Source: a gamma proteobacterium symbiont of Taylorina sp. (lineage in GTDB: Bacteria; Pseudomonadota; Gammaproteobacteria; GRL18). From it: a DNA stretch of 64,000 nt. The stretch is from positions 1-64,000 of the forward strand of contig JAHXIV010000014.1 in NCBI GenBank assembly GCA_025655455.1, read 5' to 3'. Positions 1-64,000 of the stretch are shown one piece after another. Positions within the stretch are counted from its first letter, which is position 1. The number at the start of each line of letters is the position of its first letter. A model generated the notes under the pieces. That model did no database searches. It had not been told where the DNA came from and saw only the letters and a list, made by a program, of their open reading frames with translations. The position numbers were made by a program, and so were the translations under genes.

Positions 1-478
1 TTTGTGATAAGCGTTGATAAAATTCTTTTACACGTCGTTTATTGACGCCAAAATCACTATAGCCGCTTCGAGAAGCTGAACGAATATGCAGTTTAAGATC
101 ACTATGATCAATTCTAATTTCAAAGTCATCTACAAACTTGAAAAAACTTGAAGTGAATGTGGCATGAAGGTAATCATTAATTTTGCTGTTATCCTGCACA
201 ATAATTTCTCCTCCCATCTCTATAATAATTTGCTTTGCTATATCGATAATCTGAGTTGATTTTTCTTTTGCAAAGTTGAAGGGGGGAATATATTGAGATA
301 TCTTGTCCGCATATTCTGTATTAATGCAATTTGGAGTATCCGGGCAGGCCTTTAAGTGATTGTAGTTGATTTGAGAAGGGCTGTTCAAAGCGATGTTTCC
401 TTTTAATGGTTGTTCTGCGCTGCAGCTGCTTATGGTTAATAAAAATAATAGTACTATTGTTAGCTTGGGATTTTTCAT
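1..478 (-). CDS. DUF1499 family lipoprotein (C-terminus cut by window edge)
   Basis: The minus-strand frame from an ATG at 476-478 stays open to the window edge, giving 159 residues without a stop. It begins with a lipoprotein signal (Lys-rich start, hydrophobic stretch, then ISSC with the lipid-accepting Cys at residue 19), so it is predicted to be anchored in a membrane. The body carries the DUF1499 hallmarks CPDTPNCI, FVDDFEIRI and IRSASRSGYSDFGVNKRRV. The function of DUF1499 is unknown; members are often lipoproteins in proteobacteria. No strong ribosome site is visible before the ATG, so the exact start is uncertain. The overlapping frame at 321-542 is a shadow: it lacks these motifs. 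Confidence 0.85.
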   Translation of the reverse strand, partial: MKNPKLTIVLLFLLTISSCSAEQPLKGNIALNSPSQINYNHLKACPDTPNCINTEYADKISQYIPPFNFAKEKSTQIIDIAKQIIIEMGGEIIVQDNSKINDYLHATFTSSFFKFVDDFEIRIDHSDLKLHIRSASRSGYSDFGVNKRRVKEFYQRLSQ

Positions 479-654
479 CTGCTGTCATTTTTAATGGATC
501 ATAAATTGATATAATAGCAAAAAATAATAGTAATAATAGCAAAAACTTAATTTTGTAAGTAACAATATTGACTTTTGTAACTTCCCATAAATGTTCTGCC
601 GGGTCAGTTTAAAGTGAGCGATAATATTGGTCTGAATAATTGCCGTTGTCAGGG

Positions 655-1542
655 CTAATTTTTTAGATTGAGCAGTAAATCAACCATTTTTTGTGCAGAA
701 TAAGACAAACTTCTGGTTTTGTGTATTACAATCCCCAGAGAACGCTGAGCAGTAAAATCCGCAAAATGAATACTGCTTAATGATTCATCCAGCATGGTTT
801 TGGGTAAAATACTCCAACCCAGTCCGACACTCACCATCATTTTGATGGTTTCCAAATAATTATTGGATAATTTGATTTGTAATTCAATATTTAATTTTTC
901 AAAGTAATGATCAATGAGTTCTCTGGTATAAGTGCCTTTTTCAGGCAGAATTGCAGGATATTGTGCCAGCTGATGTATTGTTGTGGATTTATTTTGTGAA
1001 TGACGGTTTTTTAGAATCGGATGCTGATTGTGAACCATAATACAGAGCGGATCAGACCAGATTTTTTTAACATTCAGACACTCAGAAGGTTTATTGGGTA
1101 AGGTGATGACTGCTAATTCAATTTCTGCTTTTTCAACAGCGCGGCAGGCGCTTTCTGAATCCATAAAGGCAAGATTGAGATCAACCTTTGGATATTTGCT
1201 GACATAATCTTTTAACAGCGGAGGAAGATGATGCAAGCCAATATGATGGCTGGTAGCCATTAATAATTCACCTGAAATGATCCCCTCAATTTTTGCCAGA
1301 ATATTTTTACTGTTTTTCAGTTCATCAATAATACGCCGGGCAGAGGGTAAAAATAACCGTCCTGCCTCGGTCAGGATAATTTTTTTCCGGAGTCGATCAA
1401 ATAATTGGCTGTTTAATTCTGCTTCCAATGAGGATATGCGTTTGCTGATGGCCGGCTGAGTTAAGAACATTTCTTCAGCAGCCAAGGAAAAAGACTGTTT
1501 TTTTGCCACCATCAAAAATGTTTCAATTGAAGGAATGTCCAT
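655..1542 (-). CDS. LysR-family transcriptional regulator, divergent from leuC
   Basis: A 295-residue LysR-type regulator. The N-terminal winged helix-turn-helix is clear (IETFLMVAKKQSFSLAAEEM, then TQPAISKRISSLEAEL), followed by the LTTR substrate-binding fold (GELLMATSHHIGLHHLPPLL; VGLGWSILP). An in-frame ATG at 1591-1593 would add 17 residues, but the ATG at 1540-1542 is preceded by AAAGGA at suitable spacing and starts right before the HTH, so I prefer it. The gene diverges from leuC, an arrangement conserved in Pseudomonas-type genomes, so control of the leu genes is a reasonable inference; the effector is unknown. A 12-bp inverted repeat lies between the two genes. Confidence 0.92.
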   Translation of the reverse strand: MDIPSIETFLMVAKKQSFSLAAEEMFLTQPAISKRISSLEAELNSQLFDRLRKKIILTEAGRLFLPSARRIIDELKNSKNILAKIEGIISGELLMATSHHIGLHHLPPLLKDYVSKYPKVDLNLAFMDSESACRAVEKAEIELAVITLPNKPSECLNVKKIWSDPLCIMVHNQHPILKNRHSQNKSTTIHQLAQYPAILPEKGTYTRELIDHYFEKLNIELQIKLSNNYLETIKMMVSVGLGWSILPKTMLDESLSSIHFADFTAQRSLGIVIHKTRSLSYSAQKMVDLLLNLKN

Positions 1543-1618
1543 AAGTTCTATCCTTTCATTGCGATTATTTTGGGAGAAGTTTTGTATAAACAATATTGTA
1601 TAACAAAAAGTTATGCAA

Positions 1619-1665
1619 AATATAAAATAATTGAATTTGAGTTATTTTATATTAAATATTATGAT
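1619..1665 (+). promoter_or_regulatory. Probable operator and leuC promoter in the lysR-leuC gap
   Basis: A perfect inverted repeat with 12-bp arms (AATATAAAATAA at 1619-1630, TTATTTTATATT at 1642-1653) surrounds an 11-bp centre. A possible -35 TTGAGT (1637-1642) overlaps the right arm and is followed after 17 bp by TATGAT (1660-1665). Placement between a LysR gene and its divergent target fits an autoregulatory LysR site. The sites are predicted by pattern only. Confidence 0.5.
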
Positions 1666-1702
1666 AGGTGCAAGTGATAGATTATAGATAGTGGAGAAGG
1701 AT

Positions 1703-3115
1703 ATGAGTAATGATAATGCACAAACATTATATGATAAATTATGGAATAGCCATATTGTGCGTGAAAATGAGAATGGCACCTCATTATTGTATATTGATCG
1801 TCAATTAATTCATGAAGTGACCTCGCCGCAGGCATTTGAGGGGCTTAGAATTGCACATCGCAAGCCTTGGAAATTATCAGCCAATTTAGCGACACCGGAT
1901 CATAATGTACCGACTAATCATCGTGCAAAGGGTATTATTGATCCTGTGTCAAAACTGCAGGTTGATACACTGGATCAAAACTGTGATTATTTTAATATTA
2001 CTGAATTTAAAATGGATGATATTCGTCAGGGTATTGTGCATGTTATCAGTCCGGAACAGGGTGCCACCTTACCTGCCATGACCCTGGTTTGTGGTGATTC
2101 ACATACTTCAACTCATGGCGCTTTCGGCACCCTGGCTTTTGGTATTGGAACTTCTGAAGTTGAACATGTGCTGGCAACACAATGCCTGATCCAGAAAAAA
2201 TCAAAAAATATGCTGATACAGGTTGATGGCTGCTTAAATCCCGGGGTCACAGCAAAAGATGTTATTCTGACTATTATTGGTGAAATAGGAACGGCTGGCG
2301 GTACAGGTTATGCTATTGAGTTTGCAGGGGAAGCTATTCGTTCTCTTTCGATGGAAGGTCGTATGACTATATCAAATATGGCTATTGAGGCTGGTGCACG
2401 AGCAGGTATGATTGCTGTGGATGATACAACAATAAACTATGTCAAAAACAGACCCTATTCCCCGAAGGCAGAAGTATGGGATCAAGCGGTTGCCTACTGG
2501 CAGAATTTTTATAGTGATGCCGATGCACACTTTGATAAAGTGGTTACTCTTCGGGCAGAAGAAATTAAGCCTCAGGTAAGCTGGGGAACTTCTCCTGAGA
2601 TGACTATGGCTATTGATGAAATGATCCCGGATCCTGCTGCTGAATCAGATCCTGTTAAACAGGCTGGAATGCAGGCCGCATTGAACTATATGGGCTTAAC
2701 TGCCGGTACAGCGATTAATGCAGTGACAGTTGATGTTGTCTTTATTGGTTCCTGTACTAACTCCCGTATTGAAGACATGCGTGCTGCTGCTGCCATCGCA
2801 AAGGGAAAACAGGTGGCTGATAATATTAAACAGGCACTGGTGGTTCCCGGCTCAGGTCTGATTAAACAGCAGGCTGAACAGGAAGGTCTGGATAAGATTT
2901 TTATAGAAGCCGGTTTTGAATGGCGTGATCCCGGCTGTTCCATGTGTCTGGCAATGAATGCTGATCGGCTTGAAGCAGGGGAGCGCTGCGCCTCTACTTC
3001 TAATCGAAATTTTGAAGGTCGGCAGGGTCAGGGAGGAAGAACTCATCTTGTCAGTCCAGCTATGGCAGCGGCTGCAGCGATTAAAGGTCATTTTGTTAAT
3101 ATTAATGAGTTGTGA
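1703..3115 (+). CDS. leuC: 3-isopropylmalate dehydratase large subunit
   Basis: LeuC of the aconitase family: with LeuD it isomerises 2-isopropylmalate to 3-isopropylmalate in leucine synthesis. At 470 residues it has the usual length. Visible signatures are TPDHNVPT, the substrate loop [12 protein letters not shown], and three Cys ligands of the 4Fe-4S cluster: GSCTNSR (Cys351) and GCSMC (Cys412, Cys415). A GTG at 1691 would add four residues, but GGAGAAGG at 1693-1700 places the ribosome site before the ATG at 1703. leuD follows after 27 bp, so the two subunits are very likely co-transcribed. Confidence 0.97.
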
Positions 3116-3142
3116 GACTTCAGAAGGAATAAGGAACAAATA

Positions 3143-3787
3143 ATGGAAAAATTGACAAAAATTACTGCAATCAGCTTACCTTTAGATCGGGCTAATGTGG
3201 ATACAGATGCCATTATCCCGAAGCAGTTTTTGAAATCCATCAAACGCAGCGGTTTTGGACCCAACTTATTTGATGAATGGCGTTATCTGGATCAGGGAGA
3301 GCCGGGTATGGATAATACTAAACGCCCGCTTAATTATGATTTTGTGTTAAACCAGCCCCGTTATCAGGGGGCTGAAATTTTACTGGCAAGAGATAATTTT
3401 GGCTGTGGTTCATCACGTGAACATGCGCCCTGGGCTTTGGAAGATTTTGGTATTCGGGTTATTATTGCCCCTGGTTTTGCAGATATTTTTTATAATAATT
3501 GTTTTAAAAATGGTCTGTTACCCATTGTTCTGGAAGAAAAAATAGTTGATCATTTGTTTGATTTGACACAATCCAATGAAGGTTTTCAACTTATTATTGA
3601 CCTCGAAAAACAAAAAATTCAATCAGGAATTGGTTTTCCTGCAGTGGATATTGATTTTGAACTGGATGAATTTCGACGTCATTGTTTATTAGAAGGTTTG
3701 GATGAAATTGGTTTGACCATGGCACATGCAAACGATATTCGTGCTTATGAGAAAAGTAAAAAAGAAGTTACTCCATGGTTATATTAA
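3143..3787 (+). CDS. leuD: 3-isopropylmalate dehydratase small subunit
   Basis: The swivel-domain subunit of isopropylmalate isomerase, 214 residues, the usual size. The family motifs [14 protein letters not shown] near the N-terminus and [20 protein letters not shown] near residue 85 (substrate-recognition loop) are intact. The ATG is preceded by AAGGA at good spacing. It forms a complex with LeuC. It is followed by a 61-bp gap with a small palindrome before leuB. Confidence 0.97.
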
Positions 3788-3789
3788 TT

Positions 3790-3808
3790 TATTAACAATA
3801 AGTTAATA
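3790..3808 (+). other. Small palindrome between leuD and leuB
   Basis: TATTAAC (3790-3796) and GTTAATA (3802-3808) form a 7-bp perfect inverted repeat around five bases. It is AT-only apart from one pair and lacks a following T-run, so it may be a processing or protein site rather than a terminator. Confidence 0.3.
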
Positions 3809-3848
3809 TAATATGTTAAAGTGTTATCTAGAAAAATAAAGGTGTGAA

Positions 3849-4928
3849 ATGAGTAAAAAAATTGCGGTTTTAGCAGGTGATGGGATTGGTGTCGAGATTG
3901 TTGCACAAGCGGTAAAAGTATTAAATTGCCTCAACAAAGACTTTGCATTAAATATTGAAATGGAAGAGGCTCTGGTGGGTGGTACGGCTTACGATGATTC
4001 AGGCTCACCACTACCGGAATCCACTTTAAAACTGGCAAAAGAATCTGATGCGGTTTTGCTTGGTGCTGTTGGCGGCTATAAATGGGAATCCCTGGATATT
4101 GCAGTGCGCCCTGAAAAAGGCCTGCTGGGGCTACGCTCAGAATTAGAGCTTTTTGCTAATTTACGTCCTGCTATTTTATATCCACAATTGGCACATGCTT
4201 CCACACTGAAAGAAGAAGTCGTTTCAGGTCTTGATATTATGATTGTACGTGAGCTGACCGGAGGTATTTATTTTGGCCAGCCCAGGGGAATAAAAACTTT
4301 AGAAAATAATGAAAAACAAGGCTTTAATACTCTTGTCTATAAAGAATCTGAAATTGAACGTATTGCACATGTTGCGTTTGAAACGGCAATGAAACGGGAC
4401 AGACGTCTTTGTTCAGTCGACAAGGCAAATGTGCTAGAATGTACTGAATTATGGCGTGAAGTTGTTGCACGGGTGAGTAAGGATTATCCGGCGGTAGAAT
4501 TAAGTCATATGTATGTTGATAATGCAGCAATGCAATTGGTTCGCGCCCCCAAACAATTTGATGTGATGGTGACGACCAATATGTTTGGTGATATCCTGTC
4601 TGATTGTGCGGCAATGCTGACGGGGTCAATCGGTATGCTGCCTTCAGCCTCCATGGACAAAAATCAGAAAGGGATGTATGAGCCTATACATGGTTCAGCA
4701 CCCGATATTTCAGGACAGGATTTAGCCAACCCGTTGGCAACAATTTTATCAGTTGCCATGATGTTACGTTATTCTCTTGGGGAAGAAGCACTGGCGATTA
4801 AAGTGGAACAGGCTGTTGAAAAAGTTCTGGATCAGAATCTGAGAACCCCCGATATCTGTACGGATACTGATACAAAAATCGGCACCGAGGCTATGGGTGA
4901 TGCAGTTGTTGCTGCATTAAGAACATAA
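3849..4928 (+). CDS. leuB: 3-isopropylmalate dehydrogenase
   Basis: LeuB oxidatively decarboxylates 3-isopropylmalate with NAD+, the third leucine-specific step. At 359 residues it matches the family. Visible motifs include the N-terminal [20 protein letters not shown], the substrate arginines in [25 protein letters not shown], and the metal and cofactor region NMFGDILSD followed by [10 protein letters not shown]. It sits downstream of leuCD on the same strand; leuA is not in the window. Confidence 0.97.
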
Positions 4929-4941
4929 GCTTATTTTAACA

Positions 4942-4961
4942 GGGGCGGAGATTCCGACCCC
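4942..4961 (+). other. GC-rich hairpin between leuB and asd
   Basis: GGGGCGGA (4942-4949) can pair with TCCG-A-CCCC (4953-4961) as an eight-pair stem with one bulged A and a three-base loop. No T-run follows, so it is a weak terminator candidate; it may mark a transcript boundary or processing site between leuB and asd. Confidence 0.35.
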
Positions 4962-5008
4962 ATACTGATTATATGATTTAAAGAAACTCAAGTTGAAGAG
5001 AAATAATA

Positions 5009-6031
5009 ATGACAAAAGAATATGATGTTGCGGTGGTAGGTGCTACAGGTGCTGTTGGTGAAACAATGATGGCTATTCTCGAGGAGCGTGACTTCCCGGT
5101 AAGAAACTTGTATCCATTGGCCAGTGCTCGTTCTGCAGGAAGTAAAATTCAATTTAAAGGCAAGCATTATACAGTTCAGGATCTGAGTGAATTTGATTTT
5201 TCACAAGCACAAATCGGATTATTTTCCGCAGGAGGAAGTATTTCTGAGGCCTATGCACCTAATGCTGCAGCAAGTGGTTGTGTGGTTATCGACAATACTG
5301 CTCATTTCCGTTATGACGATGATGTTCCTCTTGTCGTACCTGAAGTCAATCCACATGCTATTGCCCGTTATAAAGAACGGGGTATTATTGCTAATCCGAA
5401 TTGTTCTACGATTCAAATGCTGGTTGCTTTAAAACCGATTTATGATGCAGTTGGAATTGAGCGCATTAATGTGTGTACTTATCAGGCTGTTTCTGGAACA
5501 GGTAAAAATGCCATTGAAGAATTAGCGACACAAACGGCAAATATTCTTAATGCTAAAGAAGTCAAGGCTGAAGTTTATCCCAAACAAATTGCTTTTAATG
5601 CCTTACCGCAAATAGATGTATTTAAGGATAATGGCTATACTAAAGAAGAAATGAAAATGGTATGGGAAACCAATAAAATTTTTGAAGATGATTCGATACT
5701 GGTCAACCCGACAGCAGTAAGAATTCCTGTTTTTTATGGTCATTCTGAAGCTTTACATATTGAAACCAGAGAAAAAATCAGCACTGAAAAAGCAACTGAA
5801 TTATTGCAGAATTTTGAGGGTATTGAAGTTCTGGATGATAGATGTGATGGTGGTTATGCAACTGCCGTGACAGAAGGTGCCACTACCGATCCGGTTTATG
5901 TCAGTCGTATTCGTGAAGATATCTCCCATCCAAGAGGATTGGATATGTGGGTAGTTGCGGATAATGTTCGTAAGGGGGCTGCCTTAAATAGCGTTCAAAT
6001 TGCAGAAATTTTAATTAAAGATTATCTATAA
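5009..6031 (+). CDS. asd: Aspartate-semialdehyde dehydrogenase
   Basis: Reduces aspartyl phosphate to aspartate semialdehyde with NADPH, feeding lysine, diaminopimelate, threonine and methionine synthesis. The Rossmann start VAVVGATGAVGETMM, LFSAGGSISE, and the active-site motif NPNCSTIQM (Cys132) are present; GGYATAVTEGATTDPVYVSRIRED near residue 290 is typical. At 340 residues it is full length. The leuCDB-asd-fimV order matches that of pseudomonads. Confidence 0.97.
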   Translation: MTKEYDVAVVGATGAVGETMMAILEERDFPVRNLYPLASARSAGSKIQFKGKHYTVQDLSEFDFSQAQIGLFSAGGSISEAYAPNAAASGCVVIDNTAHFRYDDDVPLVVPEVNPHAIARYKERGIIANPNCSTIQMLVALKPIYDAVGIERINVCTYQAVSGTGKNAIEELATQTANILNAKEVKAEVYPKQIAFNALPQIDVFKDNGYTKEEMKMVWETNKIFEDDSILVNPTAVRIPVFYGHSEALHIETREKISTEKATELLQNFEGIEVLDDRCDGGYATAVTEGATTDPVYVSRIREDISHPRGLDMWVVADNVRKGAALNSVQIAEILIKDYL

Positions 6032-6074
6032 TTAAGTAAAACAACTAAGTGAAACAGTGGAAAATGTGAATTAA

Positions 6075-6104
6075 TTGACAGGTTTTGTATTTATTGTCTA
6101 ATTA
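6075..6104 (+). promoter_or_regulatory. Putative promoter upstream of fimV
   Basis: A consensus -35 TTGACA (6075-6080) is followed after 18 bp by TAATTA (6099-6104). It lies in the 156-bp gap between asd and fimV, leaving a leader of about 80 bases. The rest of this gap is AT-rich and shows nothing else. Confidence 0.4.
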
Positions 6105-6187
6105 ATTGATATTTTCCTTGAGTTTTTCTATTTAACATAGTAAAAATAATGATAATAATATAATCAGTAATTTAAGGGAGTTAGCAA

Positions 6188-9100
6188 GTGCGGAAATCAA
6201 TCCTTGCGTGTACAGTGTCTTTACTCATGTCTCCAGTTGCGGCGTGGGCGTTAGGTATGGGGGATGTACAGGTTAATTCATCATTAAATCAGTCGCTTAA
6301 TGCTGAAATTAGAATACACTCCGCTTCTCAAAAAGATATTGAATCCTTGCGCATTGGATTAGCTTCTAAAGATGCATTTTTTCAGGCTGGAATGACCCGC
6401 AATCATCAACTCACAAAATTTAAATTTAATATCATACAAAGAGAGGGTAAAACCTATATTGCCATTACAACACATAAGCCCTTTAGAGAGCCGTATATTG
6501 AACTTTTAATTGAAGCTGAGTGGAATTCCGGACGCTTACTAAGAGAATATACCCTGCTTCTTGATCCCCCTGAATTTATTAATCGCGAGTCACTTCCTGT
6601 TAGAAATGCCGTTGTTGACAGTTCTGCAAAAATTAACCGTGCAGCAAAACAAGCTGATTATTCCTCTTCATCTATGGAATCATTATCTTATGGTCCGACA
6701 AAGCGTAATGACACCTTATGGTCTATTGCCAATAATATGGCTCCTCCAGGCATTTCTGTCAATCAAATGATGCTGGCTCTGTTAAGAGATAATCCTGAAG
6801 CATTTGTTAATAATAATATTAATGAGCTGAAAAAAGGTTATGTGCTACGCATTAAAAATCAGGCAGGTTTAACACAACTGGATCAATTATCTGCAACACA
6901 GGAAGTCAGACAACAATACCAGAGCTGGAAAGATATTAGAGAACAGGAAGTTTCAAATACCAATCTGGTTGATAGAGGGCAACGTACTGATGATGTCAAA
7001 AGTGATGGCAAACTTGAATTGCTGGCATCCGGTAGTTCAGATGACTCAGATAAAATTAATAAAGATGATGAACTCAATGATGAAGCCAAACAGATCAAAG
7101 AGAAGCTGGCTTTGTCTGTAGAGGCTGTTGATTCAGCAACAACAGAAAATCTTGAATTACGGGAGCGTATTAAAGAACTTGAGGCCATTCTAGCGACAAA
7201 ATCATCCCTTATAGAATTAAAAGATGAAAGTCTCGCAGCATTACAACGGCAGATAGAAGCAAAAGATCTGGATATTCCAGATGAGATTGTTAATGATTCT
7301 GAAATTTCAATGGTTGCGGATAATACTGAGACTCTCTACCCCGGACATACTGATCCTGCACTTGTATTAGCAGAAGTTGAGAGACTGGTTTTAGAAAAGC
7401 AAATGGCTGCAGAAGCGGCTAAAGTTGCAGAAGCAGCTAAAGTGCTTGAGGAGGCAGAACTTGCCAAAAAGGCTGAAGCGGAAAAAGCTGCGGCATTAGC
7501 AAAAAAAGCTCAGGAAAAACAAAAAATTATTGCTAAAAAGTCAGTCACCCCAGCGGCCAAACCCAAAGCTGAATTTTATGAAGAAATACCAGAGAAATTA
7601 CTTGGCGAGTATTTACCTTTTACTGCGGGAGGTTTAGGATTACTGGTTGTTTTGCTCATTGCTTTGAGATTTCGTGGTAAAGGCAAAGATGAAAATGATT
7701 TTGAAGAAAGCATTCTGGATAAAAATGGTGCAAAAAACACTGAAAATACTTTTACTGAAAGTATAACGACAACACCTGTTACAGATGATGTTAATAATGA
7801 TAATGAAACTTCCTTCCTGAGTGATTTTTCTTCTGAAAATACTGAAGCCCTGATGCCGGATGATACAGAAGCTGATCCATTATCCGAGGCTGATGTATTC
7901 ATGGTTTATGGTCGCTATCAGCAAGCTGAAGAATTTCTTAAAGATGTGATTATTAGTGAACCTCAGCGTATTGACTTCCAGATGAAACTTCTCGAAGTTT
8001 ATCTGGGTGATAATCAAAAAGATGCATTTATTACACAAGCTGTTCTGATTAAAGATTTAATAGAGCAAAACGATGAGAATATAGCTGTTTCATCTGACTG
8101 GATGACAGTAGAAAGCTGGGCAAAAAAATTAGATATTGATCTCAGTACTTCTGATGTTGATACTACTACTGCAGCCTCAGAATCAGAATCAGTTACAGAT
8201 ACTCCTTCGGAAGAAAATTTAACCGCTGAAAGTAGTGAGCAGGCTGATAATGAAGAATCTCTTGATGATACTTTAGATGAACAGCCTTTGGAAGCTGCTG
8301 AAAAATCACTTGATGACTCTCTTGATAAAGAGTCGGTTGAATCTTCCAGTATGGCAGAAGATGAAATAATTAGTGGAGAAACTGAACCAACAGCGGAAGA
8401 TGTGTTAGATGAACTGGAAGACTTTAATATGGATGAAGAGTTTTCCCTGGATATGGATGACCTGGATGATGAATCTTTTGATTTGGATTCATTTGATATG
8501 GATGATTTCAATTTAGAGGATGCTCTTGATCTTGATCTTGATGATAAGCTCGAAACATCTGTTGATGAAGAAATGCCTGCAGCTGATAATGAATCTCCTT
8601 CTGATTTGGATACAGAACAAACTCTGGAAATGGAAGATGAGATTAATATAGAAATCCCATCTGATGAAGAACTTAATGCAGAAGAAGAATTATCTCTGGA
8701 GCTGGATACAGAAGAGTCTCTGGAAGTAGAAGATGAGATTAATATAGAAATCCCATCTGATGAAGAAGTTAATACAGAAGATGAATTGTCTTTGGAGCTG
8801 GATACAGAAGAGTCTCTGGAAATAGAAGATGAGATTGATATAGACATATCATCTGATGAAGAGCTTAATACAGAAGATGAATTGTCTCTGGAGCTGGATA
8901 CAGAAGAGTCCCTGGAAATAGAAGATGAGATTGATATAGACATATCATCTGATGAAGAGCTTAATATAGAAGATGAATTATCTCTGGAGCTGGATACAGA
9001 AGAGTCCCTGGAAATAGAAGATGAGATTGATATAGACATATCATCTGATGAAGAAGTTAATACAGTAGATGAATTATCTCTGGAGCTGGATACAGAAGAA

Positions 9101-9505
9101 TCTCTGGAAATAGAAGATAAGATTGATATAGACATATCATCTGATGAAGAGCTTAATACAGTAGATGAATTGTCTCTCGATTTGGATATAGATGATATCC
9201 GTGAACCTGAAAGTGAAATGGAATTGGAAGTACCGGCAGTTGATGTTGAATTAGTTGAACCTGATTCAGAAGACGAGGATATTCTTGAACTGGATGATGA
9301 TAGCTTTGATCTGGACACAAATAATGTTGAGGAAGAATTACCGGAAGAAAATGCAATGGATACCAAACTTGATCTGGCAAGAGCCTATATTGATATGGAA
9401 GACATTGACTCAGCCTCGGTTATTTTAACTGAAGTACTTGCAGAAGGGGATGATGATCAAAAATTTCAGGCCCAGGAATTGCAGGATAAAGCTAAAGCAA
9501 AATAA
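6188..9505 (+). CDS. fimV: FimV-like polar hub protein with acidic repeats
   Basis: A 1105-residue inner-membrane protein of the FimV/TspA family, which in pseudomonads organises type IV pili, the cell pole and c-di-GMP-linked motility. Order of parts: signal peptide (1-21), FimV N-terminal domain (about 22-130, ending in TLLLDPPEF), LysM-like peptidoglycan-binding segment (about 175-235), coiled coil and Ala/Glu/Lys-rich stretch, one membrane helix near 476-496, a very acidic cytoplasmic region including six 32-residue repeats (808-999), and the conserved FimV C-terminal TPR-like motif (TKLDLARAYIDMEDIDSASV). The start is GTG at 6188, preceded by GGGAG. It is well above the size of its second homologue at 52.3 kb. 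Confidence 0.93.
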   Translation: MRKSILACTVSLLMSPVAAWALGMGDVQVNSSLNQSLNAEIRIHSASQKDIESLRIGLASKDAFFQAGMTRNHQLTKFKFNIIQREGKTYIAITTHKPFREPYIELLIEAEWNSGRLLREYTLLLDPPEFINRESLPVRNAVVDSSAKINRAAKQADYSSSSMESLSYGPTKRNDTLWSIANNMAPPGISVNQMMLALLRDNPEAFVNNNINELKKGYVLRIKNQAGLTQLDQLSATQEVRQQYQSWKDIREQEVSNTNLVDRGQRTDDVKSDGKLELLASGSSDDSDKINKDDELNDEAKQIKEKLALSVEAVDSATTENLELRERIKELEAILATKSSLIELKDESLAALQRQIEAKDLDIPDEIVNDSEISMVADNTETLYPGHTDPALVLAEVERLVLEKQMAAEAAKVAEAAKVLEEAELAKKAEAEKAAALAKKAQEKQKIIAKKSVTPAAKPKAEFYEEIPEKLLGEYLPFTAGGLGLLVVLLIALRFRGKGKDENDFEESILDKNGAKNTENTFTESITTTPVTDDVNNDNETSFLSDFSSENTEALMPDDTEADPLSEADVFMVYGRYQQAEEFLKDVIISEPQRIDFQMKLLEVYLGDNQKDAFITQAVLIKDLIEQNDENIAVSSDWMTVESWAKKLDIDLSTSDVDTTTAASESESVTDTPSEENLTAESSEQADNEESLDDTLDEQPLEAAEKSLDDSLDKESVESSSMAEDEIISGETEPTAEDVLDELEDFNMDEEFSLDMDDLDDESFDLDSFDMDDFNLEDALDLDLDDKLETSVDEEMPAADNESPSDLDTEQTLEMEDEINIEIPSDEELNAEEELSLELDTEESLEVEDEINIEIPSDEEVNTEDELSLELDTEESLEIEDEIDIDISSDEELNTEDELSLELDTEESLEIEDEIDIDISSDEELNIEDELSLELDTEESLEIEDEIDIDISSDEEVNTVDELSLELDTEESLEIEDKIDIDISSDEELNTVDELSLDLDIDDIREPESEMELEVPAVDVELVEPDSEDEDILELDDDSFDLDTNNVEEELPEENAMDTKLDLARAYIDMEDIDSASVILTEVLAEGDDDQKFQAQELQDKAKAK
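8609..9184 (+). repeat. Six tandem 96-bp repeats inside fimV
   Basis: Exactly 576 bp, six copies of a 96-bp unit encoding 32 residues of the form DTEESLEIEDEIDIDISSDE plus EELNTEDELSLEL. Copies 3 to 5 are nearly identical in DNA while the outer copies have drifted (EINIEIP instead of EIDIDIS), the pattern expected when the centre of an array expanded recently. Repeat number is likely to vary between strains. Confidence 0.95.
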
Positions 9506-9528
9506 ATCTATAATCTGTTAGTTCTACT

Positions 9529-10245
9529 ATGCATCCTGTTATAAAAATGGTCAGTTTAATCATACTGTCAATTTTTTCAACACAGGGTGGCTGGGCTAAT
9601 CTTTTCCTTACTATCAGTATTATTCTACCATTCTATTATAAATATCCTGAACTCTGGTCTTCAGCTTTAAAAATGGTATTACGACTTAAATGGTTGTTTT
9701 TCTCAATACTATTGATTTATTTCTTGTTAACGCCTGAAATTTCTCATTTATTATTAGCTCTGTTCCGGATTCTCGTACTTATCTCAATTATTTTTTCTGT
9801 TAACCTTTTTCTTAAAACTTCAACGATTGAACAGATACTGGCCTCTTTGTTATGGATTTTTCATCCATTAAATCTTGTAAAGCTTAATGTAGAACGACTC
9901 TCATTAAGAGCAGTTTTAACCCTTGAATATGTTGAAGTTCTTAGCCAAACATTAGAAAAATATAATTATAACAAGCGGGAAAGACCGCTAGATAAGAAAG
10001 ACCATAATGATAAAAACACGATTAAGCACTTTTTGATACAGCAAAAAGACCGATTTTTTTATCTAATTGAACATTGGACTATTATTTTTCAGGATGTTTT
10101 TAGTGAAGTCCTTTCCAGTCAAAGAGAATCTAATAAACAATATACGATTGAATGTCTGGATGCACCATATGGTTTTCAATTATTGATACCTGTAGTGCTT
10201 TGCCTGATTTATCTTTTCAACCCACTATCAATGATGAACTTTTAA
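9529..10245 (+). CDS. EcfT/CbiQ-like membrane protein without visible ECF partners
   Basis: A 238-residue membrane protein with about four N-terminal helices, a soluble middle section and a C-terminal helix. The region around residues 100-150 (LLWIFHPLNLVKLNVERLSL then RAVLTLEYVEVL) resembles the coupling domain of energy-coupling-factor T components, which normally bridge substrate-binding subunits to paired ATPases. No EcfA or S component lies nearby. Its stop TAA overlaps the first base of the truA ATG, so it is translationally coupled to truA, and it starts 23 bp after fimV. Assignment to the CbiQ/EcfT superfamily is by overall look, not a search. Confidence 0.6.
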   Translation: MHPVIKMVSLIILSIFSTQGGWANLFLTISIILPFYYKYPELWSSALKMVLRLKWLFFSILLIYFLLTPEISHLLLALFRILVLISIIFSVNLFLKTSTIEQILASLLWIFHPLNLVKLNVERLSLRAVLTLEYVEVLSQTLEKYNYNKRERPLDKKDHNDKNTIKHFLIQQKDRFFYLIEHWTIIFQDVFSEVLSSQRESNKQYTIECLDAPYGFQLLIPVVLCLIYLFNPLSMMNF

Positions 10246-11033
10246 TGATGCGAATTGCTTTAGGAATTGAGTATGATGGTTCGGCATTTTCCGGATGGCA
10301 AATCCAGGCTGGATCAACTCATACGGTTCAGGAAACATTAGAAAAAGCCATAAGCAAAATTGCTGATGAAAAAATCACACAAACTCAGGTGGCTGGTCGT
10401 ACAGACACAGGTGTTCATGCCACAGAGCAGGTCATTCATTTTGATACTAATGCTGAAAGAAGTTCACGTTCATGGATGCTAGGCTGTAATCGTTATGTTA
10501 TTGATCAGACCATCAGTGTTCTCTGGGCACATGCAGTGACTAATGAATTTCATGCCCGTTTCTCAGCACAGCGTCGCCGCTATCGTTATATTATTCTTGC
10601 GCGTTCTGTCAGGCCAACATTTTTGTCCAGCCAGGTGGCATGGTATCGAGGATCATTGGATTTGCAAAGGATGCAAAGGGCTGCTGGCTATTTTATTGGT
10701 GAACATAATTTTGATTCTTATCGTACAGTTCATTGTCAGGCAAAAAGCCCGGTAAAAACGGTCTATTTTCTCAATGTTTCACAACGGGGAGAATATTTCT
10801 TTATTGATATTGAGGCCAATTCATTTCTTCATCATATGGTCAGGAATATTGCCGGCGTGTTGCTAAAAATTGGTTCCGGTGAAGCTGAACCCGAATGGGC
10901 ACAAGAAGTTCTGGATGCAAGAGATCGTACCAAAGGTGGTAAAACGGCTCCTTCTGAAGGTTTGTATTTAACCAATGTCACTTACGATAAAAAGTTTAAT
11001 TTACCGATAATAGATTCAGATACCATCATTTAA
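10245..11033 (+). CDS. truA: tRNA pseudouridine(38-40) synthase
   Basis: TruA modifies uridines 38-40 in the anticodon stem of many tRNAs. The 262-residue product has the family start RIALGIEYDGSAFSGWQ, the catalytic motif AGRTDTGVHA (Asp54), FHARFSA and the C-terminal FLHHMVRNIAGVLL. The reading frame is open upstream to 10152, but homology begins at the tandem ATGs at 10245/10248, the first of which overlaps the preceding stop (TAATG). Confidence 0.96.
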   Translation: MMRIALGIEYDGSAFSGWQIQAGSTHTVQETLEKAISKIADEKITQTQVAGRTDTGVHATEQVIHFDTNAERSSRSWMLGCNRYVIDQTISVLWAHAVTNEFHARFSAQRRRYRYIILARSVRPTFLSSQVAWYRGSLDLQRMQRAAGYFIGEHNFDSYRTVHCQAKSPVKTVYFLNVSQRGEYFFIDIEANSFLHHMVRNIAGVLLKIGSGEAEPEWAQEVLDARDRTKGGKTAPSEGLYLTNVTYDKKFNLPIIDSDTII

Positions 11034-11081
11034 TTTATCTGCTTCACTACAAAAATTTACACTGTTCAAAAGACAGAAAAA

Positions 11082-11149
11082 CAACCAGGGGGCGGAATGA
11101 TTGGTTGCTTATCTATGCTGTAGAAAGTGATGAATTAGCGACTTTCTAC
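11082..11149 (+). other. Two hairpins downstream of truA
   Basis: In the gap between convergent truA and the CYTH gene, CAACCA/TGGTTG (11082-11087 and 11102-11107) and a 9-bp arm pair GTAGAAAGT/ACTTTCTAC (11120-11128 and 11141-11149) could form two successive stem-loops. Neither is followed by a clear T-run. They may be transcript ends for the convergent genes; nothing else is seen in 11034-11206. Confidence 0.35.
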
Positions 11150-11206
11150 TGAACAGGGACTTACTCTGATCTTTTTTGAAAAGTTGTATCCCTGTATATT
11201 TTTACA

Positions 11207-11677
11207 CTACCAATTTTTATAAGGATTTCGCATTAACATCGCATTGTAATATTTATCCTGCCCAGTTACTTCTTCAGCAATCCATTGGGGTTTATCAAAT
11301 GCTTCATCTTCATCTTCAAGTTCCACTTCCGCCACAATTAAACCCTGGTTTTCACCATAAAACTCATCGACTTCAAATGTATGTTGCCCGGATTTAATCA
11401 GAAAGCGTGTTTTATCAATCACACCACCTTCACAGAGTTTTAATAGTTCTTCGGCATCAGAGACACTGATTTCTTTTTCCCATTCATAGCGGGTGGTACC
11501 TGATTCATTGCCTTTTCCTTTGATGGTCAAATAACCCGTGTCGCCTTTAATCCGAATACGTACTGTACGTTCATGGACAGTCGAAAGGTAACCCTGAACA
11601 ATACGCACTTGTTTTTCAGCATCTCGTTTAAATTGCTCACCAGTGACCAGGAATTTTTTTTCAATTTCAAAAGGCAT
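11207..11677 (-). CDS. CYTH-domain phosphatase (class IV adenylate cyclase-like fold)
   Basis: A 156-residue CYTH/triphosphate-tunnel protein. The signature EIEKKFLV opens the protein, followed by alternating charged strand motifs (VRIRIKGDTGYLTIKGKG, RYEWEKEI, KTRFLI, FEVDEFYGEN, VAEVELEDEDE) that line the metal and phosphate tunnel. Small proteobacterial members such as the Nitrosomonas enzyme hydrolyse inorganic triphosphate, the likeliest activity here; adenylate cyclase (CyaB-like) activity is the alternative. It is the last gene of a minus-strand queF-kinase-cysZ run, 68 bp after cysZ. Confidence 0.85.
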   Translation of the reverse strand: MPFEIEKKFLVTGEQFKRDAEKQVRIVQGYLSTVHERTVRIRIKGDTGYLTIKGKGNESGTTRYEWEKEISVSDAEELLKLCEGGVIDKTRFLIKSGQHTFEVDEFYGENQGLIVAEVELEDEDEAFDKPQWIAEEVTGQDKYYNAMLMRNPYKNW

Positions 11678-11745
11678 TTTATATTCTCTTATTTATAGAT
11701 GGATGGAGACTAATTAGTTTGCAAGATCTTTATCTATTATTCTAA

Positions 11746-12501
11746 TTACTCATGCTCAGCATACTGCTCAACCCAGATAATAGTGGCTGCAATGACTGCG
11801 GTTGGCATTACAATAAAATTAATCAGCGGGATCATGGAGGTGCCCATTGTTACCCCGCCAAAACCCAGTGAAAATAAGCGATTCTTTTTCTGTAAACTGC
11901 GCTGCTCAGAAAATTTAAGTTTGTGGTTGCCCATGGGATAATCCATATATTCCAGGGACATCATCCAAGAGGTGAATAGAAACCATAAAATGGGGCCTAA
12001 AATAGGAATGGTGAATAACAAAATTAAAAATGGGATGGACCAGAGTAACATATAAATGAGCTTTCCCAATTCCATTAAAATGGTGGGAATTAACTCTTTC
12101 ATGATTTTTTTCCAGCCGGCGGAATCATCCATGCTTTTTCCAGTGAGATATTTTTCAGTGGCTTCTGATAACAGACTATTAAAAGGTGCGGCAATAATAT
12201 TGGCCATAATTGAAAAAGTATAAAAAATAAGCACTAATAAAGCCATTCCAAAGATGATATATAAAAGAGGTTTGATCAATTCGACAATAGCAGCAACCCA
12301 GGACCACATTTTAGAGGTATCAAGGAAATTTTCCATATATTCACTAAAATAAGCAAAACCAAAATAAATACCAATGGAGAAAAAAAGAATATTAATCAGC
12401 AAGGGGATTAAAACATAAGGTTTAATGCCGGGTTTTGTCAGCAGTGGCAATGCCTTAAAAAGATAAGAAATTCCAGTGACTGGATTATTTGATTGTGTCA
12501 T
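11746..12501 (-). CDS. cysZ: CysZ/EI24-family inner-membrane protein
   Basis: A 251-residue membrane protein with several hydrophobic segments and the CysZ-type opening (GISYLFKALPLLTKPGIKPY) plus the internal NIIAAPFNSLLSE motif. CysZ of Escherichia coli is a sulfate channel feeding cysteine synthesis. I start it at the ATG at 12499-12501, preceded by AAAGGA; an upstream in-frame ATG would extend into the kinase gene. It follows the kinase by 10 bp. No other sulfur gene is adjacent, so the sulfate role rests on family membership only. Confidence 0.85.
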   Translation of the reverse strand: MTQSNNPVTGISYLFKALPLLTKPGIKPYVLIPLLINILFFSIGIYFGFAYFSEYMENFLDTSKMWSWVAAIVELIKPLLYIIFGMALLVLIFYTFSIMANIIAAPFNSLLSEATEKYLTGKSMDDSAGWKKIMKELIPTILMELGKLIYMLLWSIPFLILLFTIPILGPILWFLFTSWMMSLEYMDYPMGNHKLKFSEQRSLQKKNRLFSLGFGGVTMGTSMIPLINFIVMPTAVIAATIIWVEQYAEHE

Positions 12502-12511
12502 AAATGTCCTT

Positions 12512-13906
12512 TTACCATGTATTTTGTGCCAGAATTGCACTGCCTGCGGCAGCTTGCTGTAAAACGGCTGTTTGTACCGGGATGCCGAGTTTGCTTTGTC
12601 TGATGTTTTGCCAAGCTTGATTCAATGCTCCGCCGCCGATGCTTTTAACATGTTTGGGATAGGGTGCACCTAATTCAAGCAAACGCTGATAAGCCATGCT
12701 TTCTATATCTGCCATGCCTTCTAATAATGCCTGAAAAAAAGCAATATCCTGCTCAGGTCTTGGGGTAATTCGCGGTTCTAAAAGATGATCCTGAATTGGA
12801 AAGCGTTCCCCGGCTGATAGCAGAGGATAATAATCAAGATCCAGTAAGCTAAAGTCATTTCCGGCAATGGCTGAATTGAGAACATCAGTCAATTGTGCCA
12901 GTTGTCTGCTGGAGAAAAAATGTTTTAATACCGCACCGCCGGAGTTAGATCCACCTCCTGCTAGCCAGTGATCTCCATAGGGCTGACTATAGACACCGGA
13001 TTGGGGATCAAAAATGGCTTTGTCAGTAATAATCTTCATGACCAAAGTAGAACCTAATGAGGTGATTGCTTCGCCAATATCTTTAGCACCACTTGCTATA
13101 ATGGCTGCTGTACTGTCGGTGGTTCCGGCACAAACTTGAAGTGTTTTGGAAAAGCCAAAATATTGAGCCATTTTGGAGTCAACTTTAGCAATTACCTCAC
13201 CGGGACAAAATACCTCAGGTAAAAGACTGACGGGGAATGCCTGTTTATTCAGCAAAGTGATTAGCCAGTCAGGCCAGCACTTCAATTGTGCATCATAGCC
13301 CATTTTTAAGGCATTATTATAATCACTAAAACCAAAGGTTTGTGTCAGTTTACCTGTAATCCAGTCAGATTGATTCAGCGCATAATAAGCCGGTCTGGAG
13401 TTGGGGCGGTTTTTTTGTTGATTATTATACAGCCAAAGTAATTTGGCAAGACCTGAAGCGGCTCCCCGGGCTGCTGTATTCTTGGGCGCATAACTATCAA
13501 TAATCTGAGCATATTGATGAGCACGCTGATCATGGTACATTAAAGCCTCAGAGCAGGGCAGCCCATCTTGATCAGCAAGTAAAACGGTTCCTGAGGTGCC
13601 GTCAATGGCCAGATGGCTAATACAGGATAAACTCAGATGATTGGAAGTTGATAGTTCTTGTTTCAGCTTAAAAATTACTTTTTCAAAACTATCCCACCAG
13701 TGAACAGGCTTTTGAGACTGACTGACGATATGAGTCCTTGGCCAATGAATTTTTCGCTGCTGTCGCTTTGCAAACATTTTTTCCTGCAAAGAGGCAGTGG
13801 TGACAAATTCATGTTTGATAAGAGACTGAGCAAGAATATGCTGCTGTTTATCCAGCATAACAGCACGGATACCTGATGTACCGATATCAATACCCAGGCT
13901 TATCAT
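12512..13906 (-). CDS. FGGY-family kinase, probably D-ribulokinase, carrying an inserted palindrome
   Basis: A 464-residue sugar kinase: phosphate-binding ISLGIDIGTSGIRAVMLD at the N-terminus, AIDGTSGTVLL near residue 120, AGTTDSTAA, TSLGSTLVMKI, and the C-terminal nucleotide motif SIGGGALNQAW. These match the plant/cyanobacterial D-ribulokinase group (SePSK, AtXK-1), which phosphorylates D-ribulose, better than typical xylulokinases; that call is from remembered family sequences. The protein is about 35-40 residues longer than that group. The surplus sits near residues 30-60 (KHEFVTTASLQEKMFAKRQQ and the following residues), exactly where a dispersed palindromic element (13732-13822) lies in the DNA. 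The gene starts 4 bp after queF. Confidence 0.85.
   Translation of the reverse strand: MISLGIDIGTSGIRAVMLDKQQHILAQSLIKHEFVTTASLQEKMFAKRQQRKIHWPRTHIVSQSQKPVHWWDSFEKVIFKLKQELSTSNHLSLSCISHLAIDGTSGTVLLADQDGLPCSEALMYHDQRAHQYAQIIDSYAPKNTAARGAASGLAKLLWLYNNQQKNRPNSRPAYYALNQSDWITGKLTQTFGFSDYNNALKMGYDAQLKCWPDWLITLLNKQAFPVSLLPEVFCPGEVIAKVDSKMAQYFGFSKTLQVCAGTTDSTAAIIASGAKDIGEAITSLGSTLVMKIITDKAIFDPQSGVYSQPYGDHWLAGGGSNSGGAVLKHFFSSRQLAQLTDVLNSAIAGNDFSLLDLDYYPLLSAGERFPIQDHLLEPRITPRPEQDIAFFQALLEGMADIESMAYQRLLELGAPYPKHVKSIGGGALNQAWQNIRQSKLGIPVQTAVLQQAAAGSAILAQNTW
13732..13822 (+). repeat. Palindromic repeat, copy A (inside the FGGY kinase gene)
   Basis: A member of a dispersed family. In plus orientation: left edge GAGTCCTTGGCCAAT, outer arms ATGAATTT (13745-13752) and AAATTCAT (13805-13812), inner arms CTTTGCA/TGCAAAG around the core AAACATTTTTT, right edge ATGTTTGATAAG. 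It lies wholly within the N-terminal part of the minus-strand kinase and is translated in frame without a stop. Confidence 0.8.
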
Positions 13907-13910
13907 TATT

Positions 13911-14300
13911 TCAGGGCAGTTGGACAGGAATAGGAGCTGTCCAGTTATCTGCCTGATGCTCTGCTATTACTGTGGTATAAATCCCGCCGCGAACATAAAA
14001 TTCAGCTGTAACACGCATAAATCGGGGCTGTGTTGCTCCGATCAGATCAGAAAGCATATCATTGGCCACTTTTTCGTGAAATGCACCTTCTTCGCGAAAT
14101 GACCACATATACATTTTTAATGACTTTAATTCAACACATAGCTTATCCGCAATATATTCTATATGAATGATGGCAAAATCAGGCTGCCCTGTTTTTGGAC
14201 AAAGACAGGTAAACTCCGGGATTTTTATACGAATGGTAAAGTCTCGTTCCGGGCTTGGGTTATCAAAGCATTCAAGCTCTTTTGAGGGTTGTGATGGCAT
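13911..14300 (-). CDS. queF: NADPH-dependent 7-cyano-7-deazaguanine reductase
   Basis: QueF reduces preQ0 to preQ1 in queuosine synthesis. The 129-residue product is the short (type I) form. The catalytic segment [10 protein letters not shown] gives the nucleophile Cys34 and the proton donor Asp41, with the usual seven-residue spacing; [20 protein letters not shown] is the substrate and NADPH binding motif. It heads a tight minus-strand run with the FGGY kinase. A palindromic repeat sits in its upstream region. Confidence 0.95.
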
Positions 14301-14344
14301 AATTAATTCCTAATAAAATATTTAGCGATTGTACACTATTTGAC

Positions 14345-14432
14345 TCTTATCTAACATAAAATTTGTCCTGTCTTTCTTTGCTATAAAAATGTTAGCAAAG
14401 CGACAGCGGCAAGTTTTATTGGCTGATGGCTC
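14345..14432 (-). repeat. Palindromic repeat, copy D (queF-smc intergenic region)
   Basis: Read on the minus strand it has left edge GAGCCATCAGCCAAT, outer arms ATAAAACTTGCC and GGACAAATTTTAT (pairing with one G-T step), inner arms CTTTGCTA/TAGCAAAG around ACATTTTT, and right edge ATGTTAGATAAGA. The inner arm differs from copies A-C (TTTGCA/TGCAAA) on both sides at once, so pairing is kept. It occupies much of the 259-bp gap between divergent queF and smc. Confidence 0.8.
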
Positions 14433-14559
14433 TTATAAGCCAAAAAATACTTTATTAACAGGTAGATCATGATAGATACATTAGGTAAAATACTCTGTTA
14501 TTCACTTTTTTCAACAGCCCAAAATAAAAATTGTTAGCTAAAGGCTATAAAGTAACGTA

Positions 14560-17500
14560 ATGCGCTTAAGTAAAATTAAACTTGCTGGTTTTAAATCTTT
14601 TGTGGATCCGACAGTCTTGTCATTCCCCAGTGATCTGGTGAGTATTCTGGGGCCTAATGGTTGCGGAAAATCTAATACAATTGATGCGGTACGTTGGGTT
14701 TTAGGTGAAAGTTCAGCAAAAAATCTGCGTGGCGAATCCATGACCGATGTGATCTTCAATGGTTCTTCCGGTCGTAAGCCCGTGGGGCAATGTATGGTTG
14801 AACTCATTTTTGATAATTCTATTAATAAGCATGCAGAGAATGCTATTACTGGTGAATTTGCACAATATAATGAAATCTCTGTTAAAAGAACGGTGAATCG
14901 TGATGCAAAATCTCAGTATTATCTGAATAATATTCGTTGTCGCCGGCGTGATGTCACGGATCTTTTTCTTGGTACTGGTCTTGGACCAAGGAGTTATTCA
15001 ATTATTGAGCAGGGTATGATTTCCCGTCTTATTGAATCCAAACCGGAAGAGCTACGTGTCTATATTGAAGAAGCAGCAGGGATTTCAAAATACAAAGAAC
15101 GTCGCAGAGAAACAGAAAATCGTATTCGTCACACACGGGAAAATCTTGCACGCCTGGATGATATCAGACTGGAACTGGATAAACAGCTGACTCACCTACA
15201 ACGTCAGTCTAAAACAGCACAGCGTTATACAGAGTTAAAAAAACAGGAACGTTTGATCAAAGCTCAGCTGCAGGCTATCCGCTGGGATAGTATCGATAAA
15301 AAAGCCGGCCAGTCAGATACTATTGTTGCAGAAAAAGAAATAGCACTTGAACAACTGATGGCTGAGTTAAGATCTATAGAGGCAGGTATTGAAGAATCCA
15401 GAGAACTGCACATTGATGCGAATGAATCTTTTAATTCTATTCAGGGACAGTTTTATCAAATAGGTTCTGATATTGCCCGTGTTGAGCAGGCTATCAGTCA
15501 TGCAAAAGATAAATCTCAACAATATCAGGATGACCTGGAACAGGCAGAACAATCCTACAAAAATATTAAAAGTCATCTATTAGAAGATGAAGAAAAGCTG
15601 GAATCTTTTACCAGTCAACTGGCAGAAATTGAACCGGAATTTGAACAAAGTAAAGCACTGGAAGAACACTCTGCACAAATTCTTCAGAATTTTGAAGCAT
15701 CCATGCAGGATTGGCAATTGCGTTGGGATGAGTTTAACCAACAGGCTCAGGAACCCACACAAACAGCTCAGATTGAACGTTCTAAAATAAGCCAGCTGGA
15801 ACAAAATGTTTCCCGGCAGGAAGGTAAAATCGAAAAATTGCAGGATGAATTACAGCAGTTTTCAACAATATCATTAGATGAATCACTTAATAATCTTCAG
15901 CATGAAATTACTGAATCTGAGAAAATGACTCAGGATCTTCAACAGCAATTAAATCAGGAGCGTGAATCTATTCAAAATCTGCGCGATGCTAATCATCAGT
16001 TAAACAATCAACTGGATAATTATCGTAGTGATTTACAGTCATTTAAGGGTAGAAAAGCCTCTCTGGATGCTTTACAACAAGCTGCCCTGGGTAAGAACGA
16101 TCAATTTCTTAAACAATGGATGGATGAGCAGGGTATTGTTGACAAGCCCCGTATTGCTGAACAAATTAGTGTTAAGCAAGGTTGGGAGCAGGCAGTGGAA
16201 TGTGTGCTGGGAGATTATCTTGAGGCCAGTTGTGTAGAGCAAATAGAAACTTTGTCACCTCATTTTGAGACACTTCAACAATCAAATTTAACATTGATTG
16301 AAACCTCTGAACTGGATTATGAAGTAGAAGAAATTAATTCAGTCATTTTTCTGCCGTTGCTGCAAACTTTTATTGATGGACAGACTGATTTGCTTAAACC
16401 TTGTTTAAATGGTGTTTATGCAGCGGATAATTTAGAAACAGGCTTGGCTCATAGAAAAAAATTGCATCTTAATCAATCTATTATCACTAAAGAAGGGATA
16501 TGGGTTGGACCAAACTGGCTGCGCCTGCTCAATGATTCTGATCAGAAAAGCGGTGTCCTTGCCAGAGAGCAGGAAATTAATATGCTGAGTGAAGAATTAC
16601 AGCAGGCACGGCAGCTTGTTGATGATTTAGATCTGCAAATTGAACAGGGACGTAGCGGCTTACGTGAAGTAGAACACAATCGTGAGAATTTGCAAACTGA
16701 ATTTAATTGTCAAAATCGTAAGCTGTCTGATTTGCGCAGTCAGTTAAATACCAAACAATCCCGTCTTGATCAGATGAATCAGCGTGAAGTCAGAATTCAT
16801 AGTGATATCCAGGAGATCAAACAGCAGATAGAAGAAGAAAAAATTCTGACTGAAGAATCAACTGAACGCCTGCATACTGCTTTGGAAATGATTGAAGAAT
16901 TTGCTTTACAGCGTGAAGAGTTGACACAGGAACGTGAAAGCCATAAAGAACAACTGGAAGAAAGCCGTATTAAGGCCAGAGAGGATCGGGAACAGAGCCA
17001 TGCACTTGAAATCCGTTTACGCGGCTTCAAAACAGAATTAAATTCAACTGAACAGGGTATGACCCGTTTAAAAGGTCAATTAGATCAGGTCAGTATCAGA
17101 CGTAAAAATTTATTGGATCAACTTAAAAATAAAGAGGATCCGGTAGAGCAATTGAATGAAGAACTGGAACTGCATCTGGAATCCCGTATTCAGGTAGAAG
17201 AAAAGTTAATAGAAGCACGTCAACTGGTTGAAGAACTGGATCAAAGTTTGCGGGAATATGATCATCAACGTGCCCGGATTGAACAGAATTTGCTGGCACT
17301 GCGCACAGAACTGGAAAACGTTCGCATTAATTCTCAGGAACTCATTGTTCGTCGCGAAACATTAAAAGAACAGATAGATGAAACAGGCTTTTCACTAGAG
17401 GAATTGTTTATTAGTATTCCTCAGGAAGCCAGTGAAGTGTTGTGGAAATCTCAGGTGGATGATTTGATACAACGTATCCAGCGCCTTGGCTCAATCAATC

Positions 17501-18099
17501 TTGCTGCTATTGATGAATTCAAAGAGCAATCGGAACGAAAAAATCATCTGGATGCTCAAAACAGTGATCTGATTAAGGCTTTGGATACTCTGGAAGGGGC
17601 TATTGCAAAAATTGACCGGGAAACCAGAACACGCTTTAGAGAAACTTTTGATAAAATTAATTCAGGTGTACAGCGCTTATTTCCGAAACTATTTGGTGGT
17701 GGTCACGCCTATCTTGATTTGACCGGTGATGATTTACTCAATACTGGAGTGACTATCATGGCGCGTCCACCCGGCAAACGAAATAGTACCATTCACTTAT
17801 TGTCGGGGGGTGAAAAAGCGATGACAGCAGTGTCATTGGTTTTTGCAATTTTTGAATTGAATCCATCGCCGTTTTGTATGCTTGATGAAGTGGATGCTCC
17901 TCTGGATGAAGCTAATGTGGTTCGTTTCTGTGCTATGGTGAAAGAAATGTCTCACAATGTACAATTTATTTATATTACACATAATAAAACTACCATGGAA
18001 ATGTCCGATCACCTTTGCGGTGTGACAATGAAGGAACCCGGAGTGTCCAGAATCGTTGATGTGGATATTCATGAAGCAGTTGAAATGGTGGAAGCTTAG
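14560..18099 (+). CDS. smc: Chromosome segregation/condensation protein SMC
   Basis: An 1179-residue SMC ATPase that compacts and segregates the chromosome with ScpAB. Walker A is GPNGCGKS (residues 31-38); two long coiled coils (about 170-500 and 670-1000) flank a globular hinge (about 510-660); the C-terminus carries the ABC signature LSGGEKAMTAVSL and Walker B FCMLDEVDAPLDEANV. Length and order are those of bacterial SMC. zipA follows after 50 bp, the usual gammaproteobacterial arrangement. No strong ribosome site precedes the ATG. Confidence 0.97.
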   Translation: MRLSKIKLAGFKSFVDPTVLSFPSDLVSILGPNGCGKSNTIDAVRWVLGESSAKNLRGESMTDVIFNGSSGRKPVGQCMVELIFDNSINKHAENAITGEFAQYNEISVKRTVNRDAKSQYYLNNIRCRRRDVTDLFLGTGLGPRSYSIIEQGMISRLIESKPEELRVYIEEAAGISKYKERRRETENRIRHTRENLARLDDIRLELDKQLTHLQRQSKTAQRYTELKKQERLIKAQLQAIRWDSIDKKAGQSDTIVAEKEIALEQLMAELRSIEAGIEESRELHIDANESFNSIQGQFYQIGSDIARVEQAISHAKDKSQQYQDDLEQAEQSYKNIKSHLLEDEEKLESFTSQLAEIEPEFEQSKALEEHSAQILQNFEASMQDWQLRWDEFNQQAQEPTQTAQIERSKISQLEQNVSRQEGKIEKLQDELQQFSTISLDESLNNLQHEITESEKMTQDLQQQLNQERESIQNLRDANHQLNNQLDNYRSDLQSFKGRKASLDALQQAALGKNDQFLKQWMDEQGIVDKPRIAEQISVKQGWEQAVECVLGDYLEASCVEQIETLSPHFETLQQSNLTLIETSELDYEVEEINSVIFLPLLQTFIDGQTDLLKPCLNGVYAADNLETGLAHRKKLHLNQSIITKEGIWVGPNWLRLLNDSDQKSGVLAREQEINMLSEELQQARQLVDDLDLQIEQGRSGLREVEHNRENLQTEFNCQNRKLSDLRSQLNTKQSRLDQMNQREVRIHSDIQEIKQQIEEEKILTEESTERLHTALEMIEEFALQREELTQERESHKEQLEESRIKAREDREQSHALEIRLRGFKTELNSTEQGMTRLKGQLDQVSIRRKNLLDQLKNKEDPVEQLNEELELHLESRIQVEEKLIEARQLVEELDQSLREYDHQRARIEQNLLALRTELENVRINSQELIVRRETLKEQIDETGFSLEELFISIPQEASEVLWKSQVDDLIQRIQRLGSINLAAIDEFKEQSERKNHLDAQNSDLIKALDTLEGAIAKIDRETRTRFRETFDKINSGVQRLFPKLFGGGHAYLDLTGDDLLNTGVTIMARPPGKRNSTIHLLSGGEKAMTAVSLVFAIFELNPSPFCMLDEVDAPLDEANVVRFCAMVKEMSHNVQFIYITHNKTTMEMSDHLCGVTMKEPGVSRIVDVDIHEAVEMVEA

Positions 18100-18149
18100 G
18101 TGTCCCGTCAGCCAAATGAAATTTTAGTTAGAAGTGGAGAGCAGTAATA

Positions 18150-19163
18150 ATGGGTGAATTGACTTTTTTACTTATTTTATTCAGTATTGGTATCGTTTTG
18201 TTAGTGGCGATGTTTACTTATTATAAACATCATAAAAAAATTCGTGATGAGATTGAAGATTTTAATCATCATGCAAATAATCTTGATGATGTCCTGTTAG
18301 ATAACGCATTTGAAAAAAGTCCCCATAATAATCAGTCAGGGCATCTTAATTCAGATCAGATAATATCTTCCAGAACCAGTGATCTGATTGATCAGCAGTT
18401 GCCCAAATCTTTTTCTGCATCAAAGAGTGATAATTTTAATATCGATGATGTCCAGTTAATGGACGAGCGTTCATTCATTAATGCTTCCAGCAATTCTTAT
18501 TCTGCAGAAAAAAATGATGCTGATGATGAACTGGTAGATGGTGTTTATCTGAAAAGTAAACGGGTTATTGCAAATCCAAATCCGCAGCGTAATCCGTTGA
18601 AATCCTATTCTAAAACAACTGATACATTTAATACACATATCAAAAATACCCAGACAGTACAAACGATTGAAATGATCTATGACAAACTACCAGATGCTGT
18701 AGAAGAACTTATTATTTCCCATACCATATTATCTAAAAACGGCTCTTTTAGCGGAAAGGAATTGCTTAAAGCAATTTATACTGCAGGCTTACTGCATGGA
18801 GAAATGGATATCTTTCATTATCCGGGTGATAAAAAACCACAGACATATGCCTTGTTTAGTCTGGCTAATCTTGTAGAACCGGGTACCTTTAATCTGGAAG
18901 AGGCTGACAGCTTTTCAACCCCCGGTGTGTCACTATTTATGCGCCTGCCTTCACGTATAGATAATAATGATGCCTATGATAAATTTATTAAAGTGGCTAT
19001 TATTATTGCAACAGAACTGGATGCTGAACTTTGTGATGAAAAACGCTGTCGTTTAACACAGCAAACAGTGACCCATAAAAAAGAGCTGATCAAAAAATTG
19101 AACTTTCAATTAATGAAAGCAGAAAAGACTATGATAAATGCTGCCAAAGACAGCCAGCGGTAA
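18150..19163 (+). CDS. zipA: Cell division protein ZipA
   Basis: A 337-residue protein with an N-terminal membrane helix (LTFLLILFSIGIVLLVAMFT), a charged variable linker (about 30-180) and the C-terminal FtsZ-binding domain (about 195-325, with LLKAIYTAGLLHGEMDIFHY and FMRLPSRIDN). ZipA tethers FtsZ to the inner membrane. It directly follows smc. In most relatives ligA comes next; here a 2.7-kb interval intervenes, and the last coding part of zipA (19102-19126) recurs exactly in front of ligA. Confidence 0.93.
   Translation: MGELTFLLILFSIGIVLLVAMFTYYKHHKKIRDEIEDFNHHANNLDDVLLDNAFEKSPHNNQSGHLNSDQIISSRTSDLIDQQLPKSFSASKSDNFNIDDVQLMDERSFINASSNSYSAEKNDADDELVDGVYLKSKRVIANPNPQRNPLKSYSKTTDTFNTHIKNTQTVQTIEMIYDKLPDAVEELIISHTILSKNGSFSGKELLKAIYTAGLLHGEMDIFHYPGDKKPQTYALFSLANLVEPGTFNLEEADSFSTPGVSLFMRLPSRIDNNDAYDKFIKVAIIIATELDAELCDEKRCRLTQQTVTHKKELIKKLNFQLMKAEKTMINAAKDSQR
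19102..19126 (+). repeat. 25-bp direct repeat, left copy (in the zipA 3' end)
   Basis: Twenty-five bases beginning ACTTTCAATTAATG and ending GCAGAAAA, coding for the end of ZipA, recur exactly at 21786-21810 just before ligA. The 2.66 kb between the copies is unlike the surrounding core genes, so the pair may mark the edges of an inserted segment. Confidence 0.85.
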
Positions 19164-19223
19164 GCCTGGTTAAGGTTTTTAGTGGTATAGTGAATTGCCA
19201 TTAAAAGTCATAATTTGACACAT

Positions 19224-19237
19224 AAACCACACCTAAA
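19224..19237 (+). repeat. 14-bp direct repeat AAACCACACCTAAA, left copy
   Basis: The same 14 bases occur at 21710-21723, each preceded by a similar TTG-containing stretch. The pair is nested inside the 25-bp direct repeats bounding the zipA-ligA interval. Confidence 0.6.
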
Positions 19238-19255
19238 ATAAAAAACGAGTTATTA

Positions 19256-19488
19256 TTAAACCTCAAAACACAAAAAACCCGGACGCTGTAACGTCTTAGG
19301 ATTTCTACCCATACGTTGTGCTATATGACGAAGATTAAAGCTACCAAAGCCTCTAATTTCTATTCTTTCACCACTGGCGAGGATTGAGTCTTGTGTTCCA
19401 GTATGACATCAACGGCTGATTTCACATCTACTATAGAGAGGTGTCTGTTTTTATCAGCCAGGATATCGATTAAGTCTGATTTAGTCAT
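19256..19488 (-). pseudogene. ihfB: Frameshifted, truncated copy of integration host factor beta subunit
   Basis: From an ATG at 19486-19488 the frame begins MTKSDLIDILADKNRHLSIV and continues to [10 protein letters not shown], matching the IhfB start, then hits a stop after a shift. In the next frame it resumes as [14 protein letters not shown] and RMGRNPKT, the DNA-intercalating arm region of IHF-beta, then ends with an unrelated short tail instead of the normal C-terminus. Frameshift plus C-terminal loss mean it cannot make a normal subunit. A functional ihfB presumably exists elsewhere. Confidence 0.85.
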
Positions 19489-19559
19489 GGGTTAATGATA
19501 TCTGATTAAACCAAAAAGAGATATACTCTAAACACAACAGCTATTAATATTCTAATAAT

Positions 19560-20318
19560 ATGAAAAAAATATTCAATCTTTTAAGAATGCTTATATCCAT
19601 ATATGTTTTAGTCGGCATTATGTTATTCGTGTTTCAACGCAATTTCATTTATTATCCTACTACAAAAATATCACATACATTTCAAGTTAAGTCCTTTTCA
19701 GTAGATGAGGAAACTGTTGAAGTTATCATTTTGAACAAAGGGAAAAACAATGCAATTATGTATTTTGGTGGGAACGGGGAATCTGTTGTAAGAAATGCAC
19801 CTGACTTTATTAAAACTTTCCCGAATCATACTCTCTATCTGGTTAATTATAGAGGATATGGGGGGAGTACCGGTAATCCAACAGAGCAAGCCCTTTATTC
19901 AGATGCCCAGCACATATATGATGAAATTGAGAATCAACACCAGAAAATATCCGTTATTGGCCGTAGTTTAGGTACAGGAATAGCAACATTTCTTGCCTCA
20001 AAAAGAAAAATACATAAAATAGCTTTAGTGACACCTTATGACAGTATTGAACATATCGCTCAAGACCAATATAAAATATATCCTATTTCAATATTACTAC
20101 AGGATAAATATAATTCGTTCCACCGAATTAAAGAGATTAAATCAGATGCTTTGATTATTCTTGCTGAACACGATATGGTGATCCCGTTAAAATACTCCAC
20201 CAGGCTGATAAAAGCATTTCCAGCATCACAAGTTACAGTAGAAACAATAAAAGGTGTTGGACATAATAATCTTTCACAAAAAGAAAAATATTACCAACTA
20301 TTAAAACAATTCTTATGA
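19560..20318 (+). CDS. Membrane-anchored alpha/beta hydrolase
   Basis: A 252-residue serine hydrolase of the BEM46/serine aminopeptidase type. An N-terminal membrane helix (about 8-25) is followed by the RNFIYYPT segment typical of this group. The catalytic triad is visible: nucleophile elbow GRSLG (Ser136), Asp205 in AEHDMVIP and His235 in GVGHNN; NYRGYGGSTG forms the oxyanion area. The substrate is unknown. It lies in the accessory zipA-ligA interval and its stop overlaps the next start (ATGA), so the two are translationally coupled. Confidence 0.85.
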   Translation: MKKIFNLLRMLISIYVLVGIMLFVFQRNFIYYPTTKISHTFQVKSFSVDEETVEVIILNKGKNNAIMYFGGNGESVVRNAPDFIKTFPNHTLYLVNYRGYGGSTGNPTEQALYSDAQHIYDEIENQHQKISVIGRSLGTGIATFLASKRKIHKIALVTPYDSIEHIAQDQYKIYPISILLQDKYNSFHRIKEIKSDALIILAEHDMVIPLKYSTRLIKAFPASQVTVETIKGVGHNNLSQKEKYYQLLKQFL

Positions 20319-20554
20319 GAATAATTCTGTTACTTCTTTTTCTTGGTTTCTCCGGCTTGTCTCAAGCAGAAGAGTGGTACGCAATGGCTCGTCATGGTGA
20401 ATGTATTAGCTTGGCTAAAATGACTGATAGAACTGATATTATTAAAGGTACTCAGACTCCTGCCGAAATAGAAGCAATGCTGAAAAAAGCTGATATTGAT
20501 TATACTTTAGAGCCTATGCACAAAGAGTTTGAAGGGATGCTAAAGTTTAATTAG
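20315..20554 (+). CDS. Small secreted protein coupled to the hydrolase
   Basis: A 79-residue product with a clear signal peptide (MRIILLLLFLGFSGLSQA, cleavage near residue 18), leaving a mature peptide of about 60 residues with one Cys (HGECISLAKM). The start overlaps the hydrolase stop by four bases. I do not recognise the family. The coupling suggests a periplasmic partner or cargo of the hydrolase. Confidence 0.7.
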   Translation: MRIILLLLFLGFSGLSQAEEWYAMARHGECISLAKMTDRTDIIKGTQTPAEIEAMLKKADIDYTLEPMHKEFEGMLKFN

Positions 20555-20597
20555 TAGGAGAGCCTCATGTACGGGTTAACTCTTATATGATAATTTA

Positions 20598-20619
20598 TTT
20601 ACTAAGCAAATTTAGTAAA
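20598..20619 (+). terminator. Possible hairpin after the hydrolase pair
   Basis: TTTACTAA (20598-20605) and TTAGTAAA (20612-20619) form a perfect 8-bp stem with a six-base loop, 44 bp after the small secreted gene. There is no T-run behind it, so terminator function is uncertain. Confidence 0.3.
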
Positions 20620-20696
20620 CACCCCAATAAACACAGGTAAATTATTTTGTTATTATCTTTTTCGAATTTTAATTTTAATCTTATAGGAGTAAAGTC

Positions 20697-20798
20697 ATGA
20701 ACATTTTAGGTAAAATTTGTGTTAATTGTACAGTAGTTGCAGTTTCTTCATTATCTGTTATCACTGCAGTTGTATTAGTTTGGACTTCTTTGGTGTAG
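20697..20798 (+). CDS. 33-residue single-pass membrane peptide
   Basis: A short frame with a good ribosome site (TAGGAG, eight bases before the ATG) encodes MNILGKICVNCTVVAVSSLS followed by a hydrophobic run ending WTSLV. The whole peptide is essentially one membrane helix with two Cys near the start. It may be a genuine small membrane protein; no family is recognised and it lies in decaying DNA, so it could also be a remnant. Confidence 0.45.
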   Translation: MNILGKICVNCTVVAVSSLSVITAVVLVWTSLV

Positions 20799-20854
20799 AT
20801 TAGGAGTTTTGGCATTTTTAGGTAAGGGGGTTTTATAAAACTATATGGTTAAGT

Positions 20855-20938
20855 CTAGTCAACTTCTAACATCCCCTTCAAAAACTCAATCCGTTCCCGG
20901 TACATCCCAACATCAGCCTTATAGTTAAGTGCCAGTAC
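20855..20938 (-). pseudogene. Short gene remnant
   Basis: A minus-strand frame without a start encodes a charged helical tail (NYKADVGMYRERIEFLKGML, then EVD and stop). A stop lies a few codons upstream, so only the last 27 residues survive. It looks like the C-terminus of a lost gene. The family is unknown. Confidence 0.35.
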
Positions 20939-21081
20939 TTGGTCAATTTAAAATTCCAGCAAGCCAAAAATAATTTTAATCTATAAAAAAATTATTGAAG
21001 TTGCCTAATTTAGAATAGATGTTATGATTATCTAAAGAGACTTACATTTTATTTAACTATCATTCAACGACAAAACAATCT

Positions 21082-21288
21082 ATGGAAGAATGTTACGAAT
21101 TTTTTGCTTGTAAAAAAACAGACTGCATTAAGCGTTCAATAAACAATCAACCTTGTTGGGAAGTAGAGGGTACATTATGTGCCACACATGGTGTTGACAT
21201 AAAAGAACTACAAAAAGGTTTGGGAAGCAAACTAGAAGTATGTAAATATTGTATTTATTATACAGATCATATTAATCACCCATCATAA
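21082..21288 (+). CDS. Small cysteine-rich protein with CW-type motif
   Basis: A 68-residue protein with eight Cys in a pattern resembling a metal-binding module attached to some bacterial signalling proteins: CYEFFACKKTDC, then PCWEVEGTLC, then CKYC. Here it stands alone. A likely role is binding Zn, Fe or a cluster; this is inference from the Cys spacing. It lies in the zipA-ligA interval, with no partner gene and no strong ribosome site. Confidence 0.6.
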   Translation: MEECYEFFACKKTDCIKRSINNQPCWEVEGTLCATHGVDIKELQKGLGSKLEVCKYCIYYTDHINHPS

Positions 21289-21338
21289 TTACTATTTTAT
21301 TTATATTTTTTGATATCTGGATGTTATAGCACCAGTCG

Positions 21339-21498
21339 TTATACCTTAGCATTAAATCTATCAGTTAAAATCTTGATTCGTTGATGGTACAAGTCAGTGG
21401 TGATGTTCTCATTATTGCTATTGAGAGGCAGAGCTGCATTTATGTGTGTTCGAACTCCATAATTTTATTCAGTATTTCAGTATTTCAGTATCAGACAT
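21339..21498 (-). pseudogene. Decayed small gene with microrepeat
   Basis: A good ribosome site (GAGAGGTG) precedes ATG at 21496-21498, but translation stops after MSDTEILKY because of a short TATTTCAG-type tandem duplication (21466-21492). A downstream frame continues coherently as NAALPLNSNNENITTDLYHQ and RIKILTDRFNAKV before a stop at 21339. This is the pattern of a recently broken gene. The final Y-x-x-R-I-x-x-L pattern recalls the remnant at 20855. The rest of 21289-21785 holds no gene I can support. Confidence 0.35.
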
Positions 21499-21709
21499 AA
21501 TTCACCTCTCAATTGATATGAGTTAATTTTAAGTAAGTGCATTTGTGGTGTCTGTAGGAAAAGTCTGATTTTGGTGTAGGGAATTATATTTTATTTGTAA
21601 AATAATAATATTTAAATGTAAGGTAACAATAATTCTAATCTATTTATTTGTGATAGTGAGTTTGTTAAAATCAGCATGATATTTATATGGAGTTAATAAA
21701 TTGCTGAAC

Positions 21710-21723
21710 AAACCACACCTAAA
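21710..21723 (+). repeat. 14-bp direct repeat AAACCACACCTAAA, right copy
   Basis: Exact match to 19224-19237; lies 62 bp before the right 25-bp repeat. Confidence 0.6.
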
Positions 21724-21785
21724 TAAGATGCTTTTTAAACTAACAATTATAGATTGTTGAATTATAATGATATATTTTAATTGTG

Positions 21786-23877
<2,092 letters not shown>

Positions 23878-23932
23878 ATTTCTTAAATGCTTATATAGAC
23901 ATATTTTATGCAGGATTCAGTTCAATCCGTAA

Positions 23933-25174
23933 TTAATCTGTCACTGTAATAGTACTGCTATCACTGGCAACACTCTCTCCAATAATATTAGCAGCAGCAT
24001 CCAAAGCAAATATGCGCAGTTCTAAAACGAGTCCACTGAAACCTTTTGGTAATGGTAAATTAAAGGCTATCAGGTCGCCGTCAACTTTTGCATAAGAACC
24101 TGCTGGTAGTGGGATGACCTGTTTTTGATACTGTGGACGACTGGCATTTTGTTCAGCAAATAGCGGCGTTGGAAGATTGAATTCCATTTGATAACTACTG
24201 GCATTGGGATATTCCTTCCAGATAAGCAGATTGGTTTCACCGCCATAGAGTTTATCTCCATCAACCGGTAAGACCCAGTCTGTGCGCGGCACTCTGTATT
24301 GTATGGTTTTTTCCTGTCCTGCTGTGAGTGTGAAAGTCTTGTTGTTTCGATCAGTCATTTCAACCGTACCGGAAGCAACACTGACGGTGAGAGTACCATT
24401 GGCACCGCTTTGACCGTATTTAGTTGTAAACTCAGAAGTGGTTCCAGCTGCTCTGCTGCAAGAAGCTGATACTTTGATATCTGCTGCTATGGTGCGAACT
24501 TCATAATCACCAGTATTTGTACAATCTACCGTTGATGTCACTTCCCCCCGAACCAGAGCAATAGAATTATTACTTTCAACAGCCGGACTTAAAACGGTGA
24601 CGGTCTTTTCTTTAGAAGCAATGATAGTACCGTCATTACGTTGAATTTTAATTGATGAATCTTTTAGTGTTAATAAGGCACCGATATCCGGGATGGTGTC
24701 TGAAGCGGTAGGGGCTTGTGTAGCAATAGACGTTAATGAGAAAGTTTGGCCAGTGACTTCCAGTACGGTGGCTGTGGGGGTAATATCTAATCCTAATAAG
24801 TTCCATAAGCGATCATAATCTTGTTGGGTTGCTATAATTTGTGTTACAACACCACCGGAGGAACTCGATTCAATTTTAAAATGTACAATAAGCTCGCCAT
24901 TGACCGATTGTCTGGATTCGACTAATGAATGGTGGTTATTTAAATCAGCTATGCTACTAAATTCATAAGTATATGTGTTACCACAAACATCTCCGGATTC
25001 ACTTAAACTAAAATTCCAGCCGTCAAGATTACCTAATCCTTGTTCTGCTAAGGCCTGCTCATCTATAGTACTTGTAATTCTGTTAAAACTATCCCAACAC
25101 TCTTCTGCACTAACTACTAATGGATTAGCAATTAATCCGCTGATAAAAATAAATGATAATAAAATTCTTTTCAC
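23933..25174 (-). CDS. Secreted FecR-domain protein
   Basis: A 413-residue exported protein with a signal peptide (MKRILLSFIFISGLIANPLV, cleavage after SAEE-region near 23). The middle (about 150-300) resembles a FecR-type beta domain (SIKIQRNDGTIIAS, ALVRGEVTST, GTVEMTDRNNKTFTLTAGQE), followed by a fibronectin-like C-terminal half (DWVLPVDGDKLYGGETNLLI). Such proteins are usually periplasmic or surface scaffolds; the partner is unknown. It lies between ligA and the Bat operon, with which it shares the strand, but an 89-bp gap separates it from batD. Confidence 0.65.
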   Translation of the reverse strand: MKRILLSFIFISGLIANPLVVSAEECWDSFNRITSTIDEQALAEQGLGNLDGWNFSLSESGDVCGNTYTYEFSSIADLNNHHSLVESRQSVNGELIVHFKIESSSSGGVVTQIIATQQDYDRLWNLLGLDITPTATVLEVTGQTFSLTSIATQAPTASDTIPDIGALLTLKDSSIKIQRNDGTIIASKEKTVTVLSPAVESNNSIALVRGEVTSTVDCTNTGDYEVRTIAADIKVSASCSRAAGTTSEFTTKYGQSGANGTLTVSVASGTVEMTDRNNKTFTLTAGQEKTIQYRVPRTDWVLPVDGDKLYGGETNLLIWKEYPNASSYQMEFNLPTPLFAEQNASRPQYQKQVIPLPAGSYAKVDGDLIAFNLPLPKGFSGLVLELRIFALDAAANIIGESVASDSSTITVTD

Positions 25175-25263
25175 TTGTTACTCTCCAGAATGATTACTCT
25201 TTTTAATTGTTGATTTTATTGCTGTAATAGAGTTCTGATATTAGACCCTTTATTAACCAATAG

Positions 25264-27021
25264 TCAAGGATTCAAAGCCGTAAAGCCCTGATGTCTTTGT
25301 TCTTGTGATTTAATATCTAATTGATCCTGCCTGATAAATTCTTTGATACACTGACTTAAATCATTACCTGTCCAGCTTTGCTTATTAGCTGAATATTGAG
25401 AACTTTCCAGAGTGTTTATGGCGTTGATGAATTCTTTGTCCTCTATTAAGTCAATAATTTGAGATAAACCGGTTAATAGTGGTTTATTAAAGTAATGTTG
25501 AGCCCAATAAACCAGAGCATCACTGACACTATGAGCATCATTGTTCAGACAATATCCATATAGATTTTGCAATAATTGTTGGTGTTCTTCGCGGGTGTTT
25601 TTAACCTTATTCTTTAATGAATATTTTCTTTTAGAAGATTTTTTCTGTGCAGCAATCATAATTAATAAAATTAAAGTAACCAGCCAGATGATTAATAAGC
25701 CCAGACTGATCCAGAACCAGATGTTTTTGCTGAGAGCCACATTTTTATAAACGACTTTTTCAACTATTTCCTTTATATTTTCCGGTATATTAACATCGGA
25801 TGTATCGGCTATTGTTGGGGGAATGGGGGCTTTAACTGGATCAGCTTCAATTTCAGTATTTTGTTGAGCAAGCAGGTTTTTTGCTTCAAGAACAGCTATT
25901 TCCTGTTGCCTGGTTTTTATATTCCACCAGTCAATTTTAATCTCAGGTAAAGTAAACTCACCTTCTTTTAACGGAATAATGGCAATTGTGTCGCGTCGTG
26001 AACCCACTACTTTTCCATTGATTAATTGAGTATTGAGTTTTTCTTTATCAGGATATGTTTTTATAGCTTTAGAAGAGGGGACGCTAATAGGAGGTAATTG
26101 AGAACCCAGCAAGCCGGTTGCTCTGACAACAATATGTCGAGTAACGGCTTCACCTGATTTTATTGTATCTATGTCTTCAAGAATCTCGGATTCAATAACC
26201 AGCTTTTCTGCAGGCAGCCAGTTTTTACCGCTATAATGTTCAGGTATGGGTAAGATATTAAGTTTTACAGCTTTGGTGCGGCTGATTATTTGTCGTCCGG
26301 GGCGTGAGAAAAGAGAAAAGTTCTGACTGACTTCTACATTACCATTAAATGTGATGGCAGGAATAATTAATTCACCACTTTGTTGTGGATAAATTGCATA
26401 AATACGTTCAATAATATTGTAACGATGTTTTGCTATCATTTTGCTATAACTATTGTCCTCGCCCAATTTTTCTATGACAGTATTATTAAGTTCGAGTTCA
26501 CTTAATGTTGCATTAGTAAAACGAATGCGATGAAAGAGCTGAAGTTTAACTAAAATCTGCTGCTGTACATAGAATTCATCCTGATTGTCATCTGCTATTG
26601 AGATCTTTAAAAAAGCCTCTTTACCATCGGCTCCCGGTGTAGCGGAAGGTTTGCGAATAATAAGGTGAATAGTCTGACTCTTTTCATCACCCACCTCAAT
26701 TTCCGGAATACTCACTTCCCCTGTTTTTTTTGCCAAAAGGCTAATAGACCAGGTGTGAGTTCTGGATGCCTTGCCGTTAATCAGGCTGTAATTCTGGCTC
26801 TGACTTCTGGTTAAAATCTGAAAACCTTCCTCCAGTACAGAAAAATCCGGCTCGCCTGAATTATTTTTAGCTGTGATTTGTAATAATATCGTTTCATCAA
26901 TACTGAGAACTGTACGCCCGGTTGATGCAGTGACTTTAGCCATGGCATTGCATAGTGGTATTAACAACAGAGCAAATAAAAAAAATAATCGTAATAGTCT
27001 GTAATGTTTAAGTATTACCAT
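25264..27021 (-). CDS. batD: BatD-like protein (oxygen tolerance)
   Basis: A 585-residue membrane protein: signal peptide (about 1-28), repeated beta-rich immunoglobulin-like domains (ASTGRTVLSIDETILLQITA; YAIYPQQSGELIIPAITFNG; LKEGEFTLPEIKIDWW), a membrane helix near 437-460 and a cytoplasmic helical tail. This is the BatD layout. Bat proteins form a membrane complex with MoxR ATPases, linked to aerotolerance or envelope stress in Bacteroides and spirochaetes; the molecular task is unsettled. It overlaps batB/C by seven bases. Confidence 0.9.
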   Translation of the reverse strand: MVILKHYRLLRLFFLFALLLIPLCNAMAKVTASTGRTVLSIDETILLQITAKNNSGEPDFSVLEEGFQILTRSQSQNYSLINGKASRTHTWSISLLAKKTGEVSIPEIEVGDEKSQTIHLIIRKPSATPGADGKEAFLKISIADDNQDEFYVQQQILVKLQLFHRIRFTNATLSELELNNTVIEKLGEDNSYSKMIAKHRYNIIERIYAIYPQQSGELIIPAITFNGNVEVSQNFSLFSRPGRQIISRTKAVKLNILPIPEHYSGKNWLPAEKLVIESEILEDIDTIKSGEAVTRHIVVRATGLLGSQLPPISVPSSKAIKTYPDKEKLNTQLINGKVVGSRRDTIAIIPLKEGEFTLPEIKIDWWNIKTRQQEIAVLEAKNLLAQQNTEIEADPVKAPIPPTIADTSDVNIPENIKEIVEKVVYKNVALSKNIWFWISLGLLIIWLVTLILLIMIAAQKKSSKRKYSLKNKVKNTREEHQQLLQNLYGYCLNNDAHSVSDALVYWAQHYFNKPLLTGLSQIIDLIEDKEFINAINTLESSQYSANKQSWTGNDLSQCIKEFIRQDQLDIKSQEQRHQGFTALNP

Positions 27022-28985
27022 GGATTACCCTCATATTGTGCCGGAGCATCTTTTTGTCTTTGTTTATTTAAAGAATTGTTACGAAATTTAATGCGCAGTA
27101 ATTCACCGGGATTATCCGGAATACGCTGCAGCCATTGCTTGAGTGATTGCTGTTCTTCCTGACTTAGCCTGGATAGGACATCTTCGCTGGTATTTTCTCC
27201 TTCACTGGCATCTGTTTCTTCAATATCCTGCTGCTGTGCAGATTGTGATTCTTTCTCTTCGGCAGTCATTTGCTCCTGTTCAGATTGCTCCTGAGCATCA
27301 TCGCTATCATTTTTCTCAGACTGTTGCTGTTCAGAGCTTTGATCTTTCTCAGATGAATTGTTTTGTTCTGTCTTATTTTGTTCAGAGGGATTATTGTCAG
27401 AGTCACTTTGTTGATTGTTATCTTCTGATTGATCATTTTTCTGTGATTCACTCTTGTCAGAGTCACTCGCCTGTTGATCCTTATCCTGCTGATCCTGTTT
27501 CTGGTCACCTGATTGCTGTTGATCTGGCTGCTGCTTTTGTTGTTCTAATAATTGTTTAATATAGTCACGACTTTTACCGGCATCCAACAAATCAGGATCT
27601 TTTTCCAGTGCCTTATCATAACTTTCTATGGCCTGTTCAAATTTTTGTAAATTTGCCAGAGCATTACCCTTATTATATAAGCTTTCAGCATCGTCAAATT
27701 GTTCATATTGCTCTACTGCCTGCTCAAATTCCCCAGCTTGATAATGTGCACCTGCTTTCCATAGAGTATTATCAAATTGTTCCGCAGCCTGGCTAAAATT
27801 CTTTCTTTTAAAGGCTTTTTGTCCTCTTTGATCTTTGTTTAGCCAAAGATTATTCCAGTTGTCACTATTGACAAATTCAGGTAGTGTGGTTTGTGCAAGC
27901 AAAGGCTCAGAATAAATAGAGGGTATGATAACTAATAAAATACTGATGGATAATAAGCCGCGGCGAAATATCAGCAGAAAAAAAGGAATAATGAATAAGG
28001 TCAGGTAAGCACCGGCATCCACCCATTGTTCATGTCTGTTTTCCTGGAGGCTGTCCTGTTTGAGTGAAGTGTTGTTATCCAATATGCCTTTTTTTAATAA
28101 TGCCTGGAAGTCACTATCATCCAGTGAGAGCTTGTGATAAGCGCCGCCACCACTTTGTGCCAGTTTTTTTAATAATTTTACAGTCAGTTTGCTGAGTATG
28201 ACCTGTCCGGACTTATCCTTTATAAAACCACCGGAACCAGGCAGCGGGATCGGTGATCCGGAATGACTGCCGACACCAATAATTGAAAGCTTATAGCCTT
28301 GCTGATGAAGCTGTTTTGCCAGCTTATTAATGTCAGCCTGATATTCTGAGTCAACGCCGTCGGTCATCAATAATATATCTCCCTGCATAAAGCCGGAATT
28401 AATTAATAGATCTTTTGCCGTTAACAGGGCATCGTTAATATGACTGCCGGACAAGGGCATAATTGAGACTTCCAGTGCGGGGAGTAATGAGATAATGGTT
28501 TTGTTATCTATGGTCAAAGGGCTGACAGTATGGGCATCTCCTGCAAAAGCAATTAATGCGCTTTGACCTTCTTTCTTTTGTTTTAAAATATCAATTAACT
28601 TGAGTTTTGCTCGTTCCAGACGAGAAGGTTTAATATCCTTAGCATTCATGGATAAGGAAAGATCAAGAATGATCACCAGCGCATCATCCTGCTGAAACAC
28701 CGGCTGTTGTTTTTTTTCCCAGCTGGGGCCTGCTATGGCAATGAGAGTGATTGAAAATAACAGCCATAAAAAACTAAAAGGTCGCAGCCACTGCATCAAG
28801 TGCTCAGATTTTTTCGTATTCCGCTGTTCCTGCATGAGTTGGTACTGCAATAACGGTGCATCACATACTTTTTCCCAGTTGTTTTTTTGTTTAACAAGTC
28901 TGACAACAAAAAATAAAAACAGGCCAACGGGTAATATTGCCCATAGCCACTCAGGGCGAAGAAAATGAAATGTAACCGGTATCAT
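27015..28985 (-). CDS. BatB/BatC fusion: VWA domain plus TPR protein
   Basis: A 656-residue membrane protein joining two Bat functions. Residues 1-340 hold two N-terminal helices and a von Willebrand A domain with a complete-looking MIDAS (DLSLSMNAKD, then TDGVDSEYQ), closed by a membrane helix. Residues about 375-470 are TPR repeats (AESLYNKGNALANLQKFEQA, IESYDKALEKDPDLLD), followed by a long Gln/Asp/Ser/Glu-rich tail and a conserved end (LKQWLQRIPDNPGELLRIKF). Fusion of BatB and BatC is common in gammaproteobacteria. Starts overlap batA by four bases (ATGA). Confidence 0.92.
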   Translation of the reverse strand: MIPVTFHFLRPEWLWAILPVGLFLFFVVRLVKQKNNWEKVCDAPLLQYQLMQEQRNTKKSEHLMQWLRPFSFLWLLFSITLIAIAGPSWEKKQQPVFQQDDALVIILDLSLSMNAKDIKPSRLERAKLKLIDILKQKKEGQSALIAFAGDAHTVSPLTIDNKTIISLLPALEVSIMPLSGSHINDALLTAKDLLINSGFMQGDILLMTDGVDSEYQADINKLAKQLHQQGYKLSIIGVGSHSGSPIPLPGSGGFIKDKSGQVILSKLTVKLLKKLAQSGGGAYHKLSLDDSDFQALLKKGILDNNTSLKQDSLQENRHEQWVDAGAYLTLFIIPFFLLIFRRGLLSISILLVIIPSIYSEPLLAQTTLPEFVNSDNWNNLWLNKDQRGQKAFKRKNFSQAAEQFDNTLWKAGAHYQAGEFEQAVEQYEQFDDAESLYNKGNALANLQKFEQAIESYDKALEKDPDLLDAGKSRDYIKQLLEQQKQQPDQQQSGDQKQDQQDKDQQASDSDKSESQKNDQSEDNNQQSDSDNNPSEQNKTEQNNSSEKDQSSEQQQSEKNDSDDAQEQSEQEQMTAEEKESQSAQQQDIEETDASEGENTSEDVLSRLSQEEQQSLKQWLQRIPDNPGELLRIKFRNNSLNKQRQKDAPAQYEGNPW

Positions 28986-29998
28986 TGCTTGCTCCGTAAG
29001 GTGTTTTGCAGCAATAATATCAACAGACTGATAAAAAAGGCAATGCCCAGCGGCCAGTAGAACAGCGATCTTGTCGGTCTATAGGTTAAGTTATCAGATT
29101 CAACCGGTTCTAATTGATCCAGTGTTTGATAAATTTTCTGCAGTTCCTCTGTATCACGGGCACGGAAGTATTTGCCACCGGTGAGCCGGGCGATTTGGGT
29201 TAAAGATTTTTCATCCAGATCTTTAGAGGGGTTAATTTTTTGACGACCAAAAAATGAACGCACAATAATTTCATCGGCACCAAAACCAATAGTATAAATT
29301 TTTATACCGATTTGTTTGGCTAATTTAGCGGCAGTGACAGGATCGATACCGGCATTATTAGAGCCGTCAGTGAGTAAAATAAGTACTCGTGAATCACTTT
29401 GATCAGCGGGTAAATCTTTTAGACGTTTGACGGCAAGACCAATGGCATCACCGATTGCTGTTGCTTTTTGTCCGGCCATACCAATAAAAGAGTCATACAA
29501 CATTTTTTCGATGGTTTTTCGATCAAAGGTTAAAGGAGTTTGTAAATAGGCATGATCGGCAAATAAGATCAAACCCAGCCGATCCCCTTCGCGTTGACGA
29601 ATAAAGGGCATAATGACTGATTTAACTGCGGTCAGTCTGTCTACAGCGGTTTTAGCAAAAAACATATCGGCAGTTTCCATACTGCCTGAAATATCGACTG
29701 CCAGCATCAGGTCACGTCCACTGACAGGAATTGAGATGGCTTCACCAGACCATTTCGGCTGGGCAGCGGCAATAATAACAAAAATCCAGACCAGAAAAAC
29801 AAATGTAAATAAGGGGGAAAGATGATTTATTTTTGCTGTGGCAAGCGGTGTTTCAAGATCACTGAGTTGCTCATAAAATGGCACTTTAAGTGCCTGTAGT
29901 TGACTGAGTTGACTGGTTTTTTTAGGGGAACTCAGCCAGTAGATCAGAAAAGGCAGGGGTAATAGTACAAATATCCAGGGCCAGTCAAAACTATACAT
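28982..29998 (-). CDS. batA: BatA-like VWA domain membrane protein
   Basis: A 338-residue membrane protein with two N-terminal helices, a von Willebrand A domain with MIDAS residues (AVDISGSMETAD near 92-103; TDGSNNAG near 210) and a C-terminal helix. It pairs with BatB in the MoxR-associated complex. The start overlaps the DUF4381 stop by eight bases, so the operon is translationally coupled. Confidence 0.93.
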   Translation of the reverse strand: MYSFDWPWIFVLLPLPFLIYWLSSPKKTSQLSQLQALKVPFYEQLSDLETPLATAKINHLSPLFTFVFLVWIFVIIAAAQPKWSGEAISIPVSGRDLMLAVDISGSMETADMFFAKTAVDRLTAVKSVIMPFIRQREGDRLGLILFADHAYLQTPLTFDRKTIEKMLYDSFIGMAGQKATAIGDAIGLAVKRLKDLPADQSDSRVLILLTDGSNNAGIDPVTAAKLAKQIGIKIYTIGFGADEIIVRSFFGRQKINPSKDLDEKSLTQIARLTGGKYFRARDTEELQKIYQTLDQLEPVESDNLTYRPTRSLFYWPLGIAFFISLLILLLQNTLRSKQ

Positions 29999-30563
29999 TT
30001 TTACAGTCCTGTTTTTTATAGTTTTTCACTAAAATCATGGTGCTGGCAAAAACCTGTTTAATTAAATCAGGGTCAAGCGGTGTTGTATCGGATTGATAAG
30101 GCACTCTGGTCAGTAGTTCTGAGAATTCATTGGTAAAGGGCTGTTTTTTCAAATTAGAATCAAACATTTTATCCAGCAAAGCAAGCCATTGTTCATCAGT
30201 TAACGAAGCAACCTGTTCACGATGATAATGAGAAAGTGCAAAACGACGCAAAAATATCGACAATTGTTTAATGCTCTGATGTGCTGCTGCATCGGCTTTA
30301 TAAGAATTTTCAATGATGCTCAGTTCTTTAAGCGCAAGACTTTTTAACTGCTTTGGGCTGAGCTGTTTTTTTCTGGCCTTCGGCTCTTTGGAAAGCAGGA
30401 TAATTAATATCACTAATAGTAACAATAAGGCTAATAATATCCACCAACCGGGAGCGATAGGCCATAGTCCTATGGCTTGTGGTAAATGAATATCAGCCAG
30501 TAGACTCGGATCAAACTGCTGTGCAGTTAGTGGCGGCTGAGTTGCAGAAGTTGGTACAGGCAT
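29991..30563 (-). CDS. DUF4381 membrane protein of the MoxR/Bat operon
   Basis: A 190-residue single-pass protein: Pro-rich N-terminus, the conserved DIHLPQAIGLWPIAPGWWIL leading into a membrane helix, then a helical cytoplasmic part with LRRFALSHYHREQVASLTDE. This is the DUF4381 pattern, found almost only between DUF58 and batA genes. It probably links the VWA proteins to the MoxR-DUF58 part. It starts two bases after the DUF58 stop. Confidence 0.9.
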   Translation of the reverse strand: MPVPTSATQPPLTAQQFDPSLLADIHLPQAIGLWPIAPGWWILLALLLLLVILIILLSKEPKARKKQLSPKQLKSLALKELSIIENSYKADAAAHQSIKQLSIFLRRFALSHYHREQVASLTDEQWLALLDKMFDSNLKKQPFTNEFSELLTRVPYQSDTTPLDPDLIKQVFASTMILVKNYKKQDCKNV

Positions 30564-30565
30564 GA

Positions 30566-31600
30566 TTAATGACGGCTCCGGGCAATACGGCGGATACTGG
30601 AATCCTTGCCTAAAGTAGCGAGAAATTTATCAGCCACATCTTCATTGGTGAGTAAATTAATCAAATGAATGCGGTTTTGCATACAAAATTGTTCAATATC
30701 CGCTATTTTATTTTCAAAGAGTTGTTTAAAAGAGCTTCTTAATAAGCTGTCCTGTGTATTGAGTAAATGAGCTTGCTGACCATTGCTGATACCATACTGA
30801 CCGGGCGGCGGCAATTCAATTTCCAGTGGATCAGCAATATGATTAATAATCAAATCGTTGTGCTGTGCAATATAACGGATATGCTTTAATACATTTTCAT
30901 TGCTATGCTTAAGATCACTGGCTAATAAAACGATACTACCGGGATGGATCATTTTTTGAATACGGGCAAAGAGTAATTCAGGCTTTAATTCACCTTTTTG
31001 CCGGAGCTTGTCTGAATGGGAACGATACCCCTTATTATTATGAAAGTCACTCAATAACTTAAGAAAACGTAATACACCCTGGTGACCACCCTTGGGACGT
31101 ATTTCCTGATGAGTGGTATTGTTGAAAATTAAGCCGCCAATACGATTATTATTATCTGCACCAGCCCAGGCGAATAATGCGGCAGCCTTGGCGGCAGTGA
31201 CTGATTTTAAACAATGGCGGCTGCCAAAATACATACTCTGGCTGAGATCAACAATAATGAAAACAGGGCGTTCGCGTTCTTCTTTAAAGACTTTGGTGTG
31301 TACTTTGTCTGTTCGAGCTGTCACATTCCAGTCAATATTACGAATATCATCGCCGGGCTGATAAGGTCGTACTTCGTCAAAATTGAGTCCGCGTCCCTTA
31401 AAAGGTGAACTATAATTACCGGACAATGAGGAATATGCCTTGCGTTGTGAACCCAGTGAAAGATGAGTGGATTGGTAGCGCAGCTGGATCAATAGTTGTA
31501 AATCAACTTCAGTGGCGTGTTTTATGGTCTCTGTATTTATCAGTACAGATGGCGTATTTTCTGCGCTGAAATTTGAGCGTATAGCTTGCCAGATACTCAT
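30566..31600 (-). CDS. DUF58 protein, MoxR partner
   Basis: A 344-residue soluble protein with the DUF58 core (GSQRKAYSSLSGNYSSPFKG, EVRPYQPGDDIRNIDWNVTA) followed by a VWA-like half (FIIVDLSQSMYFGSRH). DUF58 proteins are the constant companions of MoxR AAA+ ATPases and are thought to be substrates or adaptors. The gap to moxR holds three 13-bp tandem repeats. Confidence 0.93.
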   Translation of the reverse strand: MSIWQAIRSNFSAENTPSVLINTETIKHATEVDLQLLIQLRYQSTHLSLGSQRKAYSSLSGNYSSPFKGRGLNFDEVRPYQPGDDIRNIDWNVTARTDKVHTKVFKEERERPVFIIVDLSQSMYFGSRHCLKSVTAAKAAALFAWAGADNNNRIGGLIFNNTTHQEIRPKGGHQGVLRFLKLLSDFHNNKGYRSHSDKLRQKGELKPELLFARIQKMIHPGSIVLLASDLKHSNENVLKHIRYIAQHNDLIINHIADPLEIELPPPGQYGISNGQQAHLLNTQDSLLRSSFKQLFENKIADIEQFCMQNRIHLINLLTNEDVADKFLATLGKDSSIRRIARSRH

Positions 31601-31611
31601 TATTATACTCT

Positions 31612-31650
31612 TTGTTACGGGATGTTGTTACGGGATGTTGTCACGGGATG
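31612..31650 (-). repeat. Three tandem 13-bp repeats at the moxR 3' end
   Basis: Units TTGTTACGGGATG, TTGTTACGGGATG and TTGTCACGGGATG lie end to end. The third contains the moxR stop (31641-31643), so the other two are copies of the moxR tail expanded into the gap before DUF58. Confidence 0.85.
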
Positions 31651-32627
31651 GCAATATAGCTTAATAATTCAGAAATAAAATAATCAGCATCAATACCATT
31701 GGCTTCAGCTTCAAATGAAAGCAGCAGACGATGACGGAAAATATCTGCAACAACCGCCTGAATATCTGAGGGGGCAACATAGTCTTTTCCGGATAACCAG
31801 GCATGGGCGCGTGCGCATCTATCTAGAGCAATGGTTGCTCTGGGACTGACACCGTAATTAACCCAATGTACTAATTCCTTGCTATAGGGCGCAGGATCAC
31901 GGGTTGCCAGTACAATATTTAACAAATATTCTTCCACCTCATCACTCATATGAATATTGAGAATTTCATGGCGTGTGGCAAATAGTACCTGTTGAGAAAT
32001 TTTAGGCTGCTGACTACCCTGTATAATAGTATCATTGCTGCTAAGCAGCTCTTCCTGTGCTTCCTGACGGTTGAGCAATAAGATGTCCTTTTCTGCATCC
32101 TGCTGTGGATAATCGATTTTGATGTGCATCAGGAATCGATCCAGCTGAGCTTCAGGCAGGGGATAGGTACCTTCCTGTTCGATTGGATTCTGGGTGGCCA
32201 TGACCATAAATAACTTGGGTAGTGGATAGGTTTCACGACCAATGGTAATTTGCTTTTCAGCCATTGCTTCCAGCAGTGCTGACTGTACTTTTGCAGGGGC
32301 TCGGTTGATTTCATCAGCGAGTAACAAATTATGAAATAATGGTCCCTGTTGAAAATGAAAAGTGGCATCCTGTGGACGATAAATTTCAGTTCCGGTTAAA
32401 TCTGCGGGTAATAAGTCAGGGGTAAATTGAACCCGATGAAAATTTGCTTCAATTAAATTGCCTAATTCTTTAATTGCTCTGGTTTTTGCTAAACCGGGGG
32501 CACCTTCGACTAATAGATGACCATCAGCCAGCAGGGCAATAAATAATTTATTAACCAATGCTTGCTGACCAATAATTTTTTTGCTTAAAGCGTCTCTTGC
32601 CTGTGTGATTTGTTGATATAAGCTCAT
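31641..32627 (-). CDS. moxR: MoxR-family AAA+ ATPase
   Basis: A 328-residue AAA+ ATPase, first gene of the six-gene Bat operon. Walker A GAPGLAKTR (about 42-50), Walker B LLADEINRAPAK (near 105), sensor 1 MATQNPIEQEGTYPLPEAQL and the C-terminal lid with GVSPRATIALDRCARAHAWL are all intact. MoxR proteins act as chaperones that remodel or insert metal in target complexes; the target here would be the VWA proteins encoded downstream. Confidence 0.96.
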   Translation of the reverse strand: MSLYQQITQARDALSKKIIGQQALVNKLFIALLADGHLLVEGAPGLAKTRAIKELGNLIEANFHRVQFTPDLLPADLTGTEIYRPQDATFHFQQGPLFHNLLLADEINRAPAKVQSALLEAMAEKQITIGRETYPLPKLFMVMATQNPIEQEGTYPLPEAQLDRFLMHIKIDYPQQDAEKDILLLNRQEAQEELLSSNDTIIQGSQQPKISQQVLFATRHEILNIHMSDEVEEYLLNIVLATRDPAPYSKELVHWVNYGVSPRATIALDRCARAHAWLSGKDYVAPSDIQAVVADIFRHRLLLSFEAEANGIDADYFISELLSYIAIP

Positions 32628-32705
32628 AATTCTTTTGCGTTGGTTATTAGGGATAGACAGTAAATGGGGGCATTATTGCACCAATCCAAGTGTATGAATG
32701 TCGGT

Positions 32706-33332
32706 TTAAGTCAGATCTTTGGCTATGGAAACAATTTTTTTACGCTTAAATAATAACTGCCAGCGACTACCGCCTAATTGCAGCCATAATACGGCACAAC
32801 GAATGGCGCATAATAATAAGGCTCTAACCTTATTGGCAGTATCAGGATTATTTAAAATAGTCGGCTCACCCGAGACCATAATACGTGGATTGAGATGACT
32901 GATGGTATCAGAATAGAGACCGCCCAGACTGGCATAAATATTTGCATGATCAATACCAAAATGCTCTATTTGTCCCTGAGCTCTTTCAATGCCCTCACTC
33001 AATTGCTGTAGCATCGTTGTATTTTTTAATAATTTTGTGGCCAAAAAAAGAATACCAATAGAATAACGGGTCAGTTCCATATCACGTTCTTTTTTTGTAT
33101 TCCCCAGTTGCTGCTGAATCAATTCCAGACCTTCATGGATATTAGGAATATTTTGAAAAATCTCCAGAGTATTCTCAGGCTCTGTATTGAGAATGGCCTT
33201 AACTGCAATATTCAAATGGAAAGTATCAATTTGTCCGCTGTTGGCCAATAATTGCACCTGATGGCAACTTTGAAATATTCCAGCCAGAGCAATGCTCTGT
33301 TCTTCTAATTTTGTTAAATGCTCAATAGTCAC
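32706..33332 (-). CDS. hflD: HflD-like protein
   Basis: An all-helical protein of about 208 residues with HflD hallmarks: ALAGIFQSCHQVQLLANSGQ, MELTRYSIGILFLATKLL, ASLGGLYSDTISHLNPRI, and ALLLCAIRCAVLWLQLGG. In E. coli HflD affects lysogeny of phage lambda; its housekeeping role is unclear. The frame is open up to a GTG at 33374 inside mnmA; I prefer the GTG at 33332, which lies after mnmA and close to where family homology begins. The mnmA-hflD order is the classic one, but purB, its usual follower, is absent here. Confidence 0.9.
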   Translation of the reverse strand: MTIEHLTKLEEQSIALAGIFQSCHQVQLLANSGQIDTFHLNIAVKAILNTEPENTLEIFQNIPNIHEGLELIQQQLGNTKKERDMELTRYSIGILFLATKLLKNTTMLQQLSEGIERAQGQIEHFGIDHANIYASLGGLYSDTISHLNPRIMVSGEPTILNNPDTANKVRALLLCAIRCAVLWLQLGGSRWQLLFKRKKIVSIAKDLT

Positions 33333-33354
33333 TCGTTCACCAGTTAATTCTGTC

Positions 33355-34464
33355 TTAATCAATTGTAGCACCACCTAAACACACTTCTCCACTATAAAAA
33401 ACAATGGACTGCCCCGCTGTGACGGCAAATTGCGGGGCTGCAAATTCTACCATACAAGTCGATGAATTTTCATCTTTTTTAGAAGTGCTTTTAATGGCAG
33501 TGATCGTGCAATTTTGATCGGGCTGACGATAACGGGTTTTGGCGCTGCACTGGTAAGGTGGAACAGGCGGCTTACCGCTGACCCAGTGACACTTTGATGC
33601 AGTAAGATTGTTGCGGTACAGTAGTGGATGATGTTTACCCTGAACCACAATTAATTGGTTGTTTTCTAAATCTTTTTGTGCTGCAAACCAGGGTTGTCCT
33701 GCAGTCATCTTACCTTTGTCAGAAGCTCGACCACCAATGCCCAGCCCTTTACGCTGACCTAAGGTATGGTACATAAGCCCCTGATGCTGCCCGACAATTT
33801 CACCCTCGGGAGTGACAATATCACCTGGCTGAGCAGGTAAATAGCGACTGAGAAATTGAGTAAAATCACGCTCACCAATAAAACAAATTCCAGTGGAGTC
33901 TTTTTTATCCCAGGTGGCGAGATTATGATCTTCGGCCAGTTGACGTACAGCAGATTTTTCAAGTTCGCCAATAGGAAACAGCGTTTTTGACAGAGGATAT
34001 TGCCCTAAAGTATAAAGAAAGTAACTTTGATCCTTATTATTATCCTTACCCTTTAATAGATAAAACTGACCATTTTCTTGTTTGACCCGGGCATAATGTC
34101 CGGTAGCAATTTTTTCTGCTCCCTGAGACAGGGCATAGTCTAAAAACACTTTAAATTTAATTTCTTTATTACATAGAATATCAGGGTTTGGGGTTCGTCC
34201 TGCCTTGTATTCTTCCAGAAAATAAGAAAATACATTATCCCAGTATTCAGGAGCAAAATTGACTCCGTGAAAGGGAATGTTTAGCTCAGCAGCTATACTT
34301 TGAGCATCGGCAAAATCTTCTTCAGCCGGACAGTAGCCTTCATTGTCATCTTCATTCCAGTTCTTCATGAAAATTGCAGAAACTTGAAATCCCTGCTCTT
34401 TGAGCAATAGGGCAGCAACGGAAGAATCAACACCACCGGATAAGCCTGTGACGATATTTATCAT
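33355..34464 (-). CDS. mnmA: tRNA 2-thiouridylase
   Basis: MnmA installs sulfur at wobble uridine 34 of tRNAs for Lys, Glu and Gln. The 369-residue product has the PP-loop [19 protein letters not shown], the catalytic pair Cys98 (ILCNKEIKF) and Cys194 ([12 protein letters not shown]), and DKDQSYFLY-type motif. The start chosen is the ATG at 34462-34464, which overlaps the upstream stop as ATGA; longer frames add unconserved residues. Confidence 0.96.
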
Positions 34465-35060
34465 GGTTTTTCCGGCTCCCAGCCGGAGCGCCATTTTGAT
34501 AGTAAAACTATATGCGGCCGTTTGCCATTATCTTCAAACCATGAATCGACTGCATATTCAGTATTGCTGCTGGTGTTTTTTCCCCGCATAGCAGCAGAAC
34601 TATGCGGCCAGCCGAATATAAAAAATCCCCGGGTTACATGATCCATAGGTTCATGCCATTTTAATAAGCCCTGTTTTTTCAGGATTAATAAATAACTGCT
34701 GGTATTGGTTGATTCATCAATACAATCCAGTTGTCCGGGAGAACCCATTGATGCAAATAATCCCGCCTTATCCTGGCTGGTTCCTGTTTTAATACCAATA
34801 ATCTGTTCAAATTCAGCAATTGCATCGGCAATTTGTTCTCTTTCCTGTTGGGCGGAATCAGCAGCAGAATGGAAATGTCGGGCAATTTTCTGCCATTCCT
34901 CATCGCTTAGAGATAATTGCTCTACTTTTTTACAACCCTGTGCATGGCACATAGAAAAATTGTTAACATCAGGCCGGGTGATAATATCATCTCTGAGAAA
35001 AATATCGGCACTAGCAGTGCTGGTAATTGATAGAAGAATGACAAATATGATTAAACCCAT
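34461..35060 (-). CDS. Secreted conserved hypothetical protein
   Basis: A 199-residue exported protein with a signal peptide (about 1-18, ending STASA) and four Cys in the mature part ([15 protein letters not shown]). Most of it is soluble; [20 protein letters not shown] and [13 protein letters not shown] look like conserved blocks. A good ribosome site (AAGGA) precedes the ATG. The stop overlaps the mnmA start, so the two are coupled. I do not know the function; this seems to be a family often found beside mnmA or on its own in gammaproteobacteria. Confidence 0.7.
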
Positions 35061-35110
35061 TAAATTTCCTTAAAACGGAGAATTATATCACATATCGTAA
35101 CGGCTCATAT

Positions 35111-35677
35111 CTATACCTGCAGAACCTTAAACTCACCGGGTTGCAGATTTTGCAAGTGCCATTTTCCAATACGATGTCTAACCAGCCTCAGCACGGGGAA
35201 GCCTACTACTGCTGACATTCTGCGGATCTGACGGTTTTTTCCTTCGCTGATAATGAGTTCAATCCAGGAGGTAGGAATTTCTTTGCGAAATCTGACGGGT
35301 GGATTTCTTGGCCAGAGATGCGGAGGTGAAATTTTTCGAACTTTTGCCGGCAATGTTAAACCATCTTTAAGATTTACGCCCTGACGTAATTGCCTAATTG
35401 CCTGTTCTGTAATTGCGCCGTCTACCTGAACCCAGTAAGATTTTTCTTTGGCAACACCGGCATTTGGAACCGGATGAGCAATCTGATGTTGTAAGTGGCC
35501 GGAATCTGTCAGTAATAAAAGACCCTCGCTATCCCTGTCTAGCCGACCAGCAGGATAAACCTTCTTAATAGAAATATAGTGCGATAAAGTTTCTCTTTTA
35601 GAAGCATATTCCTTATCACTATCAGTAAATTGACTGAGAACATTATATGGCTTATTAAATAGAATGAGTTGACTCAT
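35111..35677 (-). CDS. rluE: 23S rRNA pseudouridine synthase (RluE type)
   Basis: A 188-residue RsuA-family synthase lacking the N-terminal S4 domain, as RluE does. The catalytic motif AGRLDRDSEGLLLLT carries Asp47; SYWVQVDGAITEQAI and EGKNRQIRRMSAVVGFPVLR are further family signatures. E. coli RluE makes pseudouridine 2457 in 23S rRNA, near the peptidyl-transferase centre. Confidence 0.92.
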   Translation of the reverse strand: MSQLILFNKPYNVLSQFTDSDKEYASKRETLSHYISIKKVYPAGRLDRDSEGLLLLTDSGHLQHQIAHPVPNAGVAKEKSYWVQVDGAITEQAIRQLRQGVNLKDGLTLPAKVRKISPPHLWPRNPPVRFRKEIPTSWIELIISEGKNRQIRRMSAVVGFPVLRLVRHRIGKWHLQNLQPGEFKVLQV

Positions 35678-35699
35678 GTTTTTAAGTTTGTCTCATTCC

Positions 35700-37064
35700 T
35701 TATTTAATAATCTCATAACAGGGAACATAAACACTACCGGGTAATTTCATTCTTCCCTGCTCAACAAAGGCTTCTAACAGATCATCCAGAGGTGAAAGAA
35801 TTTCTTCATCGCCCTGAATTTTAAACTTGCCGTATTTTTCAATGGAAGAAATACCCTCATCTTTAACATTACCTGAAACGATTCCGGAAAATGCCCGGCG
35901 TAGATTGGCTGCCAGTGAATGGGTTGCCTGATCCTTATGTAATTTCAGATTACTCATATTTTCATGAGTTGGATTAAAAGGTAATTGAAATTCTTTATCA
36001 ATATGGATGATCCAATTATAATAATAGGCATCACTTTTTGTTCTTCTGAACTCGGAAACTTCATGGATACGGGTTTTCATTTCACGTGCAACCAATGTCT
36101 GATCATCTATAATGATTTTATATTTCTGCTGCGCTTCAAAACCCAATGTTACCTCAATAAAATGATGAATTTTTTTAAAGTATTCTTCACTGCTTTTAGG
36201 TCCGGTGAGTATCAGAGGGAAGGGCAGTTCCTTATTTTTTGGGTGCAGCAATATACCCAGGATATATAGAATCTCTTCTGCAGTTCCAGGACCTCCGGGA
36301 AAGACAATAATACCATGACCTGTTCTGATAAAGGCTTCCAGACGTTTTTCAATGTCAGGTAAAATAACCAGTTCATTGACGCTGGGGTTTGGAGATTCAG
36401 CGGCAATAATCCCCGGCTCTGTAATACCAATATAACGACCATTTGTAATATGTTGTTTAGAGTGACCGACATTAGCGCCTTTCATAGGACCTTTCATTGC
36501 TCCGGGGCCGCAGCCGGTACAAATGTTCATATAGCGAAGTCCTAATTGATAACCGACTTCCTTGGTGTACTCATATTCTACCGGTTGAATTGAATGACCA
36601 CCCCAGCAGACGACAATATTGGGTAGAATTTCTGGGATTAGTACTCTGGCATTGCGTAAAATATGAAAAATTGCATTGGTAATATCTTCTGAACTGGACA
36701 GATCAAAGCGTGGATTTTTGTGTATATCATTGCCTACAAAGACGATGTCCCGCAGTACAGAAAACAAGTGTTCTTTAATCCCTGCTATCATTTCACCATC
36801 AACAAAGGCTCTTGCAGGTGCATTGAATACTTCCAGTTTAATGCCTCTTTCCTGCTGGATGACTTCAATCTGATAATCAGGATTTTGTTCCAGCACCGCT
36901 TTTGCGCTATCCTCTGTACTGCCTGTATTGAGAACTGCAAGGGAACAGGCTCTGAAATCATTAGCGAACTTGCCCTTGCTGGCATTGAGGAGGATGTTGA
37001 CTTCCCACTTTGATAAAACATCCATTCTTCCTTCAGGAGTCAGGCGTACATTGACTGTTTTCAT
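35700..37064 (-). CDS. ppnN: Pyrimidine/purine nucleotide 5'-monophosphate nucleosidase
   Basis: A 454-residue LOG-family enzyme matching E. coli PpnN (YgdH), which splits nucleotide monophosphates into base and ribose 5-phosphate and is activated by (p)ppGpp. The LOG motif FPGGPGTAEEIL is present, with CTGCGPGAMKGPMKGA before it. The start at 37064 gives exactly the family opening MKTVNVRLTPEGRMDVLSKW; an ATG seven codons upstream is less likely. Confidence 0.93.
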   Translation of the reverse strand: MKTVNVRLTPEGRMDVLSKWEVNILLNASKGKFANDFRACSLAVLNTGSTEDSAKAVLEQNPDYQIEVIQQERGIKLEVFNAPARAFVDGEMIAGIKEHLFSVLRDIVFVGNDIHKNPRFDLSSSEDITNAIFHILRNARVLIPEILPNIVVCWGGHSIQPVEYEYTKEVGYQLGLRYMNICTGCGPGAMKGPMKGANVGHSKQHITNGRYIGITEPGIIAAESPNPSVNELVILPDIEKRLEAFIRTGHGIIVFPGGPGTAEEILYILGILLHPKNKELPFPLILTGPKSSEEYFKKIHHFIEVTLGFEAQQKYKIIIDDQTLVAREMKTRIHEVSEFRRTKSDAYYYNWIIHIDKEFQLPFNPTHENMSNLKLHKDQATHSLAANLRRAFSGIVSGNVKDEGISSIEKYGKFKIQGDEEILSPLDDLLEAFVEQGRMKLPGSVYVPCYEIIK

Positions 37065-37131
37065 GGTTGTGCTCTTAAATAACAAAAATTTAACTAAATG
37101 AATTTTCAGTATATTTTATGTTACTGATAAT

Positions 37132-38121
37132 TCATTCAGCCACATTTTTTTGGTTGACGACTCTTAATGTTGGATAATAAGATGAGTCTAACTCATAATA
37201 TTGATTTTGTTTATCAAAAGGTGAAAGAAAAGAAATTTTATAAGCAGTCAGACATAAGTCATATCCATCGGCTTTTCCTGTTCCATAGAGTCGATCGCCA
37301 ACGACAGGATGACCGATATGTGATAGATGTTGTCTAATCTGATGTTTTCGTCCGCTTAAAAGCCTGATATCAACCAGACTGGCACTGTCAATTTGTTGAT
37401 TCATTATACTATTATCAAACATAAACTTGCCTGCCGCCTTATTTGCAGGTGAAAATGTTTGCAAAACGTCAGCAGGCAAGTTTATTGGCCGATGGCTCTG
37501 ATCCAACACCTGACTATGCAAAATTTTTGTTTGTGCCTGCTTTTTATCCAAAGGTTCATCCAGTATAAACGGTAAGACTTTTTCATCAGGGAAATGACCA
37601 TGAATAATCGCTTTATAATATTTCTTAATTGCCCCTTCGGCAAATAGCCGGGATAAAGCTGCAGCGGCATTTTTTGAATGTGCAATGAGCATAAGACCGC
37701 TGGTTGCTTTATCGAGCCTATGAACAATGAAGGCATTTCTTTGCGGCTTTAAATGACTTTCAACCCAACGATAAAGGGTGCAGTGATCACCATATTTGCT
37801 GCCTTGTGACAACATGCCTGCGGGTTTGAACCAGAGACTGTAGTCGTCTTTATCAGCAATAAGTTCTGCCTCAATCGGGATCTGATTAAAGATTCCTTCA
37901 TCATAGTAACAATGTAATATTTGCCCCTGACGAAGTTTCTTTTTAACACGACGGATTCTTTTTGTCGTATTGTTGTGTGTCAGCCAGACACTGCCATTTT
38001 GCATGATTTGTTTTATTTTTTGCCGTGAAAAATGGCAGTGTTCTGCCAATAAACTAATGGCACTTATGTCATTTTGCATGACATTCAGATGCAGCTCAAA
38101 TTGTTTTTTTTCTATTGGCAT
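37132..38121 (-). CDS. RluA-family pseudouridine synthase carrying an inserted palindrome
   Basis: A 329-residue synthase with an N-terminal S4 RNA-binding domain (about 22-75) and the RluA catalytic domain: VHRLDKATSGL (Asp137), KYYKAIIHG, and LVDIRLLSGRKHQIRQHLSH. Between about residues 205 and 240, normally a short turn, there is a surplus segment (RPINLPADVLQTFSPANKAA and the following residues) encoded exactly by a palindromic repeat (37412-37498). The frame is kept and the catalytic motifs are intact, so the enzyme may work. The target RNA cannot be told from sequence. Confidence 0.88.
   Translation of the reverse strand: MPIEKKQFELHLNVMQNDISAISLLAEHCHFSRQKIKQIMQNGSVWLTHNNTTKRIRRVKKKLRQGQILHCYYDEGIFNQIPIEAELIADKDDYSLWFKPAGMLSQGSKYGDHCTLYRWVESHLKPQRNAFIVHRLDKATSGLMLIAHSKNAAAALSRLFAEGAIKKYYKAIIHGHFPDEKVLPFILDEPLDKKQAQTKILHSQVLDQSHRPINLPADVLQTFSPANKAAGKFMFDNSIMNQQIDSASLVDIRLLSGRKHQIRQHLSHIGHPVVGDRLYGTGKADGYDLCLTAYKISFLSPFDKQNQYYELDSSYYPTLRVVNQKNVAE
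37412..37498 (-). repeat. Palindromic repeat, copy C (inside the RluA-family gene)
   Basis: The cleanest member: perfect 14-bp outer arms ATAAACTTGCCTGC (37421-37434) and GCAGGCAAGTTTAT (37472-37485), inner arms TTTGCA (37442-37447) and TGCAAA (37460-37465). Read on the minus strand the edges are GAGCCATCGGCCAAT and ATGTTTGATAA. It is read in frame by the gene, in the opposite element orientation to copy A in the kinase gene. Confidence 0.85.
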
Positions 38122-38257
38122 GGATTAAATCCGTGAATAATTTTTTTCCGGGGAGAAAACAGGTACAATGCAGGCTCCATTATAACGAACAATGTTAAAA
38201 TATTAACATATCCCATATGTTATAAGCTTGCTTGCCCACGCAATCCCGGTTATGTGC

Positions 38258-38287
38258 TTGTATGCTAAAATTTGGTTGACTTATAAT
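38258..38287 (+). promoter_or_regulatory. Putative promoter of the 38.4-kb secreted protein
   Basis: TTGTAT (38258-38263) and a perfect TATAAT (38282-38287) are 18 bp apart, about 100 bp before the gene. Upstream in the same 270-bp gap lies a palindrome ATGTTAA-AATA-TTAACAT near 38194-38211. Nothing else is evident there. Confidence 0.4.
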
Positions 38288-38391
38288 ACAGTATCTTTAA
38301 GATTTCTATTCTCGGACAAGCTTCTGATTTAGAATTTCCAAACGGGCAGGATCAAACAACAATAACAGGCATAACAAACAAAGGAACTTAC

Positions 38392-40545
38392 ATGAAACGA
38401 TTTCTACATCTCGTGCTTTTCCTCGCACTTTTTATCCCTATCGAATCCGTATTATCTGCTGATTTAAGCAGTAATATTATGCGCCGGGTTAATAGCGCTA
38501 ACCAATCACTTGATAAAGCTGAGGATCTTATCCAGCGCAGTATGGCAGGAAACAGCAGTAACCACATCGTAGGCGCACAAGAACAATATGACAATATATT
38601 TAAATATTATGGCACTTCTTTTGATCACAACCACCCAACGTTAATCACGCTGAAAGCGCGCATTGACGAACTAACCGCTAAATCAAAAGGTGAAGTTGTC
38701 GCAGTAAAAAATACTGCACCCAGCAAGCCTGCGGCTGCAACTTCCAGAAAATTGAGTTCGAATATTATGCGTTTTGTGAATAGCGCAAACGCATCTTTAG
38801 ATAAAGCCGAAGAGCAAATAAAAAGTGGCAGTGCTGAATTTGCAAAATCCAAAATCAACAGCGCCAAATCAGACTTTGATCTCATCGGCAAACGCTATGC
38901 TGATTCTTATGATCCAAACGATGTAATGCTCACCACACTACAAGTACGCATCAAACAAGTGAGCGCCAGTATGGAAAGTGCACTAGCAGCAGCGCAAGGC
39001 AATGCAAATAAACCCAGTACCTCATCAGGTACTGCGAACAAACTGATGTCGAATATAACACGGCAACTGCGTATTGGTAACAGCAGCCTTGATGCGGCAA
39101 AAGAAGACATTACCAAAGGTAATAGCCCTGATTACAACATTGATAAAGCACAAAGCAGTTATGAGAAAATATTTTCCCGCTATAAAGGTTCATTTGCTCC
39201 CAACCATCCAGAAATTGTTGCTTTTAAAGCGCGTATTGAAGAGCTGAAAAATGCGGAAAATGCGGCCATTAGACAGCAGATGGCGACGCAACCCCCACAG
39301 TCTATTAATAGAATTCTTGGCATGTCAGACAAAGCGGGTCGAAAATTGAAACGCGTTGGTTCAAGCCTTGGCTTATTTGAAACATCTTTGGCCACGGCAC
39401 AAAAAAACCACGCTGGAAAAACGGTCGCCCACATTAACTCTGCAGCAACGGCGACACGAAATTTTAAAGCGGTAGAGAAAGTGTTTGCTGAATTCAATAA
39501 AGAATTTTCTGGAAAATTTAAAACCAGCAATGAATCCTACACCTATGTTACTAATCAAATTGCAAAGGGAAAAAAAGCGTTAGCTGTACTCAAAGGCGAG
39601 TTAGATAGCGATGCAGATACCCTTGCAAAAGCCGCCTCTGAAAAACTAGGAGCTGATAAACAAGCCATTTTGACGAAATATCAAAATATGCCACTGAGTA
39701 GCAACTTGCATAAAAACAATACGGGTAAAATTGTCTGGTCAACACAAAGGATCACATCTTCTGACCAGGACAAGGTTAAAACTGGCAGCACTTTTAACCT
39801 CATGCAGCCACTTTACGGGCGAATCTTTCTGCTTCAGTCAATAGGCAACACACCGGTTTATAGCACTGTTGAGAAATTTAAAAATATCCCCAAATTCAAT
39901 ACTAACGCTACTTTTGAGCTAAAAATTTTCGTCGATGGGAAAGACCAGGATAAGATGTTTAATGGCCACAATAAAATTGGCAAAACAGAATTTGAAAGTT
40001 TGACAAGCTGGGAAATGGGACTGCATTCATTGCCTTATGATGATTTTTTTAAAGGCGATGGTAAAGCCTGGCGTGGTATTAGCAAAAATATGTCTGTGGG
40101 TAGTCACAAAGTTCGTATTGAATTGTGGGCGACTTCTGGTTCATATCGATCACAGGGGGCAATCTCGGCAGGCGAATTCACTTTAATAAAAAATAAGGGC
40201 GACCGTATTAAAGCGACAGGTAAATTCCCTGGTGATTCAAACTCAGGCGATACCGAAGCAATACGTACGGATATGGTAAAAGCACTGAAAAATGCCAATT
40301 CGAAACCCTACCGCAAACTTTCAGTGATTAGTGATTGGAATCATGGTGTTCACAAAGGAAAGAACATTCAATATCGATCAATCAGCAGCGCCATACTCTT
40401 CACAGACGAAGATAACGATGGTGATTGCCGTTATCTCAATTATAACTTCATTTCTGATCATCTGGGAGGCAAAAACTGGACACCTCTAAAATACTGGGGT
40501 GTTTGTACCGATTGTTTAGATGGCGAAATCGAGTGCGACCAATAA
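38392..40545 (+). CDS. Secreted protein with three tandem helical domains, unknown function
   Basis: A 717-residue exported protein. After a signal peptide (MKRFLHLVLFLALFIPIESV, cleavage near SA, 23) come three repeats of about 90 residues (near 25-100, 120-200, 218-300), each of the form SSNIMRxVNSANxSLDKAE ... YxxSFDPNHPxLxTLxxRI. A fourth, divergent helical block follows (about 305-400), then a beta-rich C-terminal domain (about 430-717) with FELKIFVDGKDQDKMFNG and a Cys pair near the end (GVCTDCLDGEIEC). Codon use looks richer in GCG, CGC and CCA than in neighbouring genes, hinting at transfer. I do not recognise the family; the coiled repeats suggest an envelope or extracellular structural role. 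Confidence 0.75.
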   Translation: MKRFLHLVLFLALFIPIESVLSADLSSNIMRRVNSANQSLDKAEDLIQRSMAGNSSNHIVGAQEQYDNIFKYYGTSFDHNHPTLITLKARIDELTAKSKGEVVAVKNTAPSKPAAATSRKLSSNIMRFVNSANASLDKAEEQIKSGSAEFAKSKINSAKSDFDLIGKRYADSYDPNDVMLTTLQVRIKQVSASMESALAAAQGNANKPSTSSGTANKLMSNITRQLRIGNSSLDAAKEDITKGNSPDYNIDKAQSSYEKIFSRYKGSFAPNHPEIVAFKARIEELKNAENAAIRQQMATQPPQSINRILGMSDKAGRKLKRVGSSLGLFETSLATAQKNHAGKTVAHINSAATATRNFKAVEKVFAEFNKEFSGKFKTSNESYTYVTNQIAKGKKALAVLKGELDSDADTLAKAASEKLGADKQAILTKYQNMPLSSNLHKNNTGKIVWSTQRITSSDQDKVKTGSTFNLMQPLYGRIFLLQSIGNTPVYSTVEKFKNIPKFNTNATFELKIFVDGKDQDKMFNGHNKIGKTEFESLTSWEMGLHSLPYDDFFKGDGKAWRGISKNMSVGSHKVRIELWATSGSYRSQGAISAGEFTLIKNKGDRIKATGKFPGDSNSGDTEAIRTDMVKALKNANSKPYRKLSVISDWNHGVHKGKNIQYRSISSAILFTDEDNDGDCRYLNYNFISDHLGGKNWTPLKYWGVCTDCLDGEIECDQ

Positions 40546-40611
40546 TGTTTTCAAAACACACCTGAAACGACACTTAAATAATGTATACATATATTACTGG
40601 AATATAAAGAA

Positions 40612-40854
40612 TTGAAAGGTTATTCTCTTGATCCCCATCCGCGGGCCAACTATGCAGAGCAGCATTTTGCTGTCATTTACTCACCGCGAAAAAAACGTAA
40701 GCGTTTCCCTGCTACTGTGGTGACTCTTTATGATTCTGATAAAGAAGCTGTTAAATCCCAAAACCATGACAAGAATTTATTTGCTGCAGAAGTTGTCGGC
40801 CCCGCAAAATCCTCAGAAGGCATTCATTTATTTTATTTGCTTAAATGGTTGTAA
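40612..40854 (+). CDS. Small conserved hypothetical protein
   Basis: An 80-residue soluble protein rich in basic residues: SLDPHPRANYAEQHFAVIYS, RKKRKRFPATVVTLYDSDKE, then AEVVGPAKSSEGIHLFYLLK. No ATG is available in frame; TTG at 40612 with GGAA upstream is the only good start. The blocks look conserved rather than random, but I can assign no function. Confidence 0.6.
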   Translation: MKGYSLDPHPRANYAEQHFAVIYSPRKKRKRFPATVVTLYDSDKEAVKSQNHDKNLFAAEVVGPAKSSEGIHLFYLLKWL

Positions 40855-40945
40855 AATACATATCTTTTATGGCGTAATAATTGCTTGTATCTACTGTAGA
40901 AAATAATAGAAAGTACAGATAATAACGAATTCCTGTGAGCTTACT

Positions 40946-41578
40946 ATGGAACTACAGCAAATATATTATCAACAAAGAACGGTTGCTAATCATTCTGTAA
41001 CAACAAAAAGTCATTTGGAACCTCAAACACAACAGGATGAATCCTTTTGGGGTGATGACGGCTTTACCCTGGCTGATGTGATTGATATGGTCAATCCGAT
41101 GCAGCATTTACCGGTTATCTCAAAGTATTATCGAGAGCTGACCGCGGATGATTGTTCAGAAGGATCCAGGCTGGTTGGTGATCTGGGCTTTGGCATATTA
41201 TTTAGCGGTGCGATGGGGGCTGTCAGTGCAGTGGCTAATTCAACGATACGACATGAAACACACCAGGATATCAGTGAACATTTAATAGAACTCGCTAATG
41301 AATCTTATCATTCCTTAGACAGCTTATCTGAAAATCTTAATACTAATAAAGTAAATACTGAAGCAATGATGCAAAAAATAACACCACCCAAAGAAAGTAT
41401 AAATCCTTTTTTTGCGCAGTTGATTAATGATGTTGATGATTATTCACCTACTTATGGTCAGCTCAGTGGTACAAAACAAGCTGAACAGCACAGGGAAATA
41501 ATAAATCCTTTTTTTGCACAATTATTTGATGATAATACAAATGAATATAGCTCTGGAAAAGACTGGGGTTCAGTATGA
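40946..41578 (+). CDS. Hypothetical protein with DGFTLADVIDMVNPMQHLP domain
   Basis: A 210-residue protein. Residues about 35-95 contain a block (GDDGFTLADVIDMVNPMQHL, PVISKYYRELTADDCSEGSR, LVGDLGFGILFSGAMGAVSA) that I recall from many short uncharacterised proteobacterial proteins, with a Gly/Ala-rich hydrophobic stretch that may insert in a membrane. The C-terminal third repeats INPFFAQL twice (near 153 and 186), an internal duplication. It precedes a PilZ gene by 59 bp with a small hairpin between (CCGCCTGT/ACAGGTGG, 41604-41624). Confidence 0.6.
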   Translation: MELQQIYYQQRTVANHSVTTKSHLEPQTQQDESFWGDDGFTLADVIDMVNPMQHLPVISKYYRELTADDCSEGSRLVGDLGFGILFSGAMGAVSAVANSTIRHETHQDISEHLIELANESYHSLDSLSENLNTNKVNTEAMMQKITPPKESINPFFAQLINDVDDYSPTYGQLSGTKQAEQHREIINPFFAQLFDDNTNEYSSGKDWGSV

Positions 41579-41637
41579 TTGGAAGCAAAACGGAAAAATA
41601 TTGCCGCCTGTAAATAACAGGTGGTTCAGGGAGTTAA

Positions 41638-42378
41638 ATGATGTTTGATTTTTTAAATTTAAAAATGTTCAACAAGGAAAGTGCTGAAGAAGTCCTGGAA
41701 AAAATGCTCAGAGATGAGTTTATTTATCAGCTCAAACAGGATAATTTCTTAACCATTCATTCAGCTTCAGGTCAGAGGATCATTTCCCATGCGATTACTC
41801 TGGATACAAAGCGTAATAGTTTAATTATTGCAGAAAAAAATCCTGAAGGAATTTTAATTCTGGAAAGAAACGATCCGGTTACTGTGATCACTCAGGTGAA
41901 TCAGGATCATGAGGTTTTTTCATTTCATTCAAAAGTTAATAATATTATATTAGATGATGGTGAAATTTTATATGAAGTGGTGATTCCAAAACGTATAGAA
42001 AAAGGTCAACGTCGAAAAGGATATCGAATTAATATTGATTCCTCATCAGAGGTTAAAGTAAGTAATTCGGTCTATAAAGGTCAGGTGAGCAATTTATCTA
42101 ATAATGGTTTGTTATTTACTATTGGAGGCTACTGGCCGGAACCTGTTGAAATTGGAGAAAGTCTGGTTCAATGTCATATTGAAACAAATTTTATTCACTT
42201 TGACTGTAATGTGGAAGTTCGTTTTATTCATTTTGAACCGTACCCTGACAGACAAACCTTAATCGGCGGACGTCTGAAGGGCTTATCTCAACTACATAAA
42301 CACCAGTTAGAAGGCTTTTTGGCCTCTCAGCAACGTATAGAACAACGTCATAAAGCTGAAATAAGAGATCAGATCTAA
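41638..42378 (+). CDS. YcgR-like PilZ protein (c-di-GMP effector)
   Basis: A 246-residue protein: N-terminal YcgR-type domain (about 20-115) and PilZ domain (about 120-235). The c-di-GMP binding signature is present: arginines in RRKGYR followed by NLSNNGLLF (the N/D-x-S-x-x-G motif). YcgR proteins slow flagellar rotation when c-di-GMP is high. Two adjacent ATGs (41638, 41641) follow GGGAG; the second has better spacing. It converges on the chemoreceptor gene, whose stop is two bases away. Confidence 0.88.
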   Translation: MMFDFLNLKMFNKESAEEVLEKMLRDEFIYQLKQDNFLTIHSASGQRIISHAITLDTKRNSLIIAEKNPEGILILERNDPVTVITQVNQDHEVFSFHSKVNNIILDDGEILYEVVIPKRIEKGQRRKGYRINIDSSSEVKVSNSVYKGQVSNLSNNGLLFTIGGYWPEPVEIGESLVQCHIETNFIHFDCNVEVRFIHFEPYPDRQTLIGGRLKGLSQLHKHQLEGFLASQQRIEQRHKAEIRDQI

Positions 42379-42379
42379 A

Positions 42380-43861
42380 CTAGAAAAAATCAATTTCTGC
42401 CTCAGTTTCTATATCAGTAGTTTCAAACTTGTGCTTTTCTTCGACCAGTTTATCCACTATTTGAACCAGCTCTTTACTACAACGCTCAGCTTGACTATAA
42501 ATATTCAGCAGCTCTTCAGATAATTGAGTATCTGAACGCCAGTCCTGTTCTAAAATGGCCAGGATTCTATAGACACTCTCATGAACATTTTTATGTGGTT
42601 GTTCAATATTTATATAGGATGGCAAATGACCGAATAATCTGTCACCCAGTCCTGTATCATACCATTGACCAAAACGACATTGATGATGACCCACAGTGAC
42701 CTCCTGCCACTCATGGGAATCTTTTCCGGTTTCTGCTGCACGATAAGCATTTTGCATATAGACCATGTGATCCATTTTTATCAGTGATGCACTGCTGATA
42801 ACTTCTGCATAGGAGACAGACTCATGAGTTTTTGTCGCAATTTCTGCAAAACGTGCAAAATTATTATCAAATTCTTCAATGGTGTTTTTAGATTCATTTA
42901 CAACTGATGATACTGATTCTGTATTCTCCATCATTGCCTGAGTAGCTTTGTCAAAATTACTAATCACTTCATTAACACTATTGGTTGCCTCTTTAGTATT
43001 TTGCGCCAGTTTTCTTACTTCATCCGCAACTACAGCAAAGCCACGCCCCTGTTCTCCCGCTCTTGCTGCTTCTATTGCAGCATTTAATGCAAGTAAGTTG
43101 GTTTGATCGGCAATGGAGGTAATTTGACCTAACACCTCAAATATTTGACTACTCTGTTCACTTAATTGCTTTGAAGAATCCAGCATCTTACTATTCATTT
43201 CTACCAAAACAGTAAAGCTTTGATTAATTTGCTTAATAGATTGTTTCCCGTTGACAGCAATTTCAACAGATTCATTAGAAGTTTCCTCAACTTCTTTCAT
43301 TTTATCTGTAATCTCAGACAAATCGTTCTGGTTTAAACGCAAATTTTCCAGCAAGGCACCTGATTTTAACTCATCCAACCGATTTTTTATGATTTCCAAC
43401 TGGCGTTGCTTATAGGCTTGTTTCATCTTCTCCAGTGACAGGTTAACCTGTTGTGCTAACTCCTGATAGCCGGGACTAAGCCCTGTTGAAAGTACCTGGC
43501 GATTAAATTCACCATTTTCTGCACAGGCAACAGCCATGTGAATTTCTTTAAATAATGTTTCTGTCTGATCCATTGCATCATTGATAAACCATGCGGTTTC
43601 ACCCAGTTCGTGGTTTAAATTAATATTGCTGATACGTACATCCAGATTACCCAGAGCAAATTGCTTAGAAAAATGTTTGAGTTTTTCTGATAAAGTTTGA
43701 TTACGGGATAAGCTCCAGTGATATAAAGTCAGTAATGCCAATGTCATCATAAGATAAATTAAGGAACGAAATTCATATCCGCTATAAAAGAAATCAACCA
43801 GACATAATAAAATAAAGAATATAAATCCGGCACGAAAAATAATTGGAGGATTAATAGTCAC
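42380..43861 (-). CDS. Methyl-accepting chemotaxis protein with CZB zinc-binding domain
   Basis: A chemoreceptor of about 493 residues. Two N-terminal membrane helices with only a short loop between them are followed by a coiled coil, the signalling hairpin tip ([35 protein letters not shown]) and a C-terminal CZB domain with its zinc ligands ([33 protein letters not shown]). CZB domains sense zinc or oxidants such as hypochlorous acid. I start it at GTG 43861, behind an excellent GAGGAG; this overlaps the PAS gene by 11 bases. With no periplasmic domain, input likely comes from the adjacent PAS protein. Confidence 0.92.
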
Positions 43862-44366
43862 GGGAAAACTCCTCATAGCTGATATCCAATTCAGCAAGTT
43901 TGTTTTCTAAAATCAGTGTTGATGCATTAATTGCATCTTTTGCTCCAACCTGTTGTTCTTTTGCCAACATCTGTGCATAGAGAGGACTCACCACATCAAT
44001 CATTTCCTGGCGAGGAGCACGACGCACAGAATAATAACCTAACTTTTTTTTAACAGGCAGACGTGGGGTAATATTGGCATAAACCCAGTAGAAGCCACCG
44101 TCTTTACGCATATTTTTTACATAGCCGAAAAATTCTTTACCCAGCTGTAGAGTTTGCCAGAGCAGAAAAAAAACGGCTCTTGGCATATCTGGATGGCGGA
44201 TAATGTTATGCTGTTTGCCAATCAGTTCCTGTTCTGAATAACCCGACATTGAAATAAAAATTTGATTGCAATAGGTAATAATACCCTTGTTATCGGTTTT
44301 GGAAACAATAAAGTCATTACTATTTAGCTTTTTTTCAATATTTGTTGGTGTAATTAGAGTCTTCAT
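43851..44366 (-). CDS. Stand-alone PAS sensor protein, Aer-like
   Basis: A 171-residue protein with one PAS domain (about 15-125): [60 protein letters not shown] and [11 protein letters not shown]. This is the PAS type found in Aer aerotaxis receptors, where it binds FAD and senses redox state. Here it is a separate gene translationally coupled to a membrane chemoreceptor, so the two may form a split Aer-type energy sensor. Confidence 0.88.
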
Positions 44367-44469
44367 AATTAATCCAGTTTAACTGATATAACTGAGTTGA
44401 ATAAAATAATGTGTATTAATAATGTAGACTAAAATATCAGGAGTTTAAAGGGGATTTATAAAAAATTAT

Positions 44470-44492
44470 ATCAGTGAAGCATTGTCACTGAT
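44470..44492 (-). terminator. Hairpin with minus-strand T-run
   Basis: ATCAGTGA (44470-44477) and TCACTGAT (44485-44492) form a perfect 8-bp stem with a 7-base loop. Read on the minus strand it is followed by ATAATTTTTTAT, the look of an intrinsic terminator, yet no minus-strand gene ends here. It could end a small antisense RNA or be an operator in the gap between the divergent PAS and 44.6-kb genes. Confidence 0.35.
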
Positions 44493-44576
44493 GTATTAGA
44501 TAAAACTGTTAATTAAAGATCTATTGGGATATACTTTTTCTTTTTAGATTATTTTTAATATTAGGGATCAAAGACA

Positions 44577-44864
44577 ATGGCTAAAATCTGGTATTATGTT
44601 TCACTTGTACCACCATTTGCTGCACTTATTGGTATGACTCTGGCTTATGTTTCTTATACTCAGCAGTGGGGTGGTGATGAAAAAATTGCGACAGTCATTG
44701 CTGTTTTTTTCTGTGAAATTGTCATGGTTATTTCTGCTTTTTCTTCTTTGAGCTATATGAAACAGGAACGTACGCCACGAACTAAAAAAATCTTATTATT
44801 TAATATTACTATTGCGGTGATCGGTGCCTTGAGTGGTATTTATTTATTTTTATCACAAGGTTAA
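44577..44864 (+). CDS. Small three-helix membrane protein
   Basis: A 95-residue protein with three predicted membrane helices (about 5-27, 40-60, 72-92) and a basic loop (MKQERTPRTKK) between the last two. No family is recognised. It stands alone between the chemotaxis pair and pyrD, with its own upstream gap of 210 bp. Confidence 0.65.
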   Translation: MAKIWYYVSLVPPFAALIGMTLAYVSYTQQWGGDEKIATVIAVFFCEIVMVISAFSSLSYMKQERTPRTKKILLFNITIAVIGALSGIYLFLSQG

Positions 44865-44982
44865 AACAGAATCAGATAATTTGTGATTCTGTTTCTTTAT
44901 TCCTGCTCCTGTTTTAGGTATTTAGTGAAATTTATTTCATATAAATACGTTATCCTGTTTATTCGGCTTAGGTATTAATTTT

Positions 44983-46038
44983 ATGTCTTTTATTTACCCT
45001 CTGATGCGCCGATTTTTTTTCAGTATGGATGCTGAAAAAGCACATTCGATTGGCTTGAAAGCCGTTCAGACTGTTCATCAATTTAAACTTTCCCGCTTAT
45101 TTTTTGGTCAGCCCGTACATGCACCTAAAAAAGTGATGGGAATTGTTTTTCCAAATGCGGTAGGATTGGCTGCCGGCCTGGATAAAAATGGAGACTATAT
45201 TCGTGGCCTGTCTTCTGTTGGCTTTGGTTTTATTGAAATAGGTACGATAACACCGCAAGCTCAGCCCGGAAATCCAAAACCCAGATTATTTCGTATTCCT
45301 GAGGCTGGTGCTATTATCAATCGTATGGGATTTAATAATAAAGGAGTTGAACATCTGACTGAGCAAGTCAGGCAGATCAGACAAAATCAGAATCGGGATG
45401 TGCAGTCTGATAATATTATTATCGGGATTAATATCGGTAAAAATCTCAAAACCCCGGTTGAAAATGCGGCTGATGACTATAAACTTTGTCTGCAGAAAGT
45501 TTATTCTCTGGCAGACTATATCACTATTAATATCTCTTCGCCTAATACTCCGGGATTAAGAACACTTCAGTTTGGAGATGAGTTAAAACATCTGTTAGAG
45601 GTGCTTAAAGAGGAGCAAAAAGTTTTATCTGAACAATGGAATAAGTATGTTCCTCTGGCAGTGAAAATTGCTCCGGATATGTCCGATGAGGATATCTGTT
45701 TAATTACACAATTGTTGTTAGAAAAAGAAGTTGATGCGGTGATTGCAACCAATACAACTATTTCACGTGATGCGGTTAAAGGCCTGAATAATGCAGAAGA
45801 GCAGGGTGGTTTAAGTGGTGTTCCCGTGAATCAGCAGTCCACTCATGTTGTGTCTGTTTTAGCTGAACAATTACAGGGAAAAATTCCAATTATTGCAGCA
45901 GGTGGTATTTTTTCAGCTCAGGACGCATTGGCAAAAATCTCTGCTGGTGCTGAACTGGTACAAATTTATACCGGCTTTATTTATCAAGGTCACGAATTAA
46001 TTCATGATTGTGCTGAGGCTTTGGCAAATAATGACTAA
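44983..46038 (+). CDS. pyrD: Dihydroorotate dehydrogenase (quinone), class 2
   Basis: Oxidises dihydroorotate to orotate at the inner membrane, passing electrons to quinone, in pyrimidine synthesis. The 351-residue product has the class 2 N-terminal helix region (PLMRRFFFSMDAEKAHSIGL), FMN-binding AVGLAAGLDKNGDYI, the catalytic-base loop NISSPNTPGLR and the C-terminal GGIFSAQDALAKISAGAELV. Its end overlaps the next gene by eight bases. Confidence 0.97.
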   Translation: MSFIYPLMRRFFFSMDAEKAHSIGLKAVQTVHQFKLSRLFFGQPVHAPKKVMGIVFPNAVGLAAGLDKNGDYIRGLSSVGFGFIEIGTITPQAQPGNPKPRLFRIPEAGAIINRMGFNNKGVEHLTEQVRQIRQNQNRDVQSDNIIIGINIGKNLKTPVENAADDYKLCLQKVYSLADYITINISSPNTPGLRTLQFGDELKHLLEVLKEEQKVLSEQWNKYVPLAVKIAPDMSDEDICLITQLLLEKEVDAVIATNTTISRDAVKGLNNAEEQGGLSGVPVNQQSTHVVSVLAEQLQGKIPIIAAGGIFSAQDALAKISAGAELVQIYTGFIYQGHELIHDCAEALANND

Positions 46039-47389
46039 TCCTCTAAATAATGTAGCAGACTTTAATCAGGATTTGATGCAATTTATTGATGCTTCTCCAA
46101 CTCCGTTTCATGTGGTTGATAATCAGATAACACTATTAGAAGAGCATGGTTTTAAGCGCTTATATGAGTCAGAACCCTGGTCTTTAGCAGCCGGTCAACG
46201 ATATTATGTTACTCGCAATCATTCGGCTTTAATCGCCTTTATTGCAGGAAAAAAAGAAGTGCTTGAGACAGGGATAAGACTATTTGGTGCTCATACCGAC
46301 AGTCCCTGCCTGAAAGTAAAACCCAATGCTGAAATTATGTCACATTCCTATCTGCAACTGGGAGTGGAAGTATACGGTGGTGCTTTGTTAAATCCCTGGT
46401 TTGATCGTGATCTTTCATTGGCGGGCAGAGTTGTTTATTGTGATAATCAGGATAAACTTTATAGTTGTCTGATTGACTTTAAAAAACCAATTGCAACGAT
46501 CCCGAGTCTGGCTATTCATCTTGACCGGGATGCCAATAAAAAAAGAATGATTAATTCACAAACTGACTTGCCGCCGGTATTGATGAAAGTTGATGATCAG
46601 GATCCAGAAGCCCCCTTGAATAGCAGCTTAAATGAACTACTAAGAAAACAATTAGTCAGTCAATATAAAGAGCTTGAAATCAATAAAATACTGGATTATG
46701 AGCTGAGTTTTTATGATACACAAAAGGCAGCTTATGTTGGCCTTAATAATGATTTTATTGCCAGCAGTCGTCTGGATAATTTACTGAGTTGTTTTATAGG
46801 TATTCAAAGCTTAATCAACGTGGATAATCAATCAAGCAGTCTATTGGTTTGTAGTGATCATGAAGAGGTTGGCAGTGCTTCAACAGCAGGAGCACAAGGA
46901 TCTTTTCTTAAGTCCGTTTTAGAACGTTTATCTGACTCAGCTGAATCATTAAATTGTATTATAGATAAATCCATGCTGGTTTCGGCTGATAATGCACATG
47001 GGATTCATCCAAATTTTTCAGATAAGCATGATGCCAGTCATGGTCCTTTATTCAACCAGGGACCGGTTATAAAAGTTAATGCAAACCAGCGCTATGCTAC
47101 TAATTCTGAAACCGGTGCGGTAATTAAATTGATGGCGGAAAAAGCCGGTATACCCATTCAAAATTTTGTTGTTCGTACAGATTTAGGTTGCGGCAGTACC
47201 ATTGGACCAATTACAGCGGCAGAAATCGGTATCAAAACACTGGATATCGGTGTACCCACATTTGCCATGCATTCTATTCGTGAGCTGTGTGGCTATAAGG
47301 ATAGCTGGTATATGTACCAGCTAATGAAGATTTTTTTTGATGTGTCTCAGGAGATTAGTATCAATCACTTCCACTATAGTAAGAGCTAA
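46031..47389 (+). CDS. apeB: M18-family aminopeptidase
   Basis: A zinc aminopeptidase of 452 residues that releases N-terminal, mainly acidic, amino acids in the cytoplasm. Metal and catalytic motifs are present: GAHTDSPCLKVKP, HLDRDANKK, DHEEVGSAS, SADNAHGIHPNFSDKHD and the final FAMHSIRELCG. The ATG at 46031 overlaps the pyrD stop; the frame is open further up but homology starts at NPLNNVADFNQDLMQFIDAS. Confidence 0.93.
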   Translation: MTNPLNNVADFNQDLMQFIDASPTPFHVVDNQITLLEEHGFKRLYESEPWSLAAGQRYYVTRNHSALIAFIAGKKEVLETGIRLFGAHTDSPCLKVKPNAEIMSHSYLQLGVEVYGGALLNPWFDRDLSLAGRVVYCDNQDKLYSCLIDFKKPIATIPSLAIHLDRDANKKRMINSQTDLPPVLMKVDDQDPEAPLNSSLNELLRKQLVSQYKELEINKILDYELSFYDTQKAAYVGLNNDFIASSRLDNLLSCFIGIQSLINVDNQSSSLLVCSDHEEVGSASTAGAQGSFLKSVLERLSDSAESLNCIIDKSMLVSADNAHGIHPNFSDKHDASHGPLFNQGPVIKVNANQRYATNSETGAVIKLMAEKAGIPIQNFVVRTDLGCGSTIGPITAAEIGIKTLDIGVPTFAMHSIRELCGYKDSWYMYQLMKIFFDVSQEISINHFHYSKS

Positions 47390-47419
47390 GAATGAAATCC
47401 GTATTGTTTCTAAGCTCTT
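47381..47419 (+). terminator. Long hairpin at the end of apeB
   Basis: AAGAGCTAAGAA (47381-47392) pairs with TTCTAAGCTCTT (47408-47419) over 12 positions with one mismatch; it includes the apeB stop codon. A second stem CAAAGC/GCTTTG and a third CTACA/TGTAG follow within 80 bp. No T-run is directly behind the first stem. Confidence 0.4.
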
Positions 47420-47508
47420 CAAAATCAAAGCTGAAAAATTCTTGTGTGGCTTTGAAATATCCCAGTTTTACTCAAACATCTTATCTACATTCTTGTAGGC
47501 AATAGAAT

Positions 47509-48288
47509 TTATTGAGGTCTTTGTCTTCCCATTTGATGGTATTTTTGTTGAGCTGAAAATTCATCCGGAGAGATTTTACCATCAGAGTTGGTATCAATAT
47601 CCTGAAATGGTGTAATATTTGCCGTATTTCTCATTTGATAGCCTTGTTGTATTCTGCTGCTAATCCGCATGCTACGGGCTTCAATCAGCTCTTGCTCACT
47701 AATATAACCATCTTTATTAATATCAAAATCTTCAAAATTTGGCATATTACGGCCGCGACTCATGCCTCTACCCTGTTCTTGTCTCTTTCGCATACTCATT
47801 CCCTGTCTCATGTTCTGACAATACTGCATCCCGGAGGTAAATTCTTCAGGGGTTAACAGACCATCCTGATTCTTATCAAAGTCTTTGAACCTTGGCATAT
47901 TGCGATCATTACTCATACCAATTCCTTGGCCTTGTCTCATTTTCCATCGTTTTTGTCTTTGTAATTGTTGTCCATAGGCAAGTTCATCAGTATTTAACTG
48001 ACCATCCTTATCTGTATCGAATTGATTAAAGTTAGGTTCTGAAGCCATATTTCGCATTGGCTGACCCCGGGCAGATCTACTTTCCATCCGCAGGCTTCGT
48101 ATTGTATTAAATTCATCCTGGCTGATAGAGCCATTAGAATTAATATCATATATATAAAAAGGGATCGAACCTCGCTGAGGTAATGTTTCAGCCTGCAGGT
48201 AATGCATATAGAAAAGTGATGTGATGACACTGGAAGCCACAATAGCGAATGACTTTCTTTTTATGAGTGTACGGTTTAATTTTTTCAT
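47509..48288 (-). CDS. Exported EF-hand protein with five calcium-binding loops
   Basis: A 259-residue exported protein (signal region about 1-33) with five EF-hand loops: DINSNGSISQDE, DTDKDGQLNTDE, DKNQDGLLTPEE, DINKDGYISEQE and DTNSDGKISPDE. Linkers are rich in Met, Arg and Gln (GMSMRKRQEQGRGMSRGRNM). The family includes periplasmic calcium-binding proteins of unknown role; the Met-rich linkers could also bind copper. It lies 125 bp downstream of the cytochrome operon on the same strand. Confidence 0.85.
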   Translation of the reverse strand: MKKLNRTLIKRKSFAIVASSVITSLFYMHYLQAETLPQRGSIPFYIYDINSNGSISQDEFNTIRSLRMESRSARGQPMRNMASEPNFNQFDTDKDGQLNTDELAYGQQLQRQKRWKMRQGQGIGMSNDRNMPRFKDFDKNQDGLLTPEEFTSGMQYCQNMRQGMSMRKRQEQGRGMSRGRNMPNFEDFDINKDGYISEQELIEARSMRISSRIQQGYQMRNTANITPFQDIDTNSDGKISPDEFSAQQKYHQMGRQRPQ

Positions 48289-48413
48289 GATAGACCTCTA
48301 TGTATTAAAGATGATTAAATTGATGATAGAATCCTCATCTGTTTTTAAGCAATCAGTTTTTGATTCAATAATATTCAACCGTTTACTTTCGCTTCCTTTT
48401 TTTTATTAATGCA

Positions 48414-48518
48414 TCAACCATTTCCATCTGCACTGGCGTACGGTAATAAGCTGATGGATAACACCAATACCGATAGCATCATCAATAGTTGAATGAAATC
48501 TTTCTGTGTATTAGTCAT
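48414..48518 (-). CDS. 34-residue exported peptide or truncated secreted protein
   Basis: A short frame with an excellent ribosome site (AGGAG, six bases before the ATG) encodes MTNTQKDFIQLLMMLSVLVL, then SISLLPYASADGNG and a stop. This is a typical signal peptide with a cleavage site (ASA) but only four mature residues. It follows the octahaem cytochrome gene by 33 bp. It is either a broken secreted-protein gene or a real membrane peptide of the cytochrome operon. Confidence 0.45.
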   Translation of the reverse strand: MTNTQKDFIQLLMMLSVLVLSISLLPYASADGNG

Positions 48519-48551
48519 ATTTTTCTCCTGAATAAAGAAGCTAATACATTT

Positions 48552-49355
48552 TTAATCATCATCATCATTGTCATCATGATGTTTACCTTTTCTTTGATTG
48601 TATTGATTCATCTCAAACGGTCTTACTTTTCTTGCTTCAAACCGTTTCCTCTTCCAAATACGCTCTGCTTCATCTTCATCACCACTACGGTGGCAGTCTA
48701 CACAGATCTCATAATCGTATATCCCTTCTTCAACATGCTCTTCTCTGATGTTGGAACGAGAATGTTCATGACAGCCATAGCAGGTATAATCTGTGTAGTC
48801 GTTATTGATGTGGCAAGTCTCACACTCAGTCGTATGATCACGGTCAAAACGGAAATACTTTTCATGAGCAAAGGTCGCTGGCAACCAATCTTCCTGATTG
48901 TGGCACTGTCCACAGTTGCCTTTGATTTCTCGGTGCAGAGCATCATCTGGATTGACGTGACAATTATCGCATTGTTCCTGTAGTTTTTGATCTAATAGTC
49001 GATGTGAAAACTGACCGATAGGACGGAAGGCTTGCACTCCCTTGTGATCACTGTGACAGGCAATACAATCCTCCTCAATCAATGTCTGGTGGAAAGCGAC
49101 ATTCTTCTTCTCTTTAGAGATAAGTAGTCCCTCGGTGGTTGTTAAGCCAATCTCTGCTACTTTGTGGCAGGCAATACACTTTTCAGGACTGCTACCGAAA
49201 AATGCAGTATGGCAGGTAAAACAATCTGTGGTCAGTTCTGCATGGGCATCAATGGGTTTGCCAGGGCTAATCATTAAATGAGGAAAAAATATTGCCAGCA
49301 GGACAAGGATGAACAAATTTACGGCAACAATATAAATCAGTGTATTTTTTTTCAT
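48552..49355 (-). CDS. Membrane-anchored octahaem c-type cytochrome
   Basis: A 267-residue protein with an N-terminal membrane helix (about 5-25) and eight CxxCH haem sites: CFTCH, CIACH, CIACH, CDNCH, CGQCH, CETCH, CYGCH, CVDCH. Many other His residues could be distal ligands. The C-terminus is a strongly acidic His/Asp tail (HHDDNDDDD). It should carry electrons in the periplasm, receiving them from the cytochrome b-like partner whose stop overlaps its start (ATGA). The ATG at 49355, six bases after GGGA, is preferred over two upstream in-frame starts. Confidence 0.9.
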   Translation of the reverse strand: MKKNTLIYIVAVNLFILVLLAIFFPHLMISPGKPIDAHAELTTDCFTCHTAFFGSSPEKCIACHKVAEIGLTTTEGLLISKEKKNVAFHQTLIEEDCIACHSDHKGVQAFRPIGQFSHRLLDQKLQEQCDNCHVNPDDALHREIKGNCGQCHNQEDWLPATFAHEKYFRFDRDHTTECETCHINNDYTDYTCYGCHEHSRSNIREEHVEEGIYDYEICVDCHRSGDEDEAERIWKRKRFEARKVRPFEMNQYNQRKGKHHDDNDDDD

Positions 49356-49930
49356 ATCCATTCCCAAAATAGAAAGATACTAAGAATGTGAGTAATGCCA
49401 AGCACGGCAAACGCCAGTGAAATGGGCAGATGCACTGCACGCCATTTTTTCATCAGATCAAAAGTCGTTGCATCCCAGAAGAGTTTCTTCTCAATCATCT
49501 CTTCAGACAATCCCTGCTGCAAATACCCCATTTTCTTTTCGGCCAGAAAACGGCGTGAACGATCTAATAGGTATTTACCCGTCATGCCGCTTATAACATT
49601 GATCAACATGGTCATCAGTGCTAGCCAAGGAAGGATGGCGTAGATGTGGATCCCTGCATGCACCAGAATCATTAATGCCCCCATCCAGGTGAGCGTCTCA
49701 TGCAGGATGAGTAATTTTTTTGGTTTACCAAACTGAATCAGCTTACGCTTGCGCATTGAATAAAAGAATGACAGTAGTATCAGAATGGTTCCGGGGATGC
49801 CCAGATAGCGTCCAATCCAGACCAGTTCAAACTGGTGCAGCAAAGTATCAATGATCATGGTTGTGACAATCAGTGAACCGAACATGATCAGAAAGGGAGT
49901 AACTTCTTTACGTATAAGTGATCGTTCCAT
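49352..49930 (-). CDS. Cytochrome b-like integral membrane protein
   Basis: A 192-residue protein with about five membrane helices. Helices near 75-95 and 165-188 carry His residues at spacing suited to b-haem ligation (LHETLTWMGALMILVHAGIH; HLPISLAFAVLGITHILSIF), as in small cytochrome b561 or quinol-oxidising subunits. It is the first gene of the pair with the octahaem cytochrome and likely passes quinol electrons to it. The quinone site and final acceptor are not evident. Confidence 0.8.
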   Translation of the reverse strand: MERSLIRKEVTPFLIMFGSLIVTTMIIDTLLHQFELVWIGRYLGIPGTILILLSFFYSMRKRKLIQFGKPKKLLILHETLTWMGALMILVHAGIHIYAILPWLALMTMLINVISGMTGKYLLDRSRRFLAEKKMGYLQQGLSEEMIEKKLFWDATTFDLMKKWRAVHLPISLAFAVLGITHILSIFLFWEWI

Positions 49931-50073
49931 GCTAATTTCCTAAAATTCCAATGTCAGGCTACCTGTGGTCATAGTATTATTCTCATGTCTCTTTTTTTTA
50001 CAAACTATTATCTCAATTTCAAGGATCAAACGATGGTTTGCTCAATTCTATATTTTAACAATATCACCTTAAG

Positions 50074-50216
50074 ATGAATTGAAACTGAAAAAATAGCACT
50101 TTGTTTATGTCATAACAGATTAGTTTCAATGATGATGGTTTGTGAGTAAATAGGAGCCTGTCAGAAAATCACCTCTTTGAAAGTAAGGAAAGGAGGTGTT
50201 TTCAGTTTCAATTCAT
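50074..50216 (+). repeat. 143-bp segment bounded by perfect 18-bp inverted repeats
   Basis: ATGAATTGAAACTGAAAA (50074-50091) and TTTTCAGTTTCAATTCAT (50199-50216) are exact reverse complements. Inside the right half is a second stem, CACCTCTTT/AAAGGAGGTG (50170-50198) followed by TTTT, which may terminate transcription. The unit has no coding capacity. It looks like a small non-autonomous element or the fused ends of a lost insertion sequence. The remainder of the 454-bp gap 49931-50384 shows nothing I can name. Confidence 0.6.
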
Positions 50217-50384
50217 TTTGGCTTGATACACTATAGAAAAACTATTTCTGGAGTTATTTAGCTGTCATCAGGATGCTTGGCACCGAGACTATAATAAAGA
50301 TACGGTGAACATTCCTGATCAGAGTCAAAAGTATTCAAATCGTACTGAATTTAAGATGTAATAGAATGAAATAAAGGTCATCTC

Positions 50385-50762
50385 ATGATTAGAAAATATA
50401 TGGTTAAACCAAAAAATATTGTTTTAATATTTATCCTGTTATTTACTCATCTATTGTTGACAAACCACGCTTATGCAGAGATAGATTTTGCTGACAATGG
50501 TGAGGAAAATGATGACCAACCTTATGTTATTAAAGCACTTATAGCTTCTGGTGAAATAAGTGCTTTAGAAAATATACTCAATAAACTGTCAGAGCATAAC
50601 ATTAATCGATTACTCGAAGTAGAGTTAAAACAAGAGGCTGCTCACGTGAGCAAGCATCCATTCATTTATGAAATTGAATATATTAATAATGAAGGCATGG
50701 TGTTAGAAATTGAAGTCGATGCACTGACTGCCCAGGTTTTAAGTAAAGAATACGAACACTGA
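50385..50762 (+). CDS. Exported PepSY-domain protein
   Basis: A 125-residue protein with a signal peptide (cleavage near AYA, residue 31) and one PepSY domain (VIKALIASGEISALENILNK ... HPFIYEIEYINNEGMVLEIE, VDALTAQVL). PepSY proteins in this size class are periplasmic and are often found next to two-component systems and cytochromes, perhaps as inhibitors or metal sensors. It precedes the HD-GYP gene by 119 bp. Confidence 0.85.
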   Translation: MIRKYMVKPKNIVLIFILLFTHLLLTNHAYAEIDFADNGEENDDQPYVIKALIASGEISALENILNKLSEHNINRLLEVELKQEAAHVSKHPFIYEIEYINNEGMVLEIEVDALTAQVLSKEYEH

Positions 50763-50881
50763 ATCATGTGTTTATTACCGGTTGAAGATGATGGCATAGT
50801 ATTATCGTCTTTAGGTGGATTGCAGATCAATGTTACAATTGATATTAATTAAATATTCACACAGTTGGCTAAAAAGTTAGA

Positions 50882-52288
50882 ATGACATCACTAAAATTAT
50901 CACTATCCAAAAAAATTCTTATTCTAATAATGATTTTGCTCGGCATTCAATCCATTTTTTTATACACTCAAAGTGAGGAAATGATTGAAAAAATATTATT
51001 AATTGAAAGCCGAAAACAAGCTCAGATCTTTCTACATGGTTTAGAAAGAGAAATCATTTCACTATACGACATTAAAAACCCGTCCTTATTACAGGAAAAA
51101 GTTGATAGAGCTCTGACTCATTTTCATGAAGTTAATTTTTCTATTTACAGACTTTATATTTTTAATCGTAAGGGAGAAATATTAGCAGACTCATTAAAAA
51201 ACAAATCAAAAATAAAAAAAATGACTGATTATCTCAATCCCATATTTAATGATGACCAATCATTAGTAGGGAGTAAAATTGAATATAAACAAAGCTTACA
51301 AAAAAATACGACAGATGAAATAGTAATGGTGGCCATAACGGATGTTATTATTCCTCTACATTATGAGAATGAGGTTATTGCTGCCATTGAAGTTGAAATT
51401 AATATAGAAAATACACTAGACAATATAAAAATTATTGATGATCAATATGATAAAAAAGTCACTCAAATTATTCTACTCAGTGGTTTTGTGTTTATTATTT
51501 TTCTTTGGTATTTTTTAAAGCATCAAGTAGTTACACCCATACAGTCAATTGAAAAAACAGCCAAAGCAATCACAGAAGGAAAATTTGATAGTCGAACTCA
51601 TTTACAAGGTTCTGACGAAGTAGTTCACCTAGGACATTCTATCAACACAATGGCCAGTAGTTTACGAGATTTACTCGATAAACAGGAACAGGCTTATATT
51701 CAAGTCTTACAGTCATTAGCAAAGGCTTTGGAAGCAAAAGATCCCTATACAGCAGGTCATTCAGGTCGAGTGGCAAAATTTTCTGTCAAAATGGGAAAAT
51801 ATCTTAAATTATCAAAAGAAGATATGGCTGTATTAAAACAAGGGGCTTTAATGCATGATTTGGGTAAAATTGCGATTCCAGATCATATTTTAAACAAGCC
51901 TGATAAATTAACCGATGAAGAGTTTATCGTTATGCGTAACCATCCGGTCAAAACAGCAGATATTATGAAGCCATTACGACATTATGAACGCCATCGTGAA
52001 ATTGCTGCATGGCATCATGAACGATGGGATGGTAAAGGTTATCCTGATAGATTAAAAGGAGAAGATATCCCATTGATGGCTCGCATTGTATCGATTGCCG
52101 ACACATGGGATGCAATGACAGGTGATCGAGTATATCGAAAGGGAATGAGTGAAGAAAAAGCATTATCAATTATTAAGTCTGAACGGGATACTGGACAATG
52201 GGATCCTATATTGGTGGATGTATTTATTGAAATGATGATGAATGGCAAACACGCAGATATACCTGATATTCATTCAGATGTAATATAG
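50882..52288 (+). CDS. Membrane HD-GYP phosphodiesterase
   Basis: A 468-residue c-di-GMP hydrolase: membrane helix (about 10-27), periplasmic sensor domain (about 30-200), second helix (about 205-222), HAMP linker (QVVTPIQSIEKTAKAITEGK) and HD-GYP domain (about 280-455). Catalytic residues are intact: HSGRVAKF, HDLGKI, HHERWDGKGYPDRL and ADTWDAMTGDR. It would lower c-di-GMP in response to an extracytoplasmic cue, a counterpart to the PilZ effector 10 kb upstream. Confidence 0.93.
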   Translation: MTSLKLSLSKKILILIMILLGIQSIFLYTQSEEMIEKILLIESRKQAQIFLHGLEREIISLYDIKNPSLLQEKVDRALTHFHEVNFSIYRLYIFNRKGEILADSLKNKSKIKKMTDYLNPIFNDDQSLVGSKIEYKQSLQKNTTDEIVMVAITDVIIPLHYENEVIAAIEVEINIENTLDNIKIIDDQYDKKVTQIILLSGFVFIIFLWYFLKHQVVTPIQSIEKTAKAITEGKFDSRTHLQGSDEVVHLGHSINTMASSLRDLLDKQEQAYIQVLQSLAKALEAKDPYTAGHSGRVAKFSVKMGKYLKLSKEDMAVLKQGALMHDLGKIAIPDHILNKPDKLTDEEFIVMRNHPVKTADIMKPLRHYERHREIAAWHHERWDGKGYPDRLKGEDIPLMARIVSIADTWDAMTGDRVYRKGMSEEKALSIIKSERDTGQWDPILVDVFIEMMMNGKHADIPDIHSDVI

Positions 52289-52336
52289 TGCTCAGCCTAC
52301 ACTTCCACACAGCCCCTTAAAGTAAGGTTTTTTAAA

Positions 52337-54358
52337 TTAAGCCCGGGTTTGTTGATATATCTTTTCAATCTGCTGACTAAATTCACTATCGCTGTTTAAC
52401 AATTGTGATATTTTTTTCAGATGGATTTTAAAATCATCGGCTCTACCGGTATCTGAATAAAGCTCAAATAACTTGGTATGCAATGATTTGTCATAAGGTG
52501 ATTTTTCTAATTCAGCCTGTAATAATTTCTCAGCACCATCATACTTACCATAAGCAATAAAAGTATTGACTTCACGTAAGACGGCTTCATTTTCTAAAGC
52601 TGGCTTTCCAGATGAAAGACTTTCTACTGACATAGGATCTTCTACAACTTCATCTAAATCCAAATCCAAATCAAGTTCAATTTCAGTATTATTATCTCCA
52701 GCATTTGTTTGTGCTTGCGTTTCAGTCGATACAATAATATTTTTATTAAAGTAGTCAGAGAATTCTGAATTTCCTTTTGCACTATCCTCGTTATCAGATT
52801 TAACCTGAATTTTCGAAGAAGTTTTTTCTGAAGGGGCTATATGATTATTTGCTGTACTGGCCTGTGAAACATCTTTCTTAGTGTTGCTGCGTTTTTGCAT
52901 CATAATAATAACGGCAAAAAGCAGGATAATACTCACTAAAAATATGAATAAAAATTCTGGATAAGCCATTATTTGCTGAAAAAATGACTGGCCTTTATTT
53001 GCAGCTGAATAGTTTTGAGACTCAATGGCTAATGGTTTAGAGTTTTGTCTGGAATCTATGGCCTGCCTGTTTAATTGATCTGATGCTTTTAATGATTGAG
53101 CTGCTTGTTGTTCTAATAAACGGGTGATACGATCGATTTTATTACTAAGATCTTTATTTTTTTCATCGAAATTATTGAGTTTCTGAGTTAACTCTTCTAT
53201 CCGGTTGCTTAATTGGGTATTCTCTTTTTGTAATATGGTAATTGTTTCATGTGATGTTTTTAATGTCCTGGCCATTAATTCAAGCACATCATCGTCTACG
53301 TGTTTAGCCAATAATTCTTCTGAGGGTGGAACAATTTTTAGTTGTGGGGTATCAGAGCCAGTACTTGAGGGCTCTTTATCCGGAGTTGAGGACTTATCTT
53401 CCAGAGTTGAGGACTCTTTATCCGGGATTGAGGACTTTTCTTCCAGAGTTGAGGACTCTTTATCCGGGGTTGAGGACTTTTCTTCCGGAGTTGAGGACTC
53501 TTTATCCGGGGTTGAGGACTCTTCTTGAGATGTTAAAGACTGATGCTCAACTACTTCAGGTGTTTTCTTGTCAGCAGGCCTGGTTTTGCTCAGTGCTTGT
53601 TTCTTTGTTTTTGGTTTGCTTGTCTGCTGACTCAGCTGTAGAATTTCTTCTTTGGAAGGGATGGTTAATGTATAACCCTGTTTTAGTAAGTTAATGTTAT
53701 TATTGATAAATGCATCGGGATTAAGGGAAAAAAGTGCCTTCATTGTCTGGAAGGCGGTTACTGATTTATCTGGTCTGGCGCGTTGGGCAATGTGCGAAAG
53801 TGTATCTGAACGCTGTACGTAATAAGAATCACTTTGAATCGGATTAGAGCTGGAACGAGAAGTATAACTTTGTTTCCTTTTTCGATGGCTTGTTACTGAT
53901 TTCTTCTGTTGTTGTGTTGTTGAACTTTTCTTTTTAGTTACTTTCTTTTTTTTTAATACAGGTGGGTCAAGAAAAAAAGTATATTCGCGATTAAGATGAA
54001 TATTTTTCCAATTTAGATCAGCAATAAAAGTAATATAAAGTTCCCTAAATGGTTTCTTACTGCTTAAATCAAGATAAACGGAACCATCCGCTCTTTTTAT
54101 CGCTTTAAATTTAACTTGGGTAAATTCTCTGCTTCTCTCCAAATCGGATTGTCTGTATACCTCTTTGCTGGCATTTCTTACAATCAAGTCATCAATATTA
54201 ATCGATCTGGAATCAAGCAGTTCAATTTGTAATCTTAAAGGTTCATTGATATTTGAAAGAACTTTAATAGCACCAAAGCCAAGTGTAAAACCCTTTAGCG
54301 GCAGCAGGAGTATTGTTGTTATCAGGGTTATCAGGATAAAAAAACGTCTTGTCTTCAT
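52337..54358 (-). CDS. Second, shorter FimV-like protein
   Basis: A 673-residue paralogue of the 6.2-kb FimV: signal peptide, FimV N-terminal domain (about 28-130, FRELYITFIADLNWKNIHLN, ending FFLDPP), LysM (about 180-240), a Ser/Thr/Lys/Glu-rich linker with seven 7-residue repeats, coiled coil (about 350-410), membrane helix (about 450-475) and a TPR-like C-terminus (EVNTFIAYGKYDGAEKLLQA). It lacks the long acidic repeat region. Two FimV-type proteins in one genome suggest two polar or envelope complexes. Confidence 0.88.
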   Translation of the reverse strand: MKTRRFFILITLITTILLLPLKGFTLGFGAIKVLSNINEPLRLQIELLDSRSINIDDLIVRNASKEVYRQSDLERSREFTQVKFKAIKRADGSVYLDLSSKKPFRELYITFIADLNWKNIHLNREYTFFLDPPVLKKKKVTKKKSSTTQQQKKSVTSHRKRKQSYTSRSSSNPIQSDSYYVQRSDTLSHIAQRARPDKSVTAFQTMKALFSLNPDAFINNNINLLKQGYTLTIPSKEEILQLSQQTSKPKTKKQALSKTRPADKKTPEVVEHQSLTSQEESSTPDKESSTPEEKSSTPDKESSTLEEKSSIPDKESSTLEDKSSTPDKEPSSTGSDTPQLKIVPPSEELLAKHVDDDVLELMARTLKTSHETITILQKENTQLSNRIEELTQKLNNFDEKNKDLSNKIDRITRLLEQQAAQSLKASDQLNRQAIDSRQNSKPLAIESQNYSAANKGQSFFQQIMAYPEFLFIFLVSIILLFAVIIMMQKRSNTKKDVSQASTANNHIAPSEKTSSKIQVKSDNEDSAKGNSEFSDYFNKNIIVSTETQAQTNAGDNNTEIELDLDLDLDEVVEDPMSVESLSSGKPALENEAVLREVNTFIAYGKYDGAEKLLQAELEKSPYDKSLHTKLFELYSDTGRADDFKIHLKKISQLLNSDSEFSQQIEKIYQQTRA
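53372..53518 (-). repeat. Seven tandem 21-bp repeats in the second fimV-like gene
   Basis: A 147-bp block encoding seven heptapeptides that alternate SSTPDKE and SST(P/L)EEK. Neighbouring units match closely in DNA, so unit number may vary. It lies in the linker between LysM and coiled coil. Confidence 0.9.
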
Positions 54359-54564
54359 TCATAAACCTAAGTGTAATAGTCAGTTATTAATAATCTGTCA
54401 AATTATAGCAGTTTTACTTTAATCATTATACTTAATTTATATTCTAAAGGGATAATTACTAACAAATTTTATCATAATCCAAGTGTTTTATTATAATATA
54501 TGTTATCCTTATCGGCCATGAAATTACCAATTAATTTTAAAAAAACATTAAGAAAAAGCCGCTA

Positions 54565-55803
54565 ATGAACGCAGAAGTAATCGATCTACAAAGCCTGAAG
54601 TTTTTTACTCCTTTTCAATCTTATACTGACAAACAACTGGACTATATCAATAGTCATTCAGAAGTTTTAAAGACAGCAGGCAATCAAGTCGTTCTTGATA
54701 TTAATTCTGACTGCAAGGACAAATTCTTTTTACTTGAGGGTTCGCTTAAACTTCTTAGTCTGGATAATGCGTCCAGAATTATTAAGGCAAATAGCGTTCA
54801 TGCAAAAGCACCGGTAGCGCAACTTAGACCCAGTCGTTATAAAGTGACAACAATTTCTCCAAGTAAAATACTGGTTCTTACTGAAGAGGTTTGTGAATTA
54901 TTGCATAAGCAGGAAGATAACGAGGCAGAATCATTTGAATTGAGTGAAGATGATTTGGATGATGTGGATCAAATCCTTTATGAATTGATTTTTGAACTTC
55001 AGCAGGGCAATTTTACCTTACCCAGTTTGCCCAATATTGCACTGCGTATTCGAGAAACTATTACGGATGAAGATTCCTCAGCAGCTGATATTGCTAAAAT
55101 TATTATCAGTGATCCTGTTATTACTGCAAAAGTGATTAAAGCTGCCAATAGTGCGATGTATCAGAGAAGAAATAAAGCTGAAGATTGTAAAACAGCCGTT
55201 GTTGGTCTGGGCACTAAAGTCACTTCGCAACTGGTTACAGCATTCACTATGCAGGAATTATTCAAATCTCCCAGTGAATTACTGACAAAGCACATGCAGG
55301 CGTTTTGGGAACATAGTATTGAGATAGCTGCGATTAGTAGTATTTTAGCAAAAATAACACCGGGTTTTAGTTCCCAGCAAGCATTATTGGCAGGTCTGGT
55401 TCACGATATTGGTAATGTGGCCATTTTAAATAAAGCCCTTGAATACTCTGATGTGATTGCCAGTGAAGCATCGATTGAACGACTCCTTTCTAAAATGAGT
55501 AACCAGGTGACAAGTTCAATATTACAATCCTGGAATTTTTCTGAAGATATGGTTCTGGCTGCAAAAGAAGCTGAAAACTGGATGCGGGATGAAAATTCAA
55601 AACCGGATTTGGCTGATATTATCAATATTGCTCATTTACATAGTTATATTGGTACGGATAAACAAAAAACTGTGCCGATAATTGATCAGGTACCGGCATT
55701 TAATAAAATGGCATTAGGGAAATTAACCCCGGAACTCAGTATTAATGTATTAAAAGAGTCAAACAAGCAAATTGAACAGATAAAATCTATTTTTCAAATA
55801 TAA
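54565..55803 (+). CDS. HDOD protein with N-terminal cNMP-binding-like domain
   Basis: A 412-residue signalling protein. Residues about 10-115 look like a cyclic-nucleotide-binding fold (DKFFLLEGSLKLLSLDNASR), without a clear phosphate-binding cassette, so ligand binding is doubtful. Residues about 150-350 form an HDOD domain (LPSLPNIALRIRETITDEDS, ANSAMYQRRNKAEDCKTAVV, GLGTKVTSQL, LLAGLVHDIGNVAIL), related to HD-GYP but usually without activity. Such proteins act in c-di-GMP, motility and stress networks. Confidence 0.88.
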   Translation: MNAEVIDLQSLKFFTPFQSYTDKQLDYINSHSEVLKTAGNQVVLDINSDCKDKFFLLEGSLKLLSLDNASRIIKANSVHAKAPVAQLRPSRYKVTTISPSKILVLTEEVCELLHKQEDNEAESFELSEDDLDDVDQILYELIFELQQGNFTLPSLPNIALRIRETITDEDSSAADIAKIIISDPVITAKVIKAANSAMYQRRNKAEDCKTAVVGLGTKVTSQLVTAFTMQELFKSPSELLTKHMQAFWEHSIEIAAISSILAKITPGFSSQQALLAGLVHDIGNVAILNKALEYSDVIASEASIERLLSKMSNQVTSSILQSWNFSEDMVLAAKEAENWMRDENSKPDLADIINIAHLHSYIGTDKQKTVPIIDQVPAFNKMALGKLTPELSINVLKESNKQIEQIKSIFQI

Positions 55804-55835
55804 GCTCCTGATAAGGGTTTCGCCCTAAAGGATAA

Positions 55836-55867
55836 GTTACATAACGAAATCAAGATTTCTATGTAAC
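55836..55867 (+). terminator. Hairpin between convergent HDOD and RDD genes
   Basis: GTTACAT (55836-55842) pairs with ATGTAAC (55861-55867), with an inner stem GAAAT/ATTTC, giving a long stem with a small internal loop. An A-rich stretch and T5 follow within 20 bases. A second short stem AGGGTCCCT (55886-55894) overlaps the RDD stop. Likely the transcript end for the HDOD gene. Confidence 0.45.
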
Positions 55868-55892
55868 TAAAAAAATAAATTTTTAAGGGTCC

Positions 55893-56468
55893 CTAATAGA
55901 GTTTTTGTTTTTTCTGGTTTTTCGGCCTGGGTATTTTAACAATACAGGTAGCAGAGAAAATATCTTGTAAGCTGCGATTTTTCTTATCAATCAATACCCA
56001 AAATATGCCTGTAAAACCAATCAGGAAAATTGCATATAACCAGGGTGGTTCAATTATTTGTTTTTTTGATAGCTCTGAAAAAAGAAATAAAGCGAGCATC
56101 CATGGTGAACCGGCCAGTAGAAATCTTAATAAAGATTGTGTCCAGTTTATTGTATTGCCCTGTATTGTCTGCAAACGCAGTGACCAGCTTTTTAAGCCAA
56201 GTGTTTGCCCCCCGTGAGTCCAGAACCAGGCAAAAAAGAACCAGCTCACTATAAATAGATAACTATAAAATATGGGGCCTGTGAATTCACTGGTACTTAA
56301 ATTATTCCTGTGAGTGGAATCCATTTGAATGAATAGCTGTGCAGGAATAATATATACAAATCCCGCCAATAGCCACACAGCGCATAACAGCATGGTATCG
56401 TATAACCAGCAGCCTATTAAGCTTAGAAATGAGGCCGCCGGGAAATGTGTCTGTTCTTTGTTCGTCAT
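55893..56468 (-). CDS. RDD-family membrane protein
   Basis: About 191 residues with four membrane helices and the RDD features: Asp in GCWLYDTMLLCAVWLLAGFV, WTHGGQTLGLKSWSLRLQ, and the second conserved Asp/Arg near DKKNRSLQDIFSATCIV. RDD proteins are common small inner-membrane proteins, some implicated in ion exchange; no substrate can be assigned. The ATG at 56466-56468 is preferred; an upstream in-frame ATG at 56498 would overlap a palindromic repeat. Confidence 0.85.
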   Translation of the reverse strand: MTNKEQTHFPAASFLSLIGCWLYDTMLLCAVWLLAGFVYIIPAQLFIQMDSTHRNNLSTSEFTGPIFYSYLFIVSWFFFAWFWTHGGQTLGLKSWSLRLQTIQGNTINWTQSLLRFLLAGSPWMLALFLFSELSKKQIIEPPWLYAIFLIGFTGIFWVLIDKKNRSLQDIFSATCIVKIPRPKNQKKQKLY

Positions 56469-56485
56469 GTCTGGAATATAGATTA

Positions 56486-56576
56486 GAGTCATCAGCAAAT
56501 AAAATTATTCCGCTGTTGCTTTGCAAACATTTTTACGTTGCAAATAAGACAGAGGTATAGTTTTATGTTTGATAAG
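56486..56576 (+). repeat. Palindromic repeat, copy B (RDD-purL intergenic region)
   Basis: In plus orientation: left edge GAGTCATCAGC, outer arms ATAAAATTATTCC and GGTATAGTTTTAT (pairing with few mismatches), inner arms TTTGCAA/TTGCAAA around the core ACATTTTTACG, right edge ATGTTTGATAAG. It sits between divergent genes, so it is in the leader of one or both. Confidence 0.8.
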
Positions 56577-56682
56577 GATTAAAAAGATATATTTTACTTT
56601 TTTTCTACAATTATAAATAGTCACTATCATAACTCTTTGTTAAAATAATAACTCATTTTTATGTCATACAAGAGAGAAGTCA

Positions 56683-59600
56683 ATGCTAATTCTGCATGGT
56701 AAATCTGCTTTATCAATCTTTCGAATTGAGAAACTTTTACGACAATTACAGGCAATAAATGCTGATATTCAAGCAATAAGCAGCCAGTATATTCATTTTA
56801 TTGAATCAGAAAGAGAAATCAGTCAGCCGAATCTATTAGTATTGGAGCGCATTTTAATTTATGGTGAACATTCTTCTTTAGCAAGGATTAATACAACAGA
56901 TAATCAAATTATCGAAATTCTTGTCGTTCCTAGAATTGGCACTATATCACCCTGGGCCAGTAAGGCGACAGATATTGCACATAATTGCGGATTGCTGGAA
57001 GTTGTACGCATAGAACGGGGAATTTTATATACCATTACTTTGCCTAAAGAACTCTCAATTGATGAACAATTAAAAAATGAACTGGTACAACAATTACATG
57101 ACCGGATGACTGAAGTGTGTCTGGATAATCTGGAACAGGCTCATTCTTTATTTGATAAACATCAGCCGCAGCCATTTAACACCATTAATATTTTAGAACA
57201 GGGAGAAACAGCACTGGTTAATGCTAATTCCAGATTGGGACTGGCTTTAGCTGAGGATGAAATTAAATATCTGGTGAGCAGTTTTGAGAAATTAAAACGT
57301 AATCCCAGCGATGTCGAATTAATGATGTTTGCTCAGGCAAATTCAGAACATTGTCGTCATAAGATTTTTAATGCAGACTGGACTATCGATGGTGAAAAGA
57401 AAGAAAAGTCATTATTTTCTATGATCAGGAACACCTATCAGCAAAATTCCGAGGGAATTTTGTCGGCTTATAGTGATAATTGTGCCGTAATGCAGGGATT
57501 TAATTGCCAGCGTTTTTATCCTGATCCTGAAACAGCATACTATCAGTATACGCAGGAAGACAGTCATATTTTAATGAAGGTAGAAACCCATAATCATCCG
57601 ACAGCGATTTCTCCCTGGCCCGGCGCTGCAACGGGTTCCGGTGGTGAAATTCGTGATGAAGGAGCGACAGGACAGGGTTCTAAACCCAAGGCGGGTCTGT
57701 GTGGTTATTCTGTTTCTAATTTGAAAATTGCTGATTCTATGCAGGCATGGGAATCAGATTATGGAAAACCTGATCGTATTGTTTCTGCTCTGGATATTAT
57801 GCTTGAAGCGCCTGTTGGTGCGGCCGCTTTTAATAATGAATTTGGCCGTCCTAATATCTGTGGTTATTTTAGAACCTTTGAAGAAAAGGTAATCACTCCA
57901 TCGGGCAGTGAAGTTCGCGGTTATCATAAACCCATTATGCTGGCGGGTGGTCTGGGCAATATTAAAGCAGAACATGTGCTTAAAGGTGAAGTGCCGGAAG
58001 GTGCCAGAATAGTTGTTTTAGGCGGACCTGCAATGCTGATTGGTTTAGGGGGCGGTGCGGCGTCTTCAATGAATTCCGGCAGTAGTTGTGAAAACCTGGA
58101 TTTTGCATCAGTGCAGCGTGGTAATCCTGAAATGGAACGTCGTTGTCAGGAAGTCATTGATCGATGCTGGCAGTTAGGCAAAAACAATCCTATTATTTCT
58201 ATTCATGATGTCGGGGCTGGTGGTATTTCTAATGCCTTACCGGAATTAGTTAATGATGCCGGAAAAGGTGCTGTTTTTGAACTGCGTAAAGTGCCCAATG
58301 ATGAATATGGCATGTCACCCATGGAAATCTGGTGTAATGAATCACAGGAACGTTATGTGATGGCGGTTGGCGTGGATAAAATAGAGCAATTTGAACAAAT
58401 TTGTCAGCGTGAACGTGCACCCTATGCCATTATCGGGGAAGCAACAAGGCAACAGCATTTAAAACTGACGGATAGTTTTTTTAACAATACGCCAATTGAT
58501 ATGCCGCTGGATGTTTTATTAGGCAAGCCTCCAAAAATGTTTCGCGATGTAAAACATGTTCAATGTACACAAAAACCTTTTGATTTAAGTCAGGTTGATC
58601 TGAATGATGCCATTGAACGGGTTCTACATTTACCCGGTGTTGCAGATAAAACTTTTTTAGTGACGATTGGTGATCGTTCAATCACTGGCCAGGTAGTTCA
58701 GGAACAGATGGTGGGACCCTGGCAGATTCCTGTGGCTGATGTTGCGGTTACCTGCAGCGGCTTTCATGAAACAAGTGGTGAAGCGATGGCTATTGGAGAA
58801 CGTACACCGATTGCTTTAATTGATCAGGCGGCATCTGCCAGAATGGCAATTGGAGAAGCATTGACTAATATTGCGGCAGCAAAAATTAATCAATTATCTG
58901 ATATTGTATTTTCAGCCAACTGGATGGCAGCAGCCGGTCATAGTGGTGAAGATGCCGGGTTATATGATGCTGTGCAAACTGTTGGGATGGAGGTTTGTCC
59001 ACAATTAGGAATTACTATTCCGGTTGGAAAAGATTCCATGTCAATGAAATCGATATGGAATGATAATGGTGAAGATAAAGCTGTTACGGCACCTTTATCA
59101 TTAATATTGTCTGCATTCGCACGGGTTGCAGATGTACGGATGACTCTAACCCCTGAAATCAGAATGAATCAGGGTGAAACAGAACTGCTTTTAATTGATC
59201 TTGGGGCAGGGAAGAATCGTCTGGGTGGTTCTGCTCTGGCACAGGTCTATAAGGAAATTGGTCATATTTGCCCGGATATGGATGATACAGAACGTTTTAA
59301 GTCATTCTTTAATTTAGTTCAATCACTCAATCACAACAATCTTTTATTAGCCTATCATGATCGTTCTGACGGTGGTTTATTGGTTACGCTTGTTGAAATG
59401 GCATTCGCAGGGCACTGTGGATTAAAAATGACGCTGGATAAATTGTGTAGTGGAAATAAAGAAATATTAGAAGTTTTGTTTAATGAAGAACTAGGTGCAG
59501 TCATTCAAATTAGAAAATCTGATCATGATGCTGTGTTCGAAACAATTGAGTCAATGGGACTAGAGTCAATGACGCATGTTATTGGTATACCGGTAAAATC

Positions 59601-60621
59601 CAATGAGATTAACTTTAAACTGGCTGATTCTATTCTTGTCAATAAAACCCGCAGTCATCTGCATCGATGCTGGTCTGAAACCTCCTTCCAGATGCAAAAA
59701 TTAAGAGACAACCCCAAATGTGCTCAACAGGAATTTGATGCTATTTTAGATTTGGATAACTCCGGTATACACAATGAATTGACTTTTGATGTGAACAAGG
59801 ATATTTCCCAGCCATACACTGAAGCAGCCTATATTAATACGGGGGTAAAACCGCTGATAGCTATTCTTCGTGAGCAGGGAGTGAATGGTCATATTGAAAT
59901 GGCAGCGGCTTTTGAACGAGCGGGTTTTTTAACTCAGGATGTGCATATGTCAGATATTATTACAGGAGGTCTGTCTTTGGATAATATGAAAGGAATTGCC
60001 GCCTGTGGTGGTTTTTCCTATGGTGATGTACTAGGGGCGGGTGAAGGATGGGCAAAATCTATTTTATTCAATCAACAGGCACGTGAACAATTTGAAAAAT
60101 TCTTTAATCGGGATGATACCTTTGGACTGGGTGTTTGCAATGGCTGTCAAATGATGTCAAACCTGCACGAGTTGATTCCAGGTACCTCACACTGGCCGCA
60201 TTTTGTTAAAAATGAATCTGATCAGTTTGAGGCACGTACTGTCATGGTTGAGGTGTTAGCCTCTCCTTCATTATTTTTTAAGGGGATGGAAGGCTCTAAA
60301 ATTCCTATTGCAGTTGCGCATGGAGAGGGGAGAGCCGAATTTCAGAGCGGGTATTCAGCTGCAGAAGTGATGAATTCCGGTTCAGTTGCCCTGCGTTATG
60401 TTAATAATGAGGGCGCTGCCACTGAAAACTATCCTTATAATCCCAATGGATCGGAAATGGGGATTACAGGTTTAAGCAGTGATGATGGTCGCTTTACAAT
60501 TATGATGCCGCATCCTGAGCGGGTGTTTCGTTCAGTGCAGAATACCTGGCAATCTGATCATATAACAGAAGATGCCGCCTGGTTGAGAATGTTTAGAAAT
60601 GCCCGCTTCTGGGTAGATTAA
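56683..60621 (+). CDS. purL: Phosphoribosylformylglycinamidine synthase
   Basis: The large single-chain PurL of gammaproteobacteria, 1312 residues: it converts FGAR and glutamine to FGAM in purine synthesis. Order: N-terminal PurS-like domain, linker, two AIRS-like ATP domains ([55 protein letters not shown]; second half near [11 protein letters not shown]), and C-terminal class I glutamine amidotransferase with nucleophile in [12 protein letters not shown] and triad end [10 protein letters not shown]. All parts are intact. Confidence 0.98.
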
Positions 60622-60630
60622 GAGGGGGGG

Positions 60631-61359
60631 TTAATACTTATAAACTGACTTTCTTCTGTCCCCTCCACTACGCCTGTCAGAATGAAGGCCGGCTCTGTAA
60701 CTATGACGTCGAACTCTCTTTCTTCTTGGAGCTTTTCGCCTATTGGATTTTACCCCATCAGGCAGTGAAATATTTTCTTCAATGGGTAGAAAATAACATA
60801 TCCCACCAAGTTCTTCGAGTTCTGCAAGCAAAGTCAAAGTTTCAAGCTGTGTTAGATCAGAGAGGATGGTGATTTCAGTACCGGAAAAATATTGTTTCAG
60901 CTGAATATCGGAAAGATTTAAATGAGACTTAAAGTTAGTCTTAACATCCTCTAAATCAAAATCATCCTGGATATCACTGGAAAAAAATAATTGATACTTT
61001 TTTTCATGATTTTTCTGGTTGTTAGTAAACTCTATGTTAGCTTTATGAGTATCATGTTTTATTTTTTCAGTTTTTAGAGGTTTTTTGTTATTATTCCCTA
61101 TGCTATTTTCAGCTGTTATTATTACTTCACCATCAAGGGGGAGAAAATAAGCAATTCCACCAATTTCCTCAATCTCTACCATCAGATCTAAAGCTGCAAT
61201 CTGTGACAGGTTTGATTGAATAATAATTTCATGACCAGAAAAATATTGTCCAACCTGCTCATCGGATAAATTAAAATGTGATTTAAAATCAGATTTTACC
61301 TCATCTAATTCAAAATCTTCATGGATTTCACCTGAGAAAAATAAACAATAACAAGACAT
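60631..61359 (-). CDS. Protein with duplicated domain and basic DRRSGGDRR tail
   Basis: A 242-residue soluble protein built from two similar domains of about 75 residues (1-78 and 118-195): YCLFFSGEIHEDFELDEVKS ... QYFSGHEIIIQSNLSQ and YQLFFSSDIQDDFDLEDVKT ... QYFSGTEITILSDLTQ, each ending GGIxYFLP. The pattern resembles a small FSG-containing domain seen in many uncharacterised gammaproteobacterial proteins. The C-terminus is very basic (NRRKAPRRKRVRRHSYRAGL, then SDRRSGGDRRK), like motifs seen near PilZ or GGDEF proteins; it could contact nucleic acid or membrane. Function unknown. Confidence 0.7.
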   Translation of the reverse strand: MSCYCLFFSGEIHEDFELDEVKSDFKSHFNLSDEQVGQYFSGHEIIIQSNLSQIAALDLMVEIEEIGGIAYFLPLDGEVIITAENSIGNNNKKPLKTEKIKHDTHKANIEFTNNQKNHEKKYQLFFSSDIQDDFDLEDVKTNFKSHLNLSDIQLKQYFSGTEITILSDLTQLETLTLLAELEELGGICYFLPIEENISLPDGVKSNRRKAPRRKRVRRHSYRAGLHSDRRSGGDRRKSVYKY

Positions 61360-61378
61360 AACTTATTAATTTGGTAGC

Positions 61379-62755
61379 TTACTTAAGCAGCCAGCCATTG
61401 ACCGTCTCTAAATCAACTCTGGCCAGTTCACCCGATGCCTGTTTTAATTTTAAAGTATTTAAAACATAGGTATAACGGGAATTAGAATGTTCCTGCTTGG
61501 CACGATAAAGGTCACGCTGAACATTCAACACATCAACAATAGTACGGGTTCCTACTTCAAATCCAGCTTCAGTTGCCTTTAATGCACTTTTATTGGAAAC
61601 AACTGCCTGTGCTAATGCGTTAACACGGCTGACTTCTGATAAAACATTTAAATAGCTGCTGCGGGTACTCTTTTCTGTGGAATTTTTGACTTCATCATAT
61701 GCATCCTGACTGTCCTGAAAGTCATATTGTGCCTGGCGGGTTCTGGAAGTTACTGCATTACCTTCATAAATGGGCAGAGAGAGATTTAAACCAATTCTAC
61801 CTTCGTGATATTGTGGAGCAAAAGAGGTTGGACCATTGCTTTTGGCGTAGCCATAGGATGCTTTTAAACCCAAAGTCGGCAGGTGTCCGGAGCGTTGCAG
61901 TTCAATATTCTCTTTTTGTGACAAAGTATCTTCTTTAGCAGCCAGCAGGGTATAGTTACCGGTCAGAGCCTGATCAACCCAATGCTGAATTTCTTCAGGA
62001 GCCGGTGGATTGAGTGGGATTTTTTCAGCCAGAGGAGTGACATCATCAATATATTGATTGGTGAGTTCTCGTAAATTTTCTTTAGCAATTAATAAGTCAT
62101 TTTCAGCAGCAATCAGTGCGGCATTAGCATTATCATAACTGGCCTGTGCTTCATGAACGGCAGTAATCGCAATGATACCGACTTCATAACGTTTTTGAGC
62201 CTGATCTAACTGACGTGAAATTGCTTTGAGTTCTGCTTTTGAAAAGCCGACCTTATCAATAGCAGAGAGTGTTCTGAAATAAGCATCTGCTGAACGGATA
62301 ATCAGTTCCTGCTGTGCTGCATTGAGGGCAGCTTCGGCTCTATTAATATTAATATTGGAAATTCTATAATTAATATAGTTTTGATTATCAAAAATGCTTT
62401 GATTCAAATCGACACTATAACCATGTGAATTATATGAGGTGTCGGAGTCACTGCCGACCGGCTTATCCTGATTGATTGCTGTTGTATCAGCAGAAGCATT
62501 GATTTGAGGTAAAAATCTTGAAAAAGCCTGTACAGAACCTTCTCCAATGGATTGTCTTTGTGAAATTACCTGCTTTAAAATCGGGTCGGTTTCATAAGCC
62601 ATGCTATAAACTTCCAGTAAGTTTTCAGCATGGGATGTCGTTGCTAGTAACAATGCACTGGAAACTGCACAGCTCAGTGTGAATGCAGTCTTGACAAGGG
62701 GCTTGGAAAAAGGATGTTGATTAGAGGTTAAATGAATAAGTTTATCAATTTTCAT
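61379..62755 (-). CDS. tolC: TolC-family outer-membrane efflux protein
   Basis: A 458-residue outer-membrane channel with a long signal region (cleavage near SHA, 43) and the typical double repeat of coiled-coil helices (LLEVYSMAYETDPILKQVIS; AADAYFRTLSAIDKV; VGIIAITAVHEAQASYDNAN; VGTRTIVDVLNVQRDLYRAK). TolC proteins join inner-membrane pumps for drugs or type I secretion. No pump genes are adjacent, so it probably serves several systems, as TolC does in E. coli. Confidence 0.93.
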   Translation of the reverse strand: MKIDKLIHLTSNQHPFSKPLVKTAFTLSCAVSSALLLATTSHAENLLEVYSMAYETDPILKQVISQRQSIGEGSVQAFSRFLPQINASADTTAINQDKPVGSDSDTSYNSHGYSVDLNQSIFDNQNYINYRISNININRAEAALNAAQQELIIRSADAYFRTLSAIDKVGFSKAELKAISRQLDQAQKRYEVGIIAITAVHEAQASYDNANAALIAAENDLLIAKENLRELTNQYIDDVTPLAEKIPLNPPAPEEIQHWVDQALTGNYTLLAAKEDTLSQKENIELQRSGHLPTLGLKASYGYAKSNGPTSFAPQYHEGRIGLNLSLPIYEGNAVTSRTRQAQYDFQDSQDAYDEVKNSTEKSTRSSYLNVLSEVSRVNALAQAVVSNKSALKATEAGFEVGTRTIVDVLNVQRDLYRAKQEHSNSRYTYVLNTLKLKQASGELARVDLETVNGWLLK

Positions 62756-62877
62756 AATTATATTTGCTTCAGTTAGTGATATTATACAGGTATCGTGTAT
62801 GAATGATAACTTAATGTGATGAGTTTTTATACTTTCTTTTATAATAAGAATAATTAATTAAGTTATAAAGCTGTAAC

Positions 62878-62949
62878 TCTTATCAAAAATAAAAATGAAC
62901 CCCGTCTTGCGACAACGGCACATTTTTATTTATTGGCTAATGACTTCTC
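62878..62949 (-). repeat. Short relative of the palindromic repeat, copy E (after trxB)
   Basis: Read on the minus strand it shares the outer edges of copies A-D (GTCATTAGCCAATAAA at one end, TTTTTGATAAGAG at the other) but lacks the TTTGCAAAC core. Instead it has its own perfect 10-bp arms AATAAAAATG/CATTTTTATT and an inner CCGT/ACGG stem. It lies 23 bp downstream of trxB and could also act as its terminator. Confidence 0.6.
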
Positions 62950-62971
62950 ATTAAAGATAAATTATAAAAAC

Positions 62972-64000
<1,029 letters not shown>

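Follow-up and report, generated by a model that had tools for sequence, protein, structure and literature searches.

The window analyzed here comprises 64,000 nucleotides of a contig from an uncultured marine gammaproteobacterium, the genome of which amounts to 4.51 Mb in 104 contigs. On its minus strand, a gene for an FGGY-family kinase forms an open reading frame (ORF) with an ATG start and no internal stops, and this frame reads through one of four copies of a palindromic repeat that an nhmmer profile detected in the window (Table 1). This copy, here called copy A, comprises a unit of 90 bp (30 codons) with an ATAAGAG-like left end of 7 bp, is an imperfect hairpin (single-stranded DNA fold z = -3.0 against dinucleotide shuffles), and is read by the kinase gene on the minus strand as residues 28 to 60, SLIKHEFVTTASLQEKMFAKRQQRKIHWPRTHI. 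The original prediction of a palindromic element translated inside this kinase, with the frame left open, was thus correct, although the boundaries that it gave (13732 to 13822) lie slightly inside the extent of the profile match. The N-terminal phosphate-binding motif GIDIGTSG occupies kinase residues 5 to 12, upstream of copy A, so that a working kinase needs translation through the element.

Table 1. Copies of the palindromic element in the 64-kb window and the genes that host them
Feature	Position	Strand	Evidence
FGGY-family kinase, D-ribulokinase-like, 464 aa, element at residues 28-60	12512..13906	-	ORF; Pfam FGGY_N and FGGY_C
Copy A, 97 bp, subfamily I	13728..13824	+	nhmmer profile; covariance model, 113 bits; hairpin; frame
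Second copy, between divergent queF-like gene (13911-14300, -) and smc (14560-18099, +)	14344..14436	-	nhmmer; covariance model; ORFs
Third copy, subfamily II, 94 bp, in frame in RluA-family gene, residues 207-238	37409..37502	-	nhmmer; frame
RluA-family pseudouridine synthase gene, 329 aa, host of third copy	37132..38121 (end includes inferred stop)	-	Pfam PF00849, TIGR00005
Fourth copy, intergenic or at 5' edge of ORF, upstream of 1312-aa ORF	56482..56578	+	nhmmer; covariance model; ORFs

Repeats of other kinds are found in the two FimV-like genes of the window. Six direct 96-bp repeats (8470 to 9237) encode acidic 32-residue repeats in a FimV/LysM-like protein of 1105 aa (6188 to 9505, plus strand), and 21-bp tandem repeats (53323 to 53574) encode ESSTPDK-type repeats in the second FimV-like protein (52337 to 54358, minus strand).

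The kinase and its orthologs

The segment encoded by the element was absent from the orthologous kinases of 11 same-genus genomes and of the more distant genomes that covered the region; the two element-richest congeners are incomplete, their kinase genes were unrecovered, and they fall outside this comparison. It was also sought, as a segment without the DNA palindrome in unrelated genera, among 80 kinases from named genomes of many genera in which the region was covered, and it was not found. The statement that relatives lack the segment therefore held for every ortholog examined that covers the region. Between the same anchors, our kinase has 53 residues, those of the genus have 37 to 48 and most others ca. 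32, and the genus kinases carry 12 to 16 variable residues of their own where copy A sits. Removing copy A would leave ca. 23 residues between the anchors, which means that the insertion came with, or preceded, the loss of ca. 14 to 16 loop residues. As far as can be read from these alignments, copy A has replaced ca. 14 to 16 residues of the genus's variable LPxSQxxYS loop and is not a clean insertion. Here, the original prediction has to be amended, since it foresaw an added segment of about 26 to 30 residues and a clean gap in orthologs at about residues 30 to 60. A clean gap, of 29 residues, was seen in HisC and RibD (see below).

The best solved relatives of the kinase were 5htr (439 aa, from a plant, annotated as a putative xylulose kinase) and 5htn (436 aa, a probable sugar kinase), which we take to be plant and cyanobacterial D-ribulokinases. 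They are 25 to 28 residues shorter than our protein and not 35 to 40, as had been proposed. Their alignments start at about kinase residue 64 or 94; upstream of this, there is just a short match, at residues 2 to 29 of the N terminus. The AlphaFold2 model of the kinase (mean pLDDT 92.8, pTM 0.90) has a low-confidence segment at residues 31 to 60 (pLDDT 51 to 61, with a low-confidence helix at 37 to 48) between a strand at 24 to 31 and a helix at 67 to 89. The loop expected from structure prediction was thus present at low confidence, and the model is consistent with a flexible loop on the surface. An unrelated kinase of Halochromatium sp. A10 (L110, 3001 to 4365) has a different, low-complexity insert of ca. 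37 residues in the same N-terminal loop, with 70 residues between the anchors, which suggests that this loop tolerates insertions generally.

A repeat family with two subfamilies

A DNA search of the genome with the element gave 55 matches, with up to 92% identity over ca. 95 bp. A covariance model derived from 39 copies raised this number to at least 148 matches, almost all full length (at least ca. 145 at an E value of ≤1e-3), a count to be read as a lower bound. Most copies measure 90 to 98 bp. In subfamily I, the consensus has 97 bp (ATAAGAGCCCTCGGCCAATGAATTTTTCGCCGCTGTCGCTTTGCAAACATTTTTTCCTGCAAAGAGACAGTGGTGACAAATTCATGTTTGATAAGAG) and the unit 90 bp (30 codons), while subfamily II copies have 94 bp and a unit of 87 bp (29 codons), with arm sequences that differ yet still pair. 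In a joint alignment, the two subfamilies fall out of register and RNAalifold overlooks the central stem, so stem covariation was scored by pairing within each subfamily. Scored in this way, paired changes across copies support the stem (at columns 25/75, for example, 20 copies have TA and 8 have CG). The inverted repeat is internal, and both ends of the element bear ATAAGAG-like direct repeats, the 97-bp consensus having the ends ATAAGAGCC and GATAAGAG. For this reason, tandem copies share one end, as seen, for instance, on contigs C53, C5, and C2, where the overlap is the shared ATAAGAG end. Usually, at least one reading frame of the element is free of stops.

Across the order, the element was present in 13 of 24 genomes, with ca. 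140 matches here, 34 and 25 in two congeners with incomplete genomes, and 0 to 6 in the others. Among 229 genomes drawn, after thinning, from the class Gammaproteobacteria, only this genus scored. The relatives are uncultured Gammaproteobacteria, many of them from marine sediment or animal-associated metagenomes. An Rfam search with the window and the element returned nothing above gathering thresholds (the sole weak match was a chance microRNA model, E = 0.16), and the search for a source of the element in phage and plasmid collections, together with a pattern scan of viral contigs, gave no match.

Copies translated inside other proteins

Nearly all copies were examined with their flanks, and those inside an ORF of at least 230 codons were classed as embedded, which was the case for 24 of 147. 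Domain searches identified as hosts MutL, HisC, RibD, aminopeptidase N (pepN), an RluA-family pseudouridine synthase, RsmJ, an esterase, a DsbA-like protein, PrmC, a BarA-like hybrid kinase, a YbbP-like permease, a MenC-like enzyme, a CHAD protein, an AAA helicase, a NUDIX protein, an SLT transglycosylase, a YkuD protein, and the FGGY kinase. At the sequence level, host ORFs and catalytic motifs were intact. In 17 of the 24 embedded copies, the plus strand of the element is read in the same frame, giving (x)SPRPINSPAVVLQTSSPANKTVGEFMFDKS or close variants, while a second frame is used by five others and a third by two, copy A and the copy in the NUDIX gene. Copy A thus differs in strand and frame from most embedded copies, and the kinase is not a typical example. 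The N-terminal part of PrmC contains a translated tandem pair of copies (contig C29, 39721 to 39901), indicating that an insertion was duplicated in frame. Judging from these ORFs, solitary copies are translated in at least 19 intact genes, where they would add 29 to 30 residues at tolerant sites, and in-frame insertion has affected at least 20 ordinary protein genes, the kinase among them.

Relatives provided the corresponding empty sites. HisC has an insert of exactly 29 residues with respect to 12 of 12 orthologs of the genus, and RibD has a 29-residue insert with respect to a congener (G001) and several other relatives, some of which show loop-length variation. The peptide was absent from the RluA-family protein of 10 relatives, including G001, and from RsmJ in all relatives with covering sequence, in which the loop is of variable length. 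The solved relatives of HisC and RsmJ also lack the insert; in the alignment of RsmJ with 2pkw, for instance, the query breaks from residue 165 to 198 while the target moves from 161 to 163. Two congeners, G001 and G006, also carry copies that encode this same peptide in frame in other genes, and in G001 the hosts are a LolA-like protein, an HrpA-like helicase, and MutL. The inserts in the MutL of G001 and in our MutL are at different sites, each protein lacking the insert of the other, so that these were independent insertions into the same gene. MutL, hit twice among congeners, is a mismatch-repair protein. With in-frame copies in ca. 20 genes genome-wide and 29-codon gaps in hisC and ribD, the original comparison with the palindromic elements of Rickettsia has been borne out.

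Reading frame and selection

The added unit, taken as the element length minus the 7-bp end, was divisible by 3 in 22 of 23 embedded copies versus 45 of 112 other copies (Fisher's exact test, P = 3.8e-7), a contrast that is subject to ascertainment bias because frame-breaking copies shorten the very ORF by which a copy is classed as embedded. Given that this definition favors in-frame copies, each solitary copy was excised in silico, which offsets the bias in part. Among 110 solitary copies, 19 lay in intact ORFs, for 5 a long ORF appeared only upon excision, and the remaining 86 fell in neither class, whereas 78.5% of random window positions fell inside such ORFs. The five candidates for disruption were discarded: one was a DsbA copy missed by the length threshold, one (the strongest) lies at the 3' end of a serC-like gene, for which the copy supplies the stop codon (contig C39, 8031 to 8125), one involved assembly Ns, and two were near ORF starts. 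Virtual excision thus revealed no clear frame-breaking insertion into a gene among the 110 solitary copies. Together with the strong depletion of copies in genes, this is the pattern that purifying selection on random insertions would leave.

Variation among embedded copies amounted to 0.166, 0.238, and 0.223 at codon positions 1 to 3. These similar rates, with no excess at third positions, give no sign of selection conserving the peptide sequence. The same open frame was found in 17 of 22 nonembedded 94-bp copies, and its openness is therefore a property of the family. A sublineage with CTC/GAG arm pairs, encoding the peptide INSPAVVLQTSSPANKTVGEF, had 7 of 9 copies in genes, compared with ca. 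12 of 34 among the other 94-bp copies.

Ends of the element and possible mode of movement

The left end is a degenerate ATAAGAG (A 63%, T 80%, A 62%, A 74%, G 89%, A 98%, G 92%), the right end is well conserved (GATAAGAG), and the flanks are otherwise near random. Comparing left and right 7-mers within copies gave 5.09, against 5.10 after shuffling; this lack of correlation means that there is no signature of target duplication. The empty ribD site in G001 is GGATAAGAA, which resembles the end of the element. Taken together, both observations point to insertion at an ATAAGAG-like target matching the element's own end.

We propose that a nonautonomous palindromic element inserts roughly at random at ATAAGAG-like sites, that purifying selection would then remove the copies that break genes, and that open, in-frame copies tolerated in loops would persist as nearly neutral baggage, perhaps with some benefit to the host. 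The element may be mobilized in trans, and the hairpin and the lack of target duplication weakly suggest a single-strand mechanism, for example by a Y1 (HUH) transposase of the IS200/IS605 or RAYT type; a recombinase with its crossover at the 7-bp end would also fit. Four Y1_Tnp matches were found in the genome, and no element lay within 1.5 kb of any of the 16 Y1_Tnp matches checked. An autonomous parent was looked for next to the Y1 transposase genes and was not found. With no element adjoining these genes, the involvement of a Y1 mobilizer is a conjecture. An integron attC-like site was discarded by inspection, as the consensus lacks the inverted GTTRRRY core.

Discussion

Very probably, the family is a mobile palindromic element, nonautonomous and likely selfish, that is able to reside within protein genes. 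For the kinase, one could think instead that a variable surface loop has lengthened naturally in this lineage and only resembles the repeat, and this loop does vary (between anchors, 37 to 48 residues in the genus kinases and 70 in that of Halochromatium). However, dozens of other genomic copies match the segment's DNA at 87 to 92% identity over its whole length and with both ends intact, an end-to-end match that refutes such lengthening, and there are exact insertions of the same element in other hosts, leaving this explanation a practically negligible probability. The element might also be transcribed within genes and remain untranslated, through translational bypassing or removal from the RNA, with the ATAAGAG repeats as take-off and landing sites. 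The mitochondrial byp hairpins, which are flanked by matching codons, cause translational bypassing, and a hairpin between short direct repeats that share a frame has the anatomy of such an element. Bypassing, however, requires neither stop-free frames nor multiples of three, both of which are kept by 22 of 23 embedded copies, and the lack of clear frame-breaking copies in genes also speaks against either process; we regard them as very unlikely.

That the element spreads and is kept as a functional peptide tag, for a putative use in localization, interaction, or stability, would explain why 17 of 24 embedded copies share one peptide and its frame, why the CTC/GAG-arm sublineage is mostly intragenic, and why mutL was hit twice independently. 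But the functions of the hosts are unrelated, the frame is equally open in most nonembedded 94-bp copies, third codon positions show no excess of variation in embedded ones, and the peptide of copy A is another one, read from the opposite strand, so a tag seems improbable. Intergenic copies could act mainly as RNA hairpins (putative terminators or mRNA stabilizers), like REP and ERIC, the genic copies being rare by-products. The 86 of 110 solitary copies outside long ORFs, and the copy forming the 3' end of the serC-like gene, agree with such a role, while the family matches no Rfam family; the role is compatible with translation inside genes, and as the main explanation we hold it to be possible but on the unlikely side. 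A little less probable still is that one lineage has adapted to life inside proteins, with coding insertion as its main niche: the unit in multiples of three, the open plus-strand frame, and the mostly genic sublineage would then reflect a peptide shaped for tolerance by the host.

Among known systems, the Rickettsia palindromic elements (RPEs; Ogata 2000, 2002, cited in PMC10969869 and PMC2229807) are dispersed palindromes of ca. 100 to 150 bp, both genic and intergenic, with reported terminal inverted repeats. Our family is like them in inserting in frame into genes that are unrelated and often have housekeeping functions, in encoding a conserved open frame of its own, and in its additional intergenic copies, but it differs in having direct-repeat ATAAGAG ends instead of terminal inverted repeats, a unit that is shorter, at exactly 87 or 90 bp, and an ATAAGAG-like target. 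It is also set apart by its occurrence in a genus of Gammaproteobacteria (marine and sediment metagenome-assembled genomes) and not in Rickettsiales. In anatomy and behavior it fits the RPE type, and we regard it as a separate family in another class, not an RPE. The protein-coding palindromes of Wolbachia and repeats that have become part of Methanocaldococcus jannaschii genes (cited in PMC2996958 and PMC2229807) are likewise in-frame coding palindromes outside Rickettsia, the likeness being one of description and the taxa being different. REPs have 20 to 40 bp and a GTAG or CGTC tag, often flank RAYT genes, and are in some cases intragenic (PMC3733652), and ERIC, YPAL, and RU-3 are small hairpin repeats with gene fusions (PMC2229807). 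Our element resembles all of these as a small hairpin that is mostly intergenic and at times in frame in genes, including repair genes, but, unlike the REP/RAYT system, its 97-bp consensus has no GTAG/CGTC end tag and no copy lies beside a Y1 transposase gene. It also differs from a MITE, as its extreme ends are ATAAGAG direct repeats and not terminal inverted repeats and there is no target site duplication. PARCELs are tandem palindromic coding arrays in membrane and surface proteins (PMC2996958); they share the palindromic coding unit within protein genes, whereas here the inserts are mostly single and in unrelated proteins. Coding palindromes are thus already known as a kind, and this family is an additional one.

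A 2024 review (PMC10969869) called a mechanism like that of Rickettsia in other prokaryotes only "conceivable." Coding palindromes have been described as a feature of Rickettsia, and the present family adds a case with many copies, from an uncultured lineage of Gammaproteobacteria whose genomes are fairly large. Its many species with empty sites would allow tests of site choice, of the rate at which genes are broken, and of the neutrality of the peptide. For annotation, length anomalies of MutL, HisC, RibD, and other proteins in this genus are element insertions and not new domains.
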